This document shows, one piece after another, positions 1-64,000 of a DNA stretch of 64,000 nt (position 1 is its first letter; each line of letters opens with the position of its first letter). Both the position numbers and the translations under genes were made by a program. The notes under the pieces were generated by a model. The model worked only from the letters and a program-made list of their open reading frames with translations, made no database searches and had not been told where the DNA came from. The stretch spans positions 62,001 through 126,000 of the forward strand of contig JAHFUZ010000006.1 in assembly GCA_023264815.1 (NCBI GenBank), written 5' to 3'. The DNA is from Arthrobacter sp. (GTDB lineage: Bacteria > Actinomycetota > Actinomycetes > Actinomycetales > Micrococcaceae).

Positions 1-314
1 CGGCGTCCGAGGACCCGGTCCAGATCGAGTTTGACGTCGCCGAGCTGTTCGAACCGAGGGACTGGACCATGCTGTCGCACCGGGTGGTATTCCATGGGCG
101 CCGGGTATGCCACTCCCGGAAGCCGGCCTGCGGCGCGTGCCCGGTGGCCAACTGGTGCCCCAGCTACGGGCTCGGCGAGACCGACCCCGCCAAAGCGGCC
201 AAGCTGCTCAAATACGAGCTGGCGCCCGGGAACGAAGCCCTGCTGGAAAAACTGCTGACCGAAACACACCGGGCCGCCGAGATCCGGATGGAATCCCAGA
301 GGCGGCTCCCGTGA
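1..314 (+). CDS. nth: endonuclease III, C-terminal part
   Basis: The gene enters from outside the window, so only the last 104 codons or so are visible (frame starting at base 3). The peptide carries the four-cysteine cluster [18 protein letters not shown] with spacing C-x6-C-x2-C-x5-C, which is the [4Fe-4S] loop of the Nth/MutY family, preceded by the helix ending in [16 protein letters not shown]. The enzyme is a bifunctional DNA glycosylase/AP lyase that removes oxidised pyrimidines in base excision repair. A tail of about 35 residues follows the cluster. The stop overlaps the GTG of the Nudix gene by 4 bases, so the two are probably co-transcribed and translationally coupled. Confidence 0.93.
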
Positions 315-988
315 GCGCGCGCCAGGACCTGATTGACCTGGTGGAGCGGTCGGACAACGGTGACGTCACCGCGCCCAACACCGCATGGGCGGCTCTCACC
401 GTGGATGAGGCCATCGCCCGGAAGGCGGCCGTCCTGATGCTCTTCGGTGTGCTGGACGACGTTCCGGCCGCTTCCAGCATGCCCTTGGCCGCGGCCGACC
501 TTGATGTGCTGCTGCTCGAACGGGCCCACACGCTCGGCTCGCATCCAGGCCAGGTGGCCTTCCCGGGCGGGGGCATCGACCCTGACGAAACCCCGGTAGC
601 GGCGGCCCTCAGGGAAGCGGAAGAAGAAACGGGGCTCGACTCGGCAGGCGTGGAGGTCCTGGGCACCCTGCAGGAGCTTGGACTTGCCCGCAGCAACTTC
701 CTGGTGACTCCCGTGCTCGGGTGGTGGACCTCGCCGTCGCCCGTTCATGTAGTGGACTACGCCGAGTCCGCCCAGGTTTTCCGGGTTCCCGTCCGCGACC
801 TGCTGGACCCCGCCAACCGCGTCACGGCCACCATCAGGCGCGACGGGCACACCTTCACCAGCCCTGCCTTCGAAGTCTGCGGCGTGCTGGTGTGGGGTTT
901 CACCGGAATCATCCTCGATGGCCTTTTCGACCAGTTGGGCTGGGCGGTGCCGTGGGACCGGACGCGCTTGCACGAGGTGGCGTTCTAG
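311..988 (+). CDS. Nudix hydrolase, CoA-pyrophosphatase type
   Basis: This 225-residue protein has a complete Nudix box, G-x5-E-x7-REAEEETGL, beginning with [20 protein letters not shown] (near residues 86-108), preceded by [14 protein letters not shown], which resembles the extended signature of CoA pyrophosphatases (NUDT7/YeaB type). The family hydrolyses nucleoside-diphosphate-linked compounds; CoA or its derivatives is the likely substrate, but this is inferred from the motif. I chose the GTG at 311 because it overlaps the nth stop by 4 bases (GTGA) and because the upstream extension of the same frame lies inside nth and has no family resemblance. Its role next to nth is a common actinobacterial arrangement rather than evidence of a shared pathway. 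Confidence 0.85.
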
Positions 989-1028
989 GCTCCGGCCGTG
1001 GCTCGGACCGGTGTCCGTGCCTTCCGGC

Positions 1029-1256
1029 CTAGCTTGTATGCGGCTTCTGGCGCAGGTCAACCACAACGCCGGTCGCCGCGTTTTCACGTAAGGCATTAAT
1101 ACCGTCCTTCAACGCACCGAGGTGCTTGAAGTCAGGCGAAACGGCCACAACATTGCCGTGTTTGTCTGTGAGACGGAGCCGATACGCTTCGTCGCCAACC
1201 CGATGTATTTCAAACCTGCCAGGCATGAACCGGACCTCCCCTTTGGTATGCGCCAT
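1029..1256 (-). CDS. YegP-like DUF1508 protein
   Basis: A 75-residue protein matching the DUF1508/YegP fold: a short beta strand FEIHRVGDEAYRLRLTDKHG, then a strand and helix VVAVSPDFKHLGALKDGINA followed by a polar tail. The family usually occurs as one or two copies of this module of about 50 residues; here there is one copy. No function is established for the family. It lies downstream of the polymerase gene on the same strand, separated by 94 bases that contain a GC-rich hairpin, so it may have its own transcript. ATG start. Confidence 0.75.
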   Translation of the reverse strand: MAHTKGEVRFMPGRFEIHRVGDEAYRLRLTDKHGNVVAVSPDFKHLGALKDGINALRENAATGVVVDLRQKPHTS

Positions 1257-1267
1257 TGCATTGGTAG

Positions 1268-1287
1268 CCGGGCGCGCAGGCGCCCGG
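1268..1287 (-). terminator. GC-rich hairpin between polymerase and DUF1508 genes
   Basis: A perfect inverted repeat CCGGGCGC-gcag-GCGCCCGG (8-bp stem, 4-base loop) lies after the polymerase stop and 11 bases before the DUF1508 start. There is no T-run, so it could be a transcript-processing or Rho-related structure rather than a canonical intrinsic terminator. Confidence 0.45.
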
Positions 1288-1350
1288 AATCCCTGACTGT
1301 AACGTGGCGCACGGGAGAGTGCGACCTACTGCCGGGTAGGTTACTTTGGG

Positions 1351-3063
1351 CTACTTTGCGTTGTCGTAGGAGTCCACGACAGCCACGCTGACGGGGAATT
1401 CCACGGGGATGGGGCCGAACAGGAGCTCCTTGGCCGCGGCGGCCGATTCTTCGATGGCGCGGATGCAGGCTGCCACTCCGGACTCGGGGGCGTGGACCAT
1501 CACCTCGTCGTGCAGGAAGAAGACCAGTTCCGCCTGGACGGAACCGTCGGCACGCATCGCGCGCAGCCGCCGTCGTAATTCCGCCAGCCAGCATGCCGCC
1601 CAGTCAGCGGCCGAACCCTGCACCACAAAGTTTCGGGTGAAGCGGCCGCGGGAGCGCGCGATCGCTTCCGCGCGGCGCTGTTCATCCGCGGTGGCTGACT
1701 GCTGGCTCCGGAACCACTGTTCCGACGGCGGCGGGCTGCTGCGGCCCAGCCTGGTGGTCACAGTGCCGCCGGCCTCGCCGTCCCGTGCGGCTTGTTCCAC
1801 AAAGCCAACGGCCCGCGGGTAGGTACGCGCGAGCTGCGGCATCAGGCGCCCCGATTCGCCCGTGGTGGCGCCGTAGATGGCACCCAGGAGGGCCACCTTT
1901 GCCTTGGCGCGGTCGCCGCCGAAGCCCTGCGCGGCGATGCCCGCGTACAGGTCCTTCCCGCGCGCAGCCTCGGCCATTTTGGAGTCCTGCGCGAGCGCCA
2001 CCAGGACGCGTGGTTCCAGCTGGGAGGCGTCGGCGACAACGAGTTTGTGGCCTGGATTGGCGTGTACGGCGCCGCGGATCTGGCGCGGGATCTGCAATGC
2101 GCCCCCGCCGCGGGAGGCCCAGCGCCCGGACACCACGCCGCCCACCACGTACTCGGGCTGGAACCGGCCGTTGGTCACCCACGCGTCCAGCCAGGACCAG
2201 CCGTTGGCGGTGTGGAGGCGGGACAGTTTCTTGTAGGCCAGGAGCGGTTCGATGGCGGGGTGGCTGGACTCCATGAGCTCCCACTGGCGGGTGCTTTTGA
2301 CCTCGATGCCGTTGCGGTGCAGCGCCCGCATGAGGTCCTGCGGAGAATCCGGGTTCAGCGCGGGGGAGTTAAGGAGCGAGCGGAGTTCGGTGTTCAGGGC
2401 CTCAAGTTTCGCCGGCCGGTGGCCGGACGGCGGGCGGGGCCCGAGATGGTCGGTGAGGATCTGCTCGTGCAGGTCCTCACGCCAGGGAACACCGGCGTGC
2501 TGCATCTCGGCCGCGATCATCGCACCGGCCGACTCCGCGGCCAGCAGCAGCTGCAGCCGCTTCCGCTTGTTCCCGTCCGGGGCTGCGTCGCCCAGCGCCC
2601 GCTGTTGCGCGGCATATTCAGAACGCAGGTCCGCCAGCGTGTGGCGCGGCGCCCGGTGCCGGAGGTCCTCAAACAGGGCCCCCTGATCGGCCGGCGGGGG
2701 CGGTGGCTGGAGGGAACGGGGCGGTTCCAGCGGATCGTCGAGGGTGGCCTTCTCGGCCTGCTGCGCGTATTCGGTATGGGCTGTGAACTGCGAGTAGGCC
2801 AGGATGGTGCCGCACAGGCTGAGGTCATAGCAGCGGTCCACTTCCACACCTGCCGCCAGGAGGGCCGGGTACCAGTCCTGGGTCCGGTGCCAGATCCAGC
2901 GCGGCGGTGCCTCGCGGGGCCGGGTTTCGAGGTGGCGTACGACGCCGGGCAGTTCGCTTGCGCTGATCAGCCGCGGTTCGGGGCGGTCAGGGTGGGGGTC
3001 GCCCGCCTGGGTGACCTGCTGGAGGGCTGCGCCTTGGGAGTGGGCGGCGAGCAGCAGGTACAT
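1351..3063 (-). CDS. short family-A DNA polymerase (PolA-like)
   Basis: The 570-residue protein ends with a family-A polymerase domain. Visible motifs are motif A (VVADASQLEPRVLVALAQD), the O-helix region (DRAKAKVALLGAIYG) and motif C (FFLHDEVMVHAPE), with NFVVQGSAADWAA between them. The N-terminal 150 residues are far shorter than the 5'-nuclease plus 3'-5' exonuclease of full PolA and I see no clear DxE exonuclease signature, although actinobacterial homologues of this length are often annotated as bifunctional exonuclease/polymerases. Motif A has Pro where canonical PolA has Leu (E-P-R rather than E-L-R). The start ATG at 3063 gives MYLLLAAHSQ; the longer open frame is unsupported. Likely role: an accessory repair polymerase. 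It is divergent from the tad cluster. Confidence 0.85.
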   Translation of the reverse strand: MYLLLAAHSQGAALQQVTQAGDPHPDRPEPRLISASELPGVVRHLETRPREAPPRWIWHRTQDWYPALLAAGVEVDRCYDLSLCGTILAYSQFTAHTEYAQQAEKATLDDPLEPPRSLQPPPPPADQGALFEDLRHRAPRHTLADLRSEYAAQQRALGDAAPDGNKRKRLQLLLAAESAGAMIAAEMQHAGVPWREDLHEQILTDHLGPRPPSGHRPAKLEALNTELRSLLNSPALNPDSPQDLMRALHRNGIEVKSTRQWELMESSHPAIEPLLAYKKLSRLHTANGWSWLDAWVTNGRFQPEYVVGGVVSGRWASRGGGALQIPRQIRGAVHANPGHKLVVADASQLEPRVLVALAQDSKMAEAARGKDLYAGIAAQGFGGDRAKAKVALLGAIYGATTGESGRLMPQLARTYPRAVGFVEQAARDGEAGGTVTTRLGRSSPPPSEQWFRSQQSATADEQRRAEAIARSRGRFTRNFVVQGSAADWAACWLAELRRRLRAMRADGSVQAELVFFLHDEVMVHAPESGVAACIRAIEESAAAAKELLFGPIPVEFPVSVAVVDSYDNAK

Positions 3064-3360
3064 GGGGTTAATTCTGCCCTGTGGCGGGGGCCCCGGTGGA
3101 CGGCGGTGGAGAACTGCAGCTGCAAGTTGGACGAACCGAGGCCTCGCTGGTCCGGACAGCCCGCAGGCGGGCCCGGCCCTGGGAAACGATCGCGCTCTGC
3201 CTTGGAGCCAGCGAGCAGGCCGTGCACCGCAAGTGCCGTGCACCGCAAGCACGGGAAGCAGTGGCCCGTTCCGTCGGATGACTGAATGACTCCTCGAGAG
3301 TTGTCCACATAGGGCAACAGGGTCCTTACCCCGTGCCTGGGTCCCGTGGAGAGTTGCTCC

Positions 3361-4563
3361 ATGAGCAGGCACCAGTTATCGCCCAACCCATCCGAGCAGC
3401 CTCCGTCCAGGCTGTCGCGTGCCCGGCCGTCCCCTCCCCAGGGAGCGGGGTCCGGCGGGCCTGTGCCAGGCTCCAGCCATGCAACAGGTGCATGGTTGCC
3501 GGACCCTGCCGCCGCCGAGGTGCTGCTGGTCACCGGCTACGACCTTCTCCGGGCCGAAGTGGAACCGATTGTGGCTGCAGCCGGAGGCCAGCTCCGCGTG
3601 GTGGCCGATGTCGCGGACGCAGCTGCGTACTGGGACTCCGCCGCCGCCGTGCTGGTGGGAAGCGATGTCCGCGAGTTGCCGCCCCGGCGCCGGGCACCTG
3701 CTGTCCTGGTGGGCCTGAACGGGGAAGGCGACAGTCTCTGGCACTTGGCTGCGGCCCTCGGGGCAGAGCGCGTGGCGGTTCTTCCGGACGCCGCGGCATG
3801 GCTTGCCGAGTATCTGAGCAGGTCGAGGTCACCCGAAGCGGGTGGCCTGGTGCTGGGAATCACCGGGGGCTGCGGCGGTGCCGGCGCCACCACTGCGGCC
3901 CTCTGGATCGCCCAGGCTGCGGCCGGGCTGGGAGCCCGTGTCCTGCTGGTTGACGGGGATCCGTGGGGTGGCGGCCTGGAACTGGCGCTCGCGGCCGAGG
4001 AAACGCCCGGACTGCGCTGGCCTGACCTCTCCGACGCCAGTGGCAGCATCGATCCCGGGCAACTGGCCGATTCCCTGCCGCTGGCGGGAGGATTTTCCTT
4101 CCTGTCCTGGCCAGGCAGCCGCGACCGGACACTTCCGGTGGACGCCGCAACCGCGGGCGGCGTCCTGGACGCTGCCCGGCGTGGCTACGAACTTGTGGTG
4201 GTGGACATCGGCCGCGGTGCCGGCCCGGTGCAAACATTTGCCTGGGACTGCGACCGGCTCCTCGTTGTCGTGCCGGCACAGCTGAAGGCCGCGGTGGCAA
4301 CAGCTCGGCTGCTGCAGGAGCTTCCGCCGGTTGAGGCGGCACTGCTGGTCCGGGGGAAGGCGGGCGCGGCGCTGGACGGGGGCCTGATTGCGGAGGCGGT
4401 GGGACTGCCCGTCCAGGGCCGGGTTCCGGAACTGCGCGGCGTCACCGCGGCGGGGGAGAACGGGCGGCTCCTGGACCTGGGCAGGCGGCGCAGTGTCCGG
4501 CACTTCGCCGCCTCGGTGCTTGACCTCCTGGACGGCGACATTCCGATCGGCGACCTGCCGTGA
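3361..4563 (+). CDS. ssd: Ssd/TadZ-like septum-site-determining or Tad localisation protein
   Basis: About 400 residues. A response-regulator-like N-terminal part (VLLVTGYDLLRAEVEPI) is followed by a MinD/ParA-type ATPase domain: deviant Walker A GITGGCGGAGATTAAL at about residue 165, VLLVDGDPWGGG (Walker A') and ELVVVDIGRGAG (Walker B). This is the layout of TadZ/CpaE and of the mycobacterial Ssd protein. It is the first gene of the tad cluster and overlaps tadA by 4 bases. TadZ proteins place the pilus machine at the pole or midcell; Ssd is reported to affect septation. The ATG at 3361 is preferred; a GTG five codons upstream (3346) is an alternative. About 300 bases separate it from the divergent polymerase gene, leaving room for its promoter. 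Confidence 0.85.
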   Translation: MSRHQLSPNPSEQPPSRLSRARPSPPQGAGSGGPVPGSSHATGAWLPDPAAAEVLLVTGYDLLRAEVEPIVAAAGGQLRVVADVADAAAYWDSAAAVLVGSDVRELPPRRRAPAVLVGLNGEGDSLWHLAAALGAERVAVLPDAAAWLAEYLSRSRSPEAGGLVLGITGGCGGAGATTAALWIAQAAAGLGARVLLVDGDPWGGGLELALAAEETPGLRWPDLSDASGSIDPGQLADSLPLAGGFSFLSWPGSRDRTLPVDAATAGGVLDAARRGYELVVVDIGRGAGPVQTFAWDCDRLLVVVPAQLKAAVATARLLQELPPVEAALLVRGKAGAALDGGLIAEAVGLPVQGRVPELRGVTAAGENGRLLDLGRRRSVRHFAASVLDLLDGDIPIGDLP

Positions 4564-5816
4564 GTGCCAGGCACCCTGTGCCGCCCACGCCGCCACCGGC
4601 CGGACAGTTCGCGGGCGCGCGTCGCCGCCAGGCTCGTGTGCTGGACCCGCGCGGAATTGACTCGGCCCTGCTGGAAACCGTCCGCGAGTCGGTCATGGCT
4701 GATGCCGGGCCGGTCACGGCATCCCGCGTCGCCGCCGCAGTCCAGGCCACCGGGCGGCTGTTGGGGACAGCAGGGTCGCTCGCCGCCGTCGAGCGGATCA
4801 GTGCGGAACTGAACGGCCTGGGACCCCTCCAGGAGCTGACCCGGGATGTCCACGTCACCGACATCTTCGTCAACGCCCCGGATTCGGTCTGGATCGATCG
4901 TGGCAGGGGGATCGAACCGGCGGGCGTGTCGTTTTCCGGTGAGGCACAGGTGCGGGCATTGGCCGCACGGTTGGTTGCGGCCGGTGGCAGGCGGCTCGAT
5001 GACGGGTCACCCTGCGTGGACGTCAGGCTTGAGGGCGGCTACCGCGTCCACGCCGTCCTGCCGCCCATCTCCACAGCGGGCACGTTGCTGAGTGTAAGGA
5101 TCCGCCGAGAGCAGGTCTTCTCCATGGACGAACTGTGCGCCGGCGGAATGTTCGGGAGCGTGGTGAAAGATGTCCTGGAACATATCGTTGAGCGTCGCCT
5201 GAGTTTCCTCATCAGCGGAGCCACGGGTTCTGGAAAGACCACGCTGCTCTCCACCCTCCTGGGGCTCTGTTCACCGGCCGAGCGGCTGGTCCTGATTGAA
5301 GATGCTTCCGAGCTAAACCCTGTCCATCCGCACATCGTTTCGCTCGAGTCCCGGCACGGAAACCTGGAGGGCGGCGGCGAGGTGGATCTGGGCGAACTCG
5401 TTCGGCAGGCGCTCCGGATGCGGCCGGACAGGCTGGTGGTCGGCGAATGCCGCGGTGCCGAAGTCCGTGAACTCCTGACGGCCATGAACACCGGGCACAC
5501 CGGCGGGGGAGGAACCATCCATGCGAACGCCGCGGCAGCCGTCCCAGCGCGGTTGACCGCGCTGGGCGCCCTCGCCGGTCTGGGCCAGGACGCCATCCGG
5601 CTGCAGGCAGCCAGTGCCTTGGACGTGGTAGTCCACGTGGAGCGGTCCCGCCACGGACGCCGTGTGGCTTGTATCGGCGTGGTCCAGGACGGTCCCGGCG
5701 GGCTGGCCGTGGTTCCGGCGCTCCAGGTCGCACGGGGCCGGCCTTCCACGGGTCCCGCCTGGGAGTCGCTGAGTGAGCGGTTGGGATTGTCCTTCGATGT
5801 GGTGGCCGCGGCGTGA
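4560..5816 (+). CDS. tadA: TadA/CpaF-type secretion ATPase
   Basis: The 418-residue protein is a PilT/VirB11-family hexameric ATPase. It has Walker A ISGATGSGKTTLLSTLLG near residue 218, an acidic Walker B/Asp-box region (LVLIEDASELNP) and the His-box (TGHTGGGGTIHANAA). A GTG start at 4560 overlaps the ssd stop, and the stop overlaps tadB, so the genes are translationally coupled. It would power assembly of a Tad pilus or pseudopilus from the cytoplasmic face, acting with TadB and TadC. The N-terminal 60 residues are proline- and alanine-rich and probably disordered. Confidence 0.93.
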   Translation: MSARHPVPPTPPPAGQFAGARRRQARVLDPRGIDSALLETVRESVMADAGPVTASRVAAAVQATGRLLGTAGSLAAVERISAELNGLGPLQELTRDVHVTDIFVNAPDSVWIDRGRGIEPAGVSFSGEAQVRALAARLVAAGGRRLDDGSPCVDVRLEGGYRVHAVLPPISTAGTLLSVRIRREQVFSMDELCAGGMFGSVVKDVLEHIVERRLSFLISGATGSGKTTLLSTLLGLCSPAERLVLIEDASELNPVHPHIVSLESRHGNLEGGGEVDLGELVRQALRMRPDRLVVGECRGAEVRELLTAMNTGHTGGGGTIHANAAAAVPARLTALGALAGLGQDAIRLQAASALDVVVHVERSRHGRRVACIGVVQDGPGGLAVVPALQVARGRPSTGPAWESLSERLGLSFDVVAAA

Positions 5817-6691
5817 CGGTGCTGCTGATGGGGATCCTTGCCATGGCCGCTGTTCTGCTGGTCAGGCCGCCCGGCGGTACGGCGGGCCGATTCCGGCGGG
5901 CTGTGGGACGCGCAGAGCCTGGCCGAGACGGCTCCGGCGGTCTGCTCCCGGGTGCTGTCCGGGTGTCCAGGTTCGGGCCCGGCTTCGGTCTCCGGCCTCC
6001 GTGGCGCCGCAGAGCACATGCCGCCCACGGGCCAGGCCAGCATTCCCTGACCCTGGTGGTGCAGCAACTGGCCGCTTTGCTCAAAGGCGGACGCACTCCG
6101 GCGCGGCTGTGGGACGAGCTCTGGATGGTCCATCAAGCCAGGGCGGACGTGGGTCTACACCCGCCTGATGTTGCCCGATGGCTGCATCCCTCCTCAGCCG
6201 GGGCAAGCCCGAACGGTCCGGGCCTCAGCACCGGGTCCCTCGTTATGCTTGGCGCAGTCCGGGCCGCCGCCTTCCGGGGCCTGCCGGTGTCCGAGGCCAT
6301 CAGAAAATGCGTCCCCGCGGCGTTCACCCGCACCGGCTGCAGGGAGCAGAGAATCTGGCTGGAACTTGCCGCGTGCCTCGACATAGCCGAAGCCAGCGGC
6401 TGTCCACTGGCTGAGGTCCTTGCCCGGTTTGCCGCCCAGCTCGAAGTGGAAGACGATGCCGACGCCGCCCGGCAGACAGCCCTGGCCGGCCCCAAAGCCA
6501 CCGTCAGCCTCCTGACGTGGCTTCCCGTGATGGGGCTGGGCCTCGGCATGGCCTTGGGTGTGGACCCGTTGGCCATCCTGTTCGGGACACCGCTGGGCGT
6601 GGCGGCGCTCGCGGCCGGTGTGGCCTTGACTGTCGCCGGGCGGATTTGGTCTGCCCGACTGGTTCACGGTGCGGCGGGGGCCGGGCCATGA
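5813..6691 (+). CDS. tadB: TadB-type pilus platform protein
   Basis: A 292-residue integral membrane protein with an N-terminal membrane segment (LLMGILAMAAVLLV), a cytoplasmic GspF-like region (LVVQQLAALLKGGRTPARLW and LAACLDIAEASGCPLAEVLA) and two C-terminal hydrophobic segments (ATVSLLTWLPVMGLGLGMAL and LGVAALAAGVALTVAG). It matches type II secretion F-domain proteins, which form the inner-membrane platform for the ATPase. GTG start inside the tadA stop; its own stop overlaps the tadC ATG. The stretch around residues 85-140 is loosely conserved and rich in Gly/Pro. Confidence 0.85.
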   Translation: MTVLLMGILAMAAVLLVRPPGGTAGRFRRAVGRAEPGRDGSGGLLPGAVRVSRFGPGFGLRPPWRRRAHAAHGPGQHSLTLVVQQLAALLKGGRTPARLWDELWMVHQARADVGLHPPDVARWLHPSSAGASPNGPGLSTGSLVMLGAVRAAAFRGLPVSEAIRKCVPAAFTRTGCREQRIWLELAACLDIAEASGCPLAEVLARFAAQLEVEDDADAARQTALAGPKATVSLLTWLPVMGLGLGMALGVDPLAILFGTPLGVAALAAGVALTVAGRIWSARLVHGAAGAGP

Positions 6692-7308
6692 CCGAAACCC
6701 TGGCGCCTGGGCTGGCGCTCGTGGTGGTCCTGGCTGCTGTGGCATGGCTGGCCTTTTCACCCCGGGACAGCGTACGCCGGCGTCTGCCGGGGCTGATCGG
6801 TGTGCCAGGAACCGGGCCCGGCCAAAGCGCGCCGGACACAGCGCGGGTCGATATCGACGCCCACCGCGTTGACGGGCTCCGGGACACCGCCATGATGCTG
6901 GAGCTGGTCGCCGCTATGCTGGACGCGGGGTCCGGGATCGGGCGTTCACTGGAACTCGTTGCAGCTTCCGCTTCCCGGGAATACAGCAGGGCCCTGCGCC
7001 CGGTGGTGGCCGCGCTCGCCATCGGGGCCGACTGGGAGACCGCCTGGCGAAGTTCCGAGGTGCGGCTTCCCGAGATCCTGGAGTTGCGCGACGCCCTCGG
7101 GTTTGCGGCAGTGACGGGTGCGCCGTCGTCGGCCATTCTTTATGCCCAGGCGGCCAGGCTGCGTCGGGAGCGGTTCCGCGCCGCCGAGAAACGGGCAGCA
7201 TCCCTGGGCGTGAAGCTGGTCATTCCGCTGGGCCTGTGCTCGCTGCCGGCCTTTATCTGCCTGGGTGTCGTCCCCGTTCTCCTGGCACTGGTGCCTGCCG
7301 GAACGTGA
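6688..7308 (+). CDS. tadC: TadC-type pilus platform protein
   Basis: About 206 residues with the same GspF-like architecture as TadB: an N-terminal membrane segment (LAPGLALVVVLAAVAWLAF), a cytoplasmic helical region (MMLELVAAMLDAGSGIGRSL; VAALAIGADWETAWRSSEV) and a C-terminal hydrophobic hairpin (VKLVIPLGLCSLPAFICLGV). The ATG at 6688 is chosen because it overlaps the tadB stop (ATGA) and gives a normal membrane anchor; the longer frame runs inside tadB. TadB and TadC are expected to form a heteromeric platform. The 239 bases that follow contain repeats and hairpins, so the pilin gene downstream may be expressed at a different level. Confidence 0.85.
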   Translation: MTETLAPGLALVVVLAAVAWLAFSPRDSVRRRLPGLIGVPGTGPGQSAPDTARVDIDAHRVDGLRDTAMMLELVAAMLDAGSGIGRSLELVAASASREYSRALRPVVAALAIGADWETAWRSSEVRLPEILELRDALGFAAVTGAPSSAILYAQAARLRRERFRAAEKRAASLGVKLVIPLGLCSLPAFICLGVVPVLLALVPAGT

Positions 7309-7547
7309 CATCGTTGGGGGCCCCGAACGCTGGCAGCCGAACGCTGGCGGTGAACGCTGCCGCTCGAACCGGGTCTCTCGAGCCCGGTGGGTTGGCTTCC
7401 TCCGCGGTCCGGTCCTGTCCTCCACAGCCGGGCGAAATGCCGGGTTTTCCACTTGGGACATGTCCGCCCTTACCCCCTTGGTCGAAGCCCGGGAGAGTCG
7501 AAATCAGCCGGCAACCCTGCCGGAGCACAGAAGGGAAATCTGAAACC
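7309..7547 (+). promoter_or_regulatory. intergenic region before pilin gene with direct repeats and hairpins
   Basis: This 239-base gap is the only sizeable one in an otherwise overlapping operon. It holds three direct copies of GAACGCTG starting at 7325, 7339 and 7352 (period 13-14), a hairpin ACCGGG-n9-CCCGGT near 7368-7388, and a second hairpin CCGGCA-accc-TGCCGG at 7508-7523, about 25 bases before the pilin ATG. No T-run follows either hairpin. The gap could carry a separate pilin promoter or an mRNA-stabilising structure that raises pilin yield over the machine subunits; this is inference. Confidence 0.45.
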
Positions 7548-7958
7548 ATGACCATCATTCAAAACAGCCTGTATCCTGTCCCAACGCAAGGGCCGGGCAC
7601 AGGAGTCGCCGGTACCGAAGAGTGGGACGCCAGGGACTGGGACGCAGCAGGAAGGGATGCCGAAGCATGGGACCCAACAGCATTTGCCGATGACGGATTG
7701 GGTCCGTGTACCTGCCAGCGGCAGGAGAACGCGGAACCCGCCGGCAACGTTGTGGAGTTCCATCCCCGGGCGGTCAAGGGGGCCAAGCCGGGCCGGCAGC
7801 GGCTCACTGCCTCGGAGGCCGGGATGGCGACGGCGGAATATGCCATTGCCACGTTGGCGGCTGTGGGTTTCGCCGGCCTTCTTGTCTTTATTCTCCGGAG
7901 CGATGAAGTCCGCGGCTTCCTGCTGACCCTCATCCGCACGGCGCTGGCTTTGCCATGA
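7548..7958 (+). CDS. DUF4244 Flp-type pilin with long N-terminal leader
   Basis: The 136-residue protein ends with a class-IVb pilin signature: SEAG before MATAEYAIATLAAVGFAGLL. Cleavage after Gly92 would place Glu at +5 and Tyr at +6, as in Flp pilins processed by TadV-type peptidases. The mature pilin would be only 44 residues. The 92-residue leader is unusually long and contains a WDA-rich tract (WDARDWDAAGRDAEAWD) and a CTC motif. The ATG at 7548 is the only ATG upstream of the pilin core; a GTG at 7752 could shorten the leader to about 24 residues, nearer the family norm, but I see no good ribosome-binding site there. Its stop overlaps the next gene by 4 bases. No prepilin peptidase gene is in the window. 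Confidence 0.75.
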   Translation: MTIIQNSLYPVPTQGPGTGVAGTEEWDARDWDAAGRDAEAWDPTAFADDGLGPCTCQRQENAEPAGNVVEFHPRAVKGAKPGRQRLTASEAGMATAEYAIATLAAVGFAGLLVFILRSDEVRGFLLTLIRTALALP

Positions 7959-8488
7959 GCCTGACGCCGGCGGCGGCGGCGCCTGACTCCGGACGGGAAC
8001 GCAGCGCAATGCCGGCTTACGCTTCGTTGCGTGGAGTCGGCCGCGGGCCCGTGAGCGCCCGCGGCGCCGTGACGGCTGAGTTTGCCGTGGCGCTTCCGGC
8101 GGTCCTGCTGCTGCTCGCGCTGCTCCTGTCCGGAGCCGCCGCCGGCGTCACCCAGCTCAGGCTCGAGGAAGCGGCTCGGGCTGGCGCCAGGGCGCTGGCC
8201 CGCGGTGAGGATCCGGCCGCGGTGGAAGGAATCGTGAGGACCCTGGCGGGGACAACGGCTACTGCGTCCGTTACAGATGATGGCGGGTGGCTGAGCGTCA
8301 CCGTTGCCGACAGGGTGGGCGGACCCCTGGGGGCTACGGTGCCCTGGACCCTGTCAGCGCGCGCAACTACGCGGAGCGAAACCCCTGCAGCGTCCGGCCC
8401 GGCAGTTGTGCCGCCGGTTGTGCGGCCAGCCATGCCGCCACACTTTGTCCCAATGGCACCGCCAAGTCAACCGGGTGTGCGCGCATGA
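7955..8488 (+). CDS. tadE: TadE-like pseudopilin
   Basis: A 177-residue protein with a pilin-like N-terminal segment, SARG before AVTAEFAVALPAVLLLLALL. Cleavage after Gly37 puts Glu at +5, the usual requirement for processed pseudopilins of the TadE/TadF family. The rest is a periplasm-facing region (LRLEEAARAGARALARGED) and a Pro/Ala-rich C-terminus. TadE proteins are minor pilins that prime or regulate Flp pilus assembly. The ATG overlaps the pilin gene stop and the stop overlaps the next gene, consistent with one operon. Confidence 0.83.
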   Translation: MSLTPAAAAPDSGRERSAMPAYASLRGVGRGPVSARGAVTAEFAVALPAVLLLLALLLSGAAAGVTQLRLEEAARAGARALARGEDPAAVEGIVRTLAGTTATASVTDDGGWLSVTVADRVGGPLGATVPWTLSARATTRSETPAASGPAVVPPVVRPAMPPHFVPMAPPSQPGVRA

Positions 8489-8847
8489 CGGGCAGACACC
8501 TCCGCGACCATCCGGAACGGGGCTCGGGAACAGTCCTTGCCGCCGGCCTGGCGTTGGTGGTCATCACGGCAATGGCCATGATGCTCCTCCTGGCGCAGTC
8601 AGCGGTGATGGCCAGCCGGGCGGCCGCTGCGGCTGACCTTGCCGCGCTTGCTGGCGCTGATGCCCTGCGCGGACTGACCTCGGGAGCCCCATGCGACGTG
8701 GCCGCGGAAGTGGCCGCCCGGCACGATGCCGTCCTCACCGGCTGCACCGAAGGGTCCGGGCAAACCGTTGAAGTCAGAACCGAGCTCACATCCCGGACCA
8801 TGCTCGGCCCGGCCAGCGGTCACGCGAGGGCTGGTCCGCCGCCCTGA
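8485..8847 (+). CDS. Rv3654c-type TadE-like protein
   Basis: A 120-residue protein beginning MTGRHLRDHPERGSGTVLAA, with one membrane segment (VLAAGLALVVITAMAMMLLL) and a short exported domain containing two cysteines (APCDVAAEV and LTGCTEG) that could form a disulfide. It resembles the actinobacterial helicase/secretion-neighbourhood TadE-like family named for always lying beside this helicase. Unlike the preceding gene it lacks Glu at +5 after the RG site, so it may not be a classical peptidase substrate. The ATG overlaps tadE by 4 bases. Its last 28 bases overlap the end of the convergent helicase gene. Confidence 0.72.
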   Translation: MTGRHLRDHPERGSGTVLAAGLALVVITAMAMMLLLAQSAVMASRAAAAADLAALAGADALRGLTSGAPCDVAAEVAARHDAVLTGCTEGSGQTVEVRTELTSRTMLGPASGHARAGPPP

Positions 8848-11252
8848 GCCGCAGCCGGGGTGAGGGCGCGCTCAACAGCCCGGAACAGTTCCGCATCCCG
8901 CGGAGGTGCCTCGGTGGCGTCCTTCAGGAGGACATCAATGAGCGTGACGGCAGCCGCCTTGTCCAGGGGATTGTTCTTGTTCCCGCATTTAGGGGACTGG
9001 ACGCAGGACGGGCAGCCGGACTCACACTCACAGGCCTCAATGGCATCCCGCGTGGCCGAGAGCCAGACCTTGGCCTTGTCGAAGCCGCGCTCGGCAAAAC
9101 CCGCGCCGCCGGGATGCCCGTCGTACACAAAGATGGTGGGCACCCCGGTGTCCGCGTGGATGGCCGTGGACACGCCTCCGATGTCCCAGCGGTCACTGGA
9201 AGCCACCAGGGGCAGCAGGCCGATCGCTGCGTGTTCTGCGGCGTGGAGGGCGCCGGGGAACTGGGCCTCAATCAGCCCGGCCCCGGCGAGCGACCGGTTC
9301 TCCACCACGAACCAGACGGCTTTGGTGAACAGGTCCCTGGCGCCCAGTTCCAAGGGTTCCTCACCCAGGATTTCGTTCGAGATCAGGGCCTTGCGCTGGA
9401 AGGAGACCACCTGGGTAGTCACTTTGACGTCGCCAAAGTGCACTGAAACGTCGCCCCACCGGGCGGTCCGCTGGGTTTCGAGGACCTCGATCTGTGTGAC
9501 GTCCCGGGCGGTGGTGTAGTAGTCGGGGTTGGCCCGGCGGACCACAACGCAGTGGTCGTCCTCATTCAGGTCCTCCACCACATAGCTGTCGCCCTGGTGG
9601 ACGTACACTGCGCCCGTATGGGCCTGGTAGTGGGTCTGCGGCGAGTCCATGGTCCCCAGCAGGGACCCGGTGTCGGCATCCACGATGCTGACCGGCCCGC
9701 CGCCGTCGGCCCTGAGGTTCACCATGGCGGCGGCGCTCTGGGAGTGGGTCCAGAACCAGCCCGCCGGCCTGCGGCGCAGGTACCCCTGGGCCACCAACTG
9801 ACCCAGCAGCTTCCCGGACGTGGGGCCGAAGAGGTCCAACTCGGCCACGCCAAGCGGGAGCTCCGCGGCCGCGGCACACAGGTGCGGCCCCAGGACGTAC
9901 GGATTGGAAGGATCAAAAACGGTCGCTTCGACCGACACGTCGAAGATCGCCTCGGGATGGTTCACCAGGTACGTGTCCAGCGGATCATCGCTGGCCACGA
10001 ACGCGGCAATCGCGTCCTGGCCGGCACGCCCTGCACGGCCGATCTGCTGGAACAGGGACGCCCGGGTCCCGGGCCAGCCGGCCACCAGCACGGCATCAAG
10101 GCCAGAGATGTCGATCCCCAACTCCAGGGCGGACGTGCTGGAGACGCCCAGGAGCGCGCCTGAGCGCAGGGCCCTCTCCAAGGCGCGCCGTTCCTCCGGC
10201 AGGTAGCCGGAACGGTACGCGGCCACCCGCTGCGGAAGGCTGGGGTCCACCTCATCCAGGAGCCGCTTGGTGATTGATGAGATGGTCTCCGCGCCGCGCC
10301 GGGACTTGATGAAGGCGATGGTCCGGATCCTGGACGAGACGAGGTTTGCCAGCAGGTCTGCCGTCTCGGCCACGGCGGTGCGGCGCTCCTTGGCCCCGTT
10401 CTCCCCCTTCAGCTCCGTCAAGGCGGGTTCCCAGAAGGCCACGGTGGTGGAACCGTGGGGCGAGCAGTCCTCGGCGACTGCCCGGACCGGGGCGCCGATC
10501 AGCCTCCCGAAAGAGGTGCCGGGCTCGGAGGCCGTGGCTGAGGCCGCGATGAACACCGGGCCAGGGCGGGACGTTCCGGCACCGTAGTAGGCGCAGATCC
10601 GGCGCAGCCGGCGCATCAGGTTGGCCACATGCGAGCCGAAGACCCCGCGGTAACTGTGGGCTTCATCCACAATCACATACCGCAGGCGGCGGAAGAATCC
10701 GGCCCACCAGACGTGATTCGGGAGGATGCCGAAGTGCAGCATGTCCGGGTTTGCGAGGATGAAGTTGGCGTGGTCCCGGATCCACCGGCGGGACGCGGGG
10801 TCCGTGTCGCCGTCGTACGTCTCAGCCCGCACGGTGGGCAGCTTCAGCGAGCGGATGGCGGTGAGCTGGTCGGCGGCCAGCGCTTTGGTGGGGGAGAGGT
10901 ACAAGGTGACGGCGCCGTCGTCGTGGATTTTTCCGGGCTCGGAGAGGACCCGCAGCTCGGAACGGTGGATGGCGTCCAGTGCCGGCAACTGGTAGGCGAG
11001 GGATTTTCCGGAGGCTGTGCCGGTGGCGATGACGACGTGCTCGCCGCCGTGGGCGAGGTCGGCGGCCTGGATCTGGTGCCGGTAGGGCTCGTGGATGCCC
11101 AGGGACGCATAGGCGGCCACCAGGTCGGGGTGCGCCCATTCAGGCCACGGCGCGTGGACAGCCTGGCGGGCGGGGATGGTGTGGACATGACGGAGCTGCT
11201 CCGGATCCGGGCCGCGGCCCAGTAACGGGATCAGGGAGTCATGGGGGTTCAC
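8820..11252 (-). CDS. DEAD/DEAH-box helicase with DUF1998 C-terminus
   Basis: The 810-residue protein is a superfamily-2 helicase of the Hrq1/MrfA-like type. Motifs: ATGTASGKSLAYQLPALDAI (Walker A), TLYLSPTKALAADQLTAI, YVIVDEAHSYRGVFGSH (DEAH box), and the C-terminal core QQIGRAGRAGQDAIA (motif VI). The last 100 residues form a DUF1998 zinc-binding module with four cysteines in CECESGCPSCVQSPKCG. Related proteins act in repair of interstrand crosslinks and bulky lesions. Genomically it is regularly placed facing tad genes in actinobacteria, as here, which appears to be conserved synteny rather than a known functional link. ATG at 11252. Confidence 0.88.
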   Translation of the reverse strand: MNPHDSLIPLLGRGPDPEQLRHVHTIPARQAVHAPWPEWAHPDLVAAYASLGIHEPYRHQIQAADLAHGGEHVVIATGTASGKSLAYQLPALDAIHRSELRVLSEPGKIHDDGAVTLYLSPTKALAADQLTAIRSLKLPTVRAETYDGDTDPASRRWIRDHANFILANPDMLHFGILPNHVWWAGFFRRLRYVIVDEAHSYRGVFGSHVANLMRRLRRICAYYGAGTSRPGPVFIAASATASEPGTSFGRLIGAPVRAVAEDCSPHGSTTVAFWEPALTELKGENGAKERRTAVAETADLLANLVSSRIRTIAFIKSRRGAETISSITKRLLDEVDPSLPQRVAAYRSGYLPEERRALERALRSGALLGVSSTSALELGIDISGLDAVLVAGWPGTRASLFQQIGRAGRAGQDAIAAFVASDDPLDTYLVNHPEAIFDVSVEATVFDPSNPYVLGPHLCAAAAELPLGVAELDLFGPTSGKLLGQLVAQGYLRRRPAGWFWTHSQSAAAMVNLRADGGGPVSIVDADTGSLLGTMDSPQTHYQAHTGAVYVHQGDSYVVEDLNEDDHCVVVRRANPDYYTTARDVTQIEVLETQRTARWGDVSVHFGDVKVTTQVVSFQRKALISNEILGEEPLELGARDLFTKAVWFVVENRSLAGAGLIEAQFPGALHAAEHAAIGLLPLVASSDRWDIGGVSTAIHADTGVPTIFVYDGHPGGAGFAERGFDKAKVWLSATRDAIEACECESGCPSCVQSPKCGNKNNPLDKAAAVTLIDVLLKDATEAPPRDAELFRAVERALTPAAAQGGGPALA

Positions 11253-11279
11253 CCCAACATTCTTTCACCCGAGGAAAAA

Positions 11280-11972
11280 TCAGCCCACGGACAGGTCCGC
11301 ACCCTCCTCAGAGAGGGAGAGCATCAGCACCCGGCACACAGCGGTCCAGCCCAGGTGGGAATACAGTTTCTGGCCGTCGATGGAGGCCAGCAGCAGGCCG
11401 TTCTCCACATCGGGCCCGATCGCCTGGGCCGCGAGGGCCTTCATGATGAAGCTCCCCAGGCCACGGCGCTGGAATCCCGGCTGCACAATAATCTTGTCGA
11501 ATACCGCTGTCCCGCCCGCCACAAAAACCCTGCCGCTTGCGGCAACGTCGTCCCCGGAGCGGACCACGGCATGGTGGACGCCGTCGAGCTCGGACGTGGT
11601 CAGGGTCAGGTCGTCATCCGAGAGCCAGGGATCCTCAGTGTCCTGGGTTTCCATGTCAACGATCATCATGGCCTGTGAAGCGGACGTGACGTTCAGTCCG
11701 TGCTTTTCCGCCAGTTGCTTATAGCGCAGCACATCGTTGGTCAGGACGGTCAGGATCCGCGTCGGGGCCTCGGCGGACTTGGCAGCCAGCGCCGCGAATT
11801 CATCGTCGGAGGGGTCGTAGGAGAAGTATTCCCAGTCCCCGGTGGTGTCGGCCCGCAGCACAGCGGGAAAGCGGCCCTCCGTTGAGGTCTGGTATCCGCG
11901 GCAGCCGGCCCAGCCGGTCACCCAGACTTCAAGAAGGTGTGTGATGTCTTCAACCATGGCGTCCGGACTCAT
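11280..11972 (-). CDS. GNAT-family N-acetyltransferase
   Basis: The C-terminal half has the acetyl-CoA-binding signature VQPGFQRRGLGSFIMKAL (Q/R-x-x-G-x-G/A motif), preceded by DKII and followed by NGLLLASIDGQKLYSHLGW, a typical GNAT ending. The N-terminal half (VEDITHLLEVWVTGWAGCRG, YFSYDPSDDEFAALAAKSAE) is a second, less recognisable domain. The open frame continues upstream to a TTG at 12161, but that start would leave only 19 bases to the divergent trhO start and adds Pro/Ala-rich sequence without family character, so I prefer the ATG at 11972. No strong Shine-Dalgarno precedes either. Substrate unknown. Confidence 0.7.
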   Translation of the reverse strand: MSPDAMVEDITHLLEVWVTGWAGCRGYQTSTEGRFPAVLRADTTGDWEYFSYDPSDDEFAALAAKSAEAPTRILTVLTNDVLRYKQLAEKHGLNVTSASQAMMIVDMETQDTEDPWLSDDDLTLTTSELDGVHHAVVRSGDDVAASGRVFVAGGTAVFDKIIVQPGFQRRGLGSFIMKALAAQAIGPDVENGLLLASIDGQKLYSHLGWTAVCRVLMLSLSEEGADLSVG

Positions 11973-12167
11973 GTGATGAGGGTATTCCAGCCCCGTCACA
12001 AGCAACAGGGGTTCCGGACGGGGAACTGACTTGCTTATGTAATCGTGACCCGGCCAGACTGCCGGAATGCCCGCTGACGGCGAAAGTCCCTGCGCCCCCG
12101 CGGCCGCCCTGGCGGTGGGGTCCGGCAGACCGTAGGGCGCCGGCAGCCCCGGCACGGGCAAAGCCAG

Positions 12168-12181
12168 TACCCTTAAATACG
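12168..12181 (+). promoter_or_regulatory. candidate -10 element for a leaderless trhO transcript
   Basis: TACCCT at 12168-12173 lies seven bases before the GTG at 12181, the spacing expected if transcription begins at or next to the start codon. No Shine-Dalgarno precedes the GTG, which fits leaderless translation, common in actinobacteria. Confidence 0.4.
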
Positions 12182-13074
12182 TGGCTTTGAACCGAATTGT
12201 GCTCTTTTACGGCTTTACCCCCATCGCTGATCCGGACGCGGTGCGGCTCTGGCAGCGTGCCCTGTGCGAGAAGCTGGGGCTGACCGGACGCATCCTGATC
12301 TCCAAGGACGGCATCAACGCCACGGTGGGCGGCGAGATCGGCGCGGTCAAGCAGTACGTCAAGACCACCCGCGAATACAAGGGTTTCCACGGCATTGACG
12401 TGAAATGGTCCGACGGCGGCGCGGAGGACTTCCCGCGGCTGAGCGTTAAGGTCCGGGATGAGATTGTCTCCTTTGGCGCCCCCGGTGAGCTAAAGGTTGA
12501 CGCGAACGGTGTGGTGGGCGGCGGCACGCACTTGAAGCCCGAGGAACTGCACGAACTGGTGGACGCCAGGAAGGCAGCCGGCGAGGACGTGGTCTTCTTC
12601 GACGGCCGCAACGCCTTCGAAGCCCAGATCGGCAGGTTCAAGGACGCGATCGTCCCCGATGTGTCCACCACGCACGACTTCATCAAGGAACTCGATTCCG
12701 GCAAGTACGACGCCCTCAAGGACAAGCCCGTGGTCACCTACTGCACCGGCGGCATCCGCTGCGAGGTCCTGTCCAGCCTGATGGTGAACCGCGGCTTCAA
12801 ACAGGTCTATCAGCTCGACGGTGGCATTGTCCGCTACGGCGAAACGTTCAAGGACCAGGGCCTGTGGGAGGGCTCGCTCTACGTCTTCGACAAGCGCATG
12901 CACCTCGAGTTCAGCGAAGATGCCAAGACCATCGGCAAGTGCACGCGCTGCGCCGCGCCCACCAGCAAGTTCGAGAACTGCTCCAACCTCAGCTGCCGCA
13001 CCCTCACGCTGTACTGCGCCGAGTGCGCCGCCAGCCCGGAAACCCTGCGCTGCCCCGAGGGCTGTGCGGCCTAA
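12181..13074 (+). CDS. trhO: tRNA uridine(34) hydroxylase TrhO (rhodanese-related, YceA family)
   Basis: The 297-residue protein has the UPF0176/TrhO order: an N-terminal ferredoxin-like domain ([20 protein letters not shown]), a central rhodanese domain with the active loop [18 protein letters not shown] (catalytic Cys in CTGGIRC), and a C-terminal cysteine-rich module ([27 protein letters not shown]) likely to bind zinc. The family hydroxylates wobble uridine to 5-hydroxyuridine in tRNA, using molecular oxygen. The GTG start seems to be leaderless. It stands alone between a divergent acetyltransferase and a convergent lipoprotein gene. Confidence 0.88.
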
Positions 13075-13082
13075 GGGACGGC

Positions 13083-13688
13083 TCAAAGCCACATCAGCCG
13101 GTACGCGTAGTTGGCTGCGGCGTCCGCTTGCACCCGGAAGGTCAGCGCCGTTTCCCTGGACAGGTGAAGCACGGTCTGCCGCCTCGAACCACACAGCAGC
13201 AGGAGGTCTTCCATGATGTTTTCCTCATTGCTGACCATGAACGTGACTTTCTCCTGGCTCCGGCACGCCAGCGCCAGGACGTAGGTGCCAGCACGCAGGC
13301 CGGGAGCGGTTTCGGTCCTGACCTCGTGCGGCCGCAGCAGGCCGTAGCCCCGGTGTGCCACCTGGAGTCCGGTGCCGAGCTGCAGCCCGTCCAGCCAGGC
13401 CCCCATGTCCTCCTCGCTGAGGGGATCGTTGGGCCAGGGGTCGACGGCGTCCGGCACCCGGCTGGCAGGCCCTGGCGGGACGTCCTGGAGCGCAGGCCGC
13501 CACCCGTCGTCGTAGGTGTATTCACACCCGGAGAGCGCAACGCCGGCAACCAGCACCGCGGTTAAGAGCCCGACGGCGGCCCGCCGGCAGGCGGTCCGGT
13601 GTGGGGAGCGCAGGGTAACCCCGCCCGGAGGGCAGTAGCCCGGGAGTACCGCCTGGCGGCGCGGCGGCGCCCCCGTCCGTGCGGTCAT
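13083..13688 (-). CDS. predicted lipoprotein, paralogue of the gene upstream
   Basis: A 201-residue protein with a long basic N-terminus and a lipobox, LLTAVLVAGVALSGC, so the mature protein would be anchored outside the membrane from Cys at about residue 54. The C-terminal half (GLRAGTYVLALACRSQEKVT ... LLLLCGSR ... ANYAYRLMWL) aligns by pattern with the lipoprotein at 13773-14210, including the cysteine pair and the terminal YAY motif. I do not recognise a named family. The upstream start may be too early, because the lipobox is unusually far in; an in-frame start nearer the hydrophobic core is possible. A CCCCTA/TAGGGG inverted repeat lies about 47 bases upstream. Confidence 0.65.
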   Translation of the reverse strand: MTARTGAPPRRQAVLPGYCPPGGVTLRSPHRTACRRAAVGLLTAVLVAGVALSGCEYTYDDGWRPALQDVPPGPASRVPDAVDPWPNDPLSEEDMGAWLDGLQLGTGLQVAHRGYGLLRPHEVRTETAPGLRAGTYVLALACRSQEKVTFMVSNEENIMEDLLLLCGSRRQTVLHLSRETALTFRVQADAAANYAYRLMWL

Positions 13689-13734
13689 GGGCCGACTCTA
13701 ACTCCGTCCGGCCCGGCAGGCCCGGGCTGCCCGC

Positions 13735-13753
13735 CCCCTACCCAAAGTAGGGG
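13735..13753 (-). promoter_or_regulatory. inverted repeat CCCCTA-n7-TAGGGG upstream of lipoprotein gene
   Basis: CCCCTACCCAAAGTAGGGG is a perfect 6-bp inverted repeat with a 7-base spacer, located 47-65 bases upstream of the start of the lipoprotein gene ending at 13688. The same hexamers occur in the iniB upstream region (50920-50979). It may be an operator or, less likely, a short terminator for the gene upstream. Confidence 0.4.
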
Positions 13754-13772
13754 AATCCGTGCCGTCCTCCGG

Positions 13773-14210
13773 TTATCCGGCTGGCGTGAGCTGGTACGCG
13801 TAGAGGGTGGGCGCGTCCACGCTGGAGGCGCTGAGCTCAAGCGGCCCGCTGTCAGCCAGCGTGATCTTCGTGGTCTCGGGCGTGCCGTAGCAGGCCGCCC
13901 CAAGGTCCACCAGCTGCTTTCCGCCGGACCGCACGGCCAGAAACGCCTTGCCGCCGCCGTCGCAGACCAGCGTCAGCGTATACCGGCCTGCCGGGACATT
14001 CTCGGTGTGGTCCACCGGACGGGCGTTGAGGATCCTGCCGGAGTCCTCCGCCACGATGCCGCTGGCCGAAGGCATGGCCGTGGCTTTCCAGGCCGGCACG
14101 TCAGCGTTCTCCACCGACAGCTGTTGCGCGCAGCCGGAAACGCCCAGGAGGGCGGCAAATGCGGCCGCGGCGGTCAGCGCGCGCGGCATGGACGGGGGAA
14201 GGAAAACCAT
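13773..14210 (-). CDS. predicted small lipoprotein
   Basis: A 145-residue protein with a signal peptide and lipobox (LTAAAAFAALLGVSGC, Cys at about residue 27). The mature part contains VPAGRYTLTLVCDGGGKAFL, a second cysteine in LVDLGAACYGTPE and the ending TLYAYQLTPAG. This order of AG-x-Y-x-L-x-L-x-C, then C, then YAY also appears in the lipoprotein immediately downstream on the same strand, so the two look like diverged tandem copies. The cysteines could form a disulfide. No family name is recognised; function unknown. A 17-bp palindrome sits 52 bases upstream. Confidence 0.68.
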   Translation of the reverse strand: MVFLPPSMPRALTAAAAFAALLGVSGCAQQLSVENADVPAWKATAMPSASGIVAEDSGRILNARPVDHTENVPAGRYTLTLVCDGGGKAFLAVRSGGKQLVDLGAACYGTPETTKITLADSGPLELSASSVDAPTLYAYQLTPAG

Positions 14211-14261
14211 GCTTCAAACTTACCCGGGGCCCCTGATTTTCCCCGCTTCGGACCTCCTGAC

Positions 14262-14278
14262 CTTGACGTTACGTCAAG
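14262..14278 (-). promoter_or_regulatory. perfect palindrome CTTGACGTTACGTCAAG
   Basis: An 8-1-8 perfect inverted repeat lies in the 230-base divergent region between a lipoprotein gene (start 14210) and the methyltransferase gene (start 14441). Each arm contains TTGACG, a good -35 hexamer. The form resembles operators of MerR-family regulators, but no such regulator is in the window; which of the two genes it controls is not known. The remaining divergent region shows nothing else convincing. Confidence 0.5.
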
Positions 14279-14440
14279 ATTTATCGTTGAGGCATCGCTC
14301 GCAGCAGTTCGGTGAGGACTGGATTGCCGGGATCCCGGCACGCCCTGAAGATCTACGCGGCGGCGAACCTGTAGCTGTGGGCCCCTGGTCAGTGCCTGCC
14401 CCGGCCCCGGGCCCGGGTGCTGCGCCAATAGACTTGGGCG

Positions 14441-16123
14441 GTGACTGATTCGACGCTCTTCCTTACCGGCAACACCGCCGACGCCCCGCGCAGCGACCTC
14501 CCCGGGCTGCTGGGCGCGCTCGCCGCGGACCTGCGCGCCGTCGACTACACGCTCGACGGCGTGGCCGGGCTCCTCGGTGAGTCGGCCTACAGCGCACTCG
14601 GCCGGGACCAGATTATTCCGGCGCTCCTGGCCACCGAAAGCGCTGCCCGCGGTGAGGGTACGGCGGCGGCGCTCGCCGCCGTCGTGCGTCTCTGGCTCCT
14701 GGCGGAACCCCAGACGCAGGCAACCCTCGACGCCGCCCTGCCGGGGATCCGTGCGGGGGGACTGGTGGAGCTGGGGCTGCTGGAGCCCGTGCCCGGCGCT
14801 GACCCATCGGGAGCCGGGCTTTTTCAGGCGAAGGCGGATCTGCGGCCCTACGGGTGGGAAGGTGCCGGCGGCGAGGACACCGTCAGCAGCGGCGGCGCCG
14901 AACTCTGGGTGGCCAGCGACCTCGCTGCCCACCAGCAGGCCGGGGTGCTGCGGCACGACCATGTGCTGGGCATCGGGCAGGCGTCCACCACGCTGGTGCA
15001 GACTACCATCCGGCGGCACGTGGCCAGGGCGCTGGACCTGGGGACAGGCTGCGGAATCCAGTCGTTCCACCTGCTGCACCACGCCGAACACGTCACGGCC
15101 ACCGATATCTCGGAACGTGCCCTGGCCTTCACCCGGTTTAACCTGCTCCTGAACGCTGAAGCGCTGCACCTGGACCCGGGGAACCTTGAGCAGCGGGTGA
15201 GCCTGCGGCTGGGCTCGCTCCTGGAACCTGTGGCCGCCGAGGAATTCGACCTGGTGGTGTCCAACCCGCCGTTTGTGATCACGCCGCGCACCCTCGGTGA
15301 GGAGGCCTCCGGCCAGTTCACCTACCGCGACGGCGGCCTGCCCGGGGACGAGATCGTCTCCTCGCTGGTCCGTGACCTGCCGTCGGTCCTGGCTCCCGGC
15401 GGAACAGCCCAGCTGCTGGGCAACTGGGAGATTCCCGCGGGCACGGAATGGCACCACCGGCCACAGAGCTGGGCCAGCCCGGACGCGGACGCCTGGTTCA
15501 TCCAGCGCGAGCAGGTCAGCCCGGAGCAGTACGCCGAAACGTGGCTGCAGGACGCCTCCGAGTCCCGCGACCGGCAGCACTACCGGGACGCCTACGCCGC
15601 CTACCTGGCGGACTTCGCTTCCCGGAACGTGGCGGGGATCGGCTTTGGCATGATCTGGCTGCGGAAGCCTGCCGACGGCGCGGCCGGAACCGGCGCCGCG
15701 CGCATCAGCCGATTCGAGGAAATCACGTACCCCATTGAACAGCCCGTGGGCCCTCACCTGGGGGCCGCCGTCGAACGTTCCGACTGGCTGGCCGCTCACA
15801 GTCTGGAGGATGCGCACCTGCTCGTGGCGGACGACGTCACGGAGGAACGCCACCAGCGGCCTGGCGCCGAGCATCCGGGCGTGATCCTGCTCCGGCAGGG
15901 CGCCGGGCTGCGGCGGACCAACCTGCTCAGCACCGAACTGGCCGGTTTTGTCTCCGCATGCGACGGCGACCTGTCCGTGGGGCAGATTATCGGCGCTCTG
16001 GCCGCACTGCTCGGCGGGAGCCTCGCCGGTGAGGACGGGTTCGACGGCGACGCGTTCCGGGCCGCACTGCTCACCGAAGTGGGCAATCTGGTCCGCGACG
16101 GGTTCCTGCTGCCGGCCTCCTGA
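14441..16123 (+). CDS. class I SAM-dependent methyltransferase (HemK/RsmC-like core)
   Basis: A 560-residue protein. The N-terminal 150 residues are a helical domain (LGALAADLRAVDYTLDGVAG, FRAAL-like repeats) with no obvious motif. The middle carries the SAM-binding motif I ALDLGTGCGIQSFHLLHHAE, then LVVSNPPFVITPRTL, whose NPPF tetrad is typical of methyltransferases that modify planar nitrogen (glutamine or adenine/guanine N). A C-terminal region of about 160 residues resembles a winged-helix fold. The substrate is not evident; NPPF enzymes of this size in actinobacteria are annotated only as methyltransferases. GTG start at 14441; ends 160 bases before topA. Confidence 0.78.
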   Translation: MTDSTLFLTGNTADAPRSDLPGLLGALAADLRAVDYTLDGVAGLLGESAYSALGRDQIIPALLATESAARGEGTAAALAAVVRLWLLAEPQTQATLDAALPGIRAGGLVELGLLEPVPGADPSGAGLFQAKADLRPYGWEGAGGEDTVSSGGAELWVASDLAAHQQAGVLRHDHVLGIGQASTTLVQTTIRRHVARALDLGTGCGIQSFHLLHHAEHVTATDISERALAFTRFNLLLNAEALHLDPGNLEQRVSLRLGSLLEPVAAEEFDLVVSNPPFVITPRTLGEEASGQFTYRDGGLPGDEIVSSLVRDLPSVLAPGGTAQLLGNWEIPAGTEWHHRPQSWASPDADAWFIQREQVSPEQYAETWLQDASESRDRQHYRDAYAAYLADFASRNVAGIGFGMIWLRKPADGAAGTGAARISRFEEITYPIEQPVGPHLGAAVERSDWLAAHSLEDAHLLVADDVTEERHQRPGAEHPGVILLRQGAGLRRTNLLSTELAGFVSACDGDLSVGQIIGALAALLGGSLAGEDGFDGDAFRAALLTEVGNLVRDGFLLPAS

Positions 16124-16283
16124 CCAGGCCGCCGGGCCGTTATGGAAAACCCGGATTTCGGGGCCGGAAACCGCACTGCGGGCCCTGACCTTTTCCACAT
16201 GGTTGCGCATCCTCGACCAAAATATGGTGAACTAGGCGAACATGGGCTCATCTGCCCGAGCAACCTTTTTCTGTAGGAGCACC

Positions 16284-19013
16284 GTGCCAAGCAAGGCCAA
16301 AACCGGCAAGAAACTCGTGATTGTGGAGTCTCCGGCCAAGAGCAAGACCATCGCCAAATACCTCGGCGAGGGCTTCATCGTAGAGGCCTCCATTGGGCAC
16401 ATCCGTGACCTGCCGCAGCCGTCCGAGCTGCCCGCTGAGCTGAAGAAGACCTCGGTGGGCAAATTCGCCGTCGACATCGAGAACGACTTCAAGCCCTACT
16501 ACGTGGTGTCTGCGGACAAGCGGAAGAAGGTCACTGAGCTGAAGGCGGCGCTGAAAGATGCAGACGCCCTCTACCTCGCAACCGATGGGGACCGCGAGGG
16601 CGAGGCCATCGCGTGGCACCTGCTGGAAGTGCTCAAGCCCAAGGTCCCGGTGTACCGGATGACGTTCGGCGAAATCACCAAGGAAGCCATCCACCGTGCC
16701 ATGGACAACCTGCGCGATGTTGATACGGCCCTGGTGGACGCCCAGGAAACCCGCCGAATCCTGGACCGCCTCTACGGCTACGAAATTTCCCCCGTGCTCT
16801 GGCGCAAAGTGGCCCGCGGCCTCTCCGCCGGCCGCGTCCAGTCGGTGGTCACCCGCATGGTAGTGGACCGCGAACGCGAACGCATGGCCTTCAAAGCCGC
16901 TTCCTACTGGGATCTGACGGGCCAGTTCGGTGCAGGGTCCTCATCCTTCAAGGCAAAGCTGGCCGCCGTTGACGGCGCCAAGGTGGCGTCGGGCCGCGAC
17001 TTTAATGACGACGGCGTCCTCACCGCCCGTAACGCGGTCCACCTTAACGAGGAACTCGCCACGTCGCTGGCAGCAGGTCTCCAGGATGCGGACTTCCGCG
17101 TCCGGTCCGTGGACACCAAGCCGTACACCCGCCGCCCCGCAGCGCCGTTCACTACCTCCACGCTCCAGCAGGAAGCTGGCCGCAAGCTGCGGTTCTCCTC
17201 CAAGAGCACCATGCAGATCGCCCAGCGCCTGTATGAAAACGGCTACATCACCTATATGCGTACCGACTCGTCCGCGCTGAGCGACGAAGCCGTGACGGCT
17301 GCCCGCCGCCAGGCCTCGGAACTGTATGGCCCGGAGTACGTCCCGGCATCGCCGCGCGTCTACTCCGGCAAAGCCGCGAACGCACAGGAGGCCCACGAAG
17401 CCATCCGCCCCGCCGGTGACTCCTTCCGCACGCCTGCCCAGGTTGCGAAGCTGCTTTCCGGCGATGAATTCCGCCTGTACGAGCTGATCTGGAAGCGCAC
17501 CGTCGCCTCCCAGATGGGTGACGCCAAGGGTTCGACGGCGACCATCCGCCTCGGCGCCGTTGCCACCGACGGACGCGATGCTGAGTTCTCTGCTTCCGGC
17601 ACCGTCATCACCTTCCCCGGCTTCCTGGCCGCGTACGAAGAGGGCAAGGACGAGAGCCGCGGTGACGAGGACTCCGACGAAGCCCGCCGGCTGCCGAACG
17701 TCGCGAAGGATGACTCCCTCACTGCCGCGGACATTGTGGCTGTGGGCCACGAGACTTCACCGCCGCCGCGTTTCACCGAAGCGTCCCTGACTGCCGAGCT
17801 GGAGAAGAAGGGCATCGGCCGTCCGTCGACCTATGCCTCCACGATTTCCACCATCCAGGACCGCGGCTACGTCCGGAAGCAGGGCTCAGCCCTGGTGCCC
17901 AGCTGGATCGCGTTCTCCGTGATCCGCCTGCTTGAGCAGCACTTCACCGATTATGTGGACTACGAGTTCACGGCGGACATGGAAGGCGACCTGGACAAGA
18001 TCGCCAATGGCCAGGCCGTCGGGTCCGCCTGGCTGCGCCACTTCTATTTCGGTGAAGAAGCCGACCCCGGCCTGCTCAGCATTGTGAACAACCTCGGTGA
18101 GATTGATGCCCGGGAAATCAACTCGATTCCCATCACGGATGAGATCACCCTGCGGGTCGGCAAGTTCGGGCCTTACCTGGAGAGCTCCGCTGCCGTGGTT
18201 GACGCCAAAACCGGCGAAATCGTGGAGAATTCGCGTGCCAACGTCCCGGAGGACCTTGCGCCGGACGAACTGACGGCCGCGAAGGCCATCGAGCTGATGG
18301 AAACGGCCGCGCCGGAAGAACGCGTCCTCGGTGCCGATCCGCACACCGGCCACACTGTGGTGGCGAAGAATGGCCGCTACGGCGCCTACGTCACCGAAGT
18401 CATTCCGGAGATGACCGAGGAACAGATCGCCAACCTGCCGGTGGAGTACTACAAAAACGGCAAGCCGAAGCCGCCGAAGAAGCCCGTCAAGGCCAAGCCG
18501 CGCACGGGTTCGCTGTTCAAGTCCATGACCGTGGACTCGGTCACCCTGGACGAGGCACTGCAGCTGATGAGCCTTCCCCGTGCGCTGGGTGAGGACGCCG
18601 AAGGCAACCTGATCACGGTGCAGAACGGCAGGTTCGGCCCGTACCTGAAGAAGGGCACGGACTCCCGCTCCATCGGCACGGAAGAGGAAATCTTCACCAT
18701 CACGCTGGAGCAGGCCCTGGAGATCTACTCCCAGCCCAAGCAGCGTGGCGCCCGTGCCGCTGTGCCGCCGCTGGCCGAGTTCGGTCCGGACCCTGTGTCC
18801 GAGAAGAACATCGTGGTGAAGGAAGGCCGCTTCGGCCCGTACATCACCGACGGCATCACCAACATCACCGTGCCCCGGGCCACCTCCCTGGAGGAACTCA
18901 CCCGCGAACAGGCCATCGAACTGCTCGCCGAAAAGCGGGCCAAGGGTCCGGTCAAGCGCACCACAACCGCGCGCAAGGCACCGGCCAAGAAGAAGGCTGC
19001 AGCCAAGAAGTAA
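16284..19013 (+). CDS. topA: DNA topoisomerase I
   Basis: A 909-residue type IA topoisomerase. The Toprim domain starts at once (KLVIVESPAKSKTIAKYLGE, then LYLATDGDREGEAIAWHL), and the active-site tyrosine is in GYITYMRTDSSALSDEA, around residue 328. A long C-terminal region contains repeated zinc-free topo-C modules (KFGPYLESS, RYGAYVTEV, RFGPYLKKG, RFGPYITDG), as in actinobacteria, and finishes with a lysine-rich tail (RKAPAKKKAAAKK) typical of actinobacterial TopA. GTG at 16284 follows a good ribosome-binding site (TAGGAGC). The enzyme relaxes negative supercoils. Confidence 0.96.
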   Translation: MPSKAKTGKKLVIVESPAKSKTIAKYLGEGFIVEASIGHIRDLPQPSELPAELKKTSVGKFAVDIENDFKPYYVVSADKRKKVTELKAALKDADALYLATDGDREGEAIAWHLLEVLKPKVPVYRMTFGEITKEAIHRAMDNLRDVDTALVDAQETRRILDRLYGYEISPVLWRKVARGLSAGRVQSVVTRMVVDRERERMAFKAASYWDLTGQFGAGSSSFKAKLAAVDGAKVASGRDFNDDGVLTARNAVHLNEELATSLAAGLQDADFRVRSVDTKPYTRRPAAPFTTSTLQQEAGRKLRFSSKSTMQIAQRLYENGYITYMRTDSSALSDEAVTAARRQASELYGPEYVPASPRVYSGKAANAQEAHEAIRPAGDSFRTPAQVAKLLSGDEFRLYELIWKRTVASQMGDAKGSTATIRLGAVATDGRDAEFSASGTVITFPGFLAAYEEGKDESRGDEDSDEARRLPNVAKDDSLTAADIVAVGHETSPPPRFTEASLTAELEKKGIGRPSTYASTISTIQDRGYVRKQGSALVPSWIAFSVIRLLEQHFTDYVDYEFTADMEGDLDKIANGQAVGSAWLRHFYFGEEADPGLLSIVNNLGEIDAREINSIPITDEITLRVGKFGPYLESSAAVVDAKTGEIVENSRANVPEDLAPDELTAAKAIELMETAAPEERVLGADPHTGHTVVAKNGRYGAYVTEVIPEMTEEQIANLPVEYYKNGKPKPPKKPVKAKPRTGSLFKSMTVDSVTLDEALQLMSLPRALGEDAEGNLITVQNGRFGPYLKKGTDSRSIGTEEEIFTITLEQALEIYSQPKQRGARAAVPPLAEFGPDPVSEKNIVVKEGRFGPYITDGITNITVPRATSLEELTREQAIELLAEKRAKGPVKRTTTARKAPAKKKAAAKK

Positions 19014-19057
19014 CTCCGCCGTTTGCGCCGGGCTCTTCAACGTGGTCGAGTAGAGGC

Positions 19058-19510
19058 ATGACTGAACAGCCCGGCACTGCCGACCCTACGCCGCTGAACG
19101 ACCTCGAAGAGAAGCTTGCCCTGGGCGGGGATCCTGAGGGCAGCCCGGTGGACGTCATCCTGTCGTTCCTCAACAGCGAGGTCTACGTGATCAGTACGGA
19201 CGGGATCGAGGGTGAGGATTCCCAGGTGGAGCCGCTGGTCCTGGCAAACGCCGACGGCGAGCCTGTCCTGGCAGTGTTCTCGCACCCCAGCCGCGTTGAC
19301 GGGCAGTACCTGGAGGCCGCCCCCAACGTCCTGGGCACCCAGGGTGCAGCCATCATCGCCAACATCGGCGAGGAGCTGGGCATGGTGATCAACCCCGGCG
19401 CCGCCTACGGTTTCGAGATCAACCCGGAGGGTGTCGCCAACATCAAGCGTGACTTCAAGCGCGCCGATGAGCTCCCCGAAGGCTCTCCCGAGGACCCCTC
19501 CGCCAACTGA
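19058..19510 (+). CDS. SseB-like protein
   Basis: A 150-residue acidic protein with an SseB-type alpha/beta domain: ILSFLNSEVYVISTDG, VLANADGEPVLAVFSHPSRV and LGMVINPGAAYGFEINPEGV. The family name comes from a homologue of serine sensitivity enhancer B; its biochemical role is not established. It follows topA by 44 bases in the same direction and may be on the same transcript. The last 25 residues are polar and probably unstructured. Confidence 0.72.
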   Translation: MTEQPGTADPTPLNDLEEKLALGGDPEGSPVDVILSFLNSEVYVISTDGIEGEDSQVEPLVLANADGEPVLAVFSHPSRVDGQYLEAAPNVLGTQGAAIIANIGEELGMVINPGAAYGFEINPEGVANIKRDFKRADELPEGSPEDPSAN

Positions 19511-19560
19511 CTTCTTGGACCGGTTGTGAGTGAAGGGCCGGGCGGGGGAATAATGGCAGG

Positions 19561-20538
19561 ATGCGGCTAGGCGTCCTCGATATCGGGTCCAATACTGTCC
19601 ACCTTCTCCTGGTGGATGCCCACCCCGGCGCGCGCCCGGTTCCCTTCGCCTCGCACAAAAGGCCGCTGTCGCTGGTCCAATACCTGGACGACGCCGGCAA
19701 CATCACCGATGCAGGGCAGCACGAGCTGACCGAATTTGTCCTTGAAGCCTGGGAATTTGCCGCCCGGCACAAGGCCGATGACCTGCTGGCGTTCTGTACC
19801 TCGGCCATCCGGGAAGCCACCAACGGCCCCGCGGTGCTGGCGCGCGTCAAGCACGAAACCACGGTGACCCTGCAGGAACTGACGGGCAGCGAAGAGGCCT
19901 CCATGACCTTCTTTGCCGTGCGCCGCTGGTATGGCTGGGGCGCCGGACCGGTCCTCAACCTGGACATCGGCGGCGGCTCCTTCGAAATGGCGTTCGGCCA
20001 GGACGAGCTGCCCGAGGTTGCCACATCCGTTCCCCTCGGTGCCAGCCGCCTGACGCGTGACTGGCTAGCGGAGGATCCGCCGTCGGCTAAAAGCGTCAAG
20101 GAGCTGCGCCGCTACATCCGCAGCACCCTCGCCCCCGCGGTGAAGCAGTTCGAGGGCCTGGGCCGGGCCAACCTGGTGGCAGGAACTTCCAAGACTTTCC
20201 GGTCCCTGGCCCGGATCGCCGGGGCAGCCCCCAGCGCCGCCGGCCCGTACGTGAAGCGGGAACTGAACGGAACGGACCTTGGCGTGTGGGCGCAGCGGAT
20301 TTCGGCGATGAAAGTCGAGGACCGGCTCTTCCTGCCCGGAGTGTCCGACGCCCGGGCCCACCAGCTTCTTGCCGGCGCGCTGGTGGCCGAAGCCGCACTG
20401 GAGATGTTCAAGTTCAAGAAGATGAGGATCTGCCCCTGGGCGCTCCGCGAGGGACTGATCCTGCGGCGCTTGGACCAGCTGGTCTTCGCCGGCCCGCTTG
20501 ATCCGGCTCCGCACGTGGGTGTGCCTGCCAGCCGTTAA
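19561..20538 (+). CDS. Ppx/GppA-family exopolyphosphatase
   Basis: A 325-residue protein of the actin-like ATPase fold: first phosphate loop MRLGVLDIGSNTVHLLLVDA, second loop VLNLDIGGGSFEMAFGQ, with the intervening FCTSAIREATNG motif of the Ppx/GppA family. These enzymes cleave inorganic polyphosphate or the 5'-phosphate of pppGpp. It lacks the long C-terminal HD domain of GppA, so an exopolyphosphatase of the short actinobacterial type (Ppx1/Ppx2) is likely. The ATG start is 50 bases after the SseB-like gene stop. Confidence 0.88.
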   Translation: MRLGVLDIGSNTVHLLLVDAHPGARPVPFASHKRPLSLVQYLDDAGNITDAGQHELTEFVLEAWEFAARHKADDLLAFCTSAIREATNGPAVLARVKHETTVTLQELTGSEEASMTFFAVRRWYGWGAGPVLNLDIGGGSFEMAFGQDELPEVATSVPLGASRLTRDWLAEDPPSAKSVKELRRYIRSTLAPAVKQFEGLGRANLVAGTSKTFRSLARIAGAAPSAAGPYVKRELNGTDLGVWAQRISAMKVEDRLFLPGVSDARAHQLLAGALVAEAALEMFKFKKMRICPWALREGLILRRLDQLVFAGPLDPAPHVGVPASR

Positions 20539-20791
20539 CGCGAAAGCGCCGGGGCCCGGAGCAGGAAAATGGGGGAAAACCTGCTGCAGACCACCGGCGC
20601 CACGGGCAAACATCCCCATGCTTGCCGCATCACTCGCACCCTCAATGAGGTAATAACCACTGTAGGCGCGCAACTTGTGAGCAAGCTGCGGCCACCATGG
20701 GAGTCCGCTGGGAACCGGATCCTGCGAGTTCCCGCCCTGACCGGTTAAATCCATTTCTGCAGCCGTCCGGCCAAACTGCAATGATGGGTCC
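20539..20791 (+). other. 253-base intergenic region with no supported gene
   Basis: Lower-GC spacer between ppx and proC. It has a weak GC-rich imperfect hairpin just after the ppx stop and presumably the proC promoter. An open frame on the minus strand crosses it but continues through ppx antisense and has no clear start; I do not call it a gene. Confidence 0.5.
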
Positions 20792-21625
20792 ATGAGCAAC
20801 CGAATCGCCTTCCTTGGCTGTGGATCCATGAACGAAGCCATCCTTTCCGGCCTCCTGGGCGCCGGAACCGACCCCGCCGACGTCGTGGCGACTGTCAGGC
20901 GGGCCGAACGTGCTGCGGAGCTGGCCGAGCGCCACCACGGCATCACGGCCATCGCCGGCGACGAGGAGCCGGACAACAACAAGCAGGCGACCACGGGATC
21001 AGGGGTGGTGATTCTCGGTGTGAAGCCGGTGGGCATCGCGGACCTGGCCCGGGAAATCAGCGGGTCCCTGTCACCCAAAACCATTGTTGTCAGCGTGGCC
21101 GCCGCTGTGTCGCTGGCACAGCTCGAGGCGGTCCTCCCGGCAGGCCAGCCGGTCATCCGGACCATGCCCAACACACCCGCCAAGCTGGGACGCGGCGTTG
21201 TGTCGGTCTCGCCGGGCACCAACTGCACGCCGGAACAGCTGCAGAAGGCAAAAGACGTCTTCAAGGGCGCGGGCACCGTGGTGGAGGTCCCTGAGGAACA
21301 GGTGGATGCGGTGTCGGCCATCAGCGGCTCCGGCCCCGCGTACGCGTTCTACCTCGCCGAGGCCATGGCCGCGGCCGGCGTCGAACTGGGCCTGGACCAG
21401 GAACTGGCGCTGCTGCTGGCCAGGGAGACGGTGGCTGGCGCGGGCTTTATGCTCGCCGAGCCGGGAGCCGACCCCACGGCGCTCCGCAAGGCTGTCACCA
21501 GCCCCAACGGCACCACGGAACGCGCCATCGCAACCTTCGACGAGCAGGGCCTGCCGGCTATCATTGCGGCCGGTGCCCGCGCCGCCGCCGACCGTGCCGC
21601 GGAGATCACGAAGCAGCTGGGCTGA
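20792..21625 (+). CDS. proC: pyrroline-5-carboxylate reductase
   Basis: A 277-residue NAD(P)-binding protein that converts pyrroline-5-carboxylate to proline, the last step of proline synthesis. The N-terminal Rossmann motif is IAFLGCGSMNEAILSGLLGA, followed by VILGVKPVGIADLAREI and IRTMPNTPAKLGRGVVSV. The family signature is in AISGSGPAYAFYLAEAMAAA and the C-terminal dimerisation domain contains LRKAVTSPNGTTERAIATF. ATG start. It is convergent with the potassium uptake genes, with 19 bases between stops. Confidence 0.95.
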   Translation: MSNRIAFLGCGSMNEAILSGLLGAGTDPADVVATVRRAERAAELAERHHGITAIAGDEEPDNNKQATTGSGVVILGVKPVGIADLAREISGSLSPKTIVVSVAAAVSLAQLEAVLPAGQPVIRTMPNTPAKLGRGVVSVSPGTNCTPEQLQKAKDVFKGAGTVVEVPEEQVDAVSAISGSGPAYAFYLAEAMAAAGVELGLDQELALLLARETVAGAGFMLAEPGADPTALRKAVTSPNGTTERAIATFDEQGLPAIIAAGARAAADRAAEITKQLG

Positions 21626-21644
21626 CATTTCGCGAGGGTGGGGA

Positions 21645-22331
21645 CTACGGCCGGGCGGCAAACCTTTCCAGCAGGTCCACGTGGCCGGACACAATCAGCA
21701 TGTCGCGGGCGGACACCTTGGTCTCCGGCCGGGCGTAGGTGAAGTCCTCGCCTGGGGACTTCACGCCCACGATCGTCACGCCGTACTTGGACCGGACCTG
21801 GGACTCATCGAGGGTGAACCCCACCGTTTCGCGCGGCGGGTACATTTTCACGATGGCGAAGTCGTCGTCGAACTCGATGAAGTCCAGCATGCGGCCGGAG
21901 ACCAGGTGCGCGGCCCGGACACCGGCGTCGGCTTCGGGGTAGATTACGTGGTTGGCGCCGATCCGGGTGAGGATCTTGCCGTGCGAGGGCGTGATGGCCT
22001 TGACCCAGAGGTGCTCGATTCCGAGGTCCACCAGGTTCACCGTGATCAGCACCGAGGACTCGATGGACGTTCCCACGCCCACCACGGCCGAGCTGAACTC
22101 CTGCGCGCCGAGCTGGCGGAGCGCATCGATGTTGGTGGCGTCAGCCTCCACCACGTGCGTCAGCAGCGGCGCCCACTTCTGCACCAGTGCGCGGTCGCGT
22201 TCGATTGCCAGGACCTCCCGGCCCTGTTTGACGAGTTGCTCGGCCGTTGACGAGCCGAAGCGGCCCAGCCCGATGACCAGCACTGGCGCATTGTGGGCCG
22301 GGCGGTTGGGGACGCCTGAGGTATTAGCCAA
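21645..22331 (-). CDS. trkA: TrkA-type potassium uptake regulatory subunit
   Basis: A 228-residue KtrA/TrkA protein: RCK-N NAD-binding domain (VLVIGLGRFGSSTAEQLVKQ, then VVEADATNIDALRQLGAQEF) and RCK-C domain (GVTIVGVKSPGEDFTYARPE). It gates the TrkH channel in response to nucleotide binding. I choose TTG at 22331, which overlaps the trkH stop by 8 bases and gives MANTSGVPNR before the Rossmann fold; no ATG or GTG is available before the core. The longer open frame reaches into trkH and is not supported. Confidence 0.87.
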   Translation of the reverse strand: MANTSGVPNRPAHNAPVLVIGLGRFGSSTAEQLVKQGREVLAIERDRALVQKWAPLLTHVVEADATNIDALRQLGAQEFSSAVVGVGTSIESSVLITVNLVDLGIEHLWVKAITPSHGKILTRIGANHVIYPEADAGVRAAHLVSGRMLDFIEFDDDFAIVKMYPPRETVGFTLDESQVRSKYGVTIVGVKSPGEDFTYARPETKVSARDMLIVSGHVDLLERFAARP

Positions 22332-23757
22332 TGATGGGCCTCTCTTCCGGGTAGTGGTACAGCTGGCTGCGCTGGCGCAGGGCCAGTCCGGCAGCAAGGG
22401 TGACAGTGCCAACGCGGCCCGCGAACATCAGCGCGGTCAGGACGTAAACGCCCGACGGCGGCAGCTCGGCACTGAGGTTGGTGCTCAGGCCCACGGTGGC
22501 GAAGGCTGAGATGGTTTCAAACAGGACCCGGTCCAGGGATGCGCCGCTGATCTGCAGGAGCAAGAACGCGGAAACTGATACCAGGGTAGCCCCGGCCACG
22601 ATCACGGAGATGGCCACACGCATGGCACCCTGCGGGATGGTCCGGCCGTACACCTTGACGTCGGCGTCGCCCCGGGCCTCGGCCACGATGGCCAGGAACA
22701 TCACGGCGATGGTGGTCACCTTGATACCGCCGGCGGTGGAGGCCGAGCCGCCGCCGGCGAACATCAGGGCGTCCGTGAGCAGCATGGTGGTGGATTCCAT
22801 GTGGTTCTGGTCCACCAGGTTGAAGCCGCCGGAACGCATCATGACGGAGGCAAACAGGGAGTGCGTCACCTTGTCGCCGAAATCCATGGTTCCGATGGTC
22901 CGCAGGTTGTCCCACTCCATCAAGGCCCACAGGAAAGTGCCGGCAAACAGGAGGATAAAGGACACCTGGATGGTCAGCTTGGTGTGCAGGTTCCATTTCT
23001 TCCAGTTGAGCCCGTTCTGCTGGAGCACCATCACCACGGGGAAGCCCAGGCTGCCCAGGAACACCCCCAGCATCAGCGGGACGAGGATCCATAGATCGGT
23101 TTCGTAGGGAACGATGCCGTCCGAATGCGGCGTGAACCCGGCGTTGTTGAAGGACGAAATCGCGTAGAAGACCCCATGCCAGACGGACTGCCAGAAGGGC
23201 TCTCCCAGGGTCATAAACCGGGGGACCAGGGCCAAGGCCAGGATGCCTTCGATCACCACGGAAGTGGTGATGACGATCCGCAGCAGCGTGCCCACCTCGC
23301 CGAGGCGGCCGGCGTTGTTCATGGCTTCCTGGGCGATCAGCTTGCCGCGAACGCCCAGCTTCTTGCTCACCATCAGGGCCAGCAGCGACGCGAGCGTCAG
23401 CGTGCCCAAGCCGCCCACGAAGATGCCAACCAGGATGACCAGTTGGCCAAAGAAGGACCAGTGCACCGCCGTCGAAACAACAGTCAGTCCGGTGACACAC
23501 ACCGCCGAAACCGCGGTGAACAGTGCCTGGTGGATGGGAGTGGCCGTGCCGGCGGCGGACGAGACGGGGAGCGACAGCAGGAACGTGAACACCAGGCACA
23601 CCGCGGCGAAGGCGCTCAGGGCGAGCCGGGCCGGCGAAGTGTTCGCGATGTCGTCAATGAAGTCGCGCAGCCGGGTGAAAATCCAGAGGCCTTCGCGCTC
23701 CGGGTCTGCTGGGTGCCAGCTGGCCGGGTTCCGGGGCCTGGACTGGCGTTCCGTCAT
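22324..23757 (-). CDS. trkH: TrkH/KtrB-type potassium transporter
   Basis: A 477-residue polytopic membrane protein with the four-repeat Trk/Ktr pore organisation. Selectivity-filter glycines are visible in VCVTGLTVV, SSFNNAGFTPHSDG, MRSGGFNLVDQ and FATVGLSTN, and SASTAGGIKVTTIAV is typical of KtrB/TrkH. It works with the TrkA protein encoded by the overlapping downstream gene to import K+, in the cytoplasmic membrane. The ATG at 23757 (MTERQSRPRN) is chosen; the longer frame runs into upstream promoter sequence. The divergent AcuC-like gene begins 105 bases away. Confidence 0.92.
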   Translation of the reverse strand: MTERQSRPRNPASWHPADPEREGLWIFTRLRDFIDDIANTSPARLALSAFAAVCLVFTFLLSLPVSSAAGTATPIHQALFTAVSAVCVTGLTVVSTAVHWSFFGQLVILVGIFVGGLGTLTLASLLALMVSKKLGVRGKLIAQEAMNNAGRLGEVGTLLRIVITTSVVIEGILALALVPRFMTLGEPFWQSVWHGVFYAISSFNNAGFTPHSDGIVPYETDLWILVPLMLGVFLGSLGFPVVMVLQQNGLNWKKWNLHTKLTIQVSFILLFAGTFLWALMEWDNLRTIGTMDFGDKVTHSLFASVMMRSGGFNLVDQNHMESTTMLLTDALMFAGGGSASTAGGIKVTTIAVMFLAIVAEARGDADVKVYGRTIPQGAMRVAISVIVAGATLVSVSAFLLLQISGASLDRVLFETISAFATVGLSTNLSAELPPSGVYVLTALMFAGRVGTVTLAAGLALRQRSQLYHYPEERPIIG

Positions 23758-23861
23758 GGGTGGCTTTTCCTCGGTAGAAACTGTTTCCCTCAGTAGTAAA
23801 CCACTAATGCGCGCGTAATGGCCGGGCCGGAGCGGGGGCGTGCTCGGGTAGCCTGTGATTG

Positions 23862-25073
23862 ATGACATACCTGCCCGGTCTCAGCCAGCCCGCACCGCCA
23901 ACTCTTGTGGTGTGGGATTCCGCCATGACCGCCTACGATTTCGGTCCGGGCCACCCGATGGCGCCGGCCCGGATGGACCTGACGGCCCGCCTGGCCAGGA
24001 GCCTCGGCCTGTTCGACCTCGAGCACGTTTCTATCGCCGCACCGGAAGTCGCATCCGACGCCGAGCTTGAGACGGTTCACTCGCCGGAGTTCGTCGCCGC
24101 TGTGCACAGGGTCAGTGAAGACCCGGCCACGCCCGATGAGGCCCGCGGGCTCGGCACCGAGGACGATCCCGCCTTCGCCGGCATGCACGAGGCCGCCGCC
24201 CGCCTGGCCGGAGGCTCGCTGCTCGCGGCCAACGCCATCCTGGACGGGTCAGCCCTGCATGCCGTCAATTTCGGCGGCGGCCTGCACCATGCGGCCCGCG
24301 AACGCGCCAGCGGCTTCTGCATCTACAACGACTCCGCCGTCGCGATCCAGAGACTGCTCGACGGCGGCATCCGCCGTGTGGCCTATATCGACGTCGATGC
24401 CCACCACGGGGATGGAACGGAGAGCATCTTCTGGAATGACCCGCGCGTGCTCACCATTTCGCTGCACGAAAGCGGGCTCACCCTGTTCCCGGGGACGGGA
24501 TTCGCGAACGAGACCGGCGGCCCGCAGGCCGAGGGCACCGCCGTCAACGTTGCCCTGCCGTCCGGTACGGGGGATGCCGGCTGGCTGCGGGCCTTCCATG
24601 CGGTGGTGCCGCAGCTCGTGGGCGCGTTCCAGCCCGAAGTCATCGTCAGCCAGCACGGCTGCGACTCGCACCGGCGCGACCCGCTGGCTCATCTGAACAT
24701 CAGCGTGGACGGCCAGCGCGAGGCCGCCACCGCCGTCGGGAACCTTGTGGCCAGGCACTGTGGCGGCCGCTGGATCGCCACAGGCGGGGGCGGGTACAGC
24801 GTGGCCGACGTGGTGCCGCGGTCGTGGAGCCACCTCATCGCCATTGCGGCCGGGCGCCCCGTCCCGCTGCGCACTGTTGTGCCCAACGACTGGCGTGCCT
24901 ACGTGTTGGCTAAATTCGGCAGGGATGCGCCCGACTTTATGGGCGATGACGTTGAGCTCTGGTGGCGGTCCTGGGAAGTGGGATTCGACCCCAACGACGC
25001 AGTGGACCGGACCGTGATGGCCACGCGCAAGGCGGTTTTCCCGTTCCACGGCCTCGATCCCTGGTTCGACTAA
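23862..25073 (+). CDS. acuC: AcuC-like histone-deacetylase-family protein
   Basis: A 403-residue member of the arginase/deacetylase superfamily. Zinc-site and catalytic motifs are present: GGLHHAARERASGFCIYND (HxH pair and Tyr region), VAYIDVDAHHGDGTESIFW (Asp and His ligands), and a conserved GGGGYS near the C-terminus for the catalytic Tyr. Bacterial AcuC proteins deacetylate acetyl-CoA synthetase and related lysines. The ATG at 23862 is used; a TTG directly before it is ignored. A short hairpin follows the stop. Confidence 0.88.
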   Translation: MTYLPGLSQPAPPTLVVWDSAMTAYDFGPGHPMAPARMDLTARLARSLGLFDLEHVSIAAPEVASDAELETVHSPEFVAAVHRVSEDPATPDEARGLGTEDDPAFAGMHEAAARLAGGSLLAANAILDGSALHAVNFGGGLHHAARERASGFCIYNDSAVAIQRLLDGGIRRVAYIDVDAHHGDGTESIFWNDPRVLTISLHESGLTLFPGTGFANETGGPQAEGTAVNVALPSGTGDAGWLRAFHAVVPQLVGAFQPEVIVSQHGCDSHRRDPLAHLNISVDGQREAATAVGNLVARHCGGRWIATGGGGYSVADVVPRSWSHLIAIAAGRPVPLRTVVPNDWRAYVLAKFGRDAPDFMGDDVELWWRSWEVGFDPNDAVDRTVMATRKAVFPFHGLDPWFD

Positions 25074-25089
25074 GGGAGGCCCGCCTCCC
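25074..25089 (+). terminator. short GC-rich hairpin after acuC
   Basis: GGGAGG-cccg-CCTCCC directly follows the stop codon. There is no T-run, so termination there is possible but unproven. Confidence 0.4.
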
Positions 25090-25208
25090 AATGCACACAG
25101 GAACGCCAGCGATCCCATCCGTGCAACCTCCTCCTCCCGGGCAGGGGCCACAGTGCCATGACGAAATAGTTGATGCCTTGCGGCGTATATGTCGCTAGGG
25201 TGGGAAGC

Positions 25209-25754
25209 ATGGTGACAGACGACGTATTTGCCGTCATTGCGGAAGCAACCCGGCGCGACATTTTGGTATCCCTTCGCGCAGGGGACAAAGCAGTGGGGGA
25301 ACTCGTAGAGGAGCTTGAAGCAAGCCAGCCCACCATTTCGAAGCACCTGAAAGTCCTCCGCGAAGCGCAGCTCGTCAGCATGCGCGCGCAGGGCCAGAAG
25401 CGCTACTACGCGCTCAACCCCAAACCGCTAGAGGGGGTTGTCAGCTGGCTGGAAACGTTCGACGTCGGCCGGGAACCCGCCGTCGCCGTGTCACCCGGGG
25501 TTCCCGTGAGGGAAACCGCCATCGACAGTGCCGCGGGTGTCCACGCGCCGGACGACTCGGCAGTGGCAGCGGTCCTGGCGCGTGAGGACGCTGAGTTGAG
25601 CCCCGCCGTCGTGATTCCCGGCGGAACCGCAGCCCCGCTCAGCGATGACACGGTGCCGCAGCAGATCGGCCGGACTGTGGGCCGTGCCGCCACGAAGGCC
25701 GCCGACCTGCTGGCCAACCTGCCGAACCTCCCCAAATTCGGCCGCAAGAAGTAA
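25209..25754 (+). CDS. ArsR-family winged-helix regulator
   Basis: A 181-residue protein with an N-terminal ArsR-type winged helix (VFAVIAEATRRDILVSLRAG, LEASQPTISKHLKVLREAQL, VSMRAQGQKRYYALNPKPL). The recognition helix SQPTISKHLKVL is well conserved. No metal-binding cysteines of the ArsR/SmtB type are visible, so it is closer to the HTH_20/ArsR subgroup found next to deacetylases and SRPBCC genes. The C-terminal 80 residues are Pro/Ala-rich and of unknown role. It lies 135 bases after acuC. The ATG at 25209 is preferred to an upstream frame extension. Confidence 0.82.
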   Translation: MVTDDVFAVIAEATRRDILVSLRAGDKAVGELVEELEASQPTISKHLKVLREAQLVSMRAQGQKRYYALNPKPLEGVVSWLETFDVGREPAVAVSPGVPVRETAIDSAAGVHAPDDSAVAAVLAREDAELSPAVVIPGGTAAPLSDDTVPQQIGRTVGRAATKAADLLANLPNLPKFGRKK

Positions 25755-25781
25755 TCCCAACTGACTGGATGGGCCGGCGCC

Positions 25782-27092
25782 TTACTTGTTGAGCAGCCGC
25801 ACGTGGTCCGGGGTCAGCTCGGAGATCCTGCTGACGCCCAGCAGGGCCATGGTGCGGGCCATGTCCTTTTCCAGGATCTGGATGGCCCGGTCCACGCCGG
25901 CCCGGCCGCCGGCCATCAGGCCGTAGAGGTAGGCGCGGCCGATCAGGGTGAAGTCGGCGCCCAGGGCCAGCGCTGCCACGATGTCCGCGCCGCTCATGAT
26001 GCCGGTGTCCAGGATGATGGCGGCGTCGGACTTGTCCGCCTCCAGGGCAGCGGACACCTCCGGCAGCAGGTGGAACGGGATGGGCGCCCGGTCCAGCTGG
26101 CGGCCGCCGTGGTTGGACAGCACAATGCCGTCCGCGCCGTGGTCCACCACTTTGCGGGCGTCCTCGACCGTCTGGATGCCCTTGACCACCAGCTTGCCCT
26201 TCCAGGTTTCGCGGAGCCAGTCCAGATCCTCGAAGGTCAGGGTGGGATCGAACATGGAGTTGATCAGGTCCGCCACGGTTCCGGTGTAGCGCGAGAGCGA
26301 GGCGAAGGTGAGGGGCTCGTGCGTGAGGAAGTTGAACCACCAGGCCGGGCGGTACGAGGCGTCCAGGACGGTCTTGATGGTCAGGGCCGGCGGGATGGTC
26401 ATGCCGTTGCGGACATCACGAAGGCGGGCTCCTGCCACGGCGGTGTCCACCGTGACCATCAGGGTGTCGTTGCCTGCCGTGGCAGCGCGTTCGATCAGTT
26501 CGAGGGACCGCTCGCGGTCGGTCCACAGGTAGAGCTGGAACCAGTTCCGGCCGTTCGGTGCGGCGGCGGCCACATCCTCGATGGATGCGGTCCCCATCGT
26601 GGACAGCGTGTAGGGGATGCCTGCGGCTTCGGCGGCCTGCGAACCCGCGTATTCGCCTTCGGACTGCATCATCCGGGTGAAGCCGGTGGGTGCGATGCCC
26701 ACGGGGAGCCGGGAGGGCTTGCCCAGGATGTCGGTGCCCAGGTCGATGCTGGAGACATTCCGGAGGATGCCGGGCCGGAACTCGATGTCCAGGAAGGCCT
26801 GCCGGGCGCGCCGCAGCGTGATCTCTTCCTCGGCGGCGCCGTCCGTGTAGTCGAACGGAGCCTGCGGGGTGCGGCGCTTGGCAATGTCGCGCAGTTCCCA
26901 GATGGTGCTGGCCCGCTTGAGCTTCGCGGCGCGGCTGAACTCCGGCTTCTTGAACTGCATCAGCGGAGCCAGGTCAGAGTACTTGGGCACGCGCCGCTTG
27001 AGGGCCGGGGGAATGCTCACCGCGGGCGCCACCGGCGAAGGCACGTCCGTGGCACCCGGGGCCGGGGTATTTGGCTGGATGGTGTGGGTCAT
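25782..27092 (-). CDS. lldD: FMN-dependent alpha-hydroxy-acid oxidase (lactate-type)
   Basis: A 436-residue protein of the glycolate oxidase/lactate dehydrogenase family. The active-site motif [16 protein letters not shown] carries the catalytic His, and [34 protein letters not shown] and [20 protein letters not shown] are conserved FMN-barrel segments. Members oxidise L-lactate or other 2-hydroxy acids, with electrons passing to quinone or O2; lactate is the likely substrate, inferred from the partner regulator. Divergently transcribed from the GntR regulator with two perfect operators between them. The ATG at 27092 is used; it starts [10 protein letters not shown]. The N-terminus has about 40 residues of Pro-rich sequence. 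Confidence 0.87.
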
Positions 27093-27136
27093 GGCGTCCT
27101 CCGTCGGGTGGCCGGACAGCCCGGAACAGGGCCGGC

Positions 27137-27151
27137 TGTGGTCTAACCACA
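27137..27151. promoter_or_regulatory. GntR/FadR operator, copy 1
   Basis: TGTGGTCTAACCACA, a perfect inverted repeat TGTGGT-n3-ACCACA. The inner GGT-n3-ACC core fits the TNGTnnnACNA consensus of FadR-subfamily regulators. Located between the divergent oxidase and regulator genes, 45 bases upstream of the oxidase ATG. Confidence 0.8.
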
Positions 27152-27161
27152 CTGTAGACCA

Positions 27162-27176
27162 TGTGGTTGGACCACA
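27162..27176. promoter_or_regulatory. GntR/FadR operator, copy 2
   Basis: TGTGGTTGGACCACA, the same perfect palindrome with a different 3-base centre. Its centre is 25 bases from copy 1, and it ends 17 bases before the regulator ATG at 27194. Two sites of this kind would allow repression of both divergent genes and autoregulation. Confidence 0.8.
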
Positions 27177-27193
27177 TCAACTACTATGGCGAT

Positions 27194-27901
27194 ATGCGTA
27201 CGCACCAGCTTGTCCTGACGTGGATCGAAAAGCAGCTCTCCGACGGCGAGCTGAGTGTGGGCGGGCGCCTGCCCGCGGAGCGGAGCCTCGCGGAGCAGCT
27301 GGGCGTGTCGCGGACCTCGGTCCGGGAGGCCATCCGCATCCTGGAAGCCATGGGCGTGGTCCGGGCTGGCGTGGGTTCCGGTCCGGACGCCGGCACAGTG
27401 GTGATTTCGGATCCGACGGCGGCGCTCGGCTCGGCGCTGCGCCTCCACGTGGCCACCCAGCACCTGCCCGTCGCGGACATCGTGGAGACCCGCGTCCTGC
27501 TGGAATCCTGGGCAGCTGCCCGTGCCAGGGCTGACGCTCCCGAGCTGGAACAGGCGGCGGCGCTGCTGGACGAGATGGACGCCGTCGGCCGCGGCAGCCA
27601 GGAGGCTGATGATTTCCTGGCTCTGGATGTCCGCTTCCACCTGTGCCTCGCGGACGCCGCGGGCAACGCCGTGGTCAGCGCCATGATGGGTTCGCTCCGC
27701 GAATCCATCCAGGGCTATGCCGCCACGCTCACCGCCAACCTCCCGGACTGGGAGGCCATGGCCCAGCGCCTGCAGGCGGAGCACCGCGGCATCCTGGCCG
27801 CGATCAGGAACGACGACGGCGGGAACGCCGCCAGGCTCGTCGCTGCCCACATCGAGGGGTACTACCGCGAAGCAGGGGTCAGGCACGCTGCGAAGGCCTG
27901 A
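27194..27901 (+). CDS. lldR: FadR-subfamily GntR regulator
   Basis: A 235-residue regulator with an N-terminal winged helix (LTWIEKQLSDGELSVGGRLP, then LAEQLGVSRTSVREAIRILE, the recognition helix) and a C-terminal FCD all-helical effector domain (VADIVETRVLLESWAAARAR, FHLCLADAAGNAVVSAMMGS, LQAEHRGILAAI). FCD proteins bind small organic acids, sometimes with a metal ion through His/Asp residues such as those seen here. Together with the adjacent oxidase and the paired operators, the simplest reading is control by lactate; I infer this from context. The ATG at 27194 is used. Confidence 0.85.
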   Translation: MRTHQLVLTWIEKQLSDGELSVGGRLPAERSLAEQLGVSRTSVREAIRILEAMGVVRAGVGSGPDAGTVVISDPTAALGSALRLHVATQHLPVADIVETRVLLESWAAARARADAPELEQAAALLDEMDAVGRGSQEADDFLALDVRFHLCLADAAGNAVVSAMMGSLRESIQGYAATLTANLPDWEAMAQRLQAEHRGILAAIRNDDGGNAARLVAAHIEGYYREAGVRHAAKA

Positions 27902-27909
27902 ACCGACGT

Positions 27910-27966
27910 CGAGAGGGCAGTTGACGGCGGTGCCGGCGAGAAACACTGCCGCTAACTGTCCTCTCG
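27910..27966. terminator. long imperfect stem-loop between convergent genes
   Basis: The arms 27910-27931 and 27945-27966 pair at about 19 of 22 positions (CGAGAGG-n-CAGTT on the left, AACTG-n-CCTCTCG on the right), leaving a loop of about 13 bases. It sits between the ends of the convergent GntR and LacI genes and is likely a bidirectional terminator, although neither side has a T-run. Confidence 0.55.
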
Positions 27967-27992
27967 TGGGGCTCTCCGGAGTCGGGCTCGGC

Positions 27993-29018
27993 TTACGGCG
28001 CCGGGCTCACGGGGGCGGACCCGCTGCTTGACCGGATTTCGAGGCGCGGCTGGTAGCGGACGCCCGGCGTTTCGGTGCCCTCCTGGCGGATCAACGCCCG
28101 CAACTGGTGCCATGCCTGGGCGCCGAGCTCGGCGATGGGGACGGCTGCGGTGGTGAGTGTGGGGGTGGTGTAGCGGGCGAAGGGGATGTCGTCGAAGCCG
28201 GTGACCGAAATGTCGGCGGGAACGTTGACTCCGCGTTCGTGCAGTCCGCTCATGAGCCCCATGGCCACGAGGTCGTTGAATGCGAGGATGCCGGTGGCGC
28301 CGCTGGCCAGCACCGCGTCCACGGCTTCATGCCCGGTGTCAAAGTCCGAACCGCCGTCCAGCATGGTGACGTCCACGTGTGCGTGGCTGGCCTTGAAGAC
28401 CGCCAGGCCTTCGAGCCGGAGGCCGTTGGAGGCGCTGCCTGCAGGCCCGGCGAGGAACGCCAGGCGCGTGTGGCCGAGTTCCACCAGATGTTCGGCCAGG
28501 GCCTGGACGCCCAGTCCGTAGTCCACCACGAGGCTGGGAACCCCGGGGGCCGCCGTGGTCCGGTTGATCAGCACCAGCGGGTGAAGGGATGGGGCGATCT
28601 CCGCGAGTTCGGCGTCGCCCATGCGCGGCGCGCACAGCACGAGGCCGTCGCAGCGCCGCCGTGCCTCGCCGGCGAGGATGGCTTCCTCGCTGGAGACCTC
28701 GAAGGAATCGGCGATCAGGACGCGGTAGCCGTCCTGTGCCGCGGCCCGGCTCAGGCCACGGAGAATCGCCTGGAACGTGGGGTTGGCCAGGTCCGGCACC
28801 ACAATGCCGATGGTGTCCGTCTTCCCCAGCGCCAGGCTGCGTCCCACGGGGTTGGGCTGGTATTTGAGTTCGACGGCGGCCGCGCGGACACGGGCAGCGA
28901 TGTCCGGGTCCACGGTGAAGTTGCCGTTCATCACGCGGGACACCGTGGCATGCGAAACCCCGGCCTTGAGGGCAACATCCGCGATGCCGATCCTGCCCGT
29001 TGCCGATTTCCTGGCCAT
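27993..29018 (-). CDS. LacI-family transcriptional regulator
   Basis: A 341-residue LacI/GalR regulator. The N-terminal headpiece is IGIADVALKAGVSHATVSRV and the hinge YQPNPVGRSLALGKTDTIGI leads into the periplasmic-binding-protein-like sugar domain (TGFDDIPFARYTTPTLTT is the typical conserved segment). The start is the ATG at 29018. The effector is not identifiable from sequence. Upstream it faces two LacI-type palindromes and a decayed sugar-dehydrogenase-like gene (29205-29637), which suggests it once controlled a sugar or polyol catabolic operon. Confidence 0.88.
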   Translation of the reverse strand: MARKSATGRIGIADVALKAGVSHATVSRVMNGNFTVDPDIAARVRAAAVELKYQPNPVGRSLALGKTDTIGIVVPDLANPTFQAILRGLSRAAAQDGYRVLIADSFEVSSEEAILAGEARRRCDGLVLCAPRMGDAELAEIAPSLHPLVLINRTTAAPGVPSLVVDYGLGVQALAEHLVELGHTRLAFLAGPAGSASNGLRLEGLAVFKASHAHVDVTMLDGGSDFDTGHEAVDAVLASGATGILAFNDLVAMGLMSGLHERGVNVPADISVTGFDDIPFARYTTPTLTTAAVPIAELGAQAWHQLRALIRQEGTETPGVRYQPRLEIRSSSGSAPVSPAP

Positions 29019-29115
29019 GGCCTGCCTTTCGGGTGTGGCGGTGAGCGGGTCTCGCCTGTCCCGCCGCGGGCCGGTGTTGCTGCGCCGCTGTCGTGAGAAG
29101 CATATATCGCGCTCA

Positions 29116-29127
29116 GAAACCGATTTC
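29116..29127. promoter_or_regulatory. LacI-type half-conserved palindrome
   Basis: GAAACCGATTTC matches its reverse complement at 10 of 12 positions and has the central CG typical of LacI-family operators. Located about 100 bases upstream of the LacI gene start. Confidence 0.4.
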
Positions 29128-29150
29128 CACTCGACGCCCGGGTCCCAGAC

Positions 29151-29168
29151 TGAGAGAGCGTTTTCTCA
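29151..29168. promoter_or_regulatory. LacI-type operator before decayed dehydrogenase
   Basis: TGAGAGAGCGTTTTCTCA is palindromic at 14 of 18 positions, with the central CG and TGAGA/TCTCA arms characteristic of actinobacterial LacI operators. It lies 38 bases (centre to centre) from the 29116 site and about 37 bases before the first recognisable codons of the pseudogene. Confidence 0.6.
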
Positions 29169-29204
29169 CCACATCCTTCCGAGATCTGCACTATCCGCAG
29201 TCCG

Positions 29205-29637
29205 GGTCACCACAACGTTTCGACTCCCGCTCCGCTGGCCGGCAACGCAGCCGCAGCTCCCGCAACTGCCCGCGCCAAGGCATGCCTCGTCCTGATCGGC
29301 AGGGGCGGACGCTCCGGAATGTACATCCGGGCCGCCAATGGCCAGCACGCGGATACTGCGGACCTCCCTGGACGCCCACAGTCCGTGGGAAGGCTACCGG
29401 GTGGCCGTCAACGGCACCGAAGGCGGGGCAGACCTCGAGGTGGCGGAGCGCGCCGCCGTGGTCAGCAGCACGGACAAGATAGCTGGTGGTGGACCCTGGC
29501 GCCTGTTCAACGACCCCGGCGAGGATCCGCCGGGCCGCCTGTCAGGTTACCTTGACGGACTCCGCTCCGTGTGAGCGGGCATTGCGGGCAACCGCTCACT
29601 CGAGTGGTCCCTGCCCGTACGCATCGAGGCCGAAGGG
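29205..29637 (+). pseudogene. decayed Gfo/Idh/MocA-family dehydrogenase
   Basis: Three pieces of one family can be read in different frames. Frame 3 (from 29205) gives ARAKACLVLIGRGGRSGMYI followed by RAANGQHADTA, the N-terminal NAD-binding start. About 29346-29365 the frame changes to frame 1, giving RTSLDAHSPWEGYRVAVNGT then EGGADLEVAERAAV, a C-terminal segment; roughly 200 residues between are missing. Frame 1 continues FNDPGEDPPGRLSGYLDGLR, reaches an in-frame TGA at 29572, and resumes AGIAGNRSLEWSLPVRIE, the usual family ending. No start codon is seen in frame. These enzymes oxidise sugars or inositols with NAD(P). A LacI operator remains intact upstream. The family assignment rests on segment resemblance read by eye. 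Confidence 0.65.
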
Positions 29638-29780
29638 CACGTCAAGGTGGTCAAGTTCATCGACCAGATCAAGGGGGAGCTTGGCGAGGCACCGGCTCCG
29701 CCGCCGAAGCAGGCAAAAGGCCGTAGACGTGCTCTGGTCCGCGTGGTCCACTGGGAGCACTTCAATTCATAGGGGAGAAC
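29638..29780 (+). other. open but unassigned segment after the pseudogene
   Basis: Frame 1 stays open to a TAG at 29770-29772 and reads HVKVVKFIDQIKGELGEAPA then PPPKQAKGRRRALVRVVHWE. It looks coding-like but has no start of its own and matches nothing I know. It may be the 3' remnant of another gene joined to the decayed dehydrogenase. The last bases, AGGGGAGA, provide the ribosome-binding site of the next gene. Confidence 0.35.
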
Positions 29781-30536
29781 ATGAAGGCACCCGGATGGAC
29801 CGCCGCGGCGGCAACGATTCTGATTCTGACTGGCTGCGCAGAAGCTGTGCCCGTGGGCAATAAGGCACCGAACCCGGTTGAAGCTTCGCCGCCCAGTTCA
29901 GTCCCGTATGGCAGCCCCGTTCCGTCAGGGCAGGCCTCAGGTGCGCCGGTGCAGGCGATCACCATACCGCTGGGTAAGCAACCTGATGATGTCGAGGCCA
30001 GGCTGCCGATTAACGGCTACTACGCGCCCCCGGGCACAGAAGTCACTTACGACGCATCAGAATCCGTCGGCGTTGTTGTGAAGTACGAATGGGACGTGGA
30101 TGGAGATGGGCGATACGACCAGACCACCAGCCATCCCATTCTCAAGCACACGTACCGTGCCGAGTTCGAGGGGCGGATGATTCTGCGTGTGACGGGAATC
30201 GCCGGCGGCACCGACATCCTGGAGACTCCGGTCCGGGTCGGCACTGCGCCGCCATTTCCGTATCTGGCACCGGCCCGGAACGTTCGACTCGAAGTCCTCT
30301 CCACCGCGGGAACGGTCAGCGAGGTCAAGGTCACCTGGGAATCCAGCGACCCCACGGTTTACCGATGGGGAGTGGCTGTTGACGGCATCCCTGCAGGCAT
30401 GCGTGAAGGATCGGCCCGCTCCGTGAACGTCACGGATGTACACCACGATGACGACGTCTTGATTGAAATCATCGGCTTCACCGCCGACGGCTTCATGGGT
30501 GAACGCGCGGGTGCAGTCCTGGCCGCCGCGGAGTAG
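29781..30536 (+). CDS. PKD-domain lipoprotein
   Basis: A 251-residue protein with a short signal peptide and lipobox (AAAATILILTGC, Cys at residue 19). After a Ser/Pro-rich linker to about residue 70 comes a PKD-type beta-sandwich with APPGTEVTYDASESVGVVVK followed by YEWDVDGDGRYDQTTSHPIL. A second beta-rich region (VRLEVLSTAGTVSEVKVTWE) resembles a fibronectin-III fold. The protein would sit on the outer face of the membrane; PKD domains usually mediate carbohydrate or protein binding. The ribosome-binding site GGGGAG precedes the ATG. It is somewhat less GC-rich than its surroundings and sits in a decayed region, so it may be of accessory origin. Confidence 0.75.
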   Translation: MKAPGWTAAAATILILTGCAEAVPVGNKAPNPVEASPPSSVPYGSPVPSGQASGAPVQAITIPLGKQPDDVEARLPINGYYAPPGTEVTYDASESVGVVVKYEWDVDGDGRYDQTTSHPILKHTYRAEFEGRMILRVTGIAGGTDILETPVRVGTAPPFPYLAPARNVRLEVLSTAGTVSEVKVTWESSDPTVYRWGVAVDGIPAGMREGSARSVNVTDVHHDDDVLIEIIGFTADGFMGERAGAVLAAAE

Positions 30537-30678
30537 CAGGTCCTGCTGACGCCCACTGTTCGAGGGCCATGTTGTCTTGGCGCTCAGCTCCAGATCCTCC
30601 CGGCGGAACCGTGGGGCAAGCCTTTCCCTCATCCTGTGGGCAGCAAAGCCACGGGATAGTCCAGTAGTTGCCCGCCGG

Positions 30679-30837
30679 TTACATGCCGAGCGGCGCCGCC
30701 CAATTGCCGTTGCGGCCGCTGCCGCCCGTCCGGTACTTACCGCAGCGTGTGCAGCGCCGGTACCGGCCGCCGTCGTCCGTGGTTTCAATGTGCCAATCGT
30801 GGCGCACGTTCATTTTGCAGAGCAGCATTTTCAGCAT
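30679..30837 (-). CDS. 52-residue zinc-ribbon-like protein
   Basis: A short frame with ATG at 30837 preceded by GGAG nine bases upstream. It encodes MLKMLLCKMNVRHDWHIETT, then a DDGGRYRRC stretch and CTRCGKYRTGGSG, ending GNWAAPLGM. The Cys in MLLC, the His pair around RHDWH and the C-x2-C of CTRCGK make a plausible zinc knuckle. Small CxxC proteins of this pattern are widespread in Micrococcaceae and have no known function. It begins about 20 bases after the FAD-oxidase stop on the same strand and is probably co-transcribed. An alternative ATG at 30828 would remove three residues. Confidence 0.6.
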   Translation of the reverse strand: MLKMLLCKMNVRHDWHIETTDDGGRYRRCTRCGKYRTGGSGRNGNWAAPLGM

Positions 30838-30858
30838 CACGTTCTCCGATCCGTGGCG

Positions 30859-32253
30859 TCAGTCCGGACTGATGTTTTGGTTGAGCCGGAAGAAGTTCGT
30901 GGGATCGTACTTGCGCTTGAGGGCCTTGAGCCGGTGGTACTTGGCGGCACCATAAGCCTCCCTGACGCGCTGCTCCCCCTCATCCATCAGGAAGTTCACA
31001 TAGACGCCGGTGTGGTGCGGTGCCAGCGCGGCCCAGTAATCCCTGGCCCATTGGCGCTCGGCATCGAAGCCGTCCGCCGTTTTGCTGTTGCCATTGATGT
31101 TGAAGGTGAACCCTGCCTGGCGCCCGTTGAAGGCGGTGGCATCGTTTCCGATCCGCCCCACCGCCCCGCCCAGCTGCCACATAGCCACGCTGGTGACGGG
31201 CGAGGTGATCCGGAGGCCGTGTTCGGCGGCGATATCGATGACGTCGTCGCTAAGGCCCGCGACGTCGCAGGACCGCACGTAATAGGACCAGCCATGCGGG
31301 AACGAGGGATCGAACATCTTCTGGTGATCCAGGAAGGGCTTGGGCCGGCACAGGTCGAGGACCGGGGAGCCGAATTCCTTGAGCGGCCGCATGACCCGTT
31401 CGCCGTCGCCGACCGATCCTGCATAGCACCCAACGATCGCGATAACGTGCTTGCCCACCAGCTCGGGCGGCACGATGGGCAGCGCCGGCGCCTTGCGCTG
31501 GACGGCGGCGGTCATAAGCTCGTCGGGGCAGTCGGCCAGCCAGTCACGGTAGAACCGCAGGACTTCCGGGGCGTCCTCCATGGCCCAAAAGACCGGCCCG
31601 GCCATCACCTGGGGACCCACGGGGACGAGCCGGAACTCGAACTCGGTGACGATGCCGAAGTTGCCGCCGCCGCCCCTCACCCCCCAGAACAGGTCGGCGT
31701 TATGGTCCTCGCTGGCTGTGACAAAATCGCCGTCGGCAGTGACCAGGTCCACGGACACCAACTGGTCGATGGTGAGTCCATGCTTGCGCATGATCCAGCC
31801 GATCCCGCCGCCAAGGGTCAGGCCCGCCACCCCGGTATGGGTCACGATTCCCGAGGGAACGGCCAGCCCAAACTCCTGCGTTTCGCGGTCAAGCTCGCCA
31901 AGGAGGACACCGGCCTGGACCCGCACCGTCCGCGCCTCGGGGTCCACGCGGATCCCCTTCATCGGGCCGAGGTCGATCACCATGCCGTCATTGCAGACGG
32001 ACAATCCGGGGAAGCTGTGCCCGCCTCCGCGCACGGCGGTCAGGAGTTCCTGCGAGCGGGCCAGTTTGAGGGCGGCGCGGATGTCTGCAACGCCGGTGCA
32101 GCGGGCTATGAGGGCGGGCCGGCGGTCGATTGACCCGTTCCACACCTTGCGATGATCGTTGTAGCCGGCGTCCTCCGGGCGGACGATGTCACCCCGAAAG
32201 GATGCCTGCAGTTCGTCGACGGCAGTGCCGTCAATCTCCGTGTTGTTCGTCAT
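30859..32253 (-). CDS. FAD-linked oxidase with BBE-type C-terminus
   Basis: A 464-residue flavoprotein of the PCMH/GlcD fold. The FAD-binding segment is TAVRGGGHSFPGLSVCNDG, in which the His is the usual site of covalent FAD attachment; GVAGLTLGGGIGWIMRKHG lacks the Cys that forms the second bond in bicovalent members. The C-terminus (NFLMDEGEQRVREAYGAAKY then KRKYDPTNFFRLNQNI) is the berberine-bridge-enzyme domain. Relatives oxidise sugars, lignin-like phenols or secondary metabolites, so the substrate cannot be set. ATG at 32253. It is followed by the small zinc-ribbon protein. Confidence 0.87.
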   Translation of the reverse strand: MTNNTEIDGTAVDELQASFRGDIVRPEDAGYNDHRKVWNGSIDRRPALIARCTGVADIRAALKLARSQELLTAVRGGGHSFPGLSVCNDGMVIDLGPMKGIRVDPEARTVRVQAGVLLGELDRETQEFGLAVPSGIVTHTGVAGLTLGGGIGWIMRKHGLTIDQLVSVDLVTADGDFVTASEDHNADLFWGVRGGGGNFGIVTEFEFRLVPVGPQVMAGPVFWAMEDAPEVLRFYRDWLADCPDELMTAAVQRKAPALPIVPPELVGKHVIAIVGCYAGSVGDGERVMRPLKEFGSPVLDLCRPKPFLDHQKMFDPSFPHGWSYYVRSCDVAGLSDDVIDIAAEHGLRITSPVTSVAMWQLGGAVGRIGNDATAFNGRQAGFTFNINGNSKTADGFDAERQWARDYWAALAPHHTGVYVNFLMDEGEQRVREAYGAAKYHRLKALKRKYDPTNFFRLNQNISPD

Positions 32254-32404
32254 TGGAATCACGGGCCTCTCGCTTATTCCAGCAGAGTCCCACAGGTGCC
32301 GGGACGTGACAAGGGGAATCTGCAACTGTGCCGAGGGGGGGGCGGAGAGGCCAGGAAATACTGCGGCTAAAGCACCCTTGTTTAGCGCGTCTAAAGCACC
32401 CTTG

Positions 32405-33451
32405 TTACGGGACCTCCGCCGCAGCACTGGGTGCACTGCGGGCCGCACCCGTGCTCTGGCGCACCACCAGTTCCGGGGTGAAGATCACGGCCCGATGCTT
32501 TGGATGGTCGGATTCGGCCTCTTCAACCAGGAGTTCGACGGCGGTTCGTCCCAGCTCCTCCGTGGGCTGGCGGATGGAGGAGAGCGGCACGACGGCGGAG
32601 ACCGCGAAGTCGATGTCGTCGTAGCCAATCAGGGCGATGTCTTCGGGGATCCTCAGCTGGTGGGTCATGGCCAGGGACTGCATCACGCCGAGGGCCAGCA
32701 GGTCGTTGGCGCAGAAGATGCCGTCCGGGAGTTCGGCGCGCCCCCGGTCCACCAGCCTGTTGCCCATGCTGCGGCCGGCCAGCACCGTTTGTCCCTCGGA
32801 ATCGAGCACCTCCAGTGTGGCGTCGGGTTCCTCTTTCACCGCGCGCTCCGCCCCCTGCAGGCGGTCGGCGATCTGGCGGATGGAGGCGGGGCCGCCCACA
32901 AAGGCGAGCCGACGGCGGCCGGTGTCCAGGAGGTGCCGCGCGGCGAGGTAACCGCCGGCGTCGTCGTCCACCGAGACGGAACTGTATTTGCTCTCATCGG
33001 CGAGCCGGCCCACCAGGACGGTGTGCACGCCGCGTTCGCGGAGCTGGTCGAGGCGCTCGGTGACGTCACCGACGGGGGAGATCAGCAGCCCCTGCACGCG
33101 CTGCTCCTGGAAAAGGTCGATGTAATTGGATTCGCGGCCCGCATTGTGGCCACTGTCGCCGAGCAATACGGCGCTGCCTTGGCGCGCGGCAGCATCCTCG
33201 GCGGCACGCGCCACAGCGGTAAAGAACGGGTTGCCGACGTCGAGCACGATCAGCCCGATGGTCCTGCTCTGCCCGGCCCGGAGCTGGCGGGCGGCGTCGT
33301 TGCGGACGAAGCCGAGTTCATCGATGGCCCGCTGCACCCGTTCCTTGGTCCGGGGCGACACCCTGTCCGGATAGTTCAGGACGTTGGACACCGTACCCAC
33401 GGCCACGCCGGCATGGCTGGCGACGTCCTTGATGCTGGCTGAGCGATTCAT
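32405..33451 (-). CDS. LacI-family transcriptional regulator
   Basis: A 348-residue LacI/GalR protein. The DNA-binding headpiece is SIKDVASHAGVAVGTVSNVL followed by NYPDRVSPRTKERVQRAIDE, with the hinge LRAGQSRTIGLIVLDVGNPF and the C-terminal sensor containing LIGYDDIDFAVSAVVPLSSI. It is divergent from the acetyl-xylan-esterase gene, with LacI-type sites and a 23-bp palindrome between them, so the esterase is a likely target. ATG at 33451; the upstream frame extension is promoter sequence. Confidence 0.88.
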   Translation of the reverse strand: MNRSASIKDVASHAGVAVGTVSNVLNYPDRVSPRTKERVQRAIDELGFVRNDAARQLRAGQSRTIGLIVLDVGNPFFTAVARAAEDAAARQGSAVLLGDSGHNAGRESNYIDLFQEQRVQGLLISPVGDVTERLDQLRERGVHTVLVGRLADESKYSSVSVDDDAGGYLAARHLLDTGRRRLAFVGGPASIRQIADRLQGAERAVKEEPDATLEVLDSEGQTVLAGRSMGNRLVDRGRAELPDGIFCANDLLALGVMQSLAMTHQLRIPEDIALIGYDDIDFAVSAVVPLSSIRQPTEELGRTAVELLVEEAESDHPKHRAVIFTPELVVRQSTGAARSAPSAAAEVP

Positions 33452-33538
33452 GGTCCTCCGTACCCGGTGCCGCACAATACTTCCCTGATCCAAGCCTACG
33501 GCGGGAAATTGCTTGATACGCTCTTGTCCCGCGGGTGC

Positions 33539-33567
33539 TTTGAATCGTAACAATGAAACGATTCAAA
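33539..33567. promoter_or_regulatory. inverted repeat with two LacI-type boxes
   Basis: TTTGAATCGT (33539-33548) and ACGATTCAAA (33558-33567) are perfect complements separated by 9 bases. The right part reads TGAAACGATTCA (33554-33565), a LacI box palindromic at 10 of 12 positions with central CG; the left part is a weaker TTGnnnCGnnnCAA box. The site lies 88 bases upstream of the LacI start. Confidence 0.6.
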
Positions 33568-33613
33568 AAAGTCGGATGAGGGGAGGGGTGCAGGATTGGG
33601 TGCAGGCACTGCT

Positions 33614-33636
33614 CATCCCGGACATCGTCCGGGATG
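33614..33636. promoter_or_regulatory. 23-bp perfect palindrome CATCCCGGAC-atc-GTCCGGGATG
   Basis: A 10-bp perfect inverted repeat with a 3-base spacer in the middle of the 271-base divergent region, 87 bases before the esterase ATG. It has no T-run and resembles an operator or an mRNA hairpin. The regulator is unknown. Confidence 0.5.
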
Positions 33637-33722
33637 CCGTGATCGCTGAGGGCTGTCTTGATCAGGTGGTATGACGTAGGATCTCCCAAGGAAATCCAGA
33701 CGAGACAGGACCGGACAGCACC

Positions 33723-34739
33723 ATGCCCCTCTTTGACCTCCCGCTTGAGAAGCTCCGCGGCTATGCCTCCACCGTCACGCCGCCCGCCGACTTGAACGAC
33801 TTCTGGGACGCCACCATCGAAGAGGCCCGGACGTTCGCGCTCGACGCGTCGTTTGAGCCGGTGGAGAACCACCTCACTGTCATTGACACGTTGGACGTGA
33901 CGTTCGCCGGCTACGGCGGCGCGCCGATCAAAGGCTGGCTGCACCTCCCGGCGAACCGCCAGGCAGGGAGCCCGCTGCCCGTCGTCGTGCAGTACATCGG
34001 CTACTCGGGCGGGCGCGGCCTGGTCAACCAGGACACGAAGTGGGCGCAGGCCGGCTATGCGCAGTTCATCATGGACACGCGGGGTCAGGGCTTCGGCGGG
34101 ATCGTGGGCGACACCCCGGACCCCCACGCCTCGGCCGGCGACGTTGCCTATGCCGGACTCATGACCCGGGGTGCCGGCAGCCGCGAGGACTACTATTACC
34201 GGCGCGTCTACGTGGACGCATTCCGGGCGGTGGAGGCTGCCCAGTCCCATCCCGAGGTGGATGCCGGGCGGGTGATCGTGAACGGAATCAGCCAGGGCGG
34301 CGGCATCGCAGTGGCGGTTGCCGGGCTGGCAGCCGGAAGGCTCGACGGCGTCATCGCCGCGCTGCCCGACGTCCCGTTCCTGCAGGACTTCCCGCGGTCC
34401 ATCGACATCGCCCCACGCGGCCCCTATCCGGAAATCGCTGCCTTTTTGGGCCGGCACCGCGACCGCTACGAACCCATGCTGGCAGTCCTGAATTATTTCG
34501 ACGGCGTCAACCTTGCCCGCGCGGCCACGGCACCCGCGCTCTACTCCGTGGCGCTGATGGACGACGTCTGCCCGCCGTCAACCGTCTTTGCCAGCTTCAA
34601 CGCCTACGGCGGCGATTCCGCTGCACAGCACTCCGCTCCACACAAGGAGATCGAGGTCTACCGCTTCAACAACCACGAGGGCGGCCAAGAGCACCACTGG
34701 ATCAGGCAGCTGGAATACCTCCGCAAGCTCCTGCGCTGA
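33723..34739 (+). CDS. acetyl xylan esterase / cephalosporin-C deacetylase family hydrolase
   Basis: A 338-residue alpha/beta-hydrolase of the AXE1/CAH family. The nucleophile elbow is VNGISQGGGIAVAVAG (Ser in GISQGG), PVVVQYIGYSGGRG holds the oxyanion-side region, DDVCPPSTVFASFNAY carries the Asp region and FNNHEGGQEHHW the catalytic His. Members remove acetyl groups from xylooligosaccharides or cephalosporin C; the enzyme is cytoplasmic, with no signal peptide. It is divergent from a LacI regulator, which supports a role in uptake and use of plant-derived oligosaccharides. ATG start. Confidence 0.87.
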   Translation: MPLFDLPLEKLRGYASTVTPPADLNDFWDATIEEARTFALDASFEPVENHLTVIDTLDVTFAGYGGAPIKGWLHLPANRQAGSPLPVVVQYIGYSGGRGLVNQDTKWAQAGYAQFIMDTRGQGFGGIVGDTPDPHASAGDVAYAGLMTRGAGSREDYYYRRVYVDAFRAVEAAQSHPEVDAGRVIVNGISQGGGIAVAVAGLAAGRLDGVIAALPDVPFLQDFPRSIDIAPRGPYPEIAAFLGRHRDRYEPMLAVLNYFDGVNLARAATAPALYSVALMDDVCPPSTVFASFNAYGGDSAAQHSAPHKEIEVYRFNNHEGGQEHHWIRQLEYLRKLLR

Positions 34740-34816
34740 CCCGCCCAAATGACCCGCAGGTCATATGTGACGCCGCCGATTTTGCAGCGGCGGCGGCGTG
34801 CGGCTATGGTCTCCCT

Positions 34817-34876
34817 ATGACTAACCGTTGGTATGCGTATTTTTCGTTGGCTCTGGAGGGGCCCGCGTCTAACTGA
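34817..34876 (+). CDS. aromatic-rich leader peptide of DAHP synthase gene
   Basis: A 20-codon frame encoding MTNRWYAYFSLALEGPASN, with Trp, Tyr, Tyr and Phe within five codons (34829-34843). It begins 175 bases upstream of the DAHP synthase ATG and overlaps the first strand of an RNA structure that ends in a terminator-like hairpin. Such peptides are the sensing part of ribosome-mediated attenuators, which stall when charged aromatic tRNAs are scarce. No strong Shine-Dalgarno is seen, so a leaderless or weakly initiated peptide is likely. An F-rich leader (aroR) is known ahead of aroF in Corynebacterium glutamicum; the sequence here is different, covering all three aromatic amino acids. Confidence 0.7.
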   Translation: MTNRWYAYFSLALEGPASN

Positions 34877-34929
34877 CACGCATCCAACTTTCCTTCAGAG
34901 CCAACAGGGCAGAGATCATTCTCTGCCCT
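34846..34929 (+). promoter_or_regulatory. transcription attenuator of DAHP synthase gene
   Basis: Strand 1 GTTGGCTCTGGAGG (34846-34859) pairs with strand 2 CCTTCAGAGCCAAC (34892-34905) at 13 of 14 positions. Immediately after comes the hairpin AGGGCAGAG-atcatt-CTCTGCCCT (34906-34929), a perfect 9-bp stem with a weak T-tract. A ribosome stalled on the WYAYF codons would cover strand 1 and free strand 2, which could then compete with the terminator. How strand 2 pairs with the terminator arm is not obvious, so the exact mechanism is inferred. Confidence 0.65.
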
Positions 34930-34991
34930 TCGCCATTTCTCCGGCGGGTTCTGATCTGGGCCCGCTTCCTCTCCGGAACAGGACCCCAAGC

Positions 34992-36101
34992 ATGAGCCCC
35001 GCAACAGCAACTCCCGCAAAGACCACATCCAACCTGCGCGTCAGCGAATTCACTGCGCTGCCCACGCCTGCGGAACTCATCGCCGAGCTGCCGCTGGATG
35101 ACCGGGTGACTGACGTCGTCGAACGCGGACGCGACGAGGTCCGCGCCATTATGGACGGCGTGGACGACCGCCTGCTGGTCATCGTGGGCCCCTGCTCCAT
35201 CCACGACCCCAAAGCCGGCCTCGAGTACGCGCGCCGGCTGGTCAGCCAGGCCGAGAAGCACAAGGAAGACCTGCTGATCGTCATGCGGACCTACTTCGAA
35301 AAGCCGCGTACCACGGTGGGCTGGAAAGGCCTCATCAACGATCCCCGCCTGGACGGCAGCCACGACATGGTGGCCGGCCTCCGCACCGCCCGGCGGTTCC
35401 TGCAGCAGGTCACCGCCCTGGGCCTGCCCACGGCGACCGAATTCCTGGAACCCATCAGCCCGCAGTACATGGCCGACCTGATCTCGTGGGGTGCCATCGG
35501 GGCCCGCACCACCGAGAGCCAGATCCACCGCCAGCTCGCGTCCGGACTGTCCATGCCTATCGGCTTCAAGAACGGTACCGACGGCGACCTCCAGGTAGCG
35601 ATCGACGCCTGCGGCGCAGCCGCAGCCGCGCAGTCCTTCCTGGGTATCGACGGCGATGGGCGGGCAGCGCTGGTGGCCACCGCAGGCAACCCGGACACCC
35701 ACGTCATCCTCCGCGGTGGACGCAAGGGGCCCAACTACTCTGCTGCCGACGTCGAAAGCGCCTCTGGCAAGCTCGCCGCCAAGGGCCTGAACCCCCGGCT
35801 GATCGTGGATGCCAGCCACGCCAACAGCGGTAAGAGCCACCACCGGCAGGCTGAAGTTGCACTGGAAATCGGTGCCCAGCTTGAAGAAGGCGGCCAGGCT
35901 GCCCAGGCCGTGGCAGGCGTCATGCTGGAGAGCTTCCTGGTGGGCGGGGCGCAAAACCTGGATGTCGCCGAGCATGCCGCGGGCCGGTCTGAGCTGGTGT
36001 ACGGGCAGAGCGTTACGGATGCCTGCATGGAGTGGGACGTGTCCGTCTCTGTGCTCGATCAGCTGGCGGCGTCTGCCCGGAAGCGCCGCGTCACACAATG
36101 A
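34992..36101 (+). CDS. aroF: 3-deoxy-7-phosphoheptulonate (DAHP) synthase, class I
   Basis: A 369-residue AroG/F/H-type enzyme that joins phosphoenolpyruvate and erythrose 4-phosphate in the first step of the shikimate pathway. Family motifs include LLVIVGPCSIHDPKAGLEYA, MRTYFEKPRTTVGWKG, SWGAIGARTTESQIHRQLAS, GFKNGTDGDLQVAIDA and LIVDASHANSGKSHHRQ, which hold the PEP- and metal-binding residues. The ATG at 34992 is chosen because it follows the leader and gives a normal N-terminus (MSPATATPAK). Expression is probably controlled by the attenuator upstream, in addition to any allosteric feedback. Confidence 0.93.
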   Translation: MSPATATPAKTTSNLRVSEFTALPTPAELIAELPLDDRVTDVVERGRDEVRAIMDGVDDRLLVIVGPCSIHDPKAGLEYARRLVSQAEKHKEDLLIVMRTYFEKPRTTVGWKGLINDPRLDGSHDMVAGLRTARRFLQQVTALGLPTATEFLEPISPQYMADLISWGAIGARTTESQIHRQLASGLSMPIGFKNGTDGDLQVAIDACGAAAAAQSFLGIDGDGRAALVATAGNPDTHVILRGGRKGPNYSAADVESASGKLAAKGLNPRLIVDASHANSGKSHHRQAEVALEIGAQLEEGGQAAQAVAGVMLESFLVGGAQNLDVAEHAAGRSELVYGQSVTDACMEWDVSVSVLDQLAASARKRRVTQ

Positions 36102-36239
36102 TTGCGCCGGATGACTTTCACTACAGCCCCATCAACCTCTAGAGTATCTATCACATGGTTGGTGGATGGCTCAGCATCGGCACACCGCAATGGGATTTAG
36201 CTGGGGTTAGTCGTCATCCGTCAGCAAAGGAATAGGGAA

Positions 36240-36452
36240 ATGTCCGCAGAACAGAACTTCTCGAACGCGAAGTTCCTGACCGTGGCCGAAGTGGCCGAGG
36301 TCATGCGCGTCTCCAAAATGACCGTCTACCGGCTGGTCCATTCCGGCGAAATGCCCGCGGTCCGTTTCGGACGGTCCTACCGGGTGCCGGAAAGCGCCGT
36401 GGAACAGTACCTCAAGGGTGCTGTGGTGGACGGCCACTCCGAAACCGCCTGA
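36240..36452 (+). CDS. BldC-like MerR-type helix-turn-helix protein
   Basis: A 70-residue protein consisting of one winged helix: FLTVAEVAEVMRVSKMTVYR (helix-turn-helix) followed by LVHSGEMPAVRFGRSYRVPE. This is the excisionase/MerR-like architecture of BldC, a small developmental regulator in Streptomyces, and of its orthologues in most actinobacteria. It is not an integrase partner here: no integrase or att site is near. The ribosome-binding site AGGAATAGGG precedes the ATG. It stands before bS22 with a 188-base gap. Confidence 0.85.
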   Translation: MSAEQNFSNAKFLTVAEVAEVMRVSKMTVYRLVHSGEMPAVRFGRSYRVPESAVEQYLKGAVVDGHSETA

Positions 36453-36640
36453 CGGTGCGGAGTCCAACCGCCGATTCAGCCATTGGATGGGCTGCGGTCG
36501 GTGGTCGCCGCCAGAAAGCGGTACCCTGTTAAGGATTGTTTTACGTCAATGTAAGAATCTGTCAGTTGTTTCAGTCTGTAGCTCTGTCCACGGACCTTTT
36601 CCATCAGACAGGTACTGCATCTAGTTTGTGAGGAACTTTC

Positions 36641-36739
36641 GTGGGTTCAGTTATTAAGAAGCGTCGCAAGCGTATGGCCAAGAAGAAGCACCGCAAGCTG
36701 CTTCGCAAGACCCGTCACCAGCGCCGCAATAAGAAGTAG
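36641..36739 (+). CDS. 32-residue basic protein, bS22 / AURKAIP1-COX24 domain
   Basis: A very short, highly basic protein starting MGSVIKKRRKRMAKKKHRKL and ending in RQRRNKK-type sequence. It matches the AURKAIP1/COX24-domain proteins of actinobacteria, recognised in mycobacteria as ribosomal protein bS22 bound near the decoding centre. GTG at 36641 with AGGA six bases upstream (36631-36634). A strong terminator follows. Its leader of about 180 bases is AT-rich for the genome and presumably contains a strong promoter. Confidence 0.9.
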   Translation: MGSVIKKRRKRMAKKKHRKLLRKTRHQRRNKK

Positions 36740-36756
36740 AGATACTTCAACAAGCG

Positions 36757-36790
36757 AATGCCCGTTGCCTTCCCGGCAGCGGGCATTTTT
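36757..36790 (+). terminator. intrinsic terminator after bS22
   Basis: AATGCCCGTTGCC (36757-36769) pairs with GGCAGCGGGCATT (36775-36787) through 13 base pairs including one G-U, closing a 5-base loop, followed by a short T-run. It lies between the bS22 gene and the convergent HAD gene and may serve both. Confidence 0.85.
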
Positions 36791-36802
36791 GCGTGGTGCT
36801 GC

Positions 36803-37621
36803 CTAGATGCGCGGGCCGCGGAACCTGGCGAAGCCTTTCCACAGTCCGTAGATGACGCCGCCTGCTGTTGCTGCCTTGAGGCCCAGGGTGGCGGCGCGCC
36901 GGCCTGAACGGAAGTCGTACACCGGCCAGTTGTTGTCGCGGGCGTGGCTGCGCAGCCTGGAATCCGGATTGATGGCCACAGGGTGGCCCACGGCGGTCAG
37001 CAGGGGAATGTCGTTATAGGAATCGCTGTAGGCCCAGCACTGCTTGAGGTCCAGGCCTTCGGCATAGGCCAGTTCCTGGACTGCCGTGGCCTTGGCGGAG
37101 CCGTGCAGGATCTCACCCACCAGCCGGCCCGTGTACATACCGTCGGCAACCTCGCCCACCGTGCCCAGTGCGCCCGTGAGTCCCAGCCGGGTGGAGATGA
37201 CCGTGGCAACTTCAATGGGGGTGGCCGTCACCAGCCAGACCCGCCGCCCCACGCGCAGGTGCTGCTGGGCCAGAGCCTTGGCTCCGGGCCAGATCCTGGA
37301 CGCGATCATTTCGTCATAGACTTCTTCGCCCAGTGCTTTGACGTCGTCCACCGTAATGCCGGCAGCAAGGGTCAGGGCCGAATCACGGACCGCATGGACG
37401 TCGTCCATGTTCTCCCCGCGCGCCACAAACTTGAACTGCTTCCACGCGAACCCCGCCGCCTGCAGCAGCGTAAAGGCGCCGCGCTGGTGCATCTTGCGCG
37501 CCACGTGGAACAGGCTCGCGCCCTTCATGAGGGTGTTGTCGACGTCGAAGAAGGCAGCTTCGCCGGTCTGCGGCGCCGCATCCGGCTGGGTCACCACAGC
37601 GACGTACTTCTCCTCGGGCAT
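36803..37621 (-). CDS. HAD-superfamily phosphatase, subfamily IB (SerB-like)
   Basis: A 272-residue protein with HAD motif I AAFFDVDNTLMKGASLF (DxDNT), motif II in VWLVTATPIEVATVI and motif III/IV region LKQCWAYSDSYNDIPLLTAV, which is the SDSxND typical of subfamily IB phosphoserine-phosphatase-like enzymes. A single C-terminal hydrophobic segment (ATLGLKAATAGGVIYGLWKG) could anchor it to the membrane. Substrate not established; similar actinobacterial proteins are annotated only as HAD-IB hydrolases. ATG at 37621 (MPEEKYVAVV). Confidence 0.83.
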   Translation of the reverse strand: MPEEKYVAVVTQPDAAPQTGEAAFFDVDNTLMKGASLFHVARKMHQRGAFTLLQAAGFAWKQFKFVARGENMDDVHAVRDSALTLAAGITVDDVKALGEEVYDEMIASRIWPGAKALAQQHLRVGRRVWLVTATPIEVATVISTRLGLTGALGTVGEVADGMYTGRLVGEILHGSAKATAVQELAYAEGLDLKQCWAYSDSYNDIPLLTAVGHPVAINPDSRLRSHARDNNWPVYDFRSGRRAATLGLKAATAGGVIYGLWKGFARFRGPRI

Positions 37622-37743
37622 AGCCAAGAGTCTAGTCAATACTCGGTAGCGCAGGGTCCAGGCCTGGCTCCTGCCGCGATGCACCTGCCCAGCCAAGACG
37701 GTGTCCGCCCCACTGGCCACACCAGGGGGGATACGGTTAACGC

Positions 37744-37998
37744 ATGGCAAAACCGGAGGTAGTCCTCATCACCAAGGCAGACTGTCACCTGTGCGAAGAC
37801 GCGCGCGACGCCGTCGAACGCGTAACTGCCAGGCTGGGAGTCGGGTGGACGGAACAGCGGGTTGATAACCTGCCGGAACTGCGGGAGCGCTATGCCGAGG
37901 AGATTCCGGTGGTGCTGGTGGATGGTATCCAGCGCGACTTTTGGAAGATCGACGAGGGCCGGCTGGAGCGGGTACTCCGGCGGGTCATGGCAGACTAG
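37744..37998 (+). CDS. glutaredoxin-family protein
   Basis: An 84-residue thioredoxin-fold protein with redox motif ADCHLCEDARDAVERV (C-x2-C at residues 14-17) and the cis-Pro region EEIPVVLVDGIQRDFWKID. It matches the short glutaredoxin-like DUF836 family rather than mycoredoxin. It may reduce disulfides in the cytoplasm. It starts 122 bases upstream of the HAD gene start on the opposite strand and ends 57 bases before rex, with which it could be co-transcribed. Confidence 0.82.
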   Translation: MAKPEVVLITKADCHLCEDARDAVERVTARLGVGWTEQRVDNLPELRERYAEEIPVVLVDGIQRDFWKIDEGRLERVLRRVMAD

Positions 37999-38055
37999 GC
38001 AACCGATTGCCAAAAATGACGCCTGCTTTGTTGGCAGTGGCGGGAGGGCTCTAGA

Positions 38056-38796
38056 GTGGAGTCACAACGCGAGGCAATGGAGGGGATAGTGAGTTCGCTG
38101 GATTCATCTCCCCGGGCTGTAGAAGGACAAGGGGCGGCACCAACCGGGGAAATCGCCAAACAGATTCCACCGGCAGCCGTGGCACGGCTGACCATCTACC
38201 TGCGCGCCCTGAACACCCTGCTTGCCGACGGCGTGGAACGGGTGTCCTCGGAATCCCTGGCGGAAGCGTCCGGCGTCAGTTCCTCAACCCTCCGCAAAGA
38301 CCTCTCCTATGTGGGTTCCTATGGCACGCGCGGTGTGGGCTACGAGGTGCAGTACCTGAGCCGCCACATCTCCGCAGCCCTGGGGCTGACCCACGACTGG
38401 AAAGTGGCCATTGTTGGCGCTGGCAACCTGGGCAAGGCCCTGGCCCGGTACGGAGGCTTTGAGTCCCGGGGCTTTGACGTGGTGGCCATCTTCGACGCCG
38501 ACCAGCTGGTGGTGGGCAACGAAGTGGGCTGGCTGCGCGTCAGCGACGTTGCCGACCTTGAGGCAGTGCTCGGGCGGACCGGAGCGAACATGGTGGTCCT
38601 GGCCCTTCCCGCGGCCGTGGCCCAGGCCATCTGTGACCGCGTAGTGGCCGCCGGCGTCCACAGCATCCTCAGCTTCGCGCCCGTGATGCTGCAGGTCCCG
38701 GACGGCGTCAATTTGCGGAAGGTGGATATGGCCACCGAACTGCAGATCCTGGCCTACCACGCACAACGGGCGCAGACCCCGGACCAAACCGCCTAG
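38056..38796 (+). CDS. rex: redox-sensing transcriptional repressor Rex
   Basis: A 246-residue Rex protein: winged-helix domain (RLTIYLRALNTLLADGVERV, SESLAEASGVSSSTLRKDLS, YVGSYGTRGVGYEV), then a Rossmann domain with WKVAIVGAGNLGKALARYGG and a C-terminal domain-swapped helix (ATELQILAYHAQRA). Rex senses the NADH/NAD+ ratio and controls respiratory genes such as cyd, nuo and fermentation operons; the genome region also holds cytochrome c and menaquinone genes. GTG at 38056 follows the ribosome-binding site GGGAGGG; an ATG at 38077 is an alternative. No Rex operator was found upstream. Confidence 0.93.
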   Translation: MESQREAMEGIVSSLDSSPRAVEGQGAAPTGEIAKQIPPAAVARLTIYLRALNTLLADGVERVSSESLAEASGVSSSTLRKDLSYVGSYGTRGVGYEVQYLSRHISAALGLTHDWKVAIVGAGNLGKALARYGGFESRGFDVVAIFDADQLVVGNEVGWLRVSDVADLEAVLGRTGANMVVLALPAAVAQAICDRVVAAGVHSILSFAPVMLQVPDGVNLRKVDMATELQILAYHAQRAQTPDQTA

Positions 38797-38853
38797 ATTC
38801 TTTCAGGCGGCCAGCGGGGTCCACGCCCGCAGGTGTGGATGGTTGCTTGGAAC

Positions 38854-39702
38854 TTACTGGCCGTACGGATTGCCAGGGCTGCTGTACGGGTTGGCGAACG
38901 GCTGCTGCCTGCGGAAGTACGGAGCCGTAGCAGGCAGGTAGAGCAGGACGATCGCGGCAATGCCCGCCAACGTTCCCAGGGTTCCGAGGCTGGGCACCTG
39001 GAAGAGGCTGAAAACGGACAGGGCAGCAAACACGGTGCCCAGGATCCGCGCCCAGTTCTTGCCCTTGCGGATGAAGAAGGCCACCAGCAGGTACATGCCG
39101 GCTCCCAGGATGGCAATGATCACCAACATTCCTGCGAGCACGCCCTTGAAGTCCTCAAAGCTGAAATCGGCCGGAGTGGCGCCGCTGGAGCGCATGGCAT
39201 CTTCGAAAGCGTCCCGGAACAGCGGGTCGTCGAGCATGGGGATGCCCATCAACATGGTCACCACGAACACCACGGCGGCCCCGATCAGGAGCCAGAAGGA
39301 AATGTTGACCAGCTGCGGAACAGCAGTGGAACCGGGGGCCTGCGGCTGCTCCGACGGATACTGGGCGTAGGGGGACTGCCCGTACGGCTGCTGGCCGTAG
39401 GCCGGGGGAGTGGGCTGGCCGAACTGCGGGGCGTTCTGGCCGTACTGAGGAGCCTGCGGGGCGTTCTGCCCATATTGGGGCTGGTTTTGGCCGAACTGCG
39501 GTGCGTTCTGGCCGTACTGCGGGGCGTTCTGCCCATATTGGGGCTGGTTCTGGCCATACTGCGGTGCGGCGGGGGGTGTGGACTGTCCGTACTGCGGCGG
39601 GTTCTGGCCCGCGGGCGGGTTGCCCTCGCCGTAGCGGGGTGCCTGCGGCTGGTTGCCGGGCTCGGGCTCGTTCGGGACGGGAGGCGGGACGGGCGTGCTC
39701 AT
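38854..39702 (-). CDS. membrane protein with YGQN-repeat N-terminus (DUF4064-like)
   Basis: A 282-residue protein. The first 125 residues are a low-complexity domain built from QYGQN/QFGQN repeats, with no charge except two Glu and few hydrophobic residues. From residue 131 there are four predicted membrane segments: ISFWLLIGAAVVFVVTMLMG, VLAGMLVIIAILGAGMYLLV, WARILGTVFAALSVFSLFQV and LAGIAAIVLLYLPATAPYF. The second half resembles DUF4064 proteins. The repeat domain may form a condensate or a cell-surface contact region; this is inference. It is followed on the same strand by no gene, and preceded by a second low-complexity membrane protein. Confidence 0.78.
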   Translation of the reverse strand: MSTPVPPPVPNEPEPGNQPQAPRYGEGNPPAGQNPPQYGQSTPPAAPQYGQNQPQYGQNAPQYGQNAPQFGQNQPQYGQNAPQAPQYGQNAPQFGQPTPPAYGQQPYGQSPYAQYPSEQPQAPGSTAVPQLVNISFWLLIGAAVVFVVTMLMGIPMLDDPLFRDAFEDAMRSSGATPADFSFEDFKGVLAGMLVIIAILGAGMYLLVAFFIRKGKNWARILGTVFAALSVFSLFQVPSLGTLGTLAGIAAIVLLYLPATAPYFRRQQPFANPYSSPGNPYGQ

Positions 39703-39880
39703 GGGCGGTCCTTTGCGGGTCGGCGGTCAGTTCGGCTGCTGGGTGCAGTCCACTGGCCCTGCCCCCAGTGCGGCTTACTCCCACCGTACTCCCCGCTGGT
39801 GCCGCGGCGGGTCATTCGAGAGAGGTATTCGCGAGGGGTTCCGGGGCGCTGGGCAGGGCCGGAACTGACTTGCGGGCTGC

Positions 39881-40600
39881 CTAGGCGCGGCCCTTGACGG
39901 CGTTGAACCAGGCCTGCGAGTTGGGGAGCCACATCAGCACCGTTGCGGCGGCACTGATCAGGAATCCGAGCCAGTTATTACCGATGCCCTGACCAACACT
40001 GCCACCGACTATGGCCAGGACCAGCGAGACGCCGGCCACGATGGTGAGAGCAAGCCGTGCCCACTCCTTGCCTTCCTTCATCTTCAGGACAAGGACAATC
40101 TGGGCGGCTGCGAGGGCCAGCGCAACAAGGACCAGAAGGAGGAGCAGGGCAGCCAGGCCGGGCGCCACTGTGAAGAGGGCAAGGGTGGCAAGGAGCCCGA
40201 AGAAGCCGCCCAGGACACCCAGCATGCCGCCAATGAGCCAGATCCAATATGAGATCTTGAGCTCAATAGGCAGGCCGGTCACGCTGAACATGCCGGAGAA
40301 GCCGCCTTTGGGCATCACATCGTTGAAGTTGTGCGGACCGTCCGTGGGCATCTGGAACTGGAATCCGCCGGGCTGGCCGTAGCCCTGGCCTGGCTGCTGG
40401 TAGCCCTGGTTCTGCGGCGGGTAGCCCGGACCGGGCTGCGGATACGCGGGGCCCGGTGCCGGGTATCCCTGCTGCGGTGGCTGGTGACCCTGCTGTGCGG
40501 GGTAACCCTGCGGCGGCTCATAGCCGGCGGGAGGAACGTTGCCTGCGGGCGGCTGGGTGCCGGGCTGCTCAGGCTGCGGTACGTCACTAGGGTTGCTCAT
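39881..40600 (-). CDS. membrane protein with Pro/Gln/Gly-rich N-terminus
   Basis: A 239-residue protein beginning MSNPSDVPQPEQPGTQPPAG, whose first 90 residues are rich in PxxGYP motifs, followed by four membrane segments (ISYWIWLIGGMLGVLGGFFG, LATLALFTVAPGLAALLLLL, LTIVAGVSLVLAIVGG, WLGFLISAAATVLMWL) and the ending AWFNAVKGRA. Its overall plan, cytoplasmic low-complexity tail then four segments with KEGKEWARLAL between, resembles the protein downstream (KGKNWARILG), so the two may be diverged paralogues. Function unknown. Confidence 0.75.
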   Translation of the reverse strand: MSNPSDVPQPEQPGTQPPAGNVPPAGYEPPQGYPAQQGHQPPQQGYPAPGPAYPQPGPGYPPQNQGYQQPGQGYGQPGGFQFQMPTDGPHNFNDVMPKGGFSGMFSVTGLPIELKISYWIWLIGGMLGVLGGFFGLLATLALFTVAPGLAALLLLLVLVALALAAAQIVLVLKMKEGKEWARLALTIVAGVSLVLAIVGGSVGQGIGNNWLGFLISAAATVLMWLPNSQAWFNAVKGRA

Positions 40601-40687
40601 GGCTCTCACTGTAGACCGCCCACACCTTCGGATCTAGGAACTCCACAGCGGGAAACGCCGTGGGAAACGCGGCGGGTTAAGCACGGC

Positions 40688-40730
40688 GCGCCCGGCCACC
40701 GGGATCGCTGGGATCCTGGCGGCCGGGCGC
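40688..40730 (-). terminator. stem-loop downstream of yceI
   Basis: GCGCCCGGCC (40688-40697) and GGCCGGGCGC (40721-40730) are perfect complements, with an inner stem formed by CCGGGATC and GGGATCCTGG in the 23-base loop. It follows the yceI stop at 40773 on the minus strand. No T-run is visible. Confidence 0.6.
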
Positions 40731-40772
40731 GGCCCTGTGAGCTGGAGGGAAAGGCTGTCAGCTACAGGGAAA

Positions 40773-41321
40773 CTAGGCAGCGGGGGCGATGAACGCCAGC
40801 TCCAGGTTGATGGCAACCTTGTCGCTGACCAGCACGCCGCCGGCTTCGAGAACGGCGTTCCAGGTCAGGCCGAAGTCCTTGCGGCTGATGGTGGTTTCGG
40901 CGGAGACACCGGCGCGGGTCATGCCGAACGGGTCAACGGCCACGCCGTTGAACTCGGTCTCCAGCGAAACCGGGCGCGTAACGCCCTTGATGGTGAGGTC
41001 TCCGGTCAGCTCGTAGCTGTCGCCGGTGGCGACGAGGCCCTTGGAGACAAAGGAGATCTCCGGGAACTTCTCGACGTCGAAGAAGTCCTCGCCGCGGACG
41101 TGGCCGTCGCGGTTGGCATCGCCGGAGTCGAAGCTGGCCGTCTGGATGGTGGCGTTGATCGTGGAATCAACCACGTTTTCGGCGAGGTCCAGGGTTGCTG
41201 CGGCTTCCTTGAACTGGCCGCGGACCTTGCTGATGCCGGCGTGGCGGACGGTGAAGCCGATTTCGCTGTGCGAGTTGTCGAGGGTCCAGGTGCCGGTGGT
41301 GATTTCTGCGGGAAGAGCCAT
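40773..41321 (-). CDS. YceI-family protein
   Basis: A 182-residue YceI-like lipocalin-fold protein (WTLDNSHSEIGFTVRHAGIS, then LTIKGVTRPVSLETEFNGVA, and DFGLTWNAVLEAGGVLVSDK). The family binds polyisoprenoid or amphipathic molecules, and several members are stress- or quinone-linked. There is no signal peptide, so the protein is cytoplasmic here. The ATG at 41321 follows GGAGAT. The promoter region upstream carries two palindromes, one immediately downstream of the -10 candidate, as expected for a repressor site. Confidence 0.87.
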   Translation of the reverse strand: MALPAEITTGTWTLDNSHSEIGFTVRHAGISKVRGQFKEAAATLDLAENVVDSTINATIQTASFDSGDANRDGHVRGEDFFDVEKFPEISFVSKGLVATGDSYELTGDLTIKGVTRPVSLETEFNGVAVDPFGMTRAGVSAETTISRKDFGLTWNAVLEAGGVLVSDKVAINLELAFIAPAA

Positions 41322-41378
41322 GGTGTATCTCCTTGGGTTTTGTCGGGTGGTACTGCCGGACGGCTTGACGCTTCATCT

Positions 41379-41392
41379 GTTGAAGTATCAAC
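41379..41392. promoter_or_regulatory. palindrome GTTGAAGTATCAAC upstream of yceI
   Basis: GTTGA-agta-TCAAC, part of the wider TAGTTGATACTTCAACA on the minus strand, looks like a MarR-family operator. A -10-like TATACT for yceI lies about 15 bases upstream on the minus strand (41407-41412), so the operator would lie just downstream of the transcription start. Confidence 0.5.
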
Positions 41393-41414
41393 TATCCGCT
41401 GCATCCAGTATAAA

Positions 41415-41428
41415 CATGCATTTGCATG
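41415..41428. promoter_or_regulatory. palindrome CATGCA-tt-TGCATG
   Basis: A perfect 6-2-6 palindrome in the 203-base divergent region between yceI and the histidine-phosphatase gene. A GTTCC-n7-GGAAC hairpin followed by six Ts (41433-41455) lies on its right side, in the leader of the phosphatase gene. Both could be operators or early termination signals. Confidence 0.4.
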
Positions 41429-41524
41429 CTTTGTTCCTTGTTTGGGAACTTTTTTCTCAAAGTTTCAGTTCTACGGAATGTAGAAGATTTCGGATCGCAC
41501 GCCATCTTTGAGAAACTGGTAAAC

Positions 41525-42205
41525 ATGCCCCAAGCCACTGTCCATCTGCTCCGCCACGGCGAGGTCCATAATCCCGACGGCGTTCTGTACGGCAGGCTGC
41601 CCGAATTCCACCTCTCCGAGCTGGGTCGGGACATGGCACAGACTCTCGCCGCACACTTCGCCGAGCGTGCTGCCCAGGGTGCCCGAATTGTGTACCTCGC
41701 GGCATCGCCGCTGGTCAGGGCCCAGGAGACGGCCGCTCCCACCGCAGAGGCGCTGAACCTTGAGGTCCACACGGACGAGCGCATCATCGAGGCGGAAAAC
41801 TACTTCCAGGGCATCAGGGTCACCAAGGCTGAGCTGTGCAAGCCGAAGCACTGGCCGCACCTGGTCAACCCGCTCCGGCCGTCCTGGGGCGAACCGTACA
41901 AGGCCCAGGCCGCCCGCGTCCGCGCCGCCGTCGAGGAGGCCCGGCTGCGTGCCATCGAACTGGCCGCGGGTGACTACGGAAGCAACGGACCCGAAGCCAT
42001 CATGGTCAGCCACCAGCTCCCCATCTGGGCCACCCGGCTCAGCGCCGAAGGCCGCCCGCTCTGGCACGACCCCCGCAAGCGTGAGTGCACGCTGACGTCC
42101 GTCACGTCCCTCGTGTTCGACGACGACGGCTCGCTCCTGCGCGTCGAGTACAGCGAGCCTGCTGCCGCCCTCCTGCCCGGTGCCGCCACCACCCCGGGAG
42201 CCTGA
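41525..42205 (+). CDS. histidine phosphatase (phosphoglycerate-mutase-like) family protein
   Basis: A 226-residue protein with the RHG motif TVHLLRHGEVHNPDGVLYGR at the N-terminus and a second catalytic His in AIMVSHQLPIWATRLSA. The region between carries YLAASPLVRAQETAAPTAEA, the third arginine segment. It belongs to the broad branch of phosphatases with many possible substrates; the neighbouring cytochrome c genes give no clue to the substrate. The ATG at 41525 gives MPQATVHLLRHGE; upstream sequence is the divergent promoter region. It ends two bases before the resA start. Confidence 0.83.
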   Translation: MPQATVHLLRHGEVHNPDGVLYGRLPEFHLSELGRDMAQTLAAHFAERAAQGARIVYLAASPLVRAQETAAPTAEALNLEVHTDERIIEAENYFQGIRVTKAELCKPKHWPHLVNPLRPSWGEPYKAQAARVRAAVEEARLRAIELAAGDYGSNGPEAIMVSHQLPIWATRLSAEGRPLWHDPRKRECTLTSVTSLVFDDDGSLLRVEYSEPAAALLPGAATTPGA

Positions 42206-42207
42206 CC

Positions 42208-42813
42208 GTGACTTCCAACCCCCGTCCGTCCCGCCGGGCCCTGTTCACTGCCGGCGGCGCCGCGTTCCTCGTCCTGGGACTGTCCGCCTGTGCCCAGGAG
42301 GATGCCCTGGCCAAGCAGGCCAAAGCCGGTGACAACAAGAACTACATCGCCGGGGACGGTTCGGTGACCGAATTCACTGCAGCCGACCGCAAGTCCGCAG
42401 TGGCCATCAACGGCACCCTCTTCAACGGCACCATGGTCACCCCGGAAGACCTCCAGGGCAAAGTGACGGTCCTGAACTTCTGGTTCGCCGCGTGTGCGCC
42501 GTGCCGGGTGGAAGCACCCATCCTGGAGGAACTGCACCAGGAGTTCAAGGACCAGGGCGTGCAGTTCTATGGCGTCAACCTCCGCGACGAAAAAGCCACT
42601 GCCGAGGCGTTCGACAAGACGTTCAACCTGACCTACCCCAGCTTCGACGACAAGGACGGCGGCGTCCTCCTGGCTGTCTCCGGGATTGTCCCGCCGGGTG
42701 CCGTCCCCACAACGCTGGTCCTGGACAAGCAAGGCCGGGTTGCCTCCCGCGTACTGGGCGAAATCCAGAGGGGCACCCTCAAAGCCCTCATCACAGCCGC
42801 CGTGGCAGAGTAG
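42208..42813 (+). CDS. resA: ResA/TlpA-like thiol-disulfide lipoprotein
   Basis: A 201-residue protein with a signal sequence and lipobox (ALFTAGGAAFLVLGLSAC, Cys at about 29). The exported part is a thioredoxin domain with the redox motif VLNFWFAACAPCRVEAPILE (C-x2-C as CAPC) and cis-Pro in PPGAVPTTLVLDKQGRVASR. It would reduce the heme-binding cysteines of apocytochrome c on the outer face of the membrane, as part of System II maturation. GTG at 42208 follows the phosphatase stop by two bases; the next gene starts 15 bases after its stop. Confidence 0.9.
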   Translation: MTSNPRPSRRALFTAGGAAFLVLGLSACAQEDALAKQAKAGDNKNYIAGDGSVTEFTAADRKSAVAINGTLFNGTMVTPEDLQGKVTVLNFWFAACAPCRVEAPILEELHQEFKDQGVQFYGVNLRDEKATAEAFDKTFNLTYPSFDDKDGGVLLAVSGIVPPGAVPTTLVLDKQGRVASRVLGEIQRGTLKALITAAVAE

Positions 42814-42828
42814 CGGCGGCCCCGGACC

Positions 42829-43584
42829 GTGAACAGCCCCTTCGCCGAGACCATCCTGAATGGCTCGCTCCTGCTTGCCATTCCGGTGGCCCTGCTCGCC
42901 GGCCTGGTGTCCTTCCTGTCGCCGTGTGTACTGCCTCTGGTCCCCGGGTACCTGGGGTATGTCACCGGCCTGAGCGGGGTTGACCTGCAGAAGCAGAAGC
43001 GCGGCCGGATGTTCGCCGGCATCGGGCTTTTTGTGCTGGGCTTCTCCGTGATTTTTGTGCTGCTGGGCGGGGCTTTCGGCCAGCTCGGCACCCTCATCAC
43101 CGGGTCCCAGAACGCCTGGATCACCCAGCTCCTGGGCGTCCTGGTGATCATCATGGGTGTGGTTTTTATGGGCGGGTTCGGCTGGCTGCAGCGGGACGCC
43201 AAAATCCACGCCAAGCCGCCGGCAGGCCTGTGGGGGGCGCCCCTGCTGGGCCTCACCTTTGGCCTTGGCTGGGCTCCGTGCATCGGGCCCACCTACTCCG
43301 CAGTGCAGCTCCTGAGCCTCTCCGGCGGGTCCTCCGCAGCCAAGGGCGCCTTCCTGGCTTTTGTCTACAGCCTGGGCCTGGGCATCCCGTTCCTGCTCAT
43401 TGCCCTGGCCGTGCGCCGCGGCATGGGCGTGATGGCTTTCTTCCGCCAGCACCGCCTGGCCATCCAGCGGATCGGCGGCGGCATCCTGGTGGTGCTGGGC
43501 CTCCTGATGGCCAGTGGCGTCTGGGGAGCGTGGGTCACCGAGCTGCAGTACTGGTTCCAAACTGATGTGAAGTTGCCGATCTGA
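42829..43584 (+). CDS. ccdA: CcdA-type thiol-disulfide transport protein
   Basis: A 251-residue protein with six membrane segments and the two conserved Cys-Pro motifs of the CcdA/DsbD-beta family: VSFLSPCVLPLVPGYLGYVT and GLGWAPCIGPTYSAVQLLSL. It transfers reducing equivalents from the cytoplasm to ResA on the outer face. GTG start. Its last base is the first base of the resB start codon, consistent with translational coupling. Confidence 0.93.
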   Translation: MNSPFAETILNGSLLLAIPVALLAGLVSFLSPCVLPLVPGYLGYVTGLSGVDLQKQKRGRMFAGIGLFVLGFSVIFVLLGGAFGQLGTLITGSQNAWITQLLGVLVIIMGVVFMGGFGWLQRDAKIHAKPPAGLWGAPLLGLTFGLGWAPCIGPTYSAVQLLSLSGGSSAAKGAFLAFVYSLGLGIPFLLIALAVRRGMGVMAFFRQHRLAIQRIGGGILVVLGLLMASGVWGAWVTELQYWFQTDVKLPI

Positions 43585-45338
43585 TGAGCGAGCGCGTGAA
43601 AGCAAACAAGAAGTCCCCGGCCCCTGTCGCCGCTGCCAAGGCGGAAGCTGCCCTTCCCGCCCTGGGGCCACTGGGGATGCTGCGATGGGCCTGGACCCAG
43701 CTGACCAGCATGCGCACGGCACTGTTCCTGCTCCTCCTGCTCGCGGTGGCCGCAGTGCCCGGTTCGCTGTTTCCGCAACGGCCCGCCAACCCGTTCGTGG
43801 TCACGCAGTACATCAAGGACCACCCTGAGTACGGGAAGCTGCTGGATACGCTTCAGCTGTACGACGTCTACTCGTCGGCCTGGTTCTCGGCCATCTACAT
43901 CTTGCTCTTTGTCTCCCTCATCGGCTGTGTGGTCCCGCGCGCCATCGCGCACTACAAGGCCATGCGCTCCCAGCCGCCGCGCACCCCCAAAAGGCTCTCC
44001 CGCCTCCCCGAGTACGGCACCCTGGTGGTGCCCGCCGGCGCCGGCCTCCCGGCGTCGGACGCCATCAACAGCGCCGCTGGACTGCTCCGGAAGCGCGGCT
44101 ACCGCGTTGAGGTGAGGGACGACGGCGGCGCGCGGCCGTCTTTGGGTGCAGAGCGCGGCTTCGCGAAGGAAGTGGGGAACCTGGTGTTCCACACGTCGCT
44201 GATCGGTGTGCTGGTGTCCGTGGCAATCGGCGGGCTGTTCGGCTACAGCGGCCAGCGCATCCTGGTGGAGGGCGACACCTTCGTGAACACCCTGGTGGGC
44301 TACGACCAGTTCACCCCCGGCACGAACTTCCAGTCCAGCCAGCTCCAGCCCTACTCCATCCAGCTGGACAAGTTCGACGTCACGTTTGACCGCGAATCGC
44401 CCGGCAAGTTCGGCCAGCCCATCGACTTCAACGCCGAAGTGACCACCAAGGAAAACCCGGATGCCCCCGCCAAGAAGGAAATCCTGAAGGTCAACGACCC
44501 CGTGACCCTCGGCGGCACCAGCATCTACCTCACCGGCAACGGCTACGCCCCCGTGGTGACCATCCGTGACGGCGCAGGAAACGTGGCCATGCAGGGCCCC
44601 GTGGTGGCCAAGCTCCAGGGCGACAACTACTACTCGTCAGTTGTCATCAAAGTCCCGGACGCTGCACCGGACCAGCTCGGCTTCGTGGGGTTCTTCCTGC
44701 CCACGGCATTTATTACCGATGAAGGCATTTCCTTCAGCGGTGATCCGGACCTGTTCAACCCGCAGCTGACCCTGAACTCGTACTTCGGGGACCTGGGCCT
44801 GGATAACGGTGCCCCGCAAAACGTCTTTGAACTTGATGTTTCCAAGCTCACTCCGTTGAACAACCGCAACCTGGATGCCGGCGGCATCACCCTGGCCCCC
44901 GGCAGCACCTTTACGCTGCCGGACGGCAAGGGCAGCATCAGCTTCGACGGCGTGAAGCGGTACGTCGGCGTGGACATCCACCACAACCCGGGCCAGGTTT
45001 CTGCCCTGATCTTCGCGCTGCTGGCTGTGGCCGGGCTCATCGTCTCGCTCTACGTCAACCGCCGCCGCGTCTGGGTCCGCACCGGGACGCACGAAGACGG
45101 CCGGACCATGGTGGAATACGGGCTCCTGGCCCGCGGTGAGGACCACCGCCTGGCGGCCGAAGCACAGGCCATCCGCAAGATGCTCGCCGGGGAATGGCAG
45201 CTACCCTCCGACGAGGTTAACCAAGACGGCGCCCCGGGCACCGCTTCCACCCAGCAAACTCCCAGCCGCCAGGGCCATAATGGCGCAGACTCCGTCACCA
45301 CCCCCACCGGCTCCGCCGGACCCGCAAAGGACAAGTAA
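43584..45338 (+). CDS. resB: ResB-like cytochrome c biogenesis protein
   Basis: A 584-residue protein. Membrane segments near the N-terminus (TALFLLLLLAVAAVPGSLFP, WFSAIYILLFVSLIGCVVPR, LIGVLVSVAIGGLFGYSGQR) flank a large extracytoplasmic beta-rich domain (ILVEGDTFVNTLVGYDQFTP, then FQSSQLQPYSIQLDKFDVTF), with a final segment LIFALLAVAGLIVSLYVNRR. ResB and CcsA form the synthetase that exports heme and attaches it to apocytochrome c. The cytoplasmic C-terminal tail of about 90 residues is Ala/Thr/Ser-rich and variable. Overlaps ccsB by one base. Confidence 0.93.
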   Translation: MSERVKANKKSPAPVAAAKAEAALPALGPLGMLRWAWTQLTSMRTALFLLLLLAVAAVPGSLFPQRPANPFVVTQYIKDHPEYGKLLDTLQLYDVYSSAWFSAIYILLFVSLIGCVVPRAIAHYKAMRSQPPRTPKRLSRLPEYGTLVVPAGAGLPASDAINSAAGLLRKRGYRVEVRDDGGARPSLGAERGFAKEVGNLVFHTSLIGVLVSVAIGGLFGYSGQRILVEGDTFVNTLVGYDQFTPGTNFQSSQLQPYSIQLDKFDVTFDRESPGKFGQPIDFNAEVTTKENPDAPAKKEILKVNDPVTLGGTSIYLTGNGYAPVVTIRDGAGNVAMQGPVVAKLQGDNYYSSVVIKVPDAAPDQLGFVGFFLPTAFITDEGISFSGDPDLFNPQLTLNSYFGDLGLDNGAPQNVFELDVSKLTPLNNRNLDAGGITLAPGSTFTLPDGKGSISFDGVKRYVGVDIHHNPGQVSALIFALLAVAGLIVSLYVNRRRVWVRTGTHEDGRTMVEYGLLARGEDHRLAAEAQAIRKMLAGEWQLPSDEVNQDGAPGTASTQQTPSRQGHNGADSVTTPTGSAGPAKDK

Positions 45339-46465
45339 TGCCTTTCGTCATCAACGAAACCATGGGCGCATACAGCGAACTGCTGATGCTCCTCGCCGCC
45401 GGCACCTACACCGTGGCCTTCATCGCCTTTGCCTGGGACCTGGCCAAGAGCAGCAAGGCACTGCGCGCCATTGACCTGAAAGCGGCGGAAGCCGCGGGGG
45501 CTGTTGCCGGGGCCAAGGTTCCGGTGGCGGCCGGAGTGGGCGCCGCTGCCGGCACGTCCGAGGCCGTCGCGGGAGCGAACCGCGTGGATGCGCACCTGGC
45601 CGGGCCTGCCGGCAGGGCCGAACGCCCGTCGTCGTCCGCTGCCAAGGCCGGAGCGGGCTCCGCAGCGGGGCAAACGGCCGACGGCGACATGCGCTACGCC
45701 GGCGAACGCCGGGTCCCGGCGCGCGTGGCCGTCGCCCTCACCATCCTGGGCGTGCTGATCCACGGTGCCGGCGTGGTCACCCGCGCGCTGGGTGCCGGCC
45801 GCGTGCCGTGGGGCAACATGTACGAGTTCCTCACCACCGGCGCCTTTGTGGCCGTGGCCGTGTTCCTGCTGGTACTCATCCGCCGCGACCTGCGGTTCCT
45901 GGGTACCTTCGTGGTGGGCCTGGCGATCATCATGCTGGTGGCCGCGTCCGTTGCGTACTGGACCCCGGTGGGCCACCTGGTACCTGCCCTGCAGAGCTAC
46001 TGGCTGATTATCCACGTCTCCATCGCCGTACTCTCGTCGGCACTTTTCACCCTGACCTTTGCCATGTCCGCGCTGCAGCTGGTCCAGGCCCACCGGCAAA
46101 AGACCATTGCCGCCGGCGGCGCCGACAAGCTGGGGTTCATGCGGCTGGTGCCCTCGGCCCTCAGCCTGGAAAACCTGTCCTACCGCATCAACGCCATCGC
46201 CTTCATTGGCTGGACCTTCACGCTGATGTTCGGGGCCATCTGGGCCGAAAAAGCCTGGGGCCGGTTCTGGGGCTGGGACACCAAGGAAGTGTGGACGTTC
46301 GTGATCTGGGTGGTCTACGCAGGCTACCTGCACGCCCGAGCAACCCGCGGCTGGACCGGAACGCGCGCTGCGTGGCTGTCGATTGTGGGTTACCTCTGTG
46401 TGGTCTTCAACTTCACCATCGTGAACCAGTTCTTCAACGGCCTGCATTCCTACTCCGGCCTCTGA
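45338..46465 (+). CDS. ccsB: CcsB/CcsA-type cytochrome c biogenesis protein
   Basis: A 375-residue polytopic membrane protein. The last half contains the tryptophan-rich heme-handling motif WGRFWGWDTKEVWTFVIWVV, and conserved His residues in IHGAGVVTRALGAGRVPWGN, IIHVSIAVLSSALFTLTFAM and YAGYLHARATRG. It carries heme to the outer side with ResB. A low-complexity stretch of about 70 residues (KAAEAAGAVAGAKVPVAAGV) lies after the first segment and is unusual in length but seen in actinobacterial homologues. It is the last gene of the resA-ccdA-resB-ccsB operon; the next gene starts 157 bases on. Confidence 0.93.
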   Translation: MPFVINETMGAYSELLMLLAAGTYTVAFIAFAWDLAKSSKALRAIDLKAAEAAGAVAGAKVPVAAGVGAAAGTSEAVAGANRVDAHLAGPAGRAERPSSSAAKAGAGSAAGQTADGDMRYAGERRVPARVAVALTILGVLIHGAGVVTRALGAGRVPWGNMYEFLTTGAFVAVAVFLLVLIRRDLRFLGTFVVGLAIIMLVAASVAYWTPVGHLVPALQSYWLIIHVSIAVLSSALFTLTFAMSALQLVQAHRQKTIAAGGADKLGFMRLVPSALSLENLSYRINAIAFIGWTFTLMFGAIWAEKAWGRFWGWDTKEVWTFVIWVVYAGYLHARATRGWTGTRAAWLSIVGYLCVVFNFTIVNQFFNGLHSYSGL

Positions 46466-46622
46466 ACAGGGGTTTCGTCCAATTCGGTCGGATTGGCGCC
46501 GGCTAATACGCAAATCGATGTACGAATGAGGCTGTCGCCCGGCAGGCGGTGGTGCTACCTTGGTTGAAGCTCGTCCGTGATGAAGCTCGCGGATTGGCCA
46601 GCTGCGTTCTTCTGAGGTTCCC
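46466..46622 (+). promoter_or_regulatory. upstream region of Hsp70-like gene
   Basis: A 157-base gap containing an inverted repeat CCAAT-n8-ATTGG (46479-46496) and a 16-base-period direct repeat of GAAGCTCG (46566-46573 and 46582-46589). These are candidate operator sites. The CCCCTA/TAGGGG hexamers of the iniB upstream region are absent here. Confidence 0.4.
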
Positions 46623-48869
46623 ATGAGCTACGTTCTCGCCATTGATGTCGGGACAAGTTTCACTGCCGCCGCCATTGCCAAAAATGACCAGGATGCCCAG
46701 CCGGTTCCGGAGAGCCTGCCGCTGGGTTCACGCGGGACCGCAGTGCCATCCGTGGTGTACTACCCCGAAGAAGGGCCCGTCCTGGTGGGCGAGGCGGCGG
46801 AACGCCGTGGCCTTGACGATCCCGTCCGTGTGGTCCGTGAGTTCAAGCGCCGGATCGGTGACAGCGTCCCCATCGCTGTAGGTACCCTGTCCCTCTCAGC
46901 GGAAGCCGTCTTTGCCACCATGGCCCAGTGGGTGGTGGACCGGGCGGTGGAACGTGAGGGCGAAGCGCCCTCGGAAATCATCATCACCCACCCCGCCGCG
47001 TGGGGCGGACACCGGACTATGGCCGTCCTCACGGCACTCACTGCCAAGGGCCTCCACAGGGTGACACTCATCAGCGAACCGGAAGCGGCAGCGCTGCACT
47101 ACGCCTCCCAGGTGCGCGTGGAAGATGACAGCACCATCGCCGTCTACGACCTGGGCGGTGGAACCTTTGACACGGCAATCCTGCGGAAGGAAAGCACTGG
47201 GCGTTTTGACTTCCTGGGCAGCCCGGAAGGGATCGAAGGGCTGGGCGGCGCTGATTTTGATGCTGCCGTGCTCCGCTACGTGGCGGCACACACCGGGGAT
47301 GCTTTTTCTGACCTTGACCCGGCGGACCCCGCCACCCTCGCGGCGCTGGCACGGCTGCGGCGCGAATGCGTGGAAGCCAAGGAAGCACTCTCGTCCGACA
47401 GCGAAGCCAGTATCCCGGTCTTGCTGCCAGGCACGCAGCAGCAGGTCCGGCTGGTCCGGTCAGAGTTCGAGGCCATGATCGATGAGTCCATCCGTGAAAC
47501 CGTGGACTCCCTTGAAAGTTCGCTGGAACAGCTTGGGCTTGGACCGGCTGACCTCACCGCAGTACTGCTGATCGGCGGCTCCTCGCGGATTCCTTTGGTG
47601 GCACAGCTCATTTCCGAACAGCTGGACCGGCCCATCGCCGTGGACGCGGACCCCAAGTCCTCCATTTGCCTCGGAGCCGCCGTGGCCGCGCTCCGGGCCC
47701 TGCCGGCGGCAGCGCCACTGCCTTCTGAGGATGCTGCCGCGGTTCCGGGAATCCCTGCACCGGCAGACGTAGCTGTTGAGCCGCACGGCACAGACCGCCG
47801 TGCCAGTTGGTCCCGTAAGCCCGGGGCCACCTTTGGCTCCTTGGCTGGCACCGCCGCCGCAGGCGACGGTGCCAGGGGCGTTCCCGCCGGGCCGGCTCCT
47901 GCTGCGGGCCATGCCCATCCTCCTGTCCACGCCCATGCGGCCAAGGGTGGAGCCCACGCTCCCCATGCCCCACGGCCGGCCGTGCGGCTGACAGCCGTGG
48001 CGGCCGGAGCAGCCCTGTTCACCATCCTGACGGCCACCGCCGCGCAGAGTCCGGACGGGCTGGGAAGCCTCACCGCGATGTTTGCTCCGCCGCCGGCCCC
48101 CGCTCCCTTGAGCCCCGCACCTGCTGCACCCGAAGGGGGTGGCGGCGCCCCAGGCGGCGGCGGACCTGCTGCCGCTGTCCCGGGCGAGCCCCAGCCTCCC
48201 CAGGCGGGCATTGAGGCCAGCGCCAGGCCGGTGGCCCCGGCTACCCAAACGCCGTTGGCGGGGGTCGAGGCCGCTGCGTCCCCCACCAGCCAGCCCTCCG
48301 CCTCGTCCTCCCCGGGCGCCGGCATTGAAGCCGGCGGTGGTTCGGGGTCAGCGCCGAACACTCCAGGGACATCGAGCGATCCCACCCAGGTAGCCGCGCC
48401 GGGAACTTCGACGACCACGCCGCCGGCCACGACGACGCCTCCGACGACGACTGACCCGACCACGCCGCCGGCCACGACGCCGCCTCCGACGACGACTGAC
48501 CCGACCACGCCGCCGGCCACGACGCCGCCTCCGACGACGACTGACCCGACCACGCCGCCGGCCACAACGACGCCTCCGACGACGACTGACCCGACCACGC
48601 CGCCGGCCACAACGACGCCTCCGACGACGACTGACCCGACCACACCGCCGCCGACCACCACGGACCCGGTGCCCAGCCTGGAACCCGTACCAACCACCCC
48701 GGCGCCGGAACCGGTACCGACCATCACGCAGACGGCTGCGCCTGCGCCTGAGCCGCTGCCTACCATTACCGAGACCGTGGCCCCCGCGCCGGCACCTGCA
48801 CCTTCACCTGCACCGACCACAGTGGCGCCCGCACCGTCGCCTGATCCGACCACCGTTCCGGCTGCGTGA
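46623..48869 (+). CDS. membrane-anchored Hsp70-family ATPase with Thr/Pro repeat tail
   Basis: A 748-residue protein. Residues 1-360 form an Hsp70/actin-type nucleotide-binding domain: YVLAIDVGTSFTAAAIAKND (phosphate 1), IAVYDLGGGTFDTAILRKES (phosphate 2) and VLLIGGSSRIPLVAQLISEQ (adenosine site). There is no recognisable substrate-binding domain. After a His/Ala/Pro linker comes one membrane segment (residues about 454-476), which puts everything beyond it outside the cell. The outside part is Pro/Ala/Gly/Thr-rich and includes about four and a half copies of a 15-residue unit TTTDPTTPPATTPPP (residues about 599-681). It ends three bases before the LuxR gene. I infer a role as sensor or scaffold for the LuxR protein, with ATP-driven change transmitted across the membrane. 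Not a general folding chaperone. Confidence 0.85.
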   Translation: MSYVLAIDVGTSFTAAAIAKNDQDAQPVPESLPLGSRGTAVPSVVYYPEEGPVLVGEAAERRGLDDPVRVVREFKRRIGDSVPIAVGTLSLSAEAVFATMAQWVVDRAVEREGEAPSEIIITHPAAWGGHRTMAVLTALTAKGLHRVTLISEPEAAALHYASQVRVEDDSTIAVYDLGGGTFDTAILRKESTGRFDFLGSPEGIEGLGGADFDAAVLRYVAAHTGDAFSDLDPADPATLAALARLRRECVEAKEALSSDSEASIPVLLPGTQQQVRLVRSEFEAMIDESIRETVDSLESSLEQLGLGPADLTAVLLIGGSSRIPLVAQLISEQLDRPIAVDADPKSSICLGAAVAALRALPAAAPLPSEDAAAVPGIPAPADVAVEPHGTDRRASWSRKPGATFGSLAGTAAAGDGARGVPAGPAPAAGHAHPPVHAHAAKGGAHAPHAPRPAVRLTAVAAGAALFTILTATAAQSPDGLGSLTAMFAPPPAPAPLSPAPAAPEGGGGAPGGGGPAAAVPGEPQPPQAGIEASARPVAPATQTPLAGVEAAASPTSQPSASSSPGAGIEAGGGSGSAPNTPGTSSDPTQVAAPGTSTTTPPATTTPPTTTDPTTPPATTPPPTTTDPTTPPATTPPPTTTDPTTPPATTTPPTTTDPTTPPATTTPPTTTDPTTPPPTTTDPVPSLEPVPTTPAPEPVPTITQTAAPAPEPLPTITETVAPAPAPAPSPAPTTVAPAPSPDPTTVPAA
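48418..48665 (+). repeat. in-frame 45-bp tandem repeats coding a Thr/Pro stalk
   Basis: Units of 45 bases that encode TTTDPTTPPATTPPP or TTTDPTTPPATTTPP repeat with very high DNA identity, about four full copies plus a part. The repeats are in frame, so copy number could change by recombination or slippage without breaking the reading frame. Thr/Pro-rich stalks of this kind are commonly O-mannosylated in actinobacteria. Confidence 0.85.
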
Positions 48870-48872
48870 CGC

Positions 48873-50918
48873 ATGTTGTCCCGCGAGGCCGCAGCGGCCC
48901 ACGAATCTGTCGCGCCCGCCTATCCCCAGCACATGGCAGACCAGCTCCGCGGAGAGAACGCAGCGGTGCGGGAACTCCTGTTGGCGTTGTCGGTGGGCTT
49001 CACCCTGCCAGGACCGTTGCCGCAGGATCTTGAGCGGAAAGTGGCCGACGGCCAGATGGAGAGCATTGAAGCATTGGTGGCCCGGGCGGAAGCGTCCGGG
49101 CTTCTCCAATCCGACGGCAGCGTGGTGGGGACGGCCCAGCACGCCCTGCTGGCATCAACGCCTGCCCCCCGGCTTCATGCCCTCCAGCGCGAACTGGTGG
49201 GCTGCTATGCCGCAGACGGCCGTGCCCTGGGGGACCTGGCCCGCGACCTGGCCCGGAGCGGACTGGCCGATCAGCGCGTCGCCGCCGAACTCGAAAAGGC
49301 CGGGGACCGGGCCCTGGAACACGATCCGGGACTGGCCGCCCAGCTCTACGATGAAGCCGTCCTGTCCGGCGCCGACGAGTTTGGTACTGCCGCCCGCCGT
49401 GCCCAGGCGGCGTTGGCCACCGGAGACCTGGATGCCGCCGGCCGGATCATTGACGGACTGCTGGTGTGCCCTGATCCGCCGGACCTCCGCCTTGGCGCGG
49501 ACGTGGCCGCCGCCGTCTGGGCGCAGCGCGGCATGCTGGCACGCGGAGCCGACGTGTACACCTGGCTGGGGCAGGCCAGGATTGGACCGTCCGGCCCGGC
49601 GGCCGCGGTGGCCATGATCGGATGCGGGAACCGTGCAGGCGCCGCAGCGATGTTCCCGGACGGTTCCGCGCCGGCATCGCCCACCGTCCTGTCCGTGGCG
49701 CAGGCGCAGACCGCCCAGGGCATTGTGGAATCCCTGTCCGCGGATCCGCACCAGGGGCTACCGCTCCTGATCCATGCCTCGGACATGGTGAATGCCTCGG
49801 GGACGGCACAGCCTGTGCCCGAGACGCCGGGCGCCTTGGCCGCCCTGGTGGCACTGCACAGCGGTGAACCGCACCTCGCGGAAACCATCGCGCGGGCCGC
49901 CGCGGCAGCAGGCCAGGGCGGCGACGCCGTCAAGCCCAGGCTCTTCCTGCTCCAGGCATGGTCTGCCATGCAGCAGGACAACCCCGACGAAGCACGGTTG
50001 GCCATCAACGAGGCCAAGAAAACCAACCACTGGCCCCTGGTTCCCCGGGACGAATTCCTCTGCGCGGCCCTGGAAGTGGGCCTGGCCCGCAGGAGCGGTG
50101 AAGTCCATGACCTGCTCCTGGCCTGGGAACGCGCACGCGAAGCCATGCTGCACACCACCGTGGACCTGTACAGTCTGCTGCCTTGGGGCGAACTGATGAT
50201 CGCCGCCGCGAGGCTTAGGGAAACCCGGCGGGTATCGCATTACCTCGACGAGGCCTGGACGCTCCTGCGAAACCTGGGGGAGCCGCCCCTGTGGGCCGTG
50301 CCCCTGCACTGGGCAGCCGTCCAGGCAGCGCTGCTGAACGAAAGCCCTGCCGGCCTGGCACCCCACGCCTCGGAGCTTGCACGCGCCGCGGAGCACAGCC
50401 ACCTCGCGGCGCGCCTGGCAGCGGCGGGCAAAGCCTGGGTATTGGTCCTCTCCGGCAGGTTCCAGGCAGCGGACGTGGAGGCAGCCGCCCGGGGGCTGAG
50501 CGCCGTCGGGATGCCCTGGGAGGGGGCACGGCTGGCCGGCCATGCCGCCGCCCGGGCAGACGAACGCAAGGATATGGTGCGGCTCCTGTCCTGCGCCCGG
50601 GACCTCCATCCGCAGGGAAACTCCGCCGGCCCAAACATCGCTGCGCAGACCGAAGCGCGCAGTGTCCCTGCCGCGGAGCAGCCCGGAAGTTCCGTGCAGC
50701 CGGATGCTTCGGTGCTGAGCGAACGCGAGAAGGAAGTGGCCAGGCTGGTGCTGGAAGGAAAGACCTACCGCGAAATAGGGGAGGCCATCTATATTTCCCC
50801 GCGGACGGCCGAACACCACATTGCCCGGATGCGCCGCCGCCTTGGCGCCGAAAACCGCTCCGACCTGCTGGTGAGGCTGAGGCTGGCCCTGGGCACCGAA
50901 AATCCCCAACGGGAATGA
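48873..50918 (+). CDS. LuxR-type HTH regulator lacking an obvious NTPase domain
   Basis: A 681-residue protein ending in a LuxR helix-turn-helix: LSEREKEVARLVLEGKTYRE then IGEAIYISPRTAEHHIARMR (residues about 614-674). The long part in front is alpha-helical repeat sequence of TPR type (LARDLARSGLADQRVAAELE, AQLYDEAVLSGADEFGTAAR). Large LuxR regulators normally start with an AAA/STAND NTPase; no Walker A or B motif is visible here, and the N-terminus reads like the part that usually follows it. The adjacent Hsp70-like ATPase, three bases upstream, could supply the nucleotide-driven switch in trans. In mycobacteria an IniR regulator controls iniBAC; this protein is positioned accordingly, but equivalence is inferred. 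Confidence 0.82.
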   Translation: MLSREAAAAHESVAPAYPQHMADQLRGENAAVRELLLALSVGFTLPGPLPQDLERKVADGQMESIEALVARAEASGLLQSDGSVVGTAQHALLASTPAPRLHALQRELVGCYAADGRALGDLARDLARSGLADQRVAAELEKAGDRALEHDPGLAAQLYDEAVLSGADEFGTAARRAQAALATGDLDAAGRIIDGLLVCPDPPDLRLGADVAAAVWAQRGMLARGADVYTWLGQARIGPSGPAAAVAMIGCGNRAGAAAMFPDGSAPASPTVLSVAQAQTAQGIVESLSADPHQGLPLLIHASDMVNASGTAQPVPETPGALAALVALHSGEPHLAETIARAAAAAGQGGDAVKPRLFLLQAWSAMQQDNPDEARLAINEAKKTNHWPLVPRDEFLCAALEVGLARRSGEVHDLLLAWERAREAMLHTTVDLYSLLPWGELMIAAARLRETRRVSHYLDEAWTLLRNLGEPPLWAVPLHWAAVQAALLNESPAGLAPHASELARAAEHSHLAARLAAAGKAWVLVLSGRFQAADVEAAARGLSAVGMPWEGARLAGHAAARADERKDMVRLLSCARDLHPQGNSAGPNIAAQTEARSVPAAEQPGSSVQPDASVLSEREKEVARLVLEGKTYREIGEAIYISPRTAEHHIARMRRRLGAENRSDLLVRLRLALGTENPQRE

Positions 50919-50919
50919 T

Positions 50920-50979
50920 CCCCTAGTGCCCCTAACCGGGCGGGCCGCTGACCCCCGGAAGGGACTGCGCCGGTAGGGG
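50920..50979 (+). promoter_or_regulatory. CCCCTA/TAGGGG sites upstream of iniB
   Basis: CCCCTA occurs at 50920-50925 and 50929-50934 (period 9) and TAGGGG at 50974-50979. The pair CCCCTA-a-CCGG (50929-50939) and CCGG-TAGGGG (50970-50979) is an inverted repeat with one bulged base. A -10-like TACGTT lies at about 51017. These are candidate binding sites for the LuxR regulator encoded immediately upstream. Confidence 0.5.
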
Positions 50980-51027
50980 GAACCGACCCGATGCCCGGTG
51001 CACGTGCGGGACCCTACGTTTGATTCA

Positions 51028-51049
51028 AGCCCGGCAACGAGGCCGGGCT
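51028..51049 (+). other. hairpin in iniB 5' leader
   Basis: AGCCCGGC-aacgag-GCCGGGCT, an 8-bp perfect stem with a 6-base loop, about 35 bases upstream of the iniB ATG. It lies in the expected untranslated leader and could stabilise the mRNA or tune translation. Confidence 0.5.
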
Positions 51050-51084
51050 ACCCACAAATTCAGAGAAGATTTGAGGAGCATCAA

Positions 51085-52098
51085 ATGCCTACACTCGCAA
51101 ACGACCTCGTCCTGTTCCTGATGAGCCTTTTCGGGAACCACGACGCCGCCAAGGAGTTCCTGGATGATCCGGACAAGGTCCTTGATGATCACGGCCTCGG
51201 CGGCGTCTGCTCCTCGGATGTTGATGCGGCACTGCCCGTCATCCTGGACTTCGCACCCATCACCGTGAACGCATCCTCCTACGACCGGTCCTACAACACC
51301 GGTGGCAACGGTGCTGCAACCGGCGGTGGTGGCGGCGGCGGTGCCGTCCCAGTCACCCCGCCGCCGAGTGGCGGTCACCACCACGATGACCACCACCACG
51401 CAGTCCAGCAGCTGCACAACGTGGTGAACAACTACTCCTGGACCTCCACCGTGGATGACCGGGACACCATCACGGACCAGTCCGTCAACCAGAACATCTG
51501 GGCCGACGGCGACGTCACCCAATGGTTCGACAACGATTCGGTTGTCGCTTCCGGCGACCGCGCGGTGGCCGCGGGCGATGACGTGAACATCGAGGATTCG
51601 AACAACATCGAGGACTCCTACAACACGGACAACTCGAATGACAGCTCCACGGACAACTCCATCAACGCCGGCCGTGACGCCAGCGTGGGGAACACCGACA
51701 CGGACATTGACGACTCCTTCAACACCGACCTGGACGTCGACGTTGACGATTCGTTCAACGACAACTCGGACAACCGCGTGGACAACTCCGAAGAGACCGA
51801 CGTGGCCATCGACGATTCGTTCAACGACAACTCCGTTGAGGTTGAGGACGTCGGCAACACGGAGACCAACCTGGAGGCCACGGACAACTCGGATAACTCC
51901 ACCAACGTGAACGTCGAGGACTCCTTCCAGGACAACAGCCAGGAGACCACCACCACGGAGGACACCGACGTCGCGATCATCGACTCCTTCGACCCGGTAG
52001 TGGTTGAAGACTCCTTCACGGAGGAAACCAACACCAACGTCGAGGTGGAGGACGTCGGCAATACGGAGCTCGAGGCCGGAGACGACATCAACCTCTAG
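51085..52098 (+). CDS. iniB: IniB-like protein with acidic repeat region
   Basis: A 337-residue protein. Residues 1-65 (MPTLANDLVLFLMSLFGNHD, AKEFLDDPDKVLDDHGLGGV, CSSDVDAALPVILDFAPI) match the IniB N-terminal domain. A glycine-rich linker and a His/Asp cluster (GGHHHDDHHHAVQQLH) follow, then about 220 residues built from acidic units such as VEDSF, DDSFNDNS and TDVAIDDSFNDNS. This composition suggests a regular beta-solenoid or disordered polyanion, and the His/Asp cluster could bind metal. No signal peptide is apparent. Strong ribosome-binding site GAGGAG at 51073-51078. In mycobacteria IniB belongs to an operon induced by cell-wall antibiotics; its molecular role is unknown. Confidence 0.85.
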   Translation: MPTLANDLVLFLMSLFGNHDAAKEFLDDPDKVLDDHGLGGVCSSDVDAALPVILDFAPITVNASSYDRSYNTGGNGAATGGGGGGGAVPVTPPPSGGHHHDDHHHAVQQLHNVVNNYSWTSTVDDRDTITDQSVNQNIWADGDVTQWFDNDSVVASGDRAVAAGDDVNIEDSNNIEDSYNTDNSNDSSTDNSINAGRDASVGNTDTDIDDSFNTDLDVDVDDSFNDNSDNRVDNSEETDVAIDDSFNDNSVEVEDVGNTETNLEATDNSDNSTNVNVEDSFQDNSQETTTTEDTDVAIIDSFDPVVVEDSFTEETNTNVEVEDVGNTELEAGDDINL

Positions 52099-52120
52099 CC
52101 AAGTCCGCAGTTCCCAGGCG

Positions 52121-52156
52121 GTGCCCGGCGGGGGTTCCATCCTTCCCGCCGGGCAC
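52121..52156 (+). terminator. 12-bp perfect hairpin between iniB and iniA
   Basis: GTGCCCGGCGGG (52121-52132) and CCCGCCGGGCAC (52145-52156) pair perfectly around a 12-base loop. It is followed by only a weak T-tract, so it may act as a partial terminator or 3'-end stabiliser that makes iniB more abundant than the GTPase genes. Confidence 0.65.
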
Positions 52157-52209
52157 TTCCCGGCATACCGAAAACGTCCCCAACCGAGACTGGAAGCAAA
52201 GGACTGGCT

Positions 52210-54195
52210 GTGGTTGATACGCAACGATCAGGGGCCCTGGCAACGAAGCCAGACCCCGAACCGGCGGCGAGGACGTCCGGGCCCGCAACAGCGCCGGCCA
52301 CCGGGCCCGCCACCTCTGCGCAACTGGTCAAACTGGTTGAGCAGGGCATCGAAATCGTCAGCGAGGGCGAGCGCGCCGACCTGCGCAAGCGCCTGGACCA
52401 GACCCTTCGCCGGCTGAACGATCCCAGCATCCGCGTGATTGTGGTGGGCGAATTCAAGCAAGGGAAAAGTAAGCTCATCAACGCCCTGGTCAACGCACCG
52501 GTGTGCCCTGTCGATGACGACATTGCCACCTCGGTGCCAACGGTGGTCCGGCACGGCGATCCGGCGTCGGCCTCTGTCCTCCTGCCGCGGGCCGAGGCGG
52601 ACTCCGGTGACGACGAAGCCCTGGAGCGCCTGCCGATCAATATCGCAGACCTCGCAGCCTACGTGTCCGAACGCGGGAATCCCGGCAATGCCAAGAAGCT
52701 GGTGGCCGCCGAAGTGTTTCTGCCACGCAGGGTGCTGGCCGGCGGGCTGACCGTTGTTGATTCGCCCGGCGTCGGCGGCCTGGGTTCCACCCATACACTG
52801 ACCACCCTGACGGCGCTGCCAACGGCGGACGCCCTGGTGCTTGTCTCCGACGCGTCCCAGGAGTACACGGAACCGGAGGTCCGGTTCCTGCGGCAGGCCA
52901 TGCGGATTACCCCCAGTGTGGTGGGCGTCCTGTCCAAGACGGACCTTTACCCGGAATGGCGCCGGGTGGCCGACCTGGACCGCGGACACCTTTCCCAGGT
53001 ATCTCCCGAGATTCCGCTGTTCCCCGTGTCCTCGGACCTTCGGCTCGAAGCCGCCCGGCAACAGGACAGCGAACTCAACAACGAATCAGGCTTCCCCGGC
53101 CTGATTGGGCACCTGCGCAAGGAGATCGTGGGCAAGGCCGAAAGGATCCAGCGGCGCTCGGTCAGCCAGGACCTGCTCACCGTGGCGGACAACCTTCGCC
53201 TGTCGCTGCAGTCAGAACTGGCGGCGCTGGAGGACCCGGCAGGGACTCCTGCCATGATCGCCAGCCTGGAAGCTGCCAAAGTGGAGGCCGACGACCTCCG
53301 CAAACGTTCCGCGCGCTGGCAGATCACGCTCAACGACGGCATCGGTGACCTGATTGCCGACATGGAATACGACCTGCGGGACCGTCTGCGGCGGATCCAG
53401 CGCGAAGCCGAGACCGCCATTGACCAGGGTGATCCCGGCCCCACCTGGACGGCGTTTACGAAGTGGCTCGAAGAATGCGCCGCAGCAGCCATCTCGGATA
53501 CGTTTGTCTGGACGAGTGAGCGGGCGCAGTGGCTGGCTGCCCAGGTTGCCGAGCATTTCTCCGAGGATGAGGTGGCGCTTCCGGCCCTCCGCGTCTCCGA
53601 TACCGGCGACGCACTTGACCCTGTGGACGACATGCCCGACCTTGACGACGGGCACATCAACCCGGTGCAGAAAGTCCTGATCGGCATGCGTGGCTCCTAT
53701 GGCGGTGTGCTGATGTTCGGGCTCCTGACCGGCATCTTCGGCATGGCACTGATCAACCCCCTGTCCGTGGGGGCCGGCCTCCTGCTGGGCCGCAAAGCCT
53801 ACCGCGAGGACAAGGAAGCCAGGCTCAAGCGTCGGCAGGCAGAAGCGAAAGCCCTGGTCCGCCGCCAGCTGGACGATGTGGTGTTCCAGGTGGGGAAGCA
53901 GCTCAAGGACAGGCTCCGGCAGGTCCAGCGCTCCACCCGCGACCACTTCACCGAAATCGCCGAGGAACACCACCGCTCGCTGTCGGATTCCGTGGCAGCT
54001 GCCCAGAAGGCAGCCACCACGTACAAGCTGGAAAAAGACCTGCGGATCCGGGACATCAAGGCCGAGCTCAAGCGGGTGGATGCCCTCCAGCAGGCGGCCA
54101 GGGGCCTGGTGGACAGTGAGCAGTCACCTGTGCGGCCTGCCCGGGGCCCTGCCACGGCACCCCTGCGGGCACCGGCGGTGGTGGCGGCCGGATGA
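52210..54195 (+). CDS. iniA: IniA-like dynamin-family GTPase
   Basis: A 661-residue bacterial dynamin-like protein. G1 is IVVGEFKQGKSKLINALVN (residues about 77-95), G2/switch includes DIATSVPTVV, G3 is VVDSPGVGGL (near residue 182) and G4 is LSKTDLYPEW (near residue 241). Long helical stretches follow (LRDRLRRIQREAETAIDQGD), with a hydrophobic membrane-facing segment GVLMFGLLTGIFGMALINPL at about residues 499-525, typical for membrane insertion in dynamins. Structures of mycobacterial IniA show membrane-fission activity in vitro. GTG start after a 111-base gap from iniB; a long coiled-coil C-terminus is evident. Overlaps iniC by 4 bases. Confidence 0.87.
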   Translation: MVDTQRSGALATKPDPEPAARTSGPATAPATGPATSAQLVKLVEQGIEIVSEGERADLRKRLDQTLRRLNDPSIRVIVVGEFKQGKSKLINALVNAPVCPVDDDIATSVPTVVRHGDPASASVLLPRAEADSGDDEALERLPINIADLAAYVSERGNPGNAKKLVAAEVFLPRRVLAGGLTVVDSPGVGGLGSTHTLTTLTALPTADALVLVSDASQEYTEPEVRFLRQAMRITPSVVGVLSKTDLYPEWRRVADLDRGHLSQVSPEIPLFPVSSDLRLEAARQQDSELNNESGFPGLIGHLRKEIVGKAERIQRRSVSQDLLTVADNLRLSLQSELAALEDPAGTPAMIASLEAAKVEADDLRKRSARWQITLNDGIGDLIADMEYDLRDRLRRIQREAETAIDQGDPGPTWTAFTKWLEECAAAAISDTFVWTSERAQWLAAQVAEHFSEDEVALPALRVSDTGDALDPVDDMPDLDDGHINPVQKVLIGMRGSYGGVLMFGLLTGIFGMALINPLSVGAGLLLGRKAYREDKEARLKRRQAEAKALVRRQLDDVVFQVGKQLKDRLRQVQRSTRDHFTEIAEEHHRSLSDSVAAAQKAATTYKLEKDLRIRDIKAELKRVDALQQAARGLVDSEQSPVRPARGPATAPLRAPAVVAAG

Positions 54196-55685
54196 AGACG
54201 CCCACCGTCCCGGGGGTGGCTGAGCTGATCCGGGAGGCTCTCTCCGTCTACCGCGATGATCCTGCCGCCGTCGCGACGTTGGAGGGGTATGCCGGCAGGC
54301 TGGCCGAACCCTTGCGGATAGCTGTGGCGGGAATGGTGAAGGCCGGCAAGTCGACCCTGCTGAACGCCATCATCGGGGAAGAGATCGCCCCCACGGACAC
54401 CGCCGAATGCACGCGCATCGTGACCTGGTACCGGTTTGCCCATTCCCCCCGCATCACCCTTGAGCCCATAGCCGGCGAACCTCGCCTGCTGCCCCTGAAG
54501 CGGGTCAGCGGGCGGCTTGTTTTCGACCTGGGCGGGGCGCGGGCGGAGGATGTGGAGCGCCTGGTGGTGGAATGGCCGTCGGAGAGCCTCCGGAATGTCA
54601 CCCTCATCGACACACCGGGAATCGCCTCACTGTCCGAGGATGTTTCCGCGCGGTCCGTCCGCTTCCTGACCCCGGACGACGCACCCTCCCAGGCTGACGC
54701 CGTCGTCTATCTCATGCGGCACATGCACGCCACGGATCTCCGGTTCCTGGAATCCTTCAAGGACACCGAGGCGGGCCGCTCCGGGACGGTTAATGCCATC
54801 GCCGTCCTCTCGCGGGCCGACGAAATCGGTGCGGGACGAATCGATTCGATGCTCTCCGCAGGGGACATTGCTGAGCGGTACCGTCGGGACCCCAGCCTGC
54901 GAAAGCTGGCGTTGGGGGTGGTCCCGGTGGCCGGTCTGTTGGCCCAGAGTGCCCGGAGCATGCGCCAGTCCGATTTCGAGTCGCTGGCCCTCCTTGCCGC
55001 CATGGAGCGGCCCGAGCGGGAACGGCTGCTGCTGTCCGCTGACAGGTTCCTGCGGTCCGGTATTCCGGAAGGGCTCACCGCGGACGCGAGGGAACAGCTC
55101 CTGGAACGGTTCGGGCTGTTTGGGATCCGCCTGGGCATTGTGCTGTTCCGGGCCGGATTCCGGGATCCCACGCCGCTGGCGCACGAGCTGGCCAGGCGGA
55201 GCGGGCTGGACCCGCTGCTGGGCATGCTGGCAGGGCAGTTCCATGCCCGCGCCGACGCCCTCAAGGCCCGCACGGCCCTGGTGGGCGTTGAAGCCCTCCT
55301 CCGGACCTCGCCACGGGTCGGCTCGGGGCATCTGGCAGCGGCACTGGAGCGTCTCCAGGTCAACGCGCACGAGTTCAGGGAACTGCGCCTGCTGGCCACG
55401 CTGCGGACCACCGGCGTCCCGCTCAGGCATGACCTGGCCGCCGAGGCAGAACGGATCATCGGCGGCGACGGCGTGGCGGCCCACATCCGGTTTGGCCTGA
55501 ACCCGGACGCCACTGCCGAAGACATTGGGGCCGCCGCCCACCAGGTCCTCCACCGCTGGCGCCTGGTAGCCGAGAACCCGCTGACGGACCGTGCAGCTTT
55601 GGAGGTTTGCCGCGTGGTGGTGCGCAGCTGTGAGGGTGTCCTGGCGGAGTCAGCCGGGCTCCACCTGCACCGGCAGCCGGCGTAA
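54192..55685 (+). CDS. iniC: IniC-like dynamin-family GTPase
   Basis: A 497-residue GTPase. G1 is VAGMVKAGKSTLLNAIIGEE at about residue 46, G2 APTDTAECTRIVTWYRF, G3 LIDTPGIASLSEDVSARS at about residue 138, and G4 AVLSRADEIGAG. Downstream is a helical stalk region (FESLALLAAMERPERERLLL, LERFGLFGIRLGIVLFRAGF). It has no clear membrane segment, so it may act as a soluble partner of IniA. ATG inside the iniA stop (ATGA). The stop is followed after seven bases by the end of a convergent gene, so this closes the operon. Confidence 0.87.
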   Translation: MKTPTVPGVAELIREALSVYRDDPAAVATLEGYAGRLAEPLRIAVAGMVKAGKSTLLNAIIGEEIAPTDTAECTRIVTWYRFAHSPRITLEPIAGEPRLLPLKRVSGRLVFDLGGARAEDVERLVVEWPSESLRNVTLIDTPGIASLSEDVSARSVRFLTPDDAPSQADAVVYLMRHMHATDLRFLESFKDTEAGRSGTVNAIAVLSRADEIGAGRIDSMLSAGDIAERYRRDPSLRKLALGVVPVAGLLAQSARSMRQSDFESLALLAAMERPERERLLLSADRFLRSGIPEGLTADAREQLLERFGLFGIRLGIVLFRAGFRDPTPLAHELARRSGLDPLLGMLAGQFHARADALKARTALVGVEALLRTSPRVGSGHLAAALERLQVNAHEFRELRLLATLRTTGVPLRHDLAAEAERIIGGDGVAAHIRFGLNPDATAEDIGAAAHQVLHRWRLVAENPLTDRAALEVCRVVVRSCEGVLAESAGLHLHRQPA

Positions 55686-55692
55686 CCGCAGG

Positions 55693-56286
55693 CTACGGCC
55701 GGTTCCGGCGCGTCTTAAACCATCGGCCGGCCGACGGCATCAACAGCGCCAGCAGTCCGACGAAGCCCAGGAGCACCTGGGCGCCCCAGAGGAGCAGGAC
55801 ATAGTTGCCGGCGTCGCCCTCAGGGACGAGGAACGCCCTGGCCACCGCCATCACTGCCACCTGGGCCGCGAGCAGCGGCGCCAGCAGCCACCGGGCCCAG
55901 CCGCGGCGCCCGGAGGCGGCCCCCATGAATGCTGCCTGCAGCACGATCAGCAAGAGCAGGGCGCTGCCGCTGCCCCAAAAGACGATGCCCGCGGAGGTGG
56001 TGACGGCGTCGGCGTCCCCGCCAGGGGCCATTTCCTCCACCACGGTGCGCAGCCGCTCCAGGTGGGACGTGCGGGTGAGGAACGTTCCACCCAGGACGGC
56101 CAGTCCGGCGACGATGCTGAAAAACCAGAGGTACCGCGCCCAGGTGATGCTGCGCGGCGTCGGCGGGATGGCTTCGATGGGTGCCGGCGCGGAGTAGGAC
56201 AAGCCGGGCCGCGGCGGGGGAGGAGGCGTGGCAGCCCCGGCGGGCGCAACTGGAAGTCGGTGTTCTCCGTCGGGGTGCTGGGGCAT
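55693..56286 (-). CDS. four-segment membrane protein, unrecognised family
   Basis: A 197-residue protein: a Pro-rich cytoplasmic N-terminus (LPVAPAGAATPPPPPRPGLS) then four membrane segments, YLWFFSIVAGLAVLGGTFLT, GSGSALLLLIVLQAAFMGAA, WLLAPLLAAQVAVMAVARAF and YVLLLWGAQVLLGFVGLLAL. I know no function. It is convergent with iniC, and its start is on the side of the PLDc_N gene with only five bases between, so these two are probably co-transcribed. Start at ATG 56286. Confidence 0.72.
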   Translation of the reverse strand: MPQHPDGEHRLPVAPAGAATPPPPPRPGLSYSAPAPIEAIPPTPRSITWARYLWFFSIVAGLAVLGGTFLTRTSHLERLRTVVEEMAPGGDADAVTTSAGIVFWGSGSALLLLIVLQAAFMGAASGRRGWARWLLAPLLAAQVAVMAVARAFLVPEGDAGNYVLLLWGAQVLLGFVGLLALLMPSAGRWFKTRRNRP

Positions 56287-56291
56287 GGGTC

Positions 56292-56693
56292 CTACTTCAC
56301 GTCGCCGGTGTCATGAGTGTCTGCGTCGCCCGTGCTGTCGGGGCCGGTGCCGGCAGGTCCGTCGCCGCCCTTTGCCTCAAGGTCATCCTTGAGTTTTTTG
56401 AGGCGGGCCGCTTCGGCCTGCTTCCGGCGGCGCACCTCGAGGTTCCGGAGGAAATCGGGGTCGTCATCCGGGGCCGTGGGACCACTGTAGGTGCGGCGGG
56501 CCGGAGGCGTGTTCCGGGGGCGGCCGATCAGCAGCCACAGGATGGCACCGATTACCGGGAGGACAATCATCACGATGATCCACGCGGGCTTGGAAATTCC
56601 CCGGGTCAGGCGGGCGTCAGTGCGGATCACGTCCACCAGTCCATACACAAAGATGACGAGAACTGCGACGGCCAGAACCACACGGAAGAGCAT
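56292..56693 (-). CDS. PLDc_N-type membrane protein
   Basis: A 133-residue protein with two N-terminal membrane segments (LFRVVLAVAVLVIFVYGLVD and AWIIVMIVLPVIGAILWLLI) followed by GRPRNTP, the layout of phospholipase-D N-terminal (PLDc_N) domain proteins. The remaining 75 residues are charged and helical (RRRKQAEAARLKKLKDDLEA), possibly a coiled coil. No enzymatic motif is present. ATG at 56693, chosen because the upstream part of the open frame does not resemble coding sequence. Confidence 0.78.
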   Translation of the reverse strand: MLFRVVLAVAVLVIFVYGLVDVIRTDARLTRGISKPAWIIVMIVLPVIGAILWLLIGRPRNTPPARRTYSGPTAPDDDPDFLRNLEVRRRKQAEAARLKKLKDDLEAKGGDGPAGTGPDSTGDADTHDTGDVK

Positions 56694-56750
56694 GGCATTA
56701 AGTCTATCGTTCGGAGGCGGCTGGCGTTCAGGCGGGCCCGCTAAACTTGG

Positions 56751-57065
56751 ATGGTGGCTTTCCTGAAATACTCCCTGATCCGGCTGGCGCTCTTCGCGCC
56801 GCTCTTTGTGCTGTTTATGCTCCTGCAGTTGGGGGCCGTGCTCTCCGTCATCTGCGCAGCGCTGATTGCCTTTGCCGTCAGCTACCTGTTCTTCCAGAAG
56901 CAGCGCGACGACGCGACCGCCGCCCTGCAGCATCGGTTCTCCGGCAAGGCCAAGCCGATCCGCAGCGCCGGCGAGGTTGCCGACGCGCACGCCGAGGACA
57001 CCCTCGTGGACACCAACCCGGATGTCACCATCCGCTCAAGCACCCCGAAGACGCCCGACGCCTAA
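56751..57065 (+). CDS. DUF4229 membrane protein
   Basis: A 104-residue protein with two membrane segments (FLKYSLIRLALFAPLFVLFM and VLSVICAALIAFAVSYLFFQ) ending in KQRDDATAALQHRFSGK, the family signature, and a polar C-terminus. DUF4229 proteins commonly accompany menaquinone genes in actinobacteria; function unknown. ATG start at 56751. The convergent menA gene ends 18 bases after its stop. Confidence 0.8.
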   Translation: MVAFLKYSLIRLALFAPLFVLFMLLQLGAVLSVICAALIAFAVSYLFFQKQRDDATAALQHRFSGKAKPIRSAGEVADAHAEDTLVDTNPDVTIRSSTPKTPDA

Positions 57066-57082
57066 CCCCGGCAGTGAACGGC

Positions 57083-57964
57083 CTAGAACCCGTGGCTGAG
57101 TATCAGTCCCAGTGAGAACAGCACGCTGTAGCCGAGGTTGATCAGGCCGGTCTGCTTGAGCACCGGGATCAGGCTCTTGCGCTTGCGGCCGTTGATCATC
57201 AGCCAGGCCGGCATGAGGCAGGCCGGGATGAGCAGCAGCACGATCAGGATCCACGGCCGGCCCGGGGCCAGGATCACTACCAGCAGGATGGCCACGGCCA
57301 GCATCAGCACGTAGCTTTCGCGGGCGTGCTTGTCGCCCAGCCGCACGGCCAGGGTCTTCTTGCCCGCCTGGATGTCCGTGGGGATGTCGCGGACGTTGTT
57401 GGCCATCAGCAATGCGCAGGCGATCAGGCCCGTCCCGATCGCGCCAATCACTGCCGGAAGGCTGATCTGCCCGGCCTGCGTGTATGTGGTGCCGAGCGTT
57501 GCCACCAGGCCGAAGAAGACAAACACAAAAACGTCGCCCAGGCCCATGTAGCCGTACGGGTTCTTGCCTCCGGTGTAGCCCCACGCGGCCATGACACAGC
57601 CGATTCCCACCAGGATCAGCCACCAGCTCTGGGTGATCACCACCAGTGCCAGGCCGAACACCATGGCCACTGCGAAGGTGCCGAACGCCGCGTACTTGAC
57701 GTGCTCCGGCTTGGCCGCGCCGGAGCCTACCAGCCGCAGCGGGCCCACGCGGTCCTCATCGGTGCCCCGGACGCCGTCGGAATAGTCGTTGGCGTAGTTC
57801 ACCCCCACCTGCAGGAGCAGCGCCACCAGGGCGGCCAGGATGGCGTTGACGGGACGGAACGAATCCAGCTCGTACGCCGCGGCGGTGCCGATCAGCACGG
57901 GGGCGATGGCGGCCGGCAACGTGCGGAGGCGGGCGCCCTGGATCCATTGTGCGGCTGTGGCCAC
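57083..57964 (-). CDS. menA: 1,4-dihydroxy-2-naphthoate polyprenyltransferase
   Basis: A 293-residue UbiA-family prenyltransferase. It has the aspartate-rich motifs NYANDYSDGVRGTDEDR (first Asp motif, after the second membrane segment) and NNVRDIPTDIQAGKKTLAVR (second Asp motif), with nine or so predicted membrane segments. It attaches the polyprenyl chain to dihydroxynaphthoate to give demethylmenaquinone. The reading frame begins with GTG at 57964. It is the last of the menB-menE-menA genes on the minus strand, separated from menE by 78 bases. Confidence 0.93.
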   Translation of the reverse strand: MATAAQWIQGARLRTLPAAIAPVLIGTAAAYELDSFRPVNAILAALVALLLQVGVNYANDYSDGVRGTDEDRVGPLRLVGSGAAKPEHVKYAAFGTFAVAMVFGLALVVITQSWWLILVGIGCVMAAWGYTGGKNPYGYMGLGDVFVFVFFGLVATLGTTYTQAGQISLPAVIGAIGTGLIACALLMANNVRDIPTDIQAGKKTLAVRLGDKHARESYVLMLAVAILLVVILAPGRPWILIVLLLIPACLMPAWLMINGRKRKSLIPVLKQTGLINLGYSVLFSLGLILSHGF

Positions 57965-58042
57965 GGTGAGTACCTCGCTGGGTTGGGGGAAAACGGTGAA
58001 ACGGTGTGCGCCGGCCGCGGGGGCAGCAGGTGCAGCTCTACT

Positions 58043-59209
58043 CTACTTTCCCTGGTGCAGGGCGTTGAGCCGCCCGATCATGGCCAGGCGGTCCGGTTTG
58101 CCGTTGGGCAGCATCAGCAGCTCGCCGGCTGCCAGCACCGTTTTCGGTGCCAGCAGGCCCAGCCGGGCGTGCCATTCCTGTTCAAGGACGACGGCGTGAT
58201 CCCCGGCGGGGGAAGCGCCGGCCAGCGCCACATACGCGGCCACGGCCTGGCCCCATTCAGCGGACGGAACGCCGGCCACAAAAGCCGCCATGACGCCGTT
58301 GGACTTTTCCAGCTCCTCCTGGACGTGCGCGGCGGAGACCTTGACGCCGCCGGTGATGATGACGTCGTCGGCACGGCCCAGGACGGTGAGCCGGCCGTCC
58401 GCGTCCAGGGCGCCCAGGTCATTGGTGCGGTACCAGCGGACGCCGTCTTCCTCGTAGAAGGTGTCCGTGTTTTCGGGCGAGTCGAGGTACCCGGCCGCCA
58501 CGGTGTCGCCGCCCAGGAGGATGCGGCCGTCCTCGGCGATCCGGACCTCCACTCCGGTCAGCGGGACGCCGTCGTACACGCAGCCGCCGCAGGTTTCCGC
58601 GGAGCCGTACGTGGTGGTGACCTTCAGGCCGGCCTCGCGGGCCGCGGCGAGCAGCCCCGCCGACGCCGGGGCGCCGCCCAGCAGGATGCCGTCGAACCGG
58701 CGCAGCACGGCGAGGGTGTCCGGGGAAGGGGAGGCCAGGAGCCGCTGCAGCTGGGTGGGCACCAGCGACGTGAAGCGGATGGGGTCGGTCAGTTCCAGGG
58801 CACCGGCCGTGAACGCTTCGGGCGTGAAGCCACCGGACATGTCCATGACCCAGGGCCGCGTGCCCGCGAACAGCGACCGGACCAGGACCTGCACGCCGGC
58901 CACGAACTGCACAGGCAGGGCCAGCAGCCACTGTCCTTCGCCCTGGAGGGCCAGCGCGGTGCCCATGGAGGATGCCGCCAGCGCCTCGACGGTCAGGACG
59001 GTGGCCTTGGGGGTGCCGGTGGAACCGGACGTGCGGACCACCGCCACGGCGTCATCGCAGCCAGGGGTTTCCGTGTGCCCCACCACCAGCTCGCCGTCCG
59101 GGTTCACGGAAAGTTCGACGGCGGGTCCCTCGCCGTGGAGGGCGGCGGCCAGCGCGGTGAGGGCCGGTTCGATGTCCAGGGGCCCGATGTTCTGGCGTCC
59201 GATGTTCAT
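58043..59209 (-). CDS. menE: o-succinylbenzoate-CoA ligase
   Basis: A 388-residue ANL-family acyl-CoA synthetase. AMP-binding motif VVRTSGSTGTPKATVLTVEA, then VTTTYGSAETCGGCVYDGVP and the hinge region LTVLGRADDVIITGGVKVSA (A8 motif). It is shorter than typical ANL enzymes (usually above 450 residues), as is common for actinobacterial MenE. It converts o-succinylbenzoate to its CoA thioester, the substrate of MenB encoded 13 bases upstream. ATG at 59209. Confidence 0.9.
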   Translation of the reverse strand: MNIGRQNIGPLDIEPALTALAAALHGEGPAVELSVNPDGELVVGHTETPGCDDAVAVVRTSGSTGTPKATVLTVEALAASSMGTALALQGEGQWLLALPVQFVAGVQVLVRSLFAGTRPWVMDMSGGFTPEAFTAGALELTDPIRFTSLVPTQLQRLLASPSPDTLAVLRRFDGILLGGAPASAGLLAAAREAGLKVTTTYGSAETCGGCVYDGVPLTGVEVRIAEDGRILLGGDTVAAGYLDSPENTDTFYEEDGVRWYRTNDLGALDADGRLTVLGRADDVIITGGVKVSAAHVQEELEKSNGVMAAFVAGVPSAEWGQAVAAYVALAGASPAGDHAVVLEQEWHARLGLLAPKTVLAAGELLMLPNGKPDRLAMIGRLNALHQGK

Positions 59210-59222
59210 GTGCCGTCCTGCC

Positions 59223-60191
59223 TTAGAAGTAGTGCGGAAAGCGGGACCAGTCGGGGTCGCGTTTCTCCAGGAACGCCTCCTTGCCTTCCACCGCTTCGTC
59301 CGTCATGTAGGCCAGGCGGGTGGCTTCGCCGGCGAAGACCTGCTGGCCGGCCAGGCCGTCGTCGGCCAGGTTGAAGGCGAACTTGAGCATGCGGATGGCC
59401 TGGGGGGACTGGCGGGCGATGTCCGCGGCGTACTCCAGGGCCACTTCCTCGAGGCGCTCGTGGTCCACGGCCTCGTTCACCGCACCCATCCGGACCATGT
59501 CCTCGGCGGAATATTCGCGGGCCAGGAAGAAGATTTCGCGGGCTGCCTTCTGGCCGATCTGGCGGGCCAGCAGCGCGGAGCCGTAGCCGGCGTCGAAACT
59601 GCCCACGGTGGCGTCGGTCTGCTTGAACCTGCCGTGCTGGCGGGAGGCGATGGTGAGGTCGGAGACCACGTGCAGGGAGTGCCCGCCGCCGGCTGCCCAG
59701 CCGTTCACGACGGCGATGACCACCTTGGGCATGGTGCGCATCAGCCGCTGGACTTCCAGGATGTGGAGGCGGCCGGCACGGGCGGGGTCGATGGTTTCCT
59801 GGGTCTCGCCGTCGGCTGTGTTCTGTACTACGTACCGATACCCGTCCCTGCCCCGGATCCGCTGGTCGCCGCCGGAGCAGAAGCTGTGGCCGCCGTCCTT
59901 GGGGGAGGGGCCGTTGCCGGTGAGCAGGACGGTGGCCACGTCCGGCGTCATCCGGGCGTGGTCCATGGCCCGGTAGAGCTCGTCCACGGTGCCGGGGCGG
60001 AAGGCGTTCCGGACCTCCGGGCGGTTGAACGCGATCCGGACGGTGGGCAGGTCCCTGGTTTCTGAGCCGTCCGCCGAGCGCTCCACCTGCCGGTGGTAGG
60101 TCATGTCCTGGAAGTCATCGAAGCCGGAGACGGTGCGCCAGCGGGTGGGGTCAAAGACGTCGGACACTTTGGCAGGAATTTGGTTGCTCAC
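59223..60191 (-). CDS. menB: 1,4-dihydroxy-2-naphthoyl-CoA synthase
   Basis: A 322-residue crotonase-fold enzyme with FCSGGDQRIRGRDGYRY, MPKVVIAVVNGWAAGGGHSL and TDATVGSFDAGYGSALLARQ, where the last Asp/Tyr region holds the catalytic residues. It closes the second ring of naphthoate in menaquinone synthesis. The N-terminus of about 60 residues is longer than in the E. coli protein but normal for actinobacteria. GTG start at 60191. It heads menB-menE-menA. Confidence 0.93.
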   Translation of the reverse strand: MSNQIPAKVSDVFDPTRWRTVSGFDDFQDMTYHRQVERSADGSETRDLPTVRIAFNRPEVRNAFRPGTVDELYRAMDHARMTPDVATVLLTGNGPSPKDGGHSFCSGGDQRIRGRDGYRYVVQNTADGETQETIDPARAGRLHILEVQRLMRTMPKVVIAVVNGWAAGGGHSLHVVSDLTIASRQHGRFKQTDATVGSFDAGYGSALLARQIGQKAAREIFFLAREYSAEDMVRMGAVNEAVDHERLEEVALEYAADIARQSPQAIRMLKFAFNLADDGLAGQQVFAGEATRLAYMTDEAVEGKEAFLEKRDPDWSRFPHYF

Positions 60192-60257
60192 CGGACAAGT
60201 CTAGTAACTGCAACGCGGGGTCACATAAAGCCCAGTGCGGAGCGGTTCCTGGGCGGC

Positions 60258-61019
60258 TTAGGGCTGGACCTGCTGGAGCTGTTCGAAGAGTTCCGGCGGG
60301 ATGGCGTAGATGAAGACGACCGCCAGGAGGTTCTTCGCAGCGTGCACAAAGTAGGCGAACATCAGGTTCTTCCCGGTCCACACGTACACAAAAACCAGGG
60401 TGGCGCCCATCGCCAGGTAGGGCAGCAGGGCCGGGAACGTGATGGCTTCCTGGCCCACGATGTGGAGGGAAGCGAACAGGACCACGGACAGGGCGCAGCA
60501 CAGCCAGATGTTCAGCCGGCGGCTGAGTTTGCCGATCAGCAGGTGCCGGAAGATGTACTCCTCCACAAACGGGCCCACAATCACCACCACGGGCACCATC
60601 AGCCAGGCAGGGACCTGCTGCATCAGTTCCTGCAGGCCGGCCTGGTTGGCGGAGGTCTGCACCCCGCCGGCCGCCGCCACCACAATGGCGGTAAGGATCA
60701 TCATGGCCACCACCGCCGTGGGGACCATGATCAGGGTGAACCAGGGGCGGGTGGCCAGCACGCGCAGGTCCCGCGCCATGACCCGGCGGGCTGCGATCAC
60801 GGCCAGGATCCCCACCGAGCCGTAGAAGAGCAGGTTGACTCCGTAGGACGCCGCGGCCGGGCTCGGCGCCAGCTGCCGGAGGAAGGGCGCGAGCAGCTCC
60901 CCGGCGACGGCGAAGATCCCCGCTGCGGCCACGTAGAGGCCCACCGTGGCGAAATCGAGGGGGGAAAACCGGTACAGCTCAGGCTGCGGAGCGGGTGGGC
61001 GCCGGTGTGTTGTGGCCAT
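60258..61019 (-). CDS. CPBP-family intramembrane protease
   Basis: A 253-residue membrane protein with eight predicted membrane segments and the CPBP (Rce1-like) motifs: GPFVEEYIFRHLLIGKLSRR (EExxxR), LFASLHIVGQEAITFPALL (the first His) and FAYFVHAAKNLLAVVF (second His). The catalytic Glu-Glu pair and both His motifs are intact. Substrate unknown; bacterial CPBP proteases have roles in peptide maturation or self-immunity. ATG at 61019, divergent from the metal ABC importer 80 bases away. Confidence 0.85.
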   Translation of the reverse strand: MATTHRRPPAPQPELYRFSPLDFATVGLYVAAAGIFAVAGELLAPFLRQLAPSPAAASYGVNLLFYGSVGILAVIAARRVMARDLRVLATRPWFTLIMVPTAVVAMMILTAIVVAAAGGVQTSANQAGLQELMQQVPAWLMVPVVVIVGPFVEEYIFRHLLIGKLSRRLNIWLCCALSVVLFASLHIVGQEAITFPALLPYLAMGATLVFVYVWTGKNLMFAYFVHAAKNLLAVVFIYAIPPELFEQLQQVQP

Positions 61020-61061
61020 GGGTTCAGCCTATCGCCCGCACCGGGGGGCGGGCTCCGTCAC

Positions 61062-61107
61062 ATTGCGGCCCCAGTTCGGCGTCCCGTAGAATATTCGGTA
61101 TGCCTAA
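61062..61107 (+). promoter_or_regulatory. promoter and DtxR/MntR-like box of the metal ABC operon
   Basis: A -35-like TTGCGG (near 61063) and a -10 TAGAAT (61087-61092), separated by 18 bases, put transcription start at about 61099-61100, the first base of the ATG. Overlapping this is TTCGGTATGCCTAA (61094-61107), an imperfect palindrome (TTCGG-n4-CCTAA) that resembles DtxR/MntR-family boxes. The promoter therefore looks leaderless with a metal-repressor box over its start point. Confidence 0.5.
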
Positions 61108-62104
61108 CTTTCTGTTTCGGTGCGCCAAAGTAGGCGCCCGGACCCTCGCTCCCCGGAAGGTGGCGCAGCGCGCAGCCGCAAGCGCCGCCGTCGTCCTTTT
61201 CACCCTGTCGGTGACTGCCTGCGGCGGCGCTGCGGGCGGGAACGCGCCGGGCAACGGCGGCGACGATAAGCCCGTGGTGCTGACCACCTTCACCGTCCTG
61301 GCCGACGTCGCCCGGAACGTCGCGGGGGAGCACCTCACCGTGGAGTCCATCACCAAGGCAGGCGCCGAGATCCACGGCTACGAACCCACCCCCGGCGACA
61401 TCCGCAAAGCCTCCAAAGCGGACCTCATCCTGGACAACGGGCTGAACCTCGAAGCGTGGTTCGGGCAGTTCGTCGAAGGCCTGGACGTGCCGCACGCCGT
61501 GGTCAGCGACGGTGTGCAGGTCATGTCCATCAGTGAAGACTCGTACCAGGGCAAGCCGAATCCGCATGCGTGGATGTCCCCCGTGAACGTCCAGATCTAC
61601 ACCGACAACATGGTGAAGGCCTTCAGTGCGCTGGACCCGGACAACGCCGCCGCCTTCAAGGCCAACGGGGACGCCTACAAAGCCAAGCTTCAGGCTGTGC
61701 AGGACGAGATGAAGGCCAGCCTCTCGGCCCTCCCCGAGAACCAGCGTGCCCTGGTGACCTGCGAAGGCGCCTTCTCCTACCTGGCCCGCGACGCCGGGCT
61801 CCGCGAGGTCTACATCTGGGCCGTGAACGCCGAGCAGCAGGCCACGCCGCAGCAGATCACCCGTGCCATCGAGTACGTCAAGGCCAACCAGGTCCCGGCG
61901 GTGTTCTGCGAATCCACGGTGTCGGACGCCCCCATGCAGCAGGTTGTCGGGGCCACGGGCAGCGCGTTCGGCGGCATCCTGTACGTTGACTCGCTCTCCG
62001 AAGCGGACGGCCCGGTGCCTACCTACCTGGACCTGATCAGGCACGACGCCAACCTCATCACCAAGGCGCTGACCGGCGCCGCTGCCTCGCAGGCAAAGTC
62101 ATGA
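61100..62104 (+). CDS. metal ABC transporter substrate-binding lipoprotein (Mn/Zn type)
   Basis: A 334-residue TroA/ZnuA-like protein. After a basic N-terminus there is a lipobox AAASAAVVLFTLSVTAC (Cys at about residue 41). Metal-coordinating residues are expected in AGAEIHGYEPTPGDIRKASK (His), KPNPHAWMSPVNVQIYTDNM (His), TCEGAFSYLARDAGLREVYI (Glu) and ILYVDSLSEADGPVPTYLDL (Asp). The normal His-rich loop of zinc-specific members is missing, which is more typical of manganese binders. Its stop overlaps the ATPase start by 4 bases. Confidence 0.9.
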   Translation: MPNFLFRCAKVGARTLAPRKVAQRAAASAAVVLFTLSVTACGGAAGGNAPGNGGDDKPVVLTTFTVLADVARNVAGEHLTVESITKAGAEIHGYEPTPGDIRKASKADLILDNGLNLEAWFGQFVEGLDVPHAVVSDGVQVMSISEDSYQGKPNPHAWMSPVNVQIYTDNMVKAFSALDPDNAAAFKANGDAYKAKLQAVQDEMKASLSALPENQRALVTCEGAFSYLARDAGLREVYIWAVNAEQQATPQQITRAIEYVKANQVPAVFCESTVSDAPMQQVVGATGSAFGGILYVDSLSEADGPVPTYLDLIRHDANLITKALTGAAASQAKS

Positions 62105-62919
62105 CCGCCCCCGCCATCCTCGTGGAGAACGTCACCGTCCACTATGGCGAGGTGCTGGCGCTCGATTCCGCCTCACTCACCTTGGAAACGGCCCGGATCT
62201 GCGGCCTGATCGGCATGAACGGGTCCGGCAAGTCCACCCTGTTCAAGGTGGTCATGGGGATGATCAAGCCCGACGCCGGCCGCGTCCTGATCGGCGGACA
62301 GTCACCGTCCAAGGCGCGCAAGGAGGGCGGGATCGGCTACGTGCCGCAGAGCGAGGACGTGGACTGGCAGTTCCCGCTGTCCGTCCGGGATGTGGTGATG
62401 ATGGGCCGTTACGGACACCAGGGCTTCACCAGACGTCCCTCGAAGGCTGACCGTGCCGCCGTGGATGAGGCACTGGACCGGGTTGAGCTCTCCGAGTACG
62501 CCGACCGCCAGATCGGGCAGCTGTCCGGCGGGCAGAAGAAACGGGCTTTTGTGGCCCGCGGGATCGCCCAGGGCGCCACCATGATGCTCCTGGACGAACC
62601 GTTCGCCGGCGTGGACAAGCGGTCCGAAGCCACCATCAGCCGGCTGCTGCGTGAACTCGCCTCCGATGGCTGCACCATCCTGATCTCCACCCACGACCTT
62701 CATGCCATGCCTGCGCTGTGCGACGAAGCCGTCCTCCTGATGCGCCGCGTCCTGATGCATGGTGCCCCGGAACTGGTGCTGCAGCCGGAGAACCTGGCCA
62801 TGGCGTTCGGCCTGGACGTGCTGAACCCCAACGCCCCGGAACGGACCCACCCTGCCGGCACAGCCGCCGTCGTACATTCCGCCACTGCAGCGGGCACCCA
62901 TCCGAAGAACAGGGGCTGA
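62101..62919 (+). CDS. metal ABC transporter ATP-binding protein
   Basis: A 272-residue ABC ATPase: Walker A GLIGMNGSGKSTLFKVVMGM, signature QLSGGQKKRAFVARGIAQGA, Walker B MMLLDEPFAGVDKRSE. The Q-loop includes GYVPQSEDVDWQFPLSVRD. Companion of the substrate-binding lipoprotein and the permease in a Mn/Zn importer. A short extension of about 30 residues at the C-terminus is Thr/Ala/Pro-rich. ATG inside the preceding stop; the permease starts 4 bases after its stop. Confidence 0.93.
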   Translation: MTAPAILVENVTVHYGEVLALDSASLTLETARICGLIGMNGSGKSTLFKVVMGMIKPDAGRVLIGGQSPSKARKEGGIGYVPQSEDVDWQFPLSVRDVVMMGRYGHQGFTRRPSKADRAAVDEALDRVELSEYADRQIGQLSGGQKKRAFVARGIAQGATMMLLDEPFAGVDKRSEATISRLLRELASDGCTILISTHDLHAMPALCDEAVLLMRRVLMHGAPELVLQPENLAMAFGLDVLNPNAPERTHPAGTAAVVHSATAAGTHPKNRG

Positions 62920-62923
62920 ACGC

Positions 62924-63793
62924 ATGGAACTTCTGCTTGAACCCCTGAGCTACGACTTCATGGTCCGCGCCATCATCACCACCGCGCTCGCCGCGATCGT
63001 GTGCGCCGTCCTGAGCTGCTGGCTGGTGCTGATCGGCTGGTCGCTGATGGGCGACGCCGTCTCGCACGCCGTCCTGCCGGGTGTGGTCCTGGCCTACATC
63101 GTGGGCGCACCGTTCGCCCTCGGCGCGCTGGTGTTTGCGCTGGTCGCCGTGACCCTGATCGGGGTGGTCCGCAACACCAGCCGGGTGAAGGAGGACGCGG
63201 CAATCGGCATTGTCTTCACCTCGCTGTTCGCCCTGGGCCTGGTGCTGATCTCCGTGACACCGAGCCAGACGGACCTGAACCACATCATCTTCGGGAACCT
63301 CCTGGGCGTCAGCATCCCGGACCTCATCCAGGTGCTGGTGCTGGGCGTGGTGGCCTTCGCCATCCTGATCCTGAAGCGCCGCGACCTTACCCTCTACGCC
63401 TTTGACCCCACGCATGCCCACGCCATCGGGCTCTCCCCGAGGCGGCTCGGGGCGCTGCTCCTGGGCCTGCTGGCGCTGACCTCTGTAGTGGCTCTGCAGA
63501 CCGTAGGGGTGGTGCTGGTGGTGGCCATGCTGATCATCCCCGGCGCCACGGCCTACCTGCTCACCGACCGCTTCCACCGCATGCTGGTGATCGCCCCGGT
63601 GGTCTCGGCCGTCTGCTCCATCACCGGCATCTACGTGAGCTACTACCTGGACACGGCCTCGGGCGCCATGGTGGTGCTGACCCAGGGCGTGGTGTTCGCC
63701 GCCGTCTACCTGTTCAGCCCGCGGCAGGGACTGATCGGCACGCGCCTCGCGAAGGCCCGCCGGAAGAAGGCCGCCGCGCTGCAGGCCGCCTGA
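62924..63793 (+). CDS. metal ABC transporter permease
   Basis: A 289-residue ABC-3 family permease with about eight membrane segments: IITTALAAIVCAVLSCWLVL, SLMGDAVSHAVLPGVVLAYI (conserved DAVSHAVLPG), LLGVSIPDLIQVLVLGVVAF and LALTSVVALQTVGVVLVVAM. It completes the three-gene importer. The C-terminus ends with a basic tail (KARRKKAAALQAA). ATG at 62924. Confidence 0.92.
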   Translation: MELLLEPLSYDFMVRAIITTALAAIVCAVLSCWLVLIGWSLMGDAVSHAVLPGVVLAYIVGAPFALGALVFALVAVTLIGVVRNTSRVKEDAAIGIVFTSLFALGLVLISVTPSQTDLNHIIFGNLLGVSIPDLIQVLVLGVVAFAILILKRRDLTLYAFDPTHAHAIGLSPRRLGALLLGLLALTSVVALQTVGVVLVVAMLIIPGATAYLLTDRFHRMLVIAPVVSAVCSITGIYVSYYLDTASGAMVVLTQGVVFAAVYLFSPRQGLIGTRLAKARRKKAAALQAA

Positions 63794-63941
63794 CCAAGTG
63801 ACGTCCCGCAGGCCCGGGCGCCCGCCGCGCAGGCGGTGAGTTTTGCGTCAAGGGATCGTTACGCACCGACCGGCCGCCGGAAACATCGGCGGCGGATGAT
63901 GGGCTCATGCCAGTCGTTCCGCCGGCCGAAAGGATCTGTCC

Positions 63942-64000
63942 ATGATCACCAAGAACCTTTTCCTGCAGGGCATCTTTCCGTTCCAGGGCGCCGGGCTGGA
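63942..64000 (+). CDS. start of an unidentified gene, cut by the window end
   Basis: ATG at 63942 follows AAAGGA with 8 bases spacing and encodes MITKNLFLQGIFPFQGAGL to the end of the window. Only 19 codons are visible, which is too little to assign a family. The 148 bases between it and the permease stop may contain its promoter; nothing else is recognised there. Confidence 0.6.
   Translation, partial: MITKNLFLQGIFPFQGAGL

Follow-up and report, generated by a model that had tools for sequence, protein, structure and literature searches.

The 64,000-nucleotide stretch of Arthrobacter sp. DNA analysed here (the window) carries a gene module that may be a variant of the IniR-iniBAC envelope-stress system, in which an Hsp70-fold membrane protein would hold or license the regulator until stress releases it to induce iniBAC and membrane remodelling; we give this reading about an even chance. 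In mycobacteria, the textbook reaction to cell-wall drugs is induction of the iniBAC genes, and to our knowledge the Arthrobacter envelope is without mycolic acid, unlike that of M. smegmatis. Published work describes IniR (Rv0339c) as the activator of iniBAC in mycobacteria (PMC5760070) and M. smegmatis IniA as a membrane-fission GTPase (PMC6715688), while Boot et al. assign the sensing system to the periplasm and leave the sensor unnamed. A literature search of incomplete coverage, made on titles, the beginnings of abstracts and terms, returned no study of an Hsp70 partner of IniR or of iniBAC outside mycobacteria. The printed trace of such a partner in the literature searched, as far as its text was accessible, is a single remark.

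The module comprises five genes on the positive strand, in the order Hsp70-like, LuxR, IniB, IniA and IniC (46623-55685 by open reading frame coordinates). The first-pass annotation had the coordinates of these genes exactly right, including the 3 bases separating the Hsp70-like stop (48869) from the LuxR gene start (48873) and the 4-base overlap of iniA and iniC (54192-54195). This gene order is kept in relatives, which argues that the arrangement is more than chance. The features of the region are as follows:

46623..48869, + strand: Hsp70-like protein (PF00012; hydropathy, composition; catalytic positions)
48873..50918, + strand: IniR-like LuxR-type regulator without an AAA+/P-loop domain (NF038181; no P-loop; AF2 model)
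50920..50979, + strand: operator-like region, CCCCTA at 50920-50925 and 50929-50934, TAGGGG at 50974-50979 (conservation)
50987..51020, + strand: conserved CCCGATGCCC block and TACGTT (conservation)
51028..51049, + strand: leader hairpin before iniB (105-base leader, z -2.1)
51085..52098, + strand: IniB-like protein, a small helical N-terminal domain followed by an Asp/Asn/Ser-rich tail (NF038175 above cut-off; alignment)
52121..52156, + strand: strong hairpin with a perfect 12-bp stem, between iniB and iniA (111-base spacer, z -3.2)
52210..54195, + strand: IniA, dynamin-like GTPase (phmmer to the solved IniA 6j72; alignment)
54192..55685, + strand: IniC, dynamin-like GTPase (PF00350)
55693..56286, - strand: small gene, convergent to the others, with a weak likeness to DUF6264 (PF19779, E 0.012, under the cut-off)

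By sequence comparison, the LuxR gene encodes a relative of IniR that has been stripped of its ATPase domain. It matches the IniR model NF038181, defined as an isoniazid response ATPase/transcriptional regulator, over profile positions 171-825 of 827 (E 6.1e-110) and GerE, the LuxR-type HTH, with an E of 4.1e-13; the unmatched positions 1-170 correspond to the N-terminal AAA+/P-loop domain, whose absence is borne out by the alignment and by a P-loop motif search that found none in this protein. Its score of 368.9 bits falls below the curated NF038181 cut-off of 750, a value reached in none of the 120 family genomes, full-length IniR proteins included. The AF2 model is a helical superhelix plus HTH with MalT domain III as its top structural match (1hz4, Z 20.3, a score on a par with those of other TPR proteins), so that the protein has the MalT-domain-III-like middle and the LuxR-type HTH of IniR; VIA-align gave no ATPase fold among the matches of the model, in which residues outside 123-581 were hardly covered. 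Like its mycobacterial counterpart, this IniR-family regulator with a TPR/MalT-III-like middle and LuxR HTH lies beside iniB, iniA and iniC; however, the Arthrobacter locus differs in the missing AAA+ domain, in its single-strand layout with Hsp70 first, and in a sixth, convergent gene. The proposal that the LuxR protein switches on IniB, IniA and IniC is likely, since the regulator belongs with IniR, for which PMC5760070 reports activation of iniBAC. The loss of the ATPase domain had not been visible to the earlier reader. Across relatives this domain has been lost repeatedly: one tree shows no fewer than 14 changes, six of them forced. A single origin of all 19 ATPase-less IniR rows was rejected (p-AU 0.0048), whereas one origin is compatible with the data for 16 of them, from two Micrococcaceae clades (p 0.174).

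The Hsp70-like protein matches PF00012 with an E of 2.9e-47 over profile positions 1-372 of 599. Its nucleotide-binding lobe, at approximately residues 1-360, is in common with DnaK/Hsp70 chaperones and has the same residues as the genome's own DnaK at eight catalytic positions. Unlike those chaperones it has no substrate-binding domain, as the Pfam match ends at position 372, and it scores far under the DnaK/HscA cut-offs (TIGR02350, 155.8 bits against 822.55); instead, a likely transmembrane helix near residues 456-474 and a Pro/Thr-rich tail of 274 residues are indicated by hydropathy and composition, respectively. The earlier description of a membrane-anchored Hsp70-type ATPase is sound as regards the ATPase lobe, and the anchor is probable on hydropathy grounds.

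Co-occurrence of the module genes, the check put forward by the first-pass annotation, was found: of 120 family genomes, the 12 that have IniR are also the 12 that have IniA, and most of the loci examined show coupling of Hsp70 to the regulator. Among 80 named loci, 76 have Hsp70 directly upstream of iniR on the same strand, no more than 60 bases separating its stop from the start of iniR; of the other four, three begin where a contig ends and the fourth is interrupted by a scaffold gap. The same coupling within 60 bases is seen in 63 of 77 unnamed loci, the remaining 14 being without direct adjacency. In all 71 unnamed loci holding both IniR and IniA, the best Hsp70 lies on the strand of iniR; in 57 of these, IniA is on the strand opposite to both, although f22 loci dominate the unnamed set and the 57 are therefore not independent. 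This adjacency and shared strand, kept even where IniA is opposite, show that Hsp70 travels with the regulator. In L126, IniR is present and every other module gene is absent; the Hsp70 genes of L206 and L219 were missed by tblastn and found by profile search. An apparent natural Hsp70-IniR fusion in L119 (1448-residue open frame) was discarded, as the frame runs across unknown bases of the scaffold.

An Hsp70 neighbour is found beside full-length IniR proteins as well, so Hsp70 is not a simple replacement of the ATPase domain. Its catalytic residues are intact in 55 of 58 Hsp70 rows beside a P-loop-less IniR and degenerate in f22 loci and some f19 loci. A rule that each locus keeps one live ATPase, either the IniR P-loop or the Hsp70 catalytic residues, fitted the first 100 Hsp70 rows and was set down as a prediction before the f22 loci were obtained; it was refuted by f22 loci (L144, L163-L166, L168-L170, L172, L176, L179) and f19 loci (L151, L157) in which IniR lacks the P-loop and the neighbouring Hsp70 has altered catalytic residues. 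An ATP-driven Hsp70 switch therefore cannot be general.

The operator-like CCCCTA...TAGGGG region is conserved ahead of iniB and may be where the regulator binds. CCCCTA-type sites occur before iniB in 78 of 83 cases and before hsp70 in 14 of 75 (looser 5-mers), a distribution that would place Hsp70 in the regulator unit and not in the induced output. Downstream, the CCCGATGCCC block and TACGTT are a possible activator-dependent promoter without a sigma-70 consensus; a sigma-70 pattern scan of 46400-56400 gave no match. Structured leaders between the genes had also been reported, and both hairpins listed above are present. The GCCNGGCA motif of the iniB leader hairpin occurs in 36 of 82 distinct leaders, and 50 of 71 loci have a perfect stem of at least 9 bp between iniB and iniA, with 0.8 expected from base shuffles. 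In Rfam, the two matches with E values up to 1 each scored far under the gathering threshold.

The identities of the output genes are upheld by profile and sequence matches, an IniB N-terminal domain gene, iniA and iniC being adjacent. The IniB-like protein scores 54.4 bits against IniB_NTERM (cut-off 40), and its AF2 model is confident only for approximately residues 1-60 and 100-120, the confidence in the tail being too low for reading a fold. The two dynamin genes match Dynamin_N with E values of 1.1e-19 and 3.1e-13. IniA residues 39-620 align with M. smegmatis IniA (PDB 6j72, phmmer E 1.8e-140), a likeness drawn here from sequence; many relatives begin about 36 codons downstream, so the true iniA start may lie downstream.

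The first-pass annotation also viewed the unit as if inserted between the cytochrome c and menaquinone clusters. The cassette occupies the ccsB-men site in 8 of 20 congeners, and of the 12 without it, four join the flanks nearly directly, within about 136-265 bases, which bears out half of that view. The site is nevertheless the same in loci named Pseudarthrobacter and Paenarthrobacter, and Paenarthrobacter aurescens TC1 is among the carriers of the cassette; the shared site points to a cassette of old standing that some lineages have lost, and recent insertion was set aside as the main reading on this account. The gene at 55693-56286 is a sixth cassette gene that comes and goes with the cassette, being present in all 11 neighbourhoods, in 64 of the 70 named loci that have IniC, and in seven of eight occupied and none of 12 empty sites among the congeners. 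Of the genes on either side, those scanned belong to cytochrome c assembly or encode PLDc_N proteins.

In the proposed mechanism, the regulator would have as its membrane partner the Hsp70-fold protein with which it is translationally coupled, this protein sensing the signal, contacting the ATPase-less IniR-like protein and holding or licensing it, by analogy with the maltose transporter and MalT of E. coli. Both pairs would have a TPR-type LuxR regulator that a nucleotide-binding protein at the membrane may control; unlike MalT, this regulator is without a STAND ATPase, and its putative partner has an Hsp70 fold where that of MalT is an ABC ATPase. Under envelope stress, Hsp70 would let the regulator act at the CCCCTA/TAGGGG region, IniB, IniA and IniC would be made, and the IniA/IniC dynamin pair would remodel or repair the membrane. 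The repeated loss of the IniR ATPase counts for such a membrane partner, and the fact that IniR work in print needed no Hsp70 counts against it, as do the solitary IniR of L126, the 14 unnamed loci without direct adjacency, the Hsp70 neighbours of full-length IniR proteins and the failed one-live-ATPase prediction.

Other explanations were weighed against this one. That the IniR-like protein alone senses a signal, for instance a sugar such as trehalose, by its TPR (MalT-III-like) domain, with Hsp70 only modulating, is unlikely: mycobacterial iniBAC is induced by trehalose by way of IniR according to PMC5760070, and the relevant fold is retained in the predicted model, but in most of the loci examined Hsp70 stays coupled to iniR, and the periplasmic sensing system of Boot et al. 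would be beyond reach of a cytoplasmic regulator alone. It is rather improbable that the Hsp70-like protein is a chaperone folding or assembling IniR, IniB or the dynamins, given the missing substrate-binding domain, the Pro/Thr-rich tail with its likely transmembrane helix and the degenerate catalytic residues of f22 and some f19 loci, although the fold itself and the 55 of 58 intact rows would fit that role.

An actin-like scaffold of the output machinery, placing the dynamins at the membrane or wall, would account for the weak MreB similarity (PF06723 E 9.9e-12), as the shared fold predicts, and for a tail that could extend into the wall; Hsp70 is nevertheless on the regulator's strand, not that of IniA, in every one of the 57 loci that have the two on different strands, and iniB-type control sites are rare before its gene, making this somewhat less probable still. 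An anti-phage defence system is very improbable, and a phage role has no real support. PADLOC LeoA and LeoBC models match IniA weakly (E 2.6e-14 and 1.7e-12) and IniC more weakly, B. subtilis DynA is reported to confer phage resistance (PMC8844932), and the cassette is patchily present; however, the matches reflect dynamin similarity, the regulator and control region resemble a wall-stress system, and the flanking genes scanned are the cytochrome c assembly and PLDc_N genes named above. Adjacent dynamin-like GTPases are shared with LeoABC, whereas here they are IniA-family proteins with an IniR-type regulator.

A stronger version of the membrane-partner reading, which we advance tentatively, is that the Hsp70-fold protein represents a novel kind of transmembrane stress sensor, an Hsp70/actin fold whose catalytic residues have degraded in many lineages, joined to a Pro/Thr-rich external stalk and directly controlling a MalT-type activator, and that it is the ancestral, overlooked iniBAC sensor; if true, this would explain the repeated loss of the regulator's own ATPase. 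The coupled, probably membrane-anchored Hsp70-fold protein offers a concrete candidate for the missing iniBAC stress sensor, one that is open to deletion in harmless soil bacteria, the recurrent ATPase losses in IniR constitute a natural experiment on the role of that domain, and the conserved CCCCTA/TAGGGG region is usable as a reporter.

Five plus-strand genes occupy the positions given in the first-pass annotation, on contig C63 of a genome of 4.18 Mb; a gap of 3 bases separates the first gene from the second, and the fourth and fifth overlap by 4 bases. The product of the first gene covers positions 1-372 of 599 of the Hsp70 profile, corresponding to the nucleotide-binding lobe, with the substrate domain absent; hydropathy analysis places a hydrophobic stretch from approximately residue 456, and the protein ends in a 274-residue tail that is 52% proline plus threonine. 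In a profile search, the second protein covered positions 171-825 of 827 of the IniR model, and the third to fifth proteins are relatives of IniB, IniA and IniC, in that order. Tandemly doubled iniB genes are found at three loci from two Georgenia genomes and one Arthrobacter genome (L106, L111 and L124).

The Hsp70-like gene travels with the regulator, and it is their pairing that persists. In the named set, comprising the best 80 of 243 loci found, no more than 60 bases separate the stop of the Hsp70-like gene from the iniR start on the same strand at 76 loci, including L115, where the genes are broken. Of the other four, L050, L087 and L123 start at a contig end, and in L119 the Hsp70-like gene lies just upstream of iniR across a scaffold gap. 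In the second set it is directly upstream of iniR at 63 of 77 loci, the exceptions being L126, L130-L133, L138, L141, L143, L145, L161, L162, L167, L186 and L192; at L126 IniR is present and every other module gene absent, and the L143 contig begins within the regulator frame. Where both IniR and IniA occur in this set, the best Hsp70 match (>100 bits) shares the IniR strand at 71 of 71 loci, with IniA on the opposite strand to both at 57, although these loci are not independent owing to shared ancestry, above all in family f22. At four f22 loci (L134-L136 and L198), a second Hsp70-like gene lies 3′ of iniR, such that the regulator is flanked by two.

By its sequence, the window regulator is an IniR-like protein without the ATPase domain. 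Among the rows compared, a Pseudarthrobacter sulfonivorans protein is its closest relative (88% across 516 columns), and its predicted structure (mean pLDDT 86.8, pTM 0.74) is a helical superhelix with an HTH, for which MalT domain III was the first structural match (Z 20.3), level with other TPR proteins. Twelve of the 120 family genomes carry a strong IniR match (>300 bits), the remaining matches, among those listed, reaching at most 48 bits; four of the 12 encode full-length IniR with a P-loop. A P-loop is present in 20 and absent from 60 IniR proteins of the named set, and present in 48 and absent from 29 of the second, counts that are not additive since the sets overlap in genomes. In 11 of these 29 the N-terminus is still long but lacks a canonical P-loop. 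In the named set, 17-93 residues precede the shared core in P-loop-less proteins, except in L100 (144) and L119 (assembly gap), versus about 220-250 in those with a P-loop; start codons were picked by rule and individual values may be off. A quick tree of 98 rows (28 without the ATPase domain, 70 with) gave at least 14 state changes, six forced by starred branches, and a more careful 38-row tree gave five. A single origin of ATPase-less IniR was rejected on the latter (p-AU 0.0048); for two Micrococcaceae clades by themselves, a single origin was not rejected (p 0.174). Arthrobacter sp. ISL-95 carries two modules (L104 and L105), an ATPase-less one at the ccs-men site and one with a P-loop IniR elsewhere.

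Eight Hsp70 catalytic positions are all intact in 55 of 58 rows adjoining P-loop-less IniR, the exceptions being L058 (one change, in a weaker Hsp70 match) and the broken L115 gene, which contributes two separate pieces. Degenerate Hsp70s in this first sample were found beside P-loop IniRs; the rule that they occur only there, predicted beforehand for f22, failed on the f22 loci. P-loop-less IniR adjoins an altered Hsp70 at L144, L163-L166, L168-L170, L172, L176 and L179 in f22, and at L151 and L157 in family f19. Hence the module has no general requirement for ATP turnover by either Hsp70 or IniR.

The genes co-occur, a point that the first-pass annotation had proposed to check: of the 120 family genomes, the 12 with an IniA match (E 1e-30 or better) are identical to the 12 with IniR, and the order Hsp70-IniR-IniB-IniA-IniC is conserved in the 11 neighbourhoods compared, save L040, whose contig begins inside iniR. 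In a wider survey counting partial matches (profile A1, E 1e-20 or better), IniR was found in 13/198 genomes of the order, 19/246 of the class, 7/246 of the phylum, 17/249 of f19 and 106/201 of f22, which probably corresponds to Mycobacteriaceae sensu lato, judging partly from the iniB*-iniBAC layout.

Among 20 congeners, the cassette lies between ccsB and the PLDc_N/DUF4229/menA genes in eight and is absent from 12; its position differs in other genera. Near-direct joining of ccsB to the flank without the cassette, another point put forward for checking in the first-pass annotation, is seen in four of the 12 (L212, L217, L218 and L220; 136-265 bases between the ccsB and PLDc_N matches), and in the remaining eight 1.2-3.8 kb intervene. 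At some cassette-free sites the gap holds an open frame, unrelated to the cassette and about 250-310 residues long, those of L203 and L211 appearing related to each other. A sixth gene accompanies the cassette:

55693-56286, minus strand: convergent gene, weakly DUF6264-like, present at 7 of 8 congener sites with the cassette and at none of the 12 without it

This gene is found at 64 of the 70 named-set loci having IniC. At L058 (Pseudarthrobacter sp. H3Y2-7), Hsp70, IniR and an IniB piece precede PLDc_N, with IniA, IniC and the DUF6264-like protein unmatched. The same genome as the window holds another ccsB-like gene outside it (G000:C12:23372-24472), with 84% identity to the window copy, and congener G1231 has three ccsB matches.

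Of 83 regions preceding iniB-type genes in the named set and window, 78 contain CCCCTA or TAGGGG, against 16.4 expected under a first-order Markov model, and 43 contain an inverted pair (0.19 expected); among 82 second-set regions the counts are 74 (9.9 expected) and 14 (0.09 expected). CCGATGCC is present in 58 of the 83 regions (1.8 expected) and in only 7 of the 82 (1.7 expected). The looser CCCTA or TAGGG precedes hsp70 in 14/75 cases and iniB in 24/25. Across the window, CCCCTA by itself is not enriched (12 matches, 16 expected), and there is a single instance of the paired arrangement (0 expected). The regulator may bind a putative CCCCTA/TAGGGG operator; in M. tuberculosis, ChIP places IniR directly upstream of iniBAC (PMC5760070). 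The iniB-iniA spacer holds a further element:

52121-52156: very strong hairpin, its stem retained with differing sequence in several relatives

Perfect stems of at least 9 bp separate iniB and iniA at 50 of 71 loci, whereas base shuffling predicts 0.8. It is plausible that this stem serves unequal expression of the module genes, since RNA data of Boot et al. suggest that IniB is more abundant than IniA or IniC (PMC5760070).

IniR is described as an activator of iniBAC (PMC5760070), and M. smegmatis IniA as binding acidic lipids and carrying out GTP-dependent fission (PMC6715688). HpoR is reported as a second regulator, in a paper whose main text makes no mention of Hsp70 or DnaK (PMC13413693). 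The coupling of the two genes, the strands on which they lie and the frequent absence of the ATPase domain suggest that the Hsp70-fold protein may restrain or license the regulator at the membrane.
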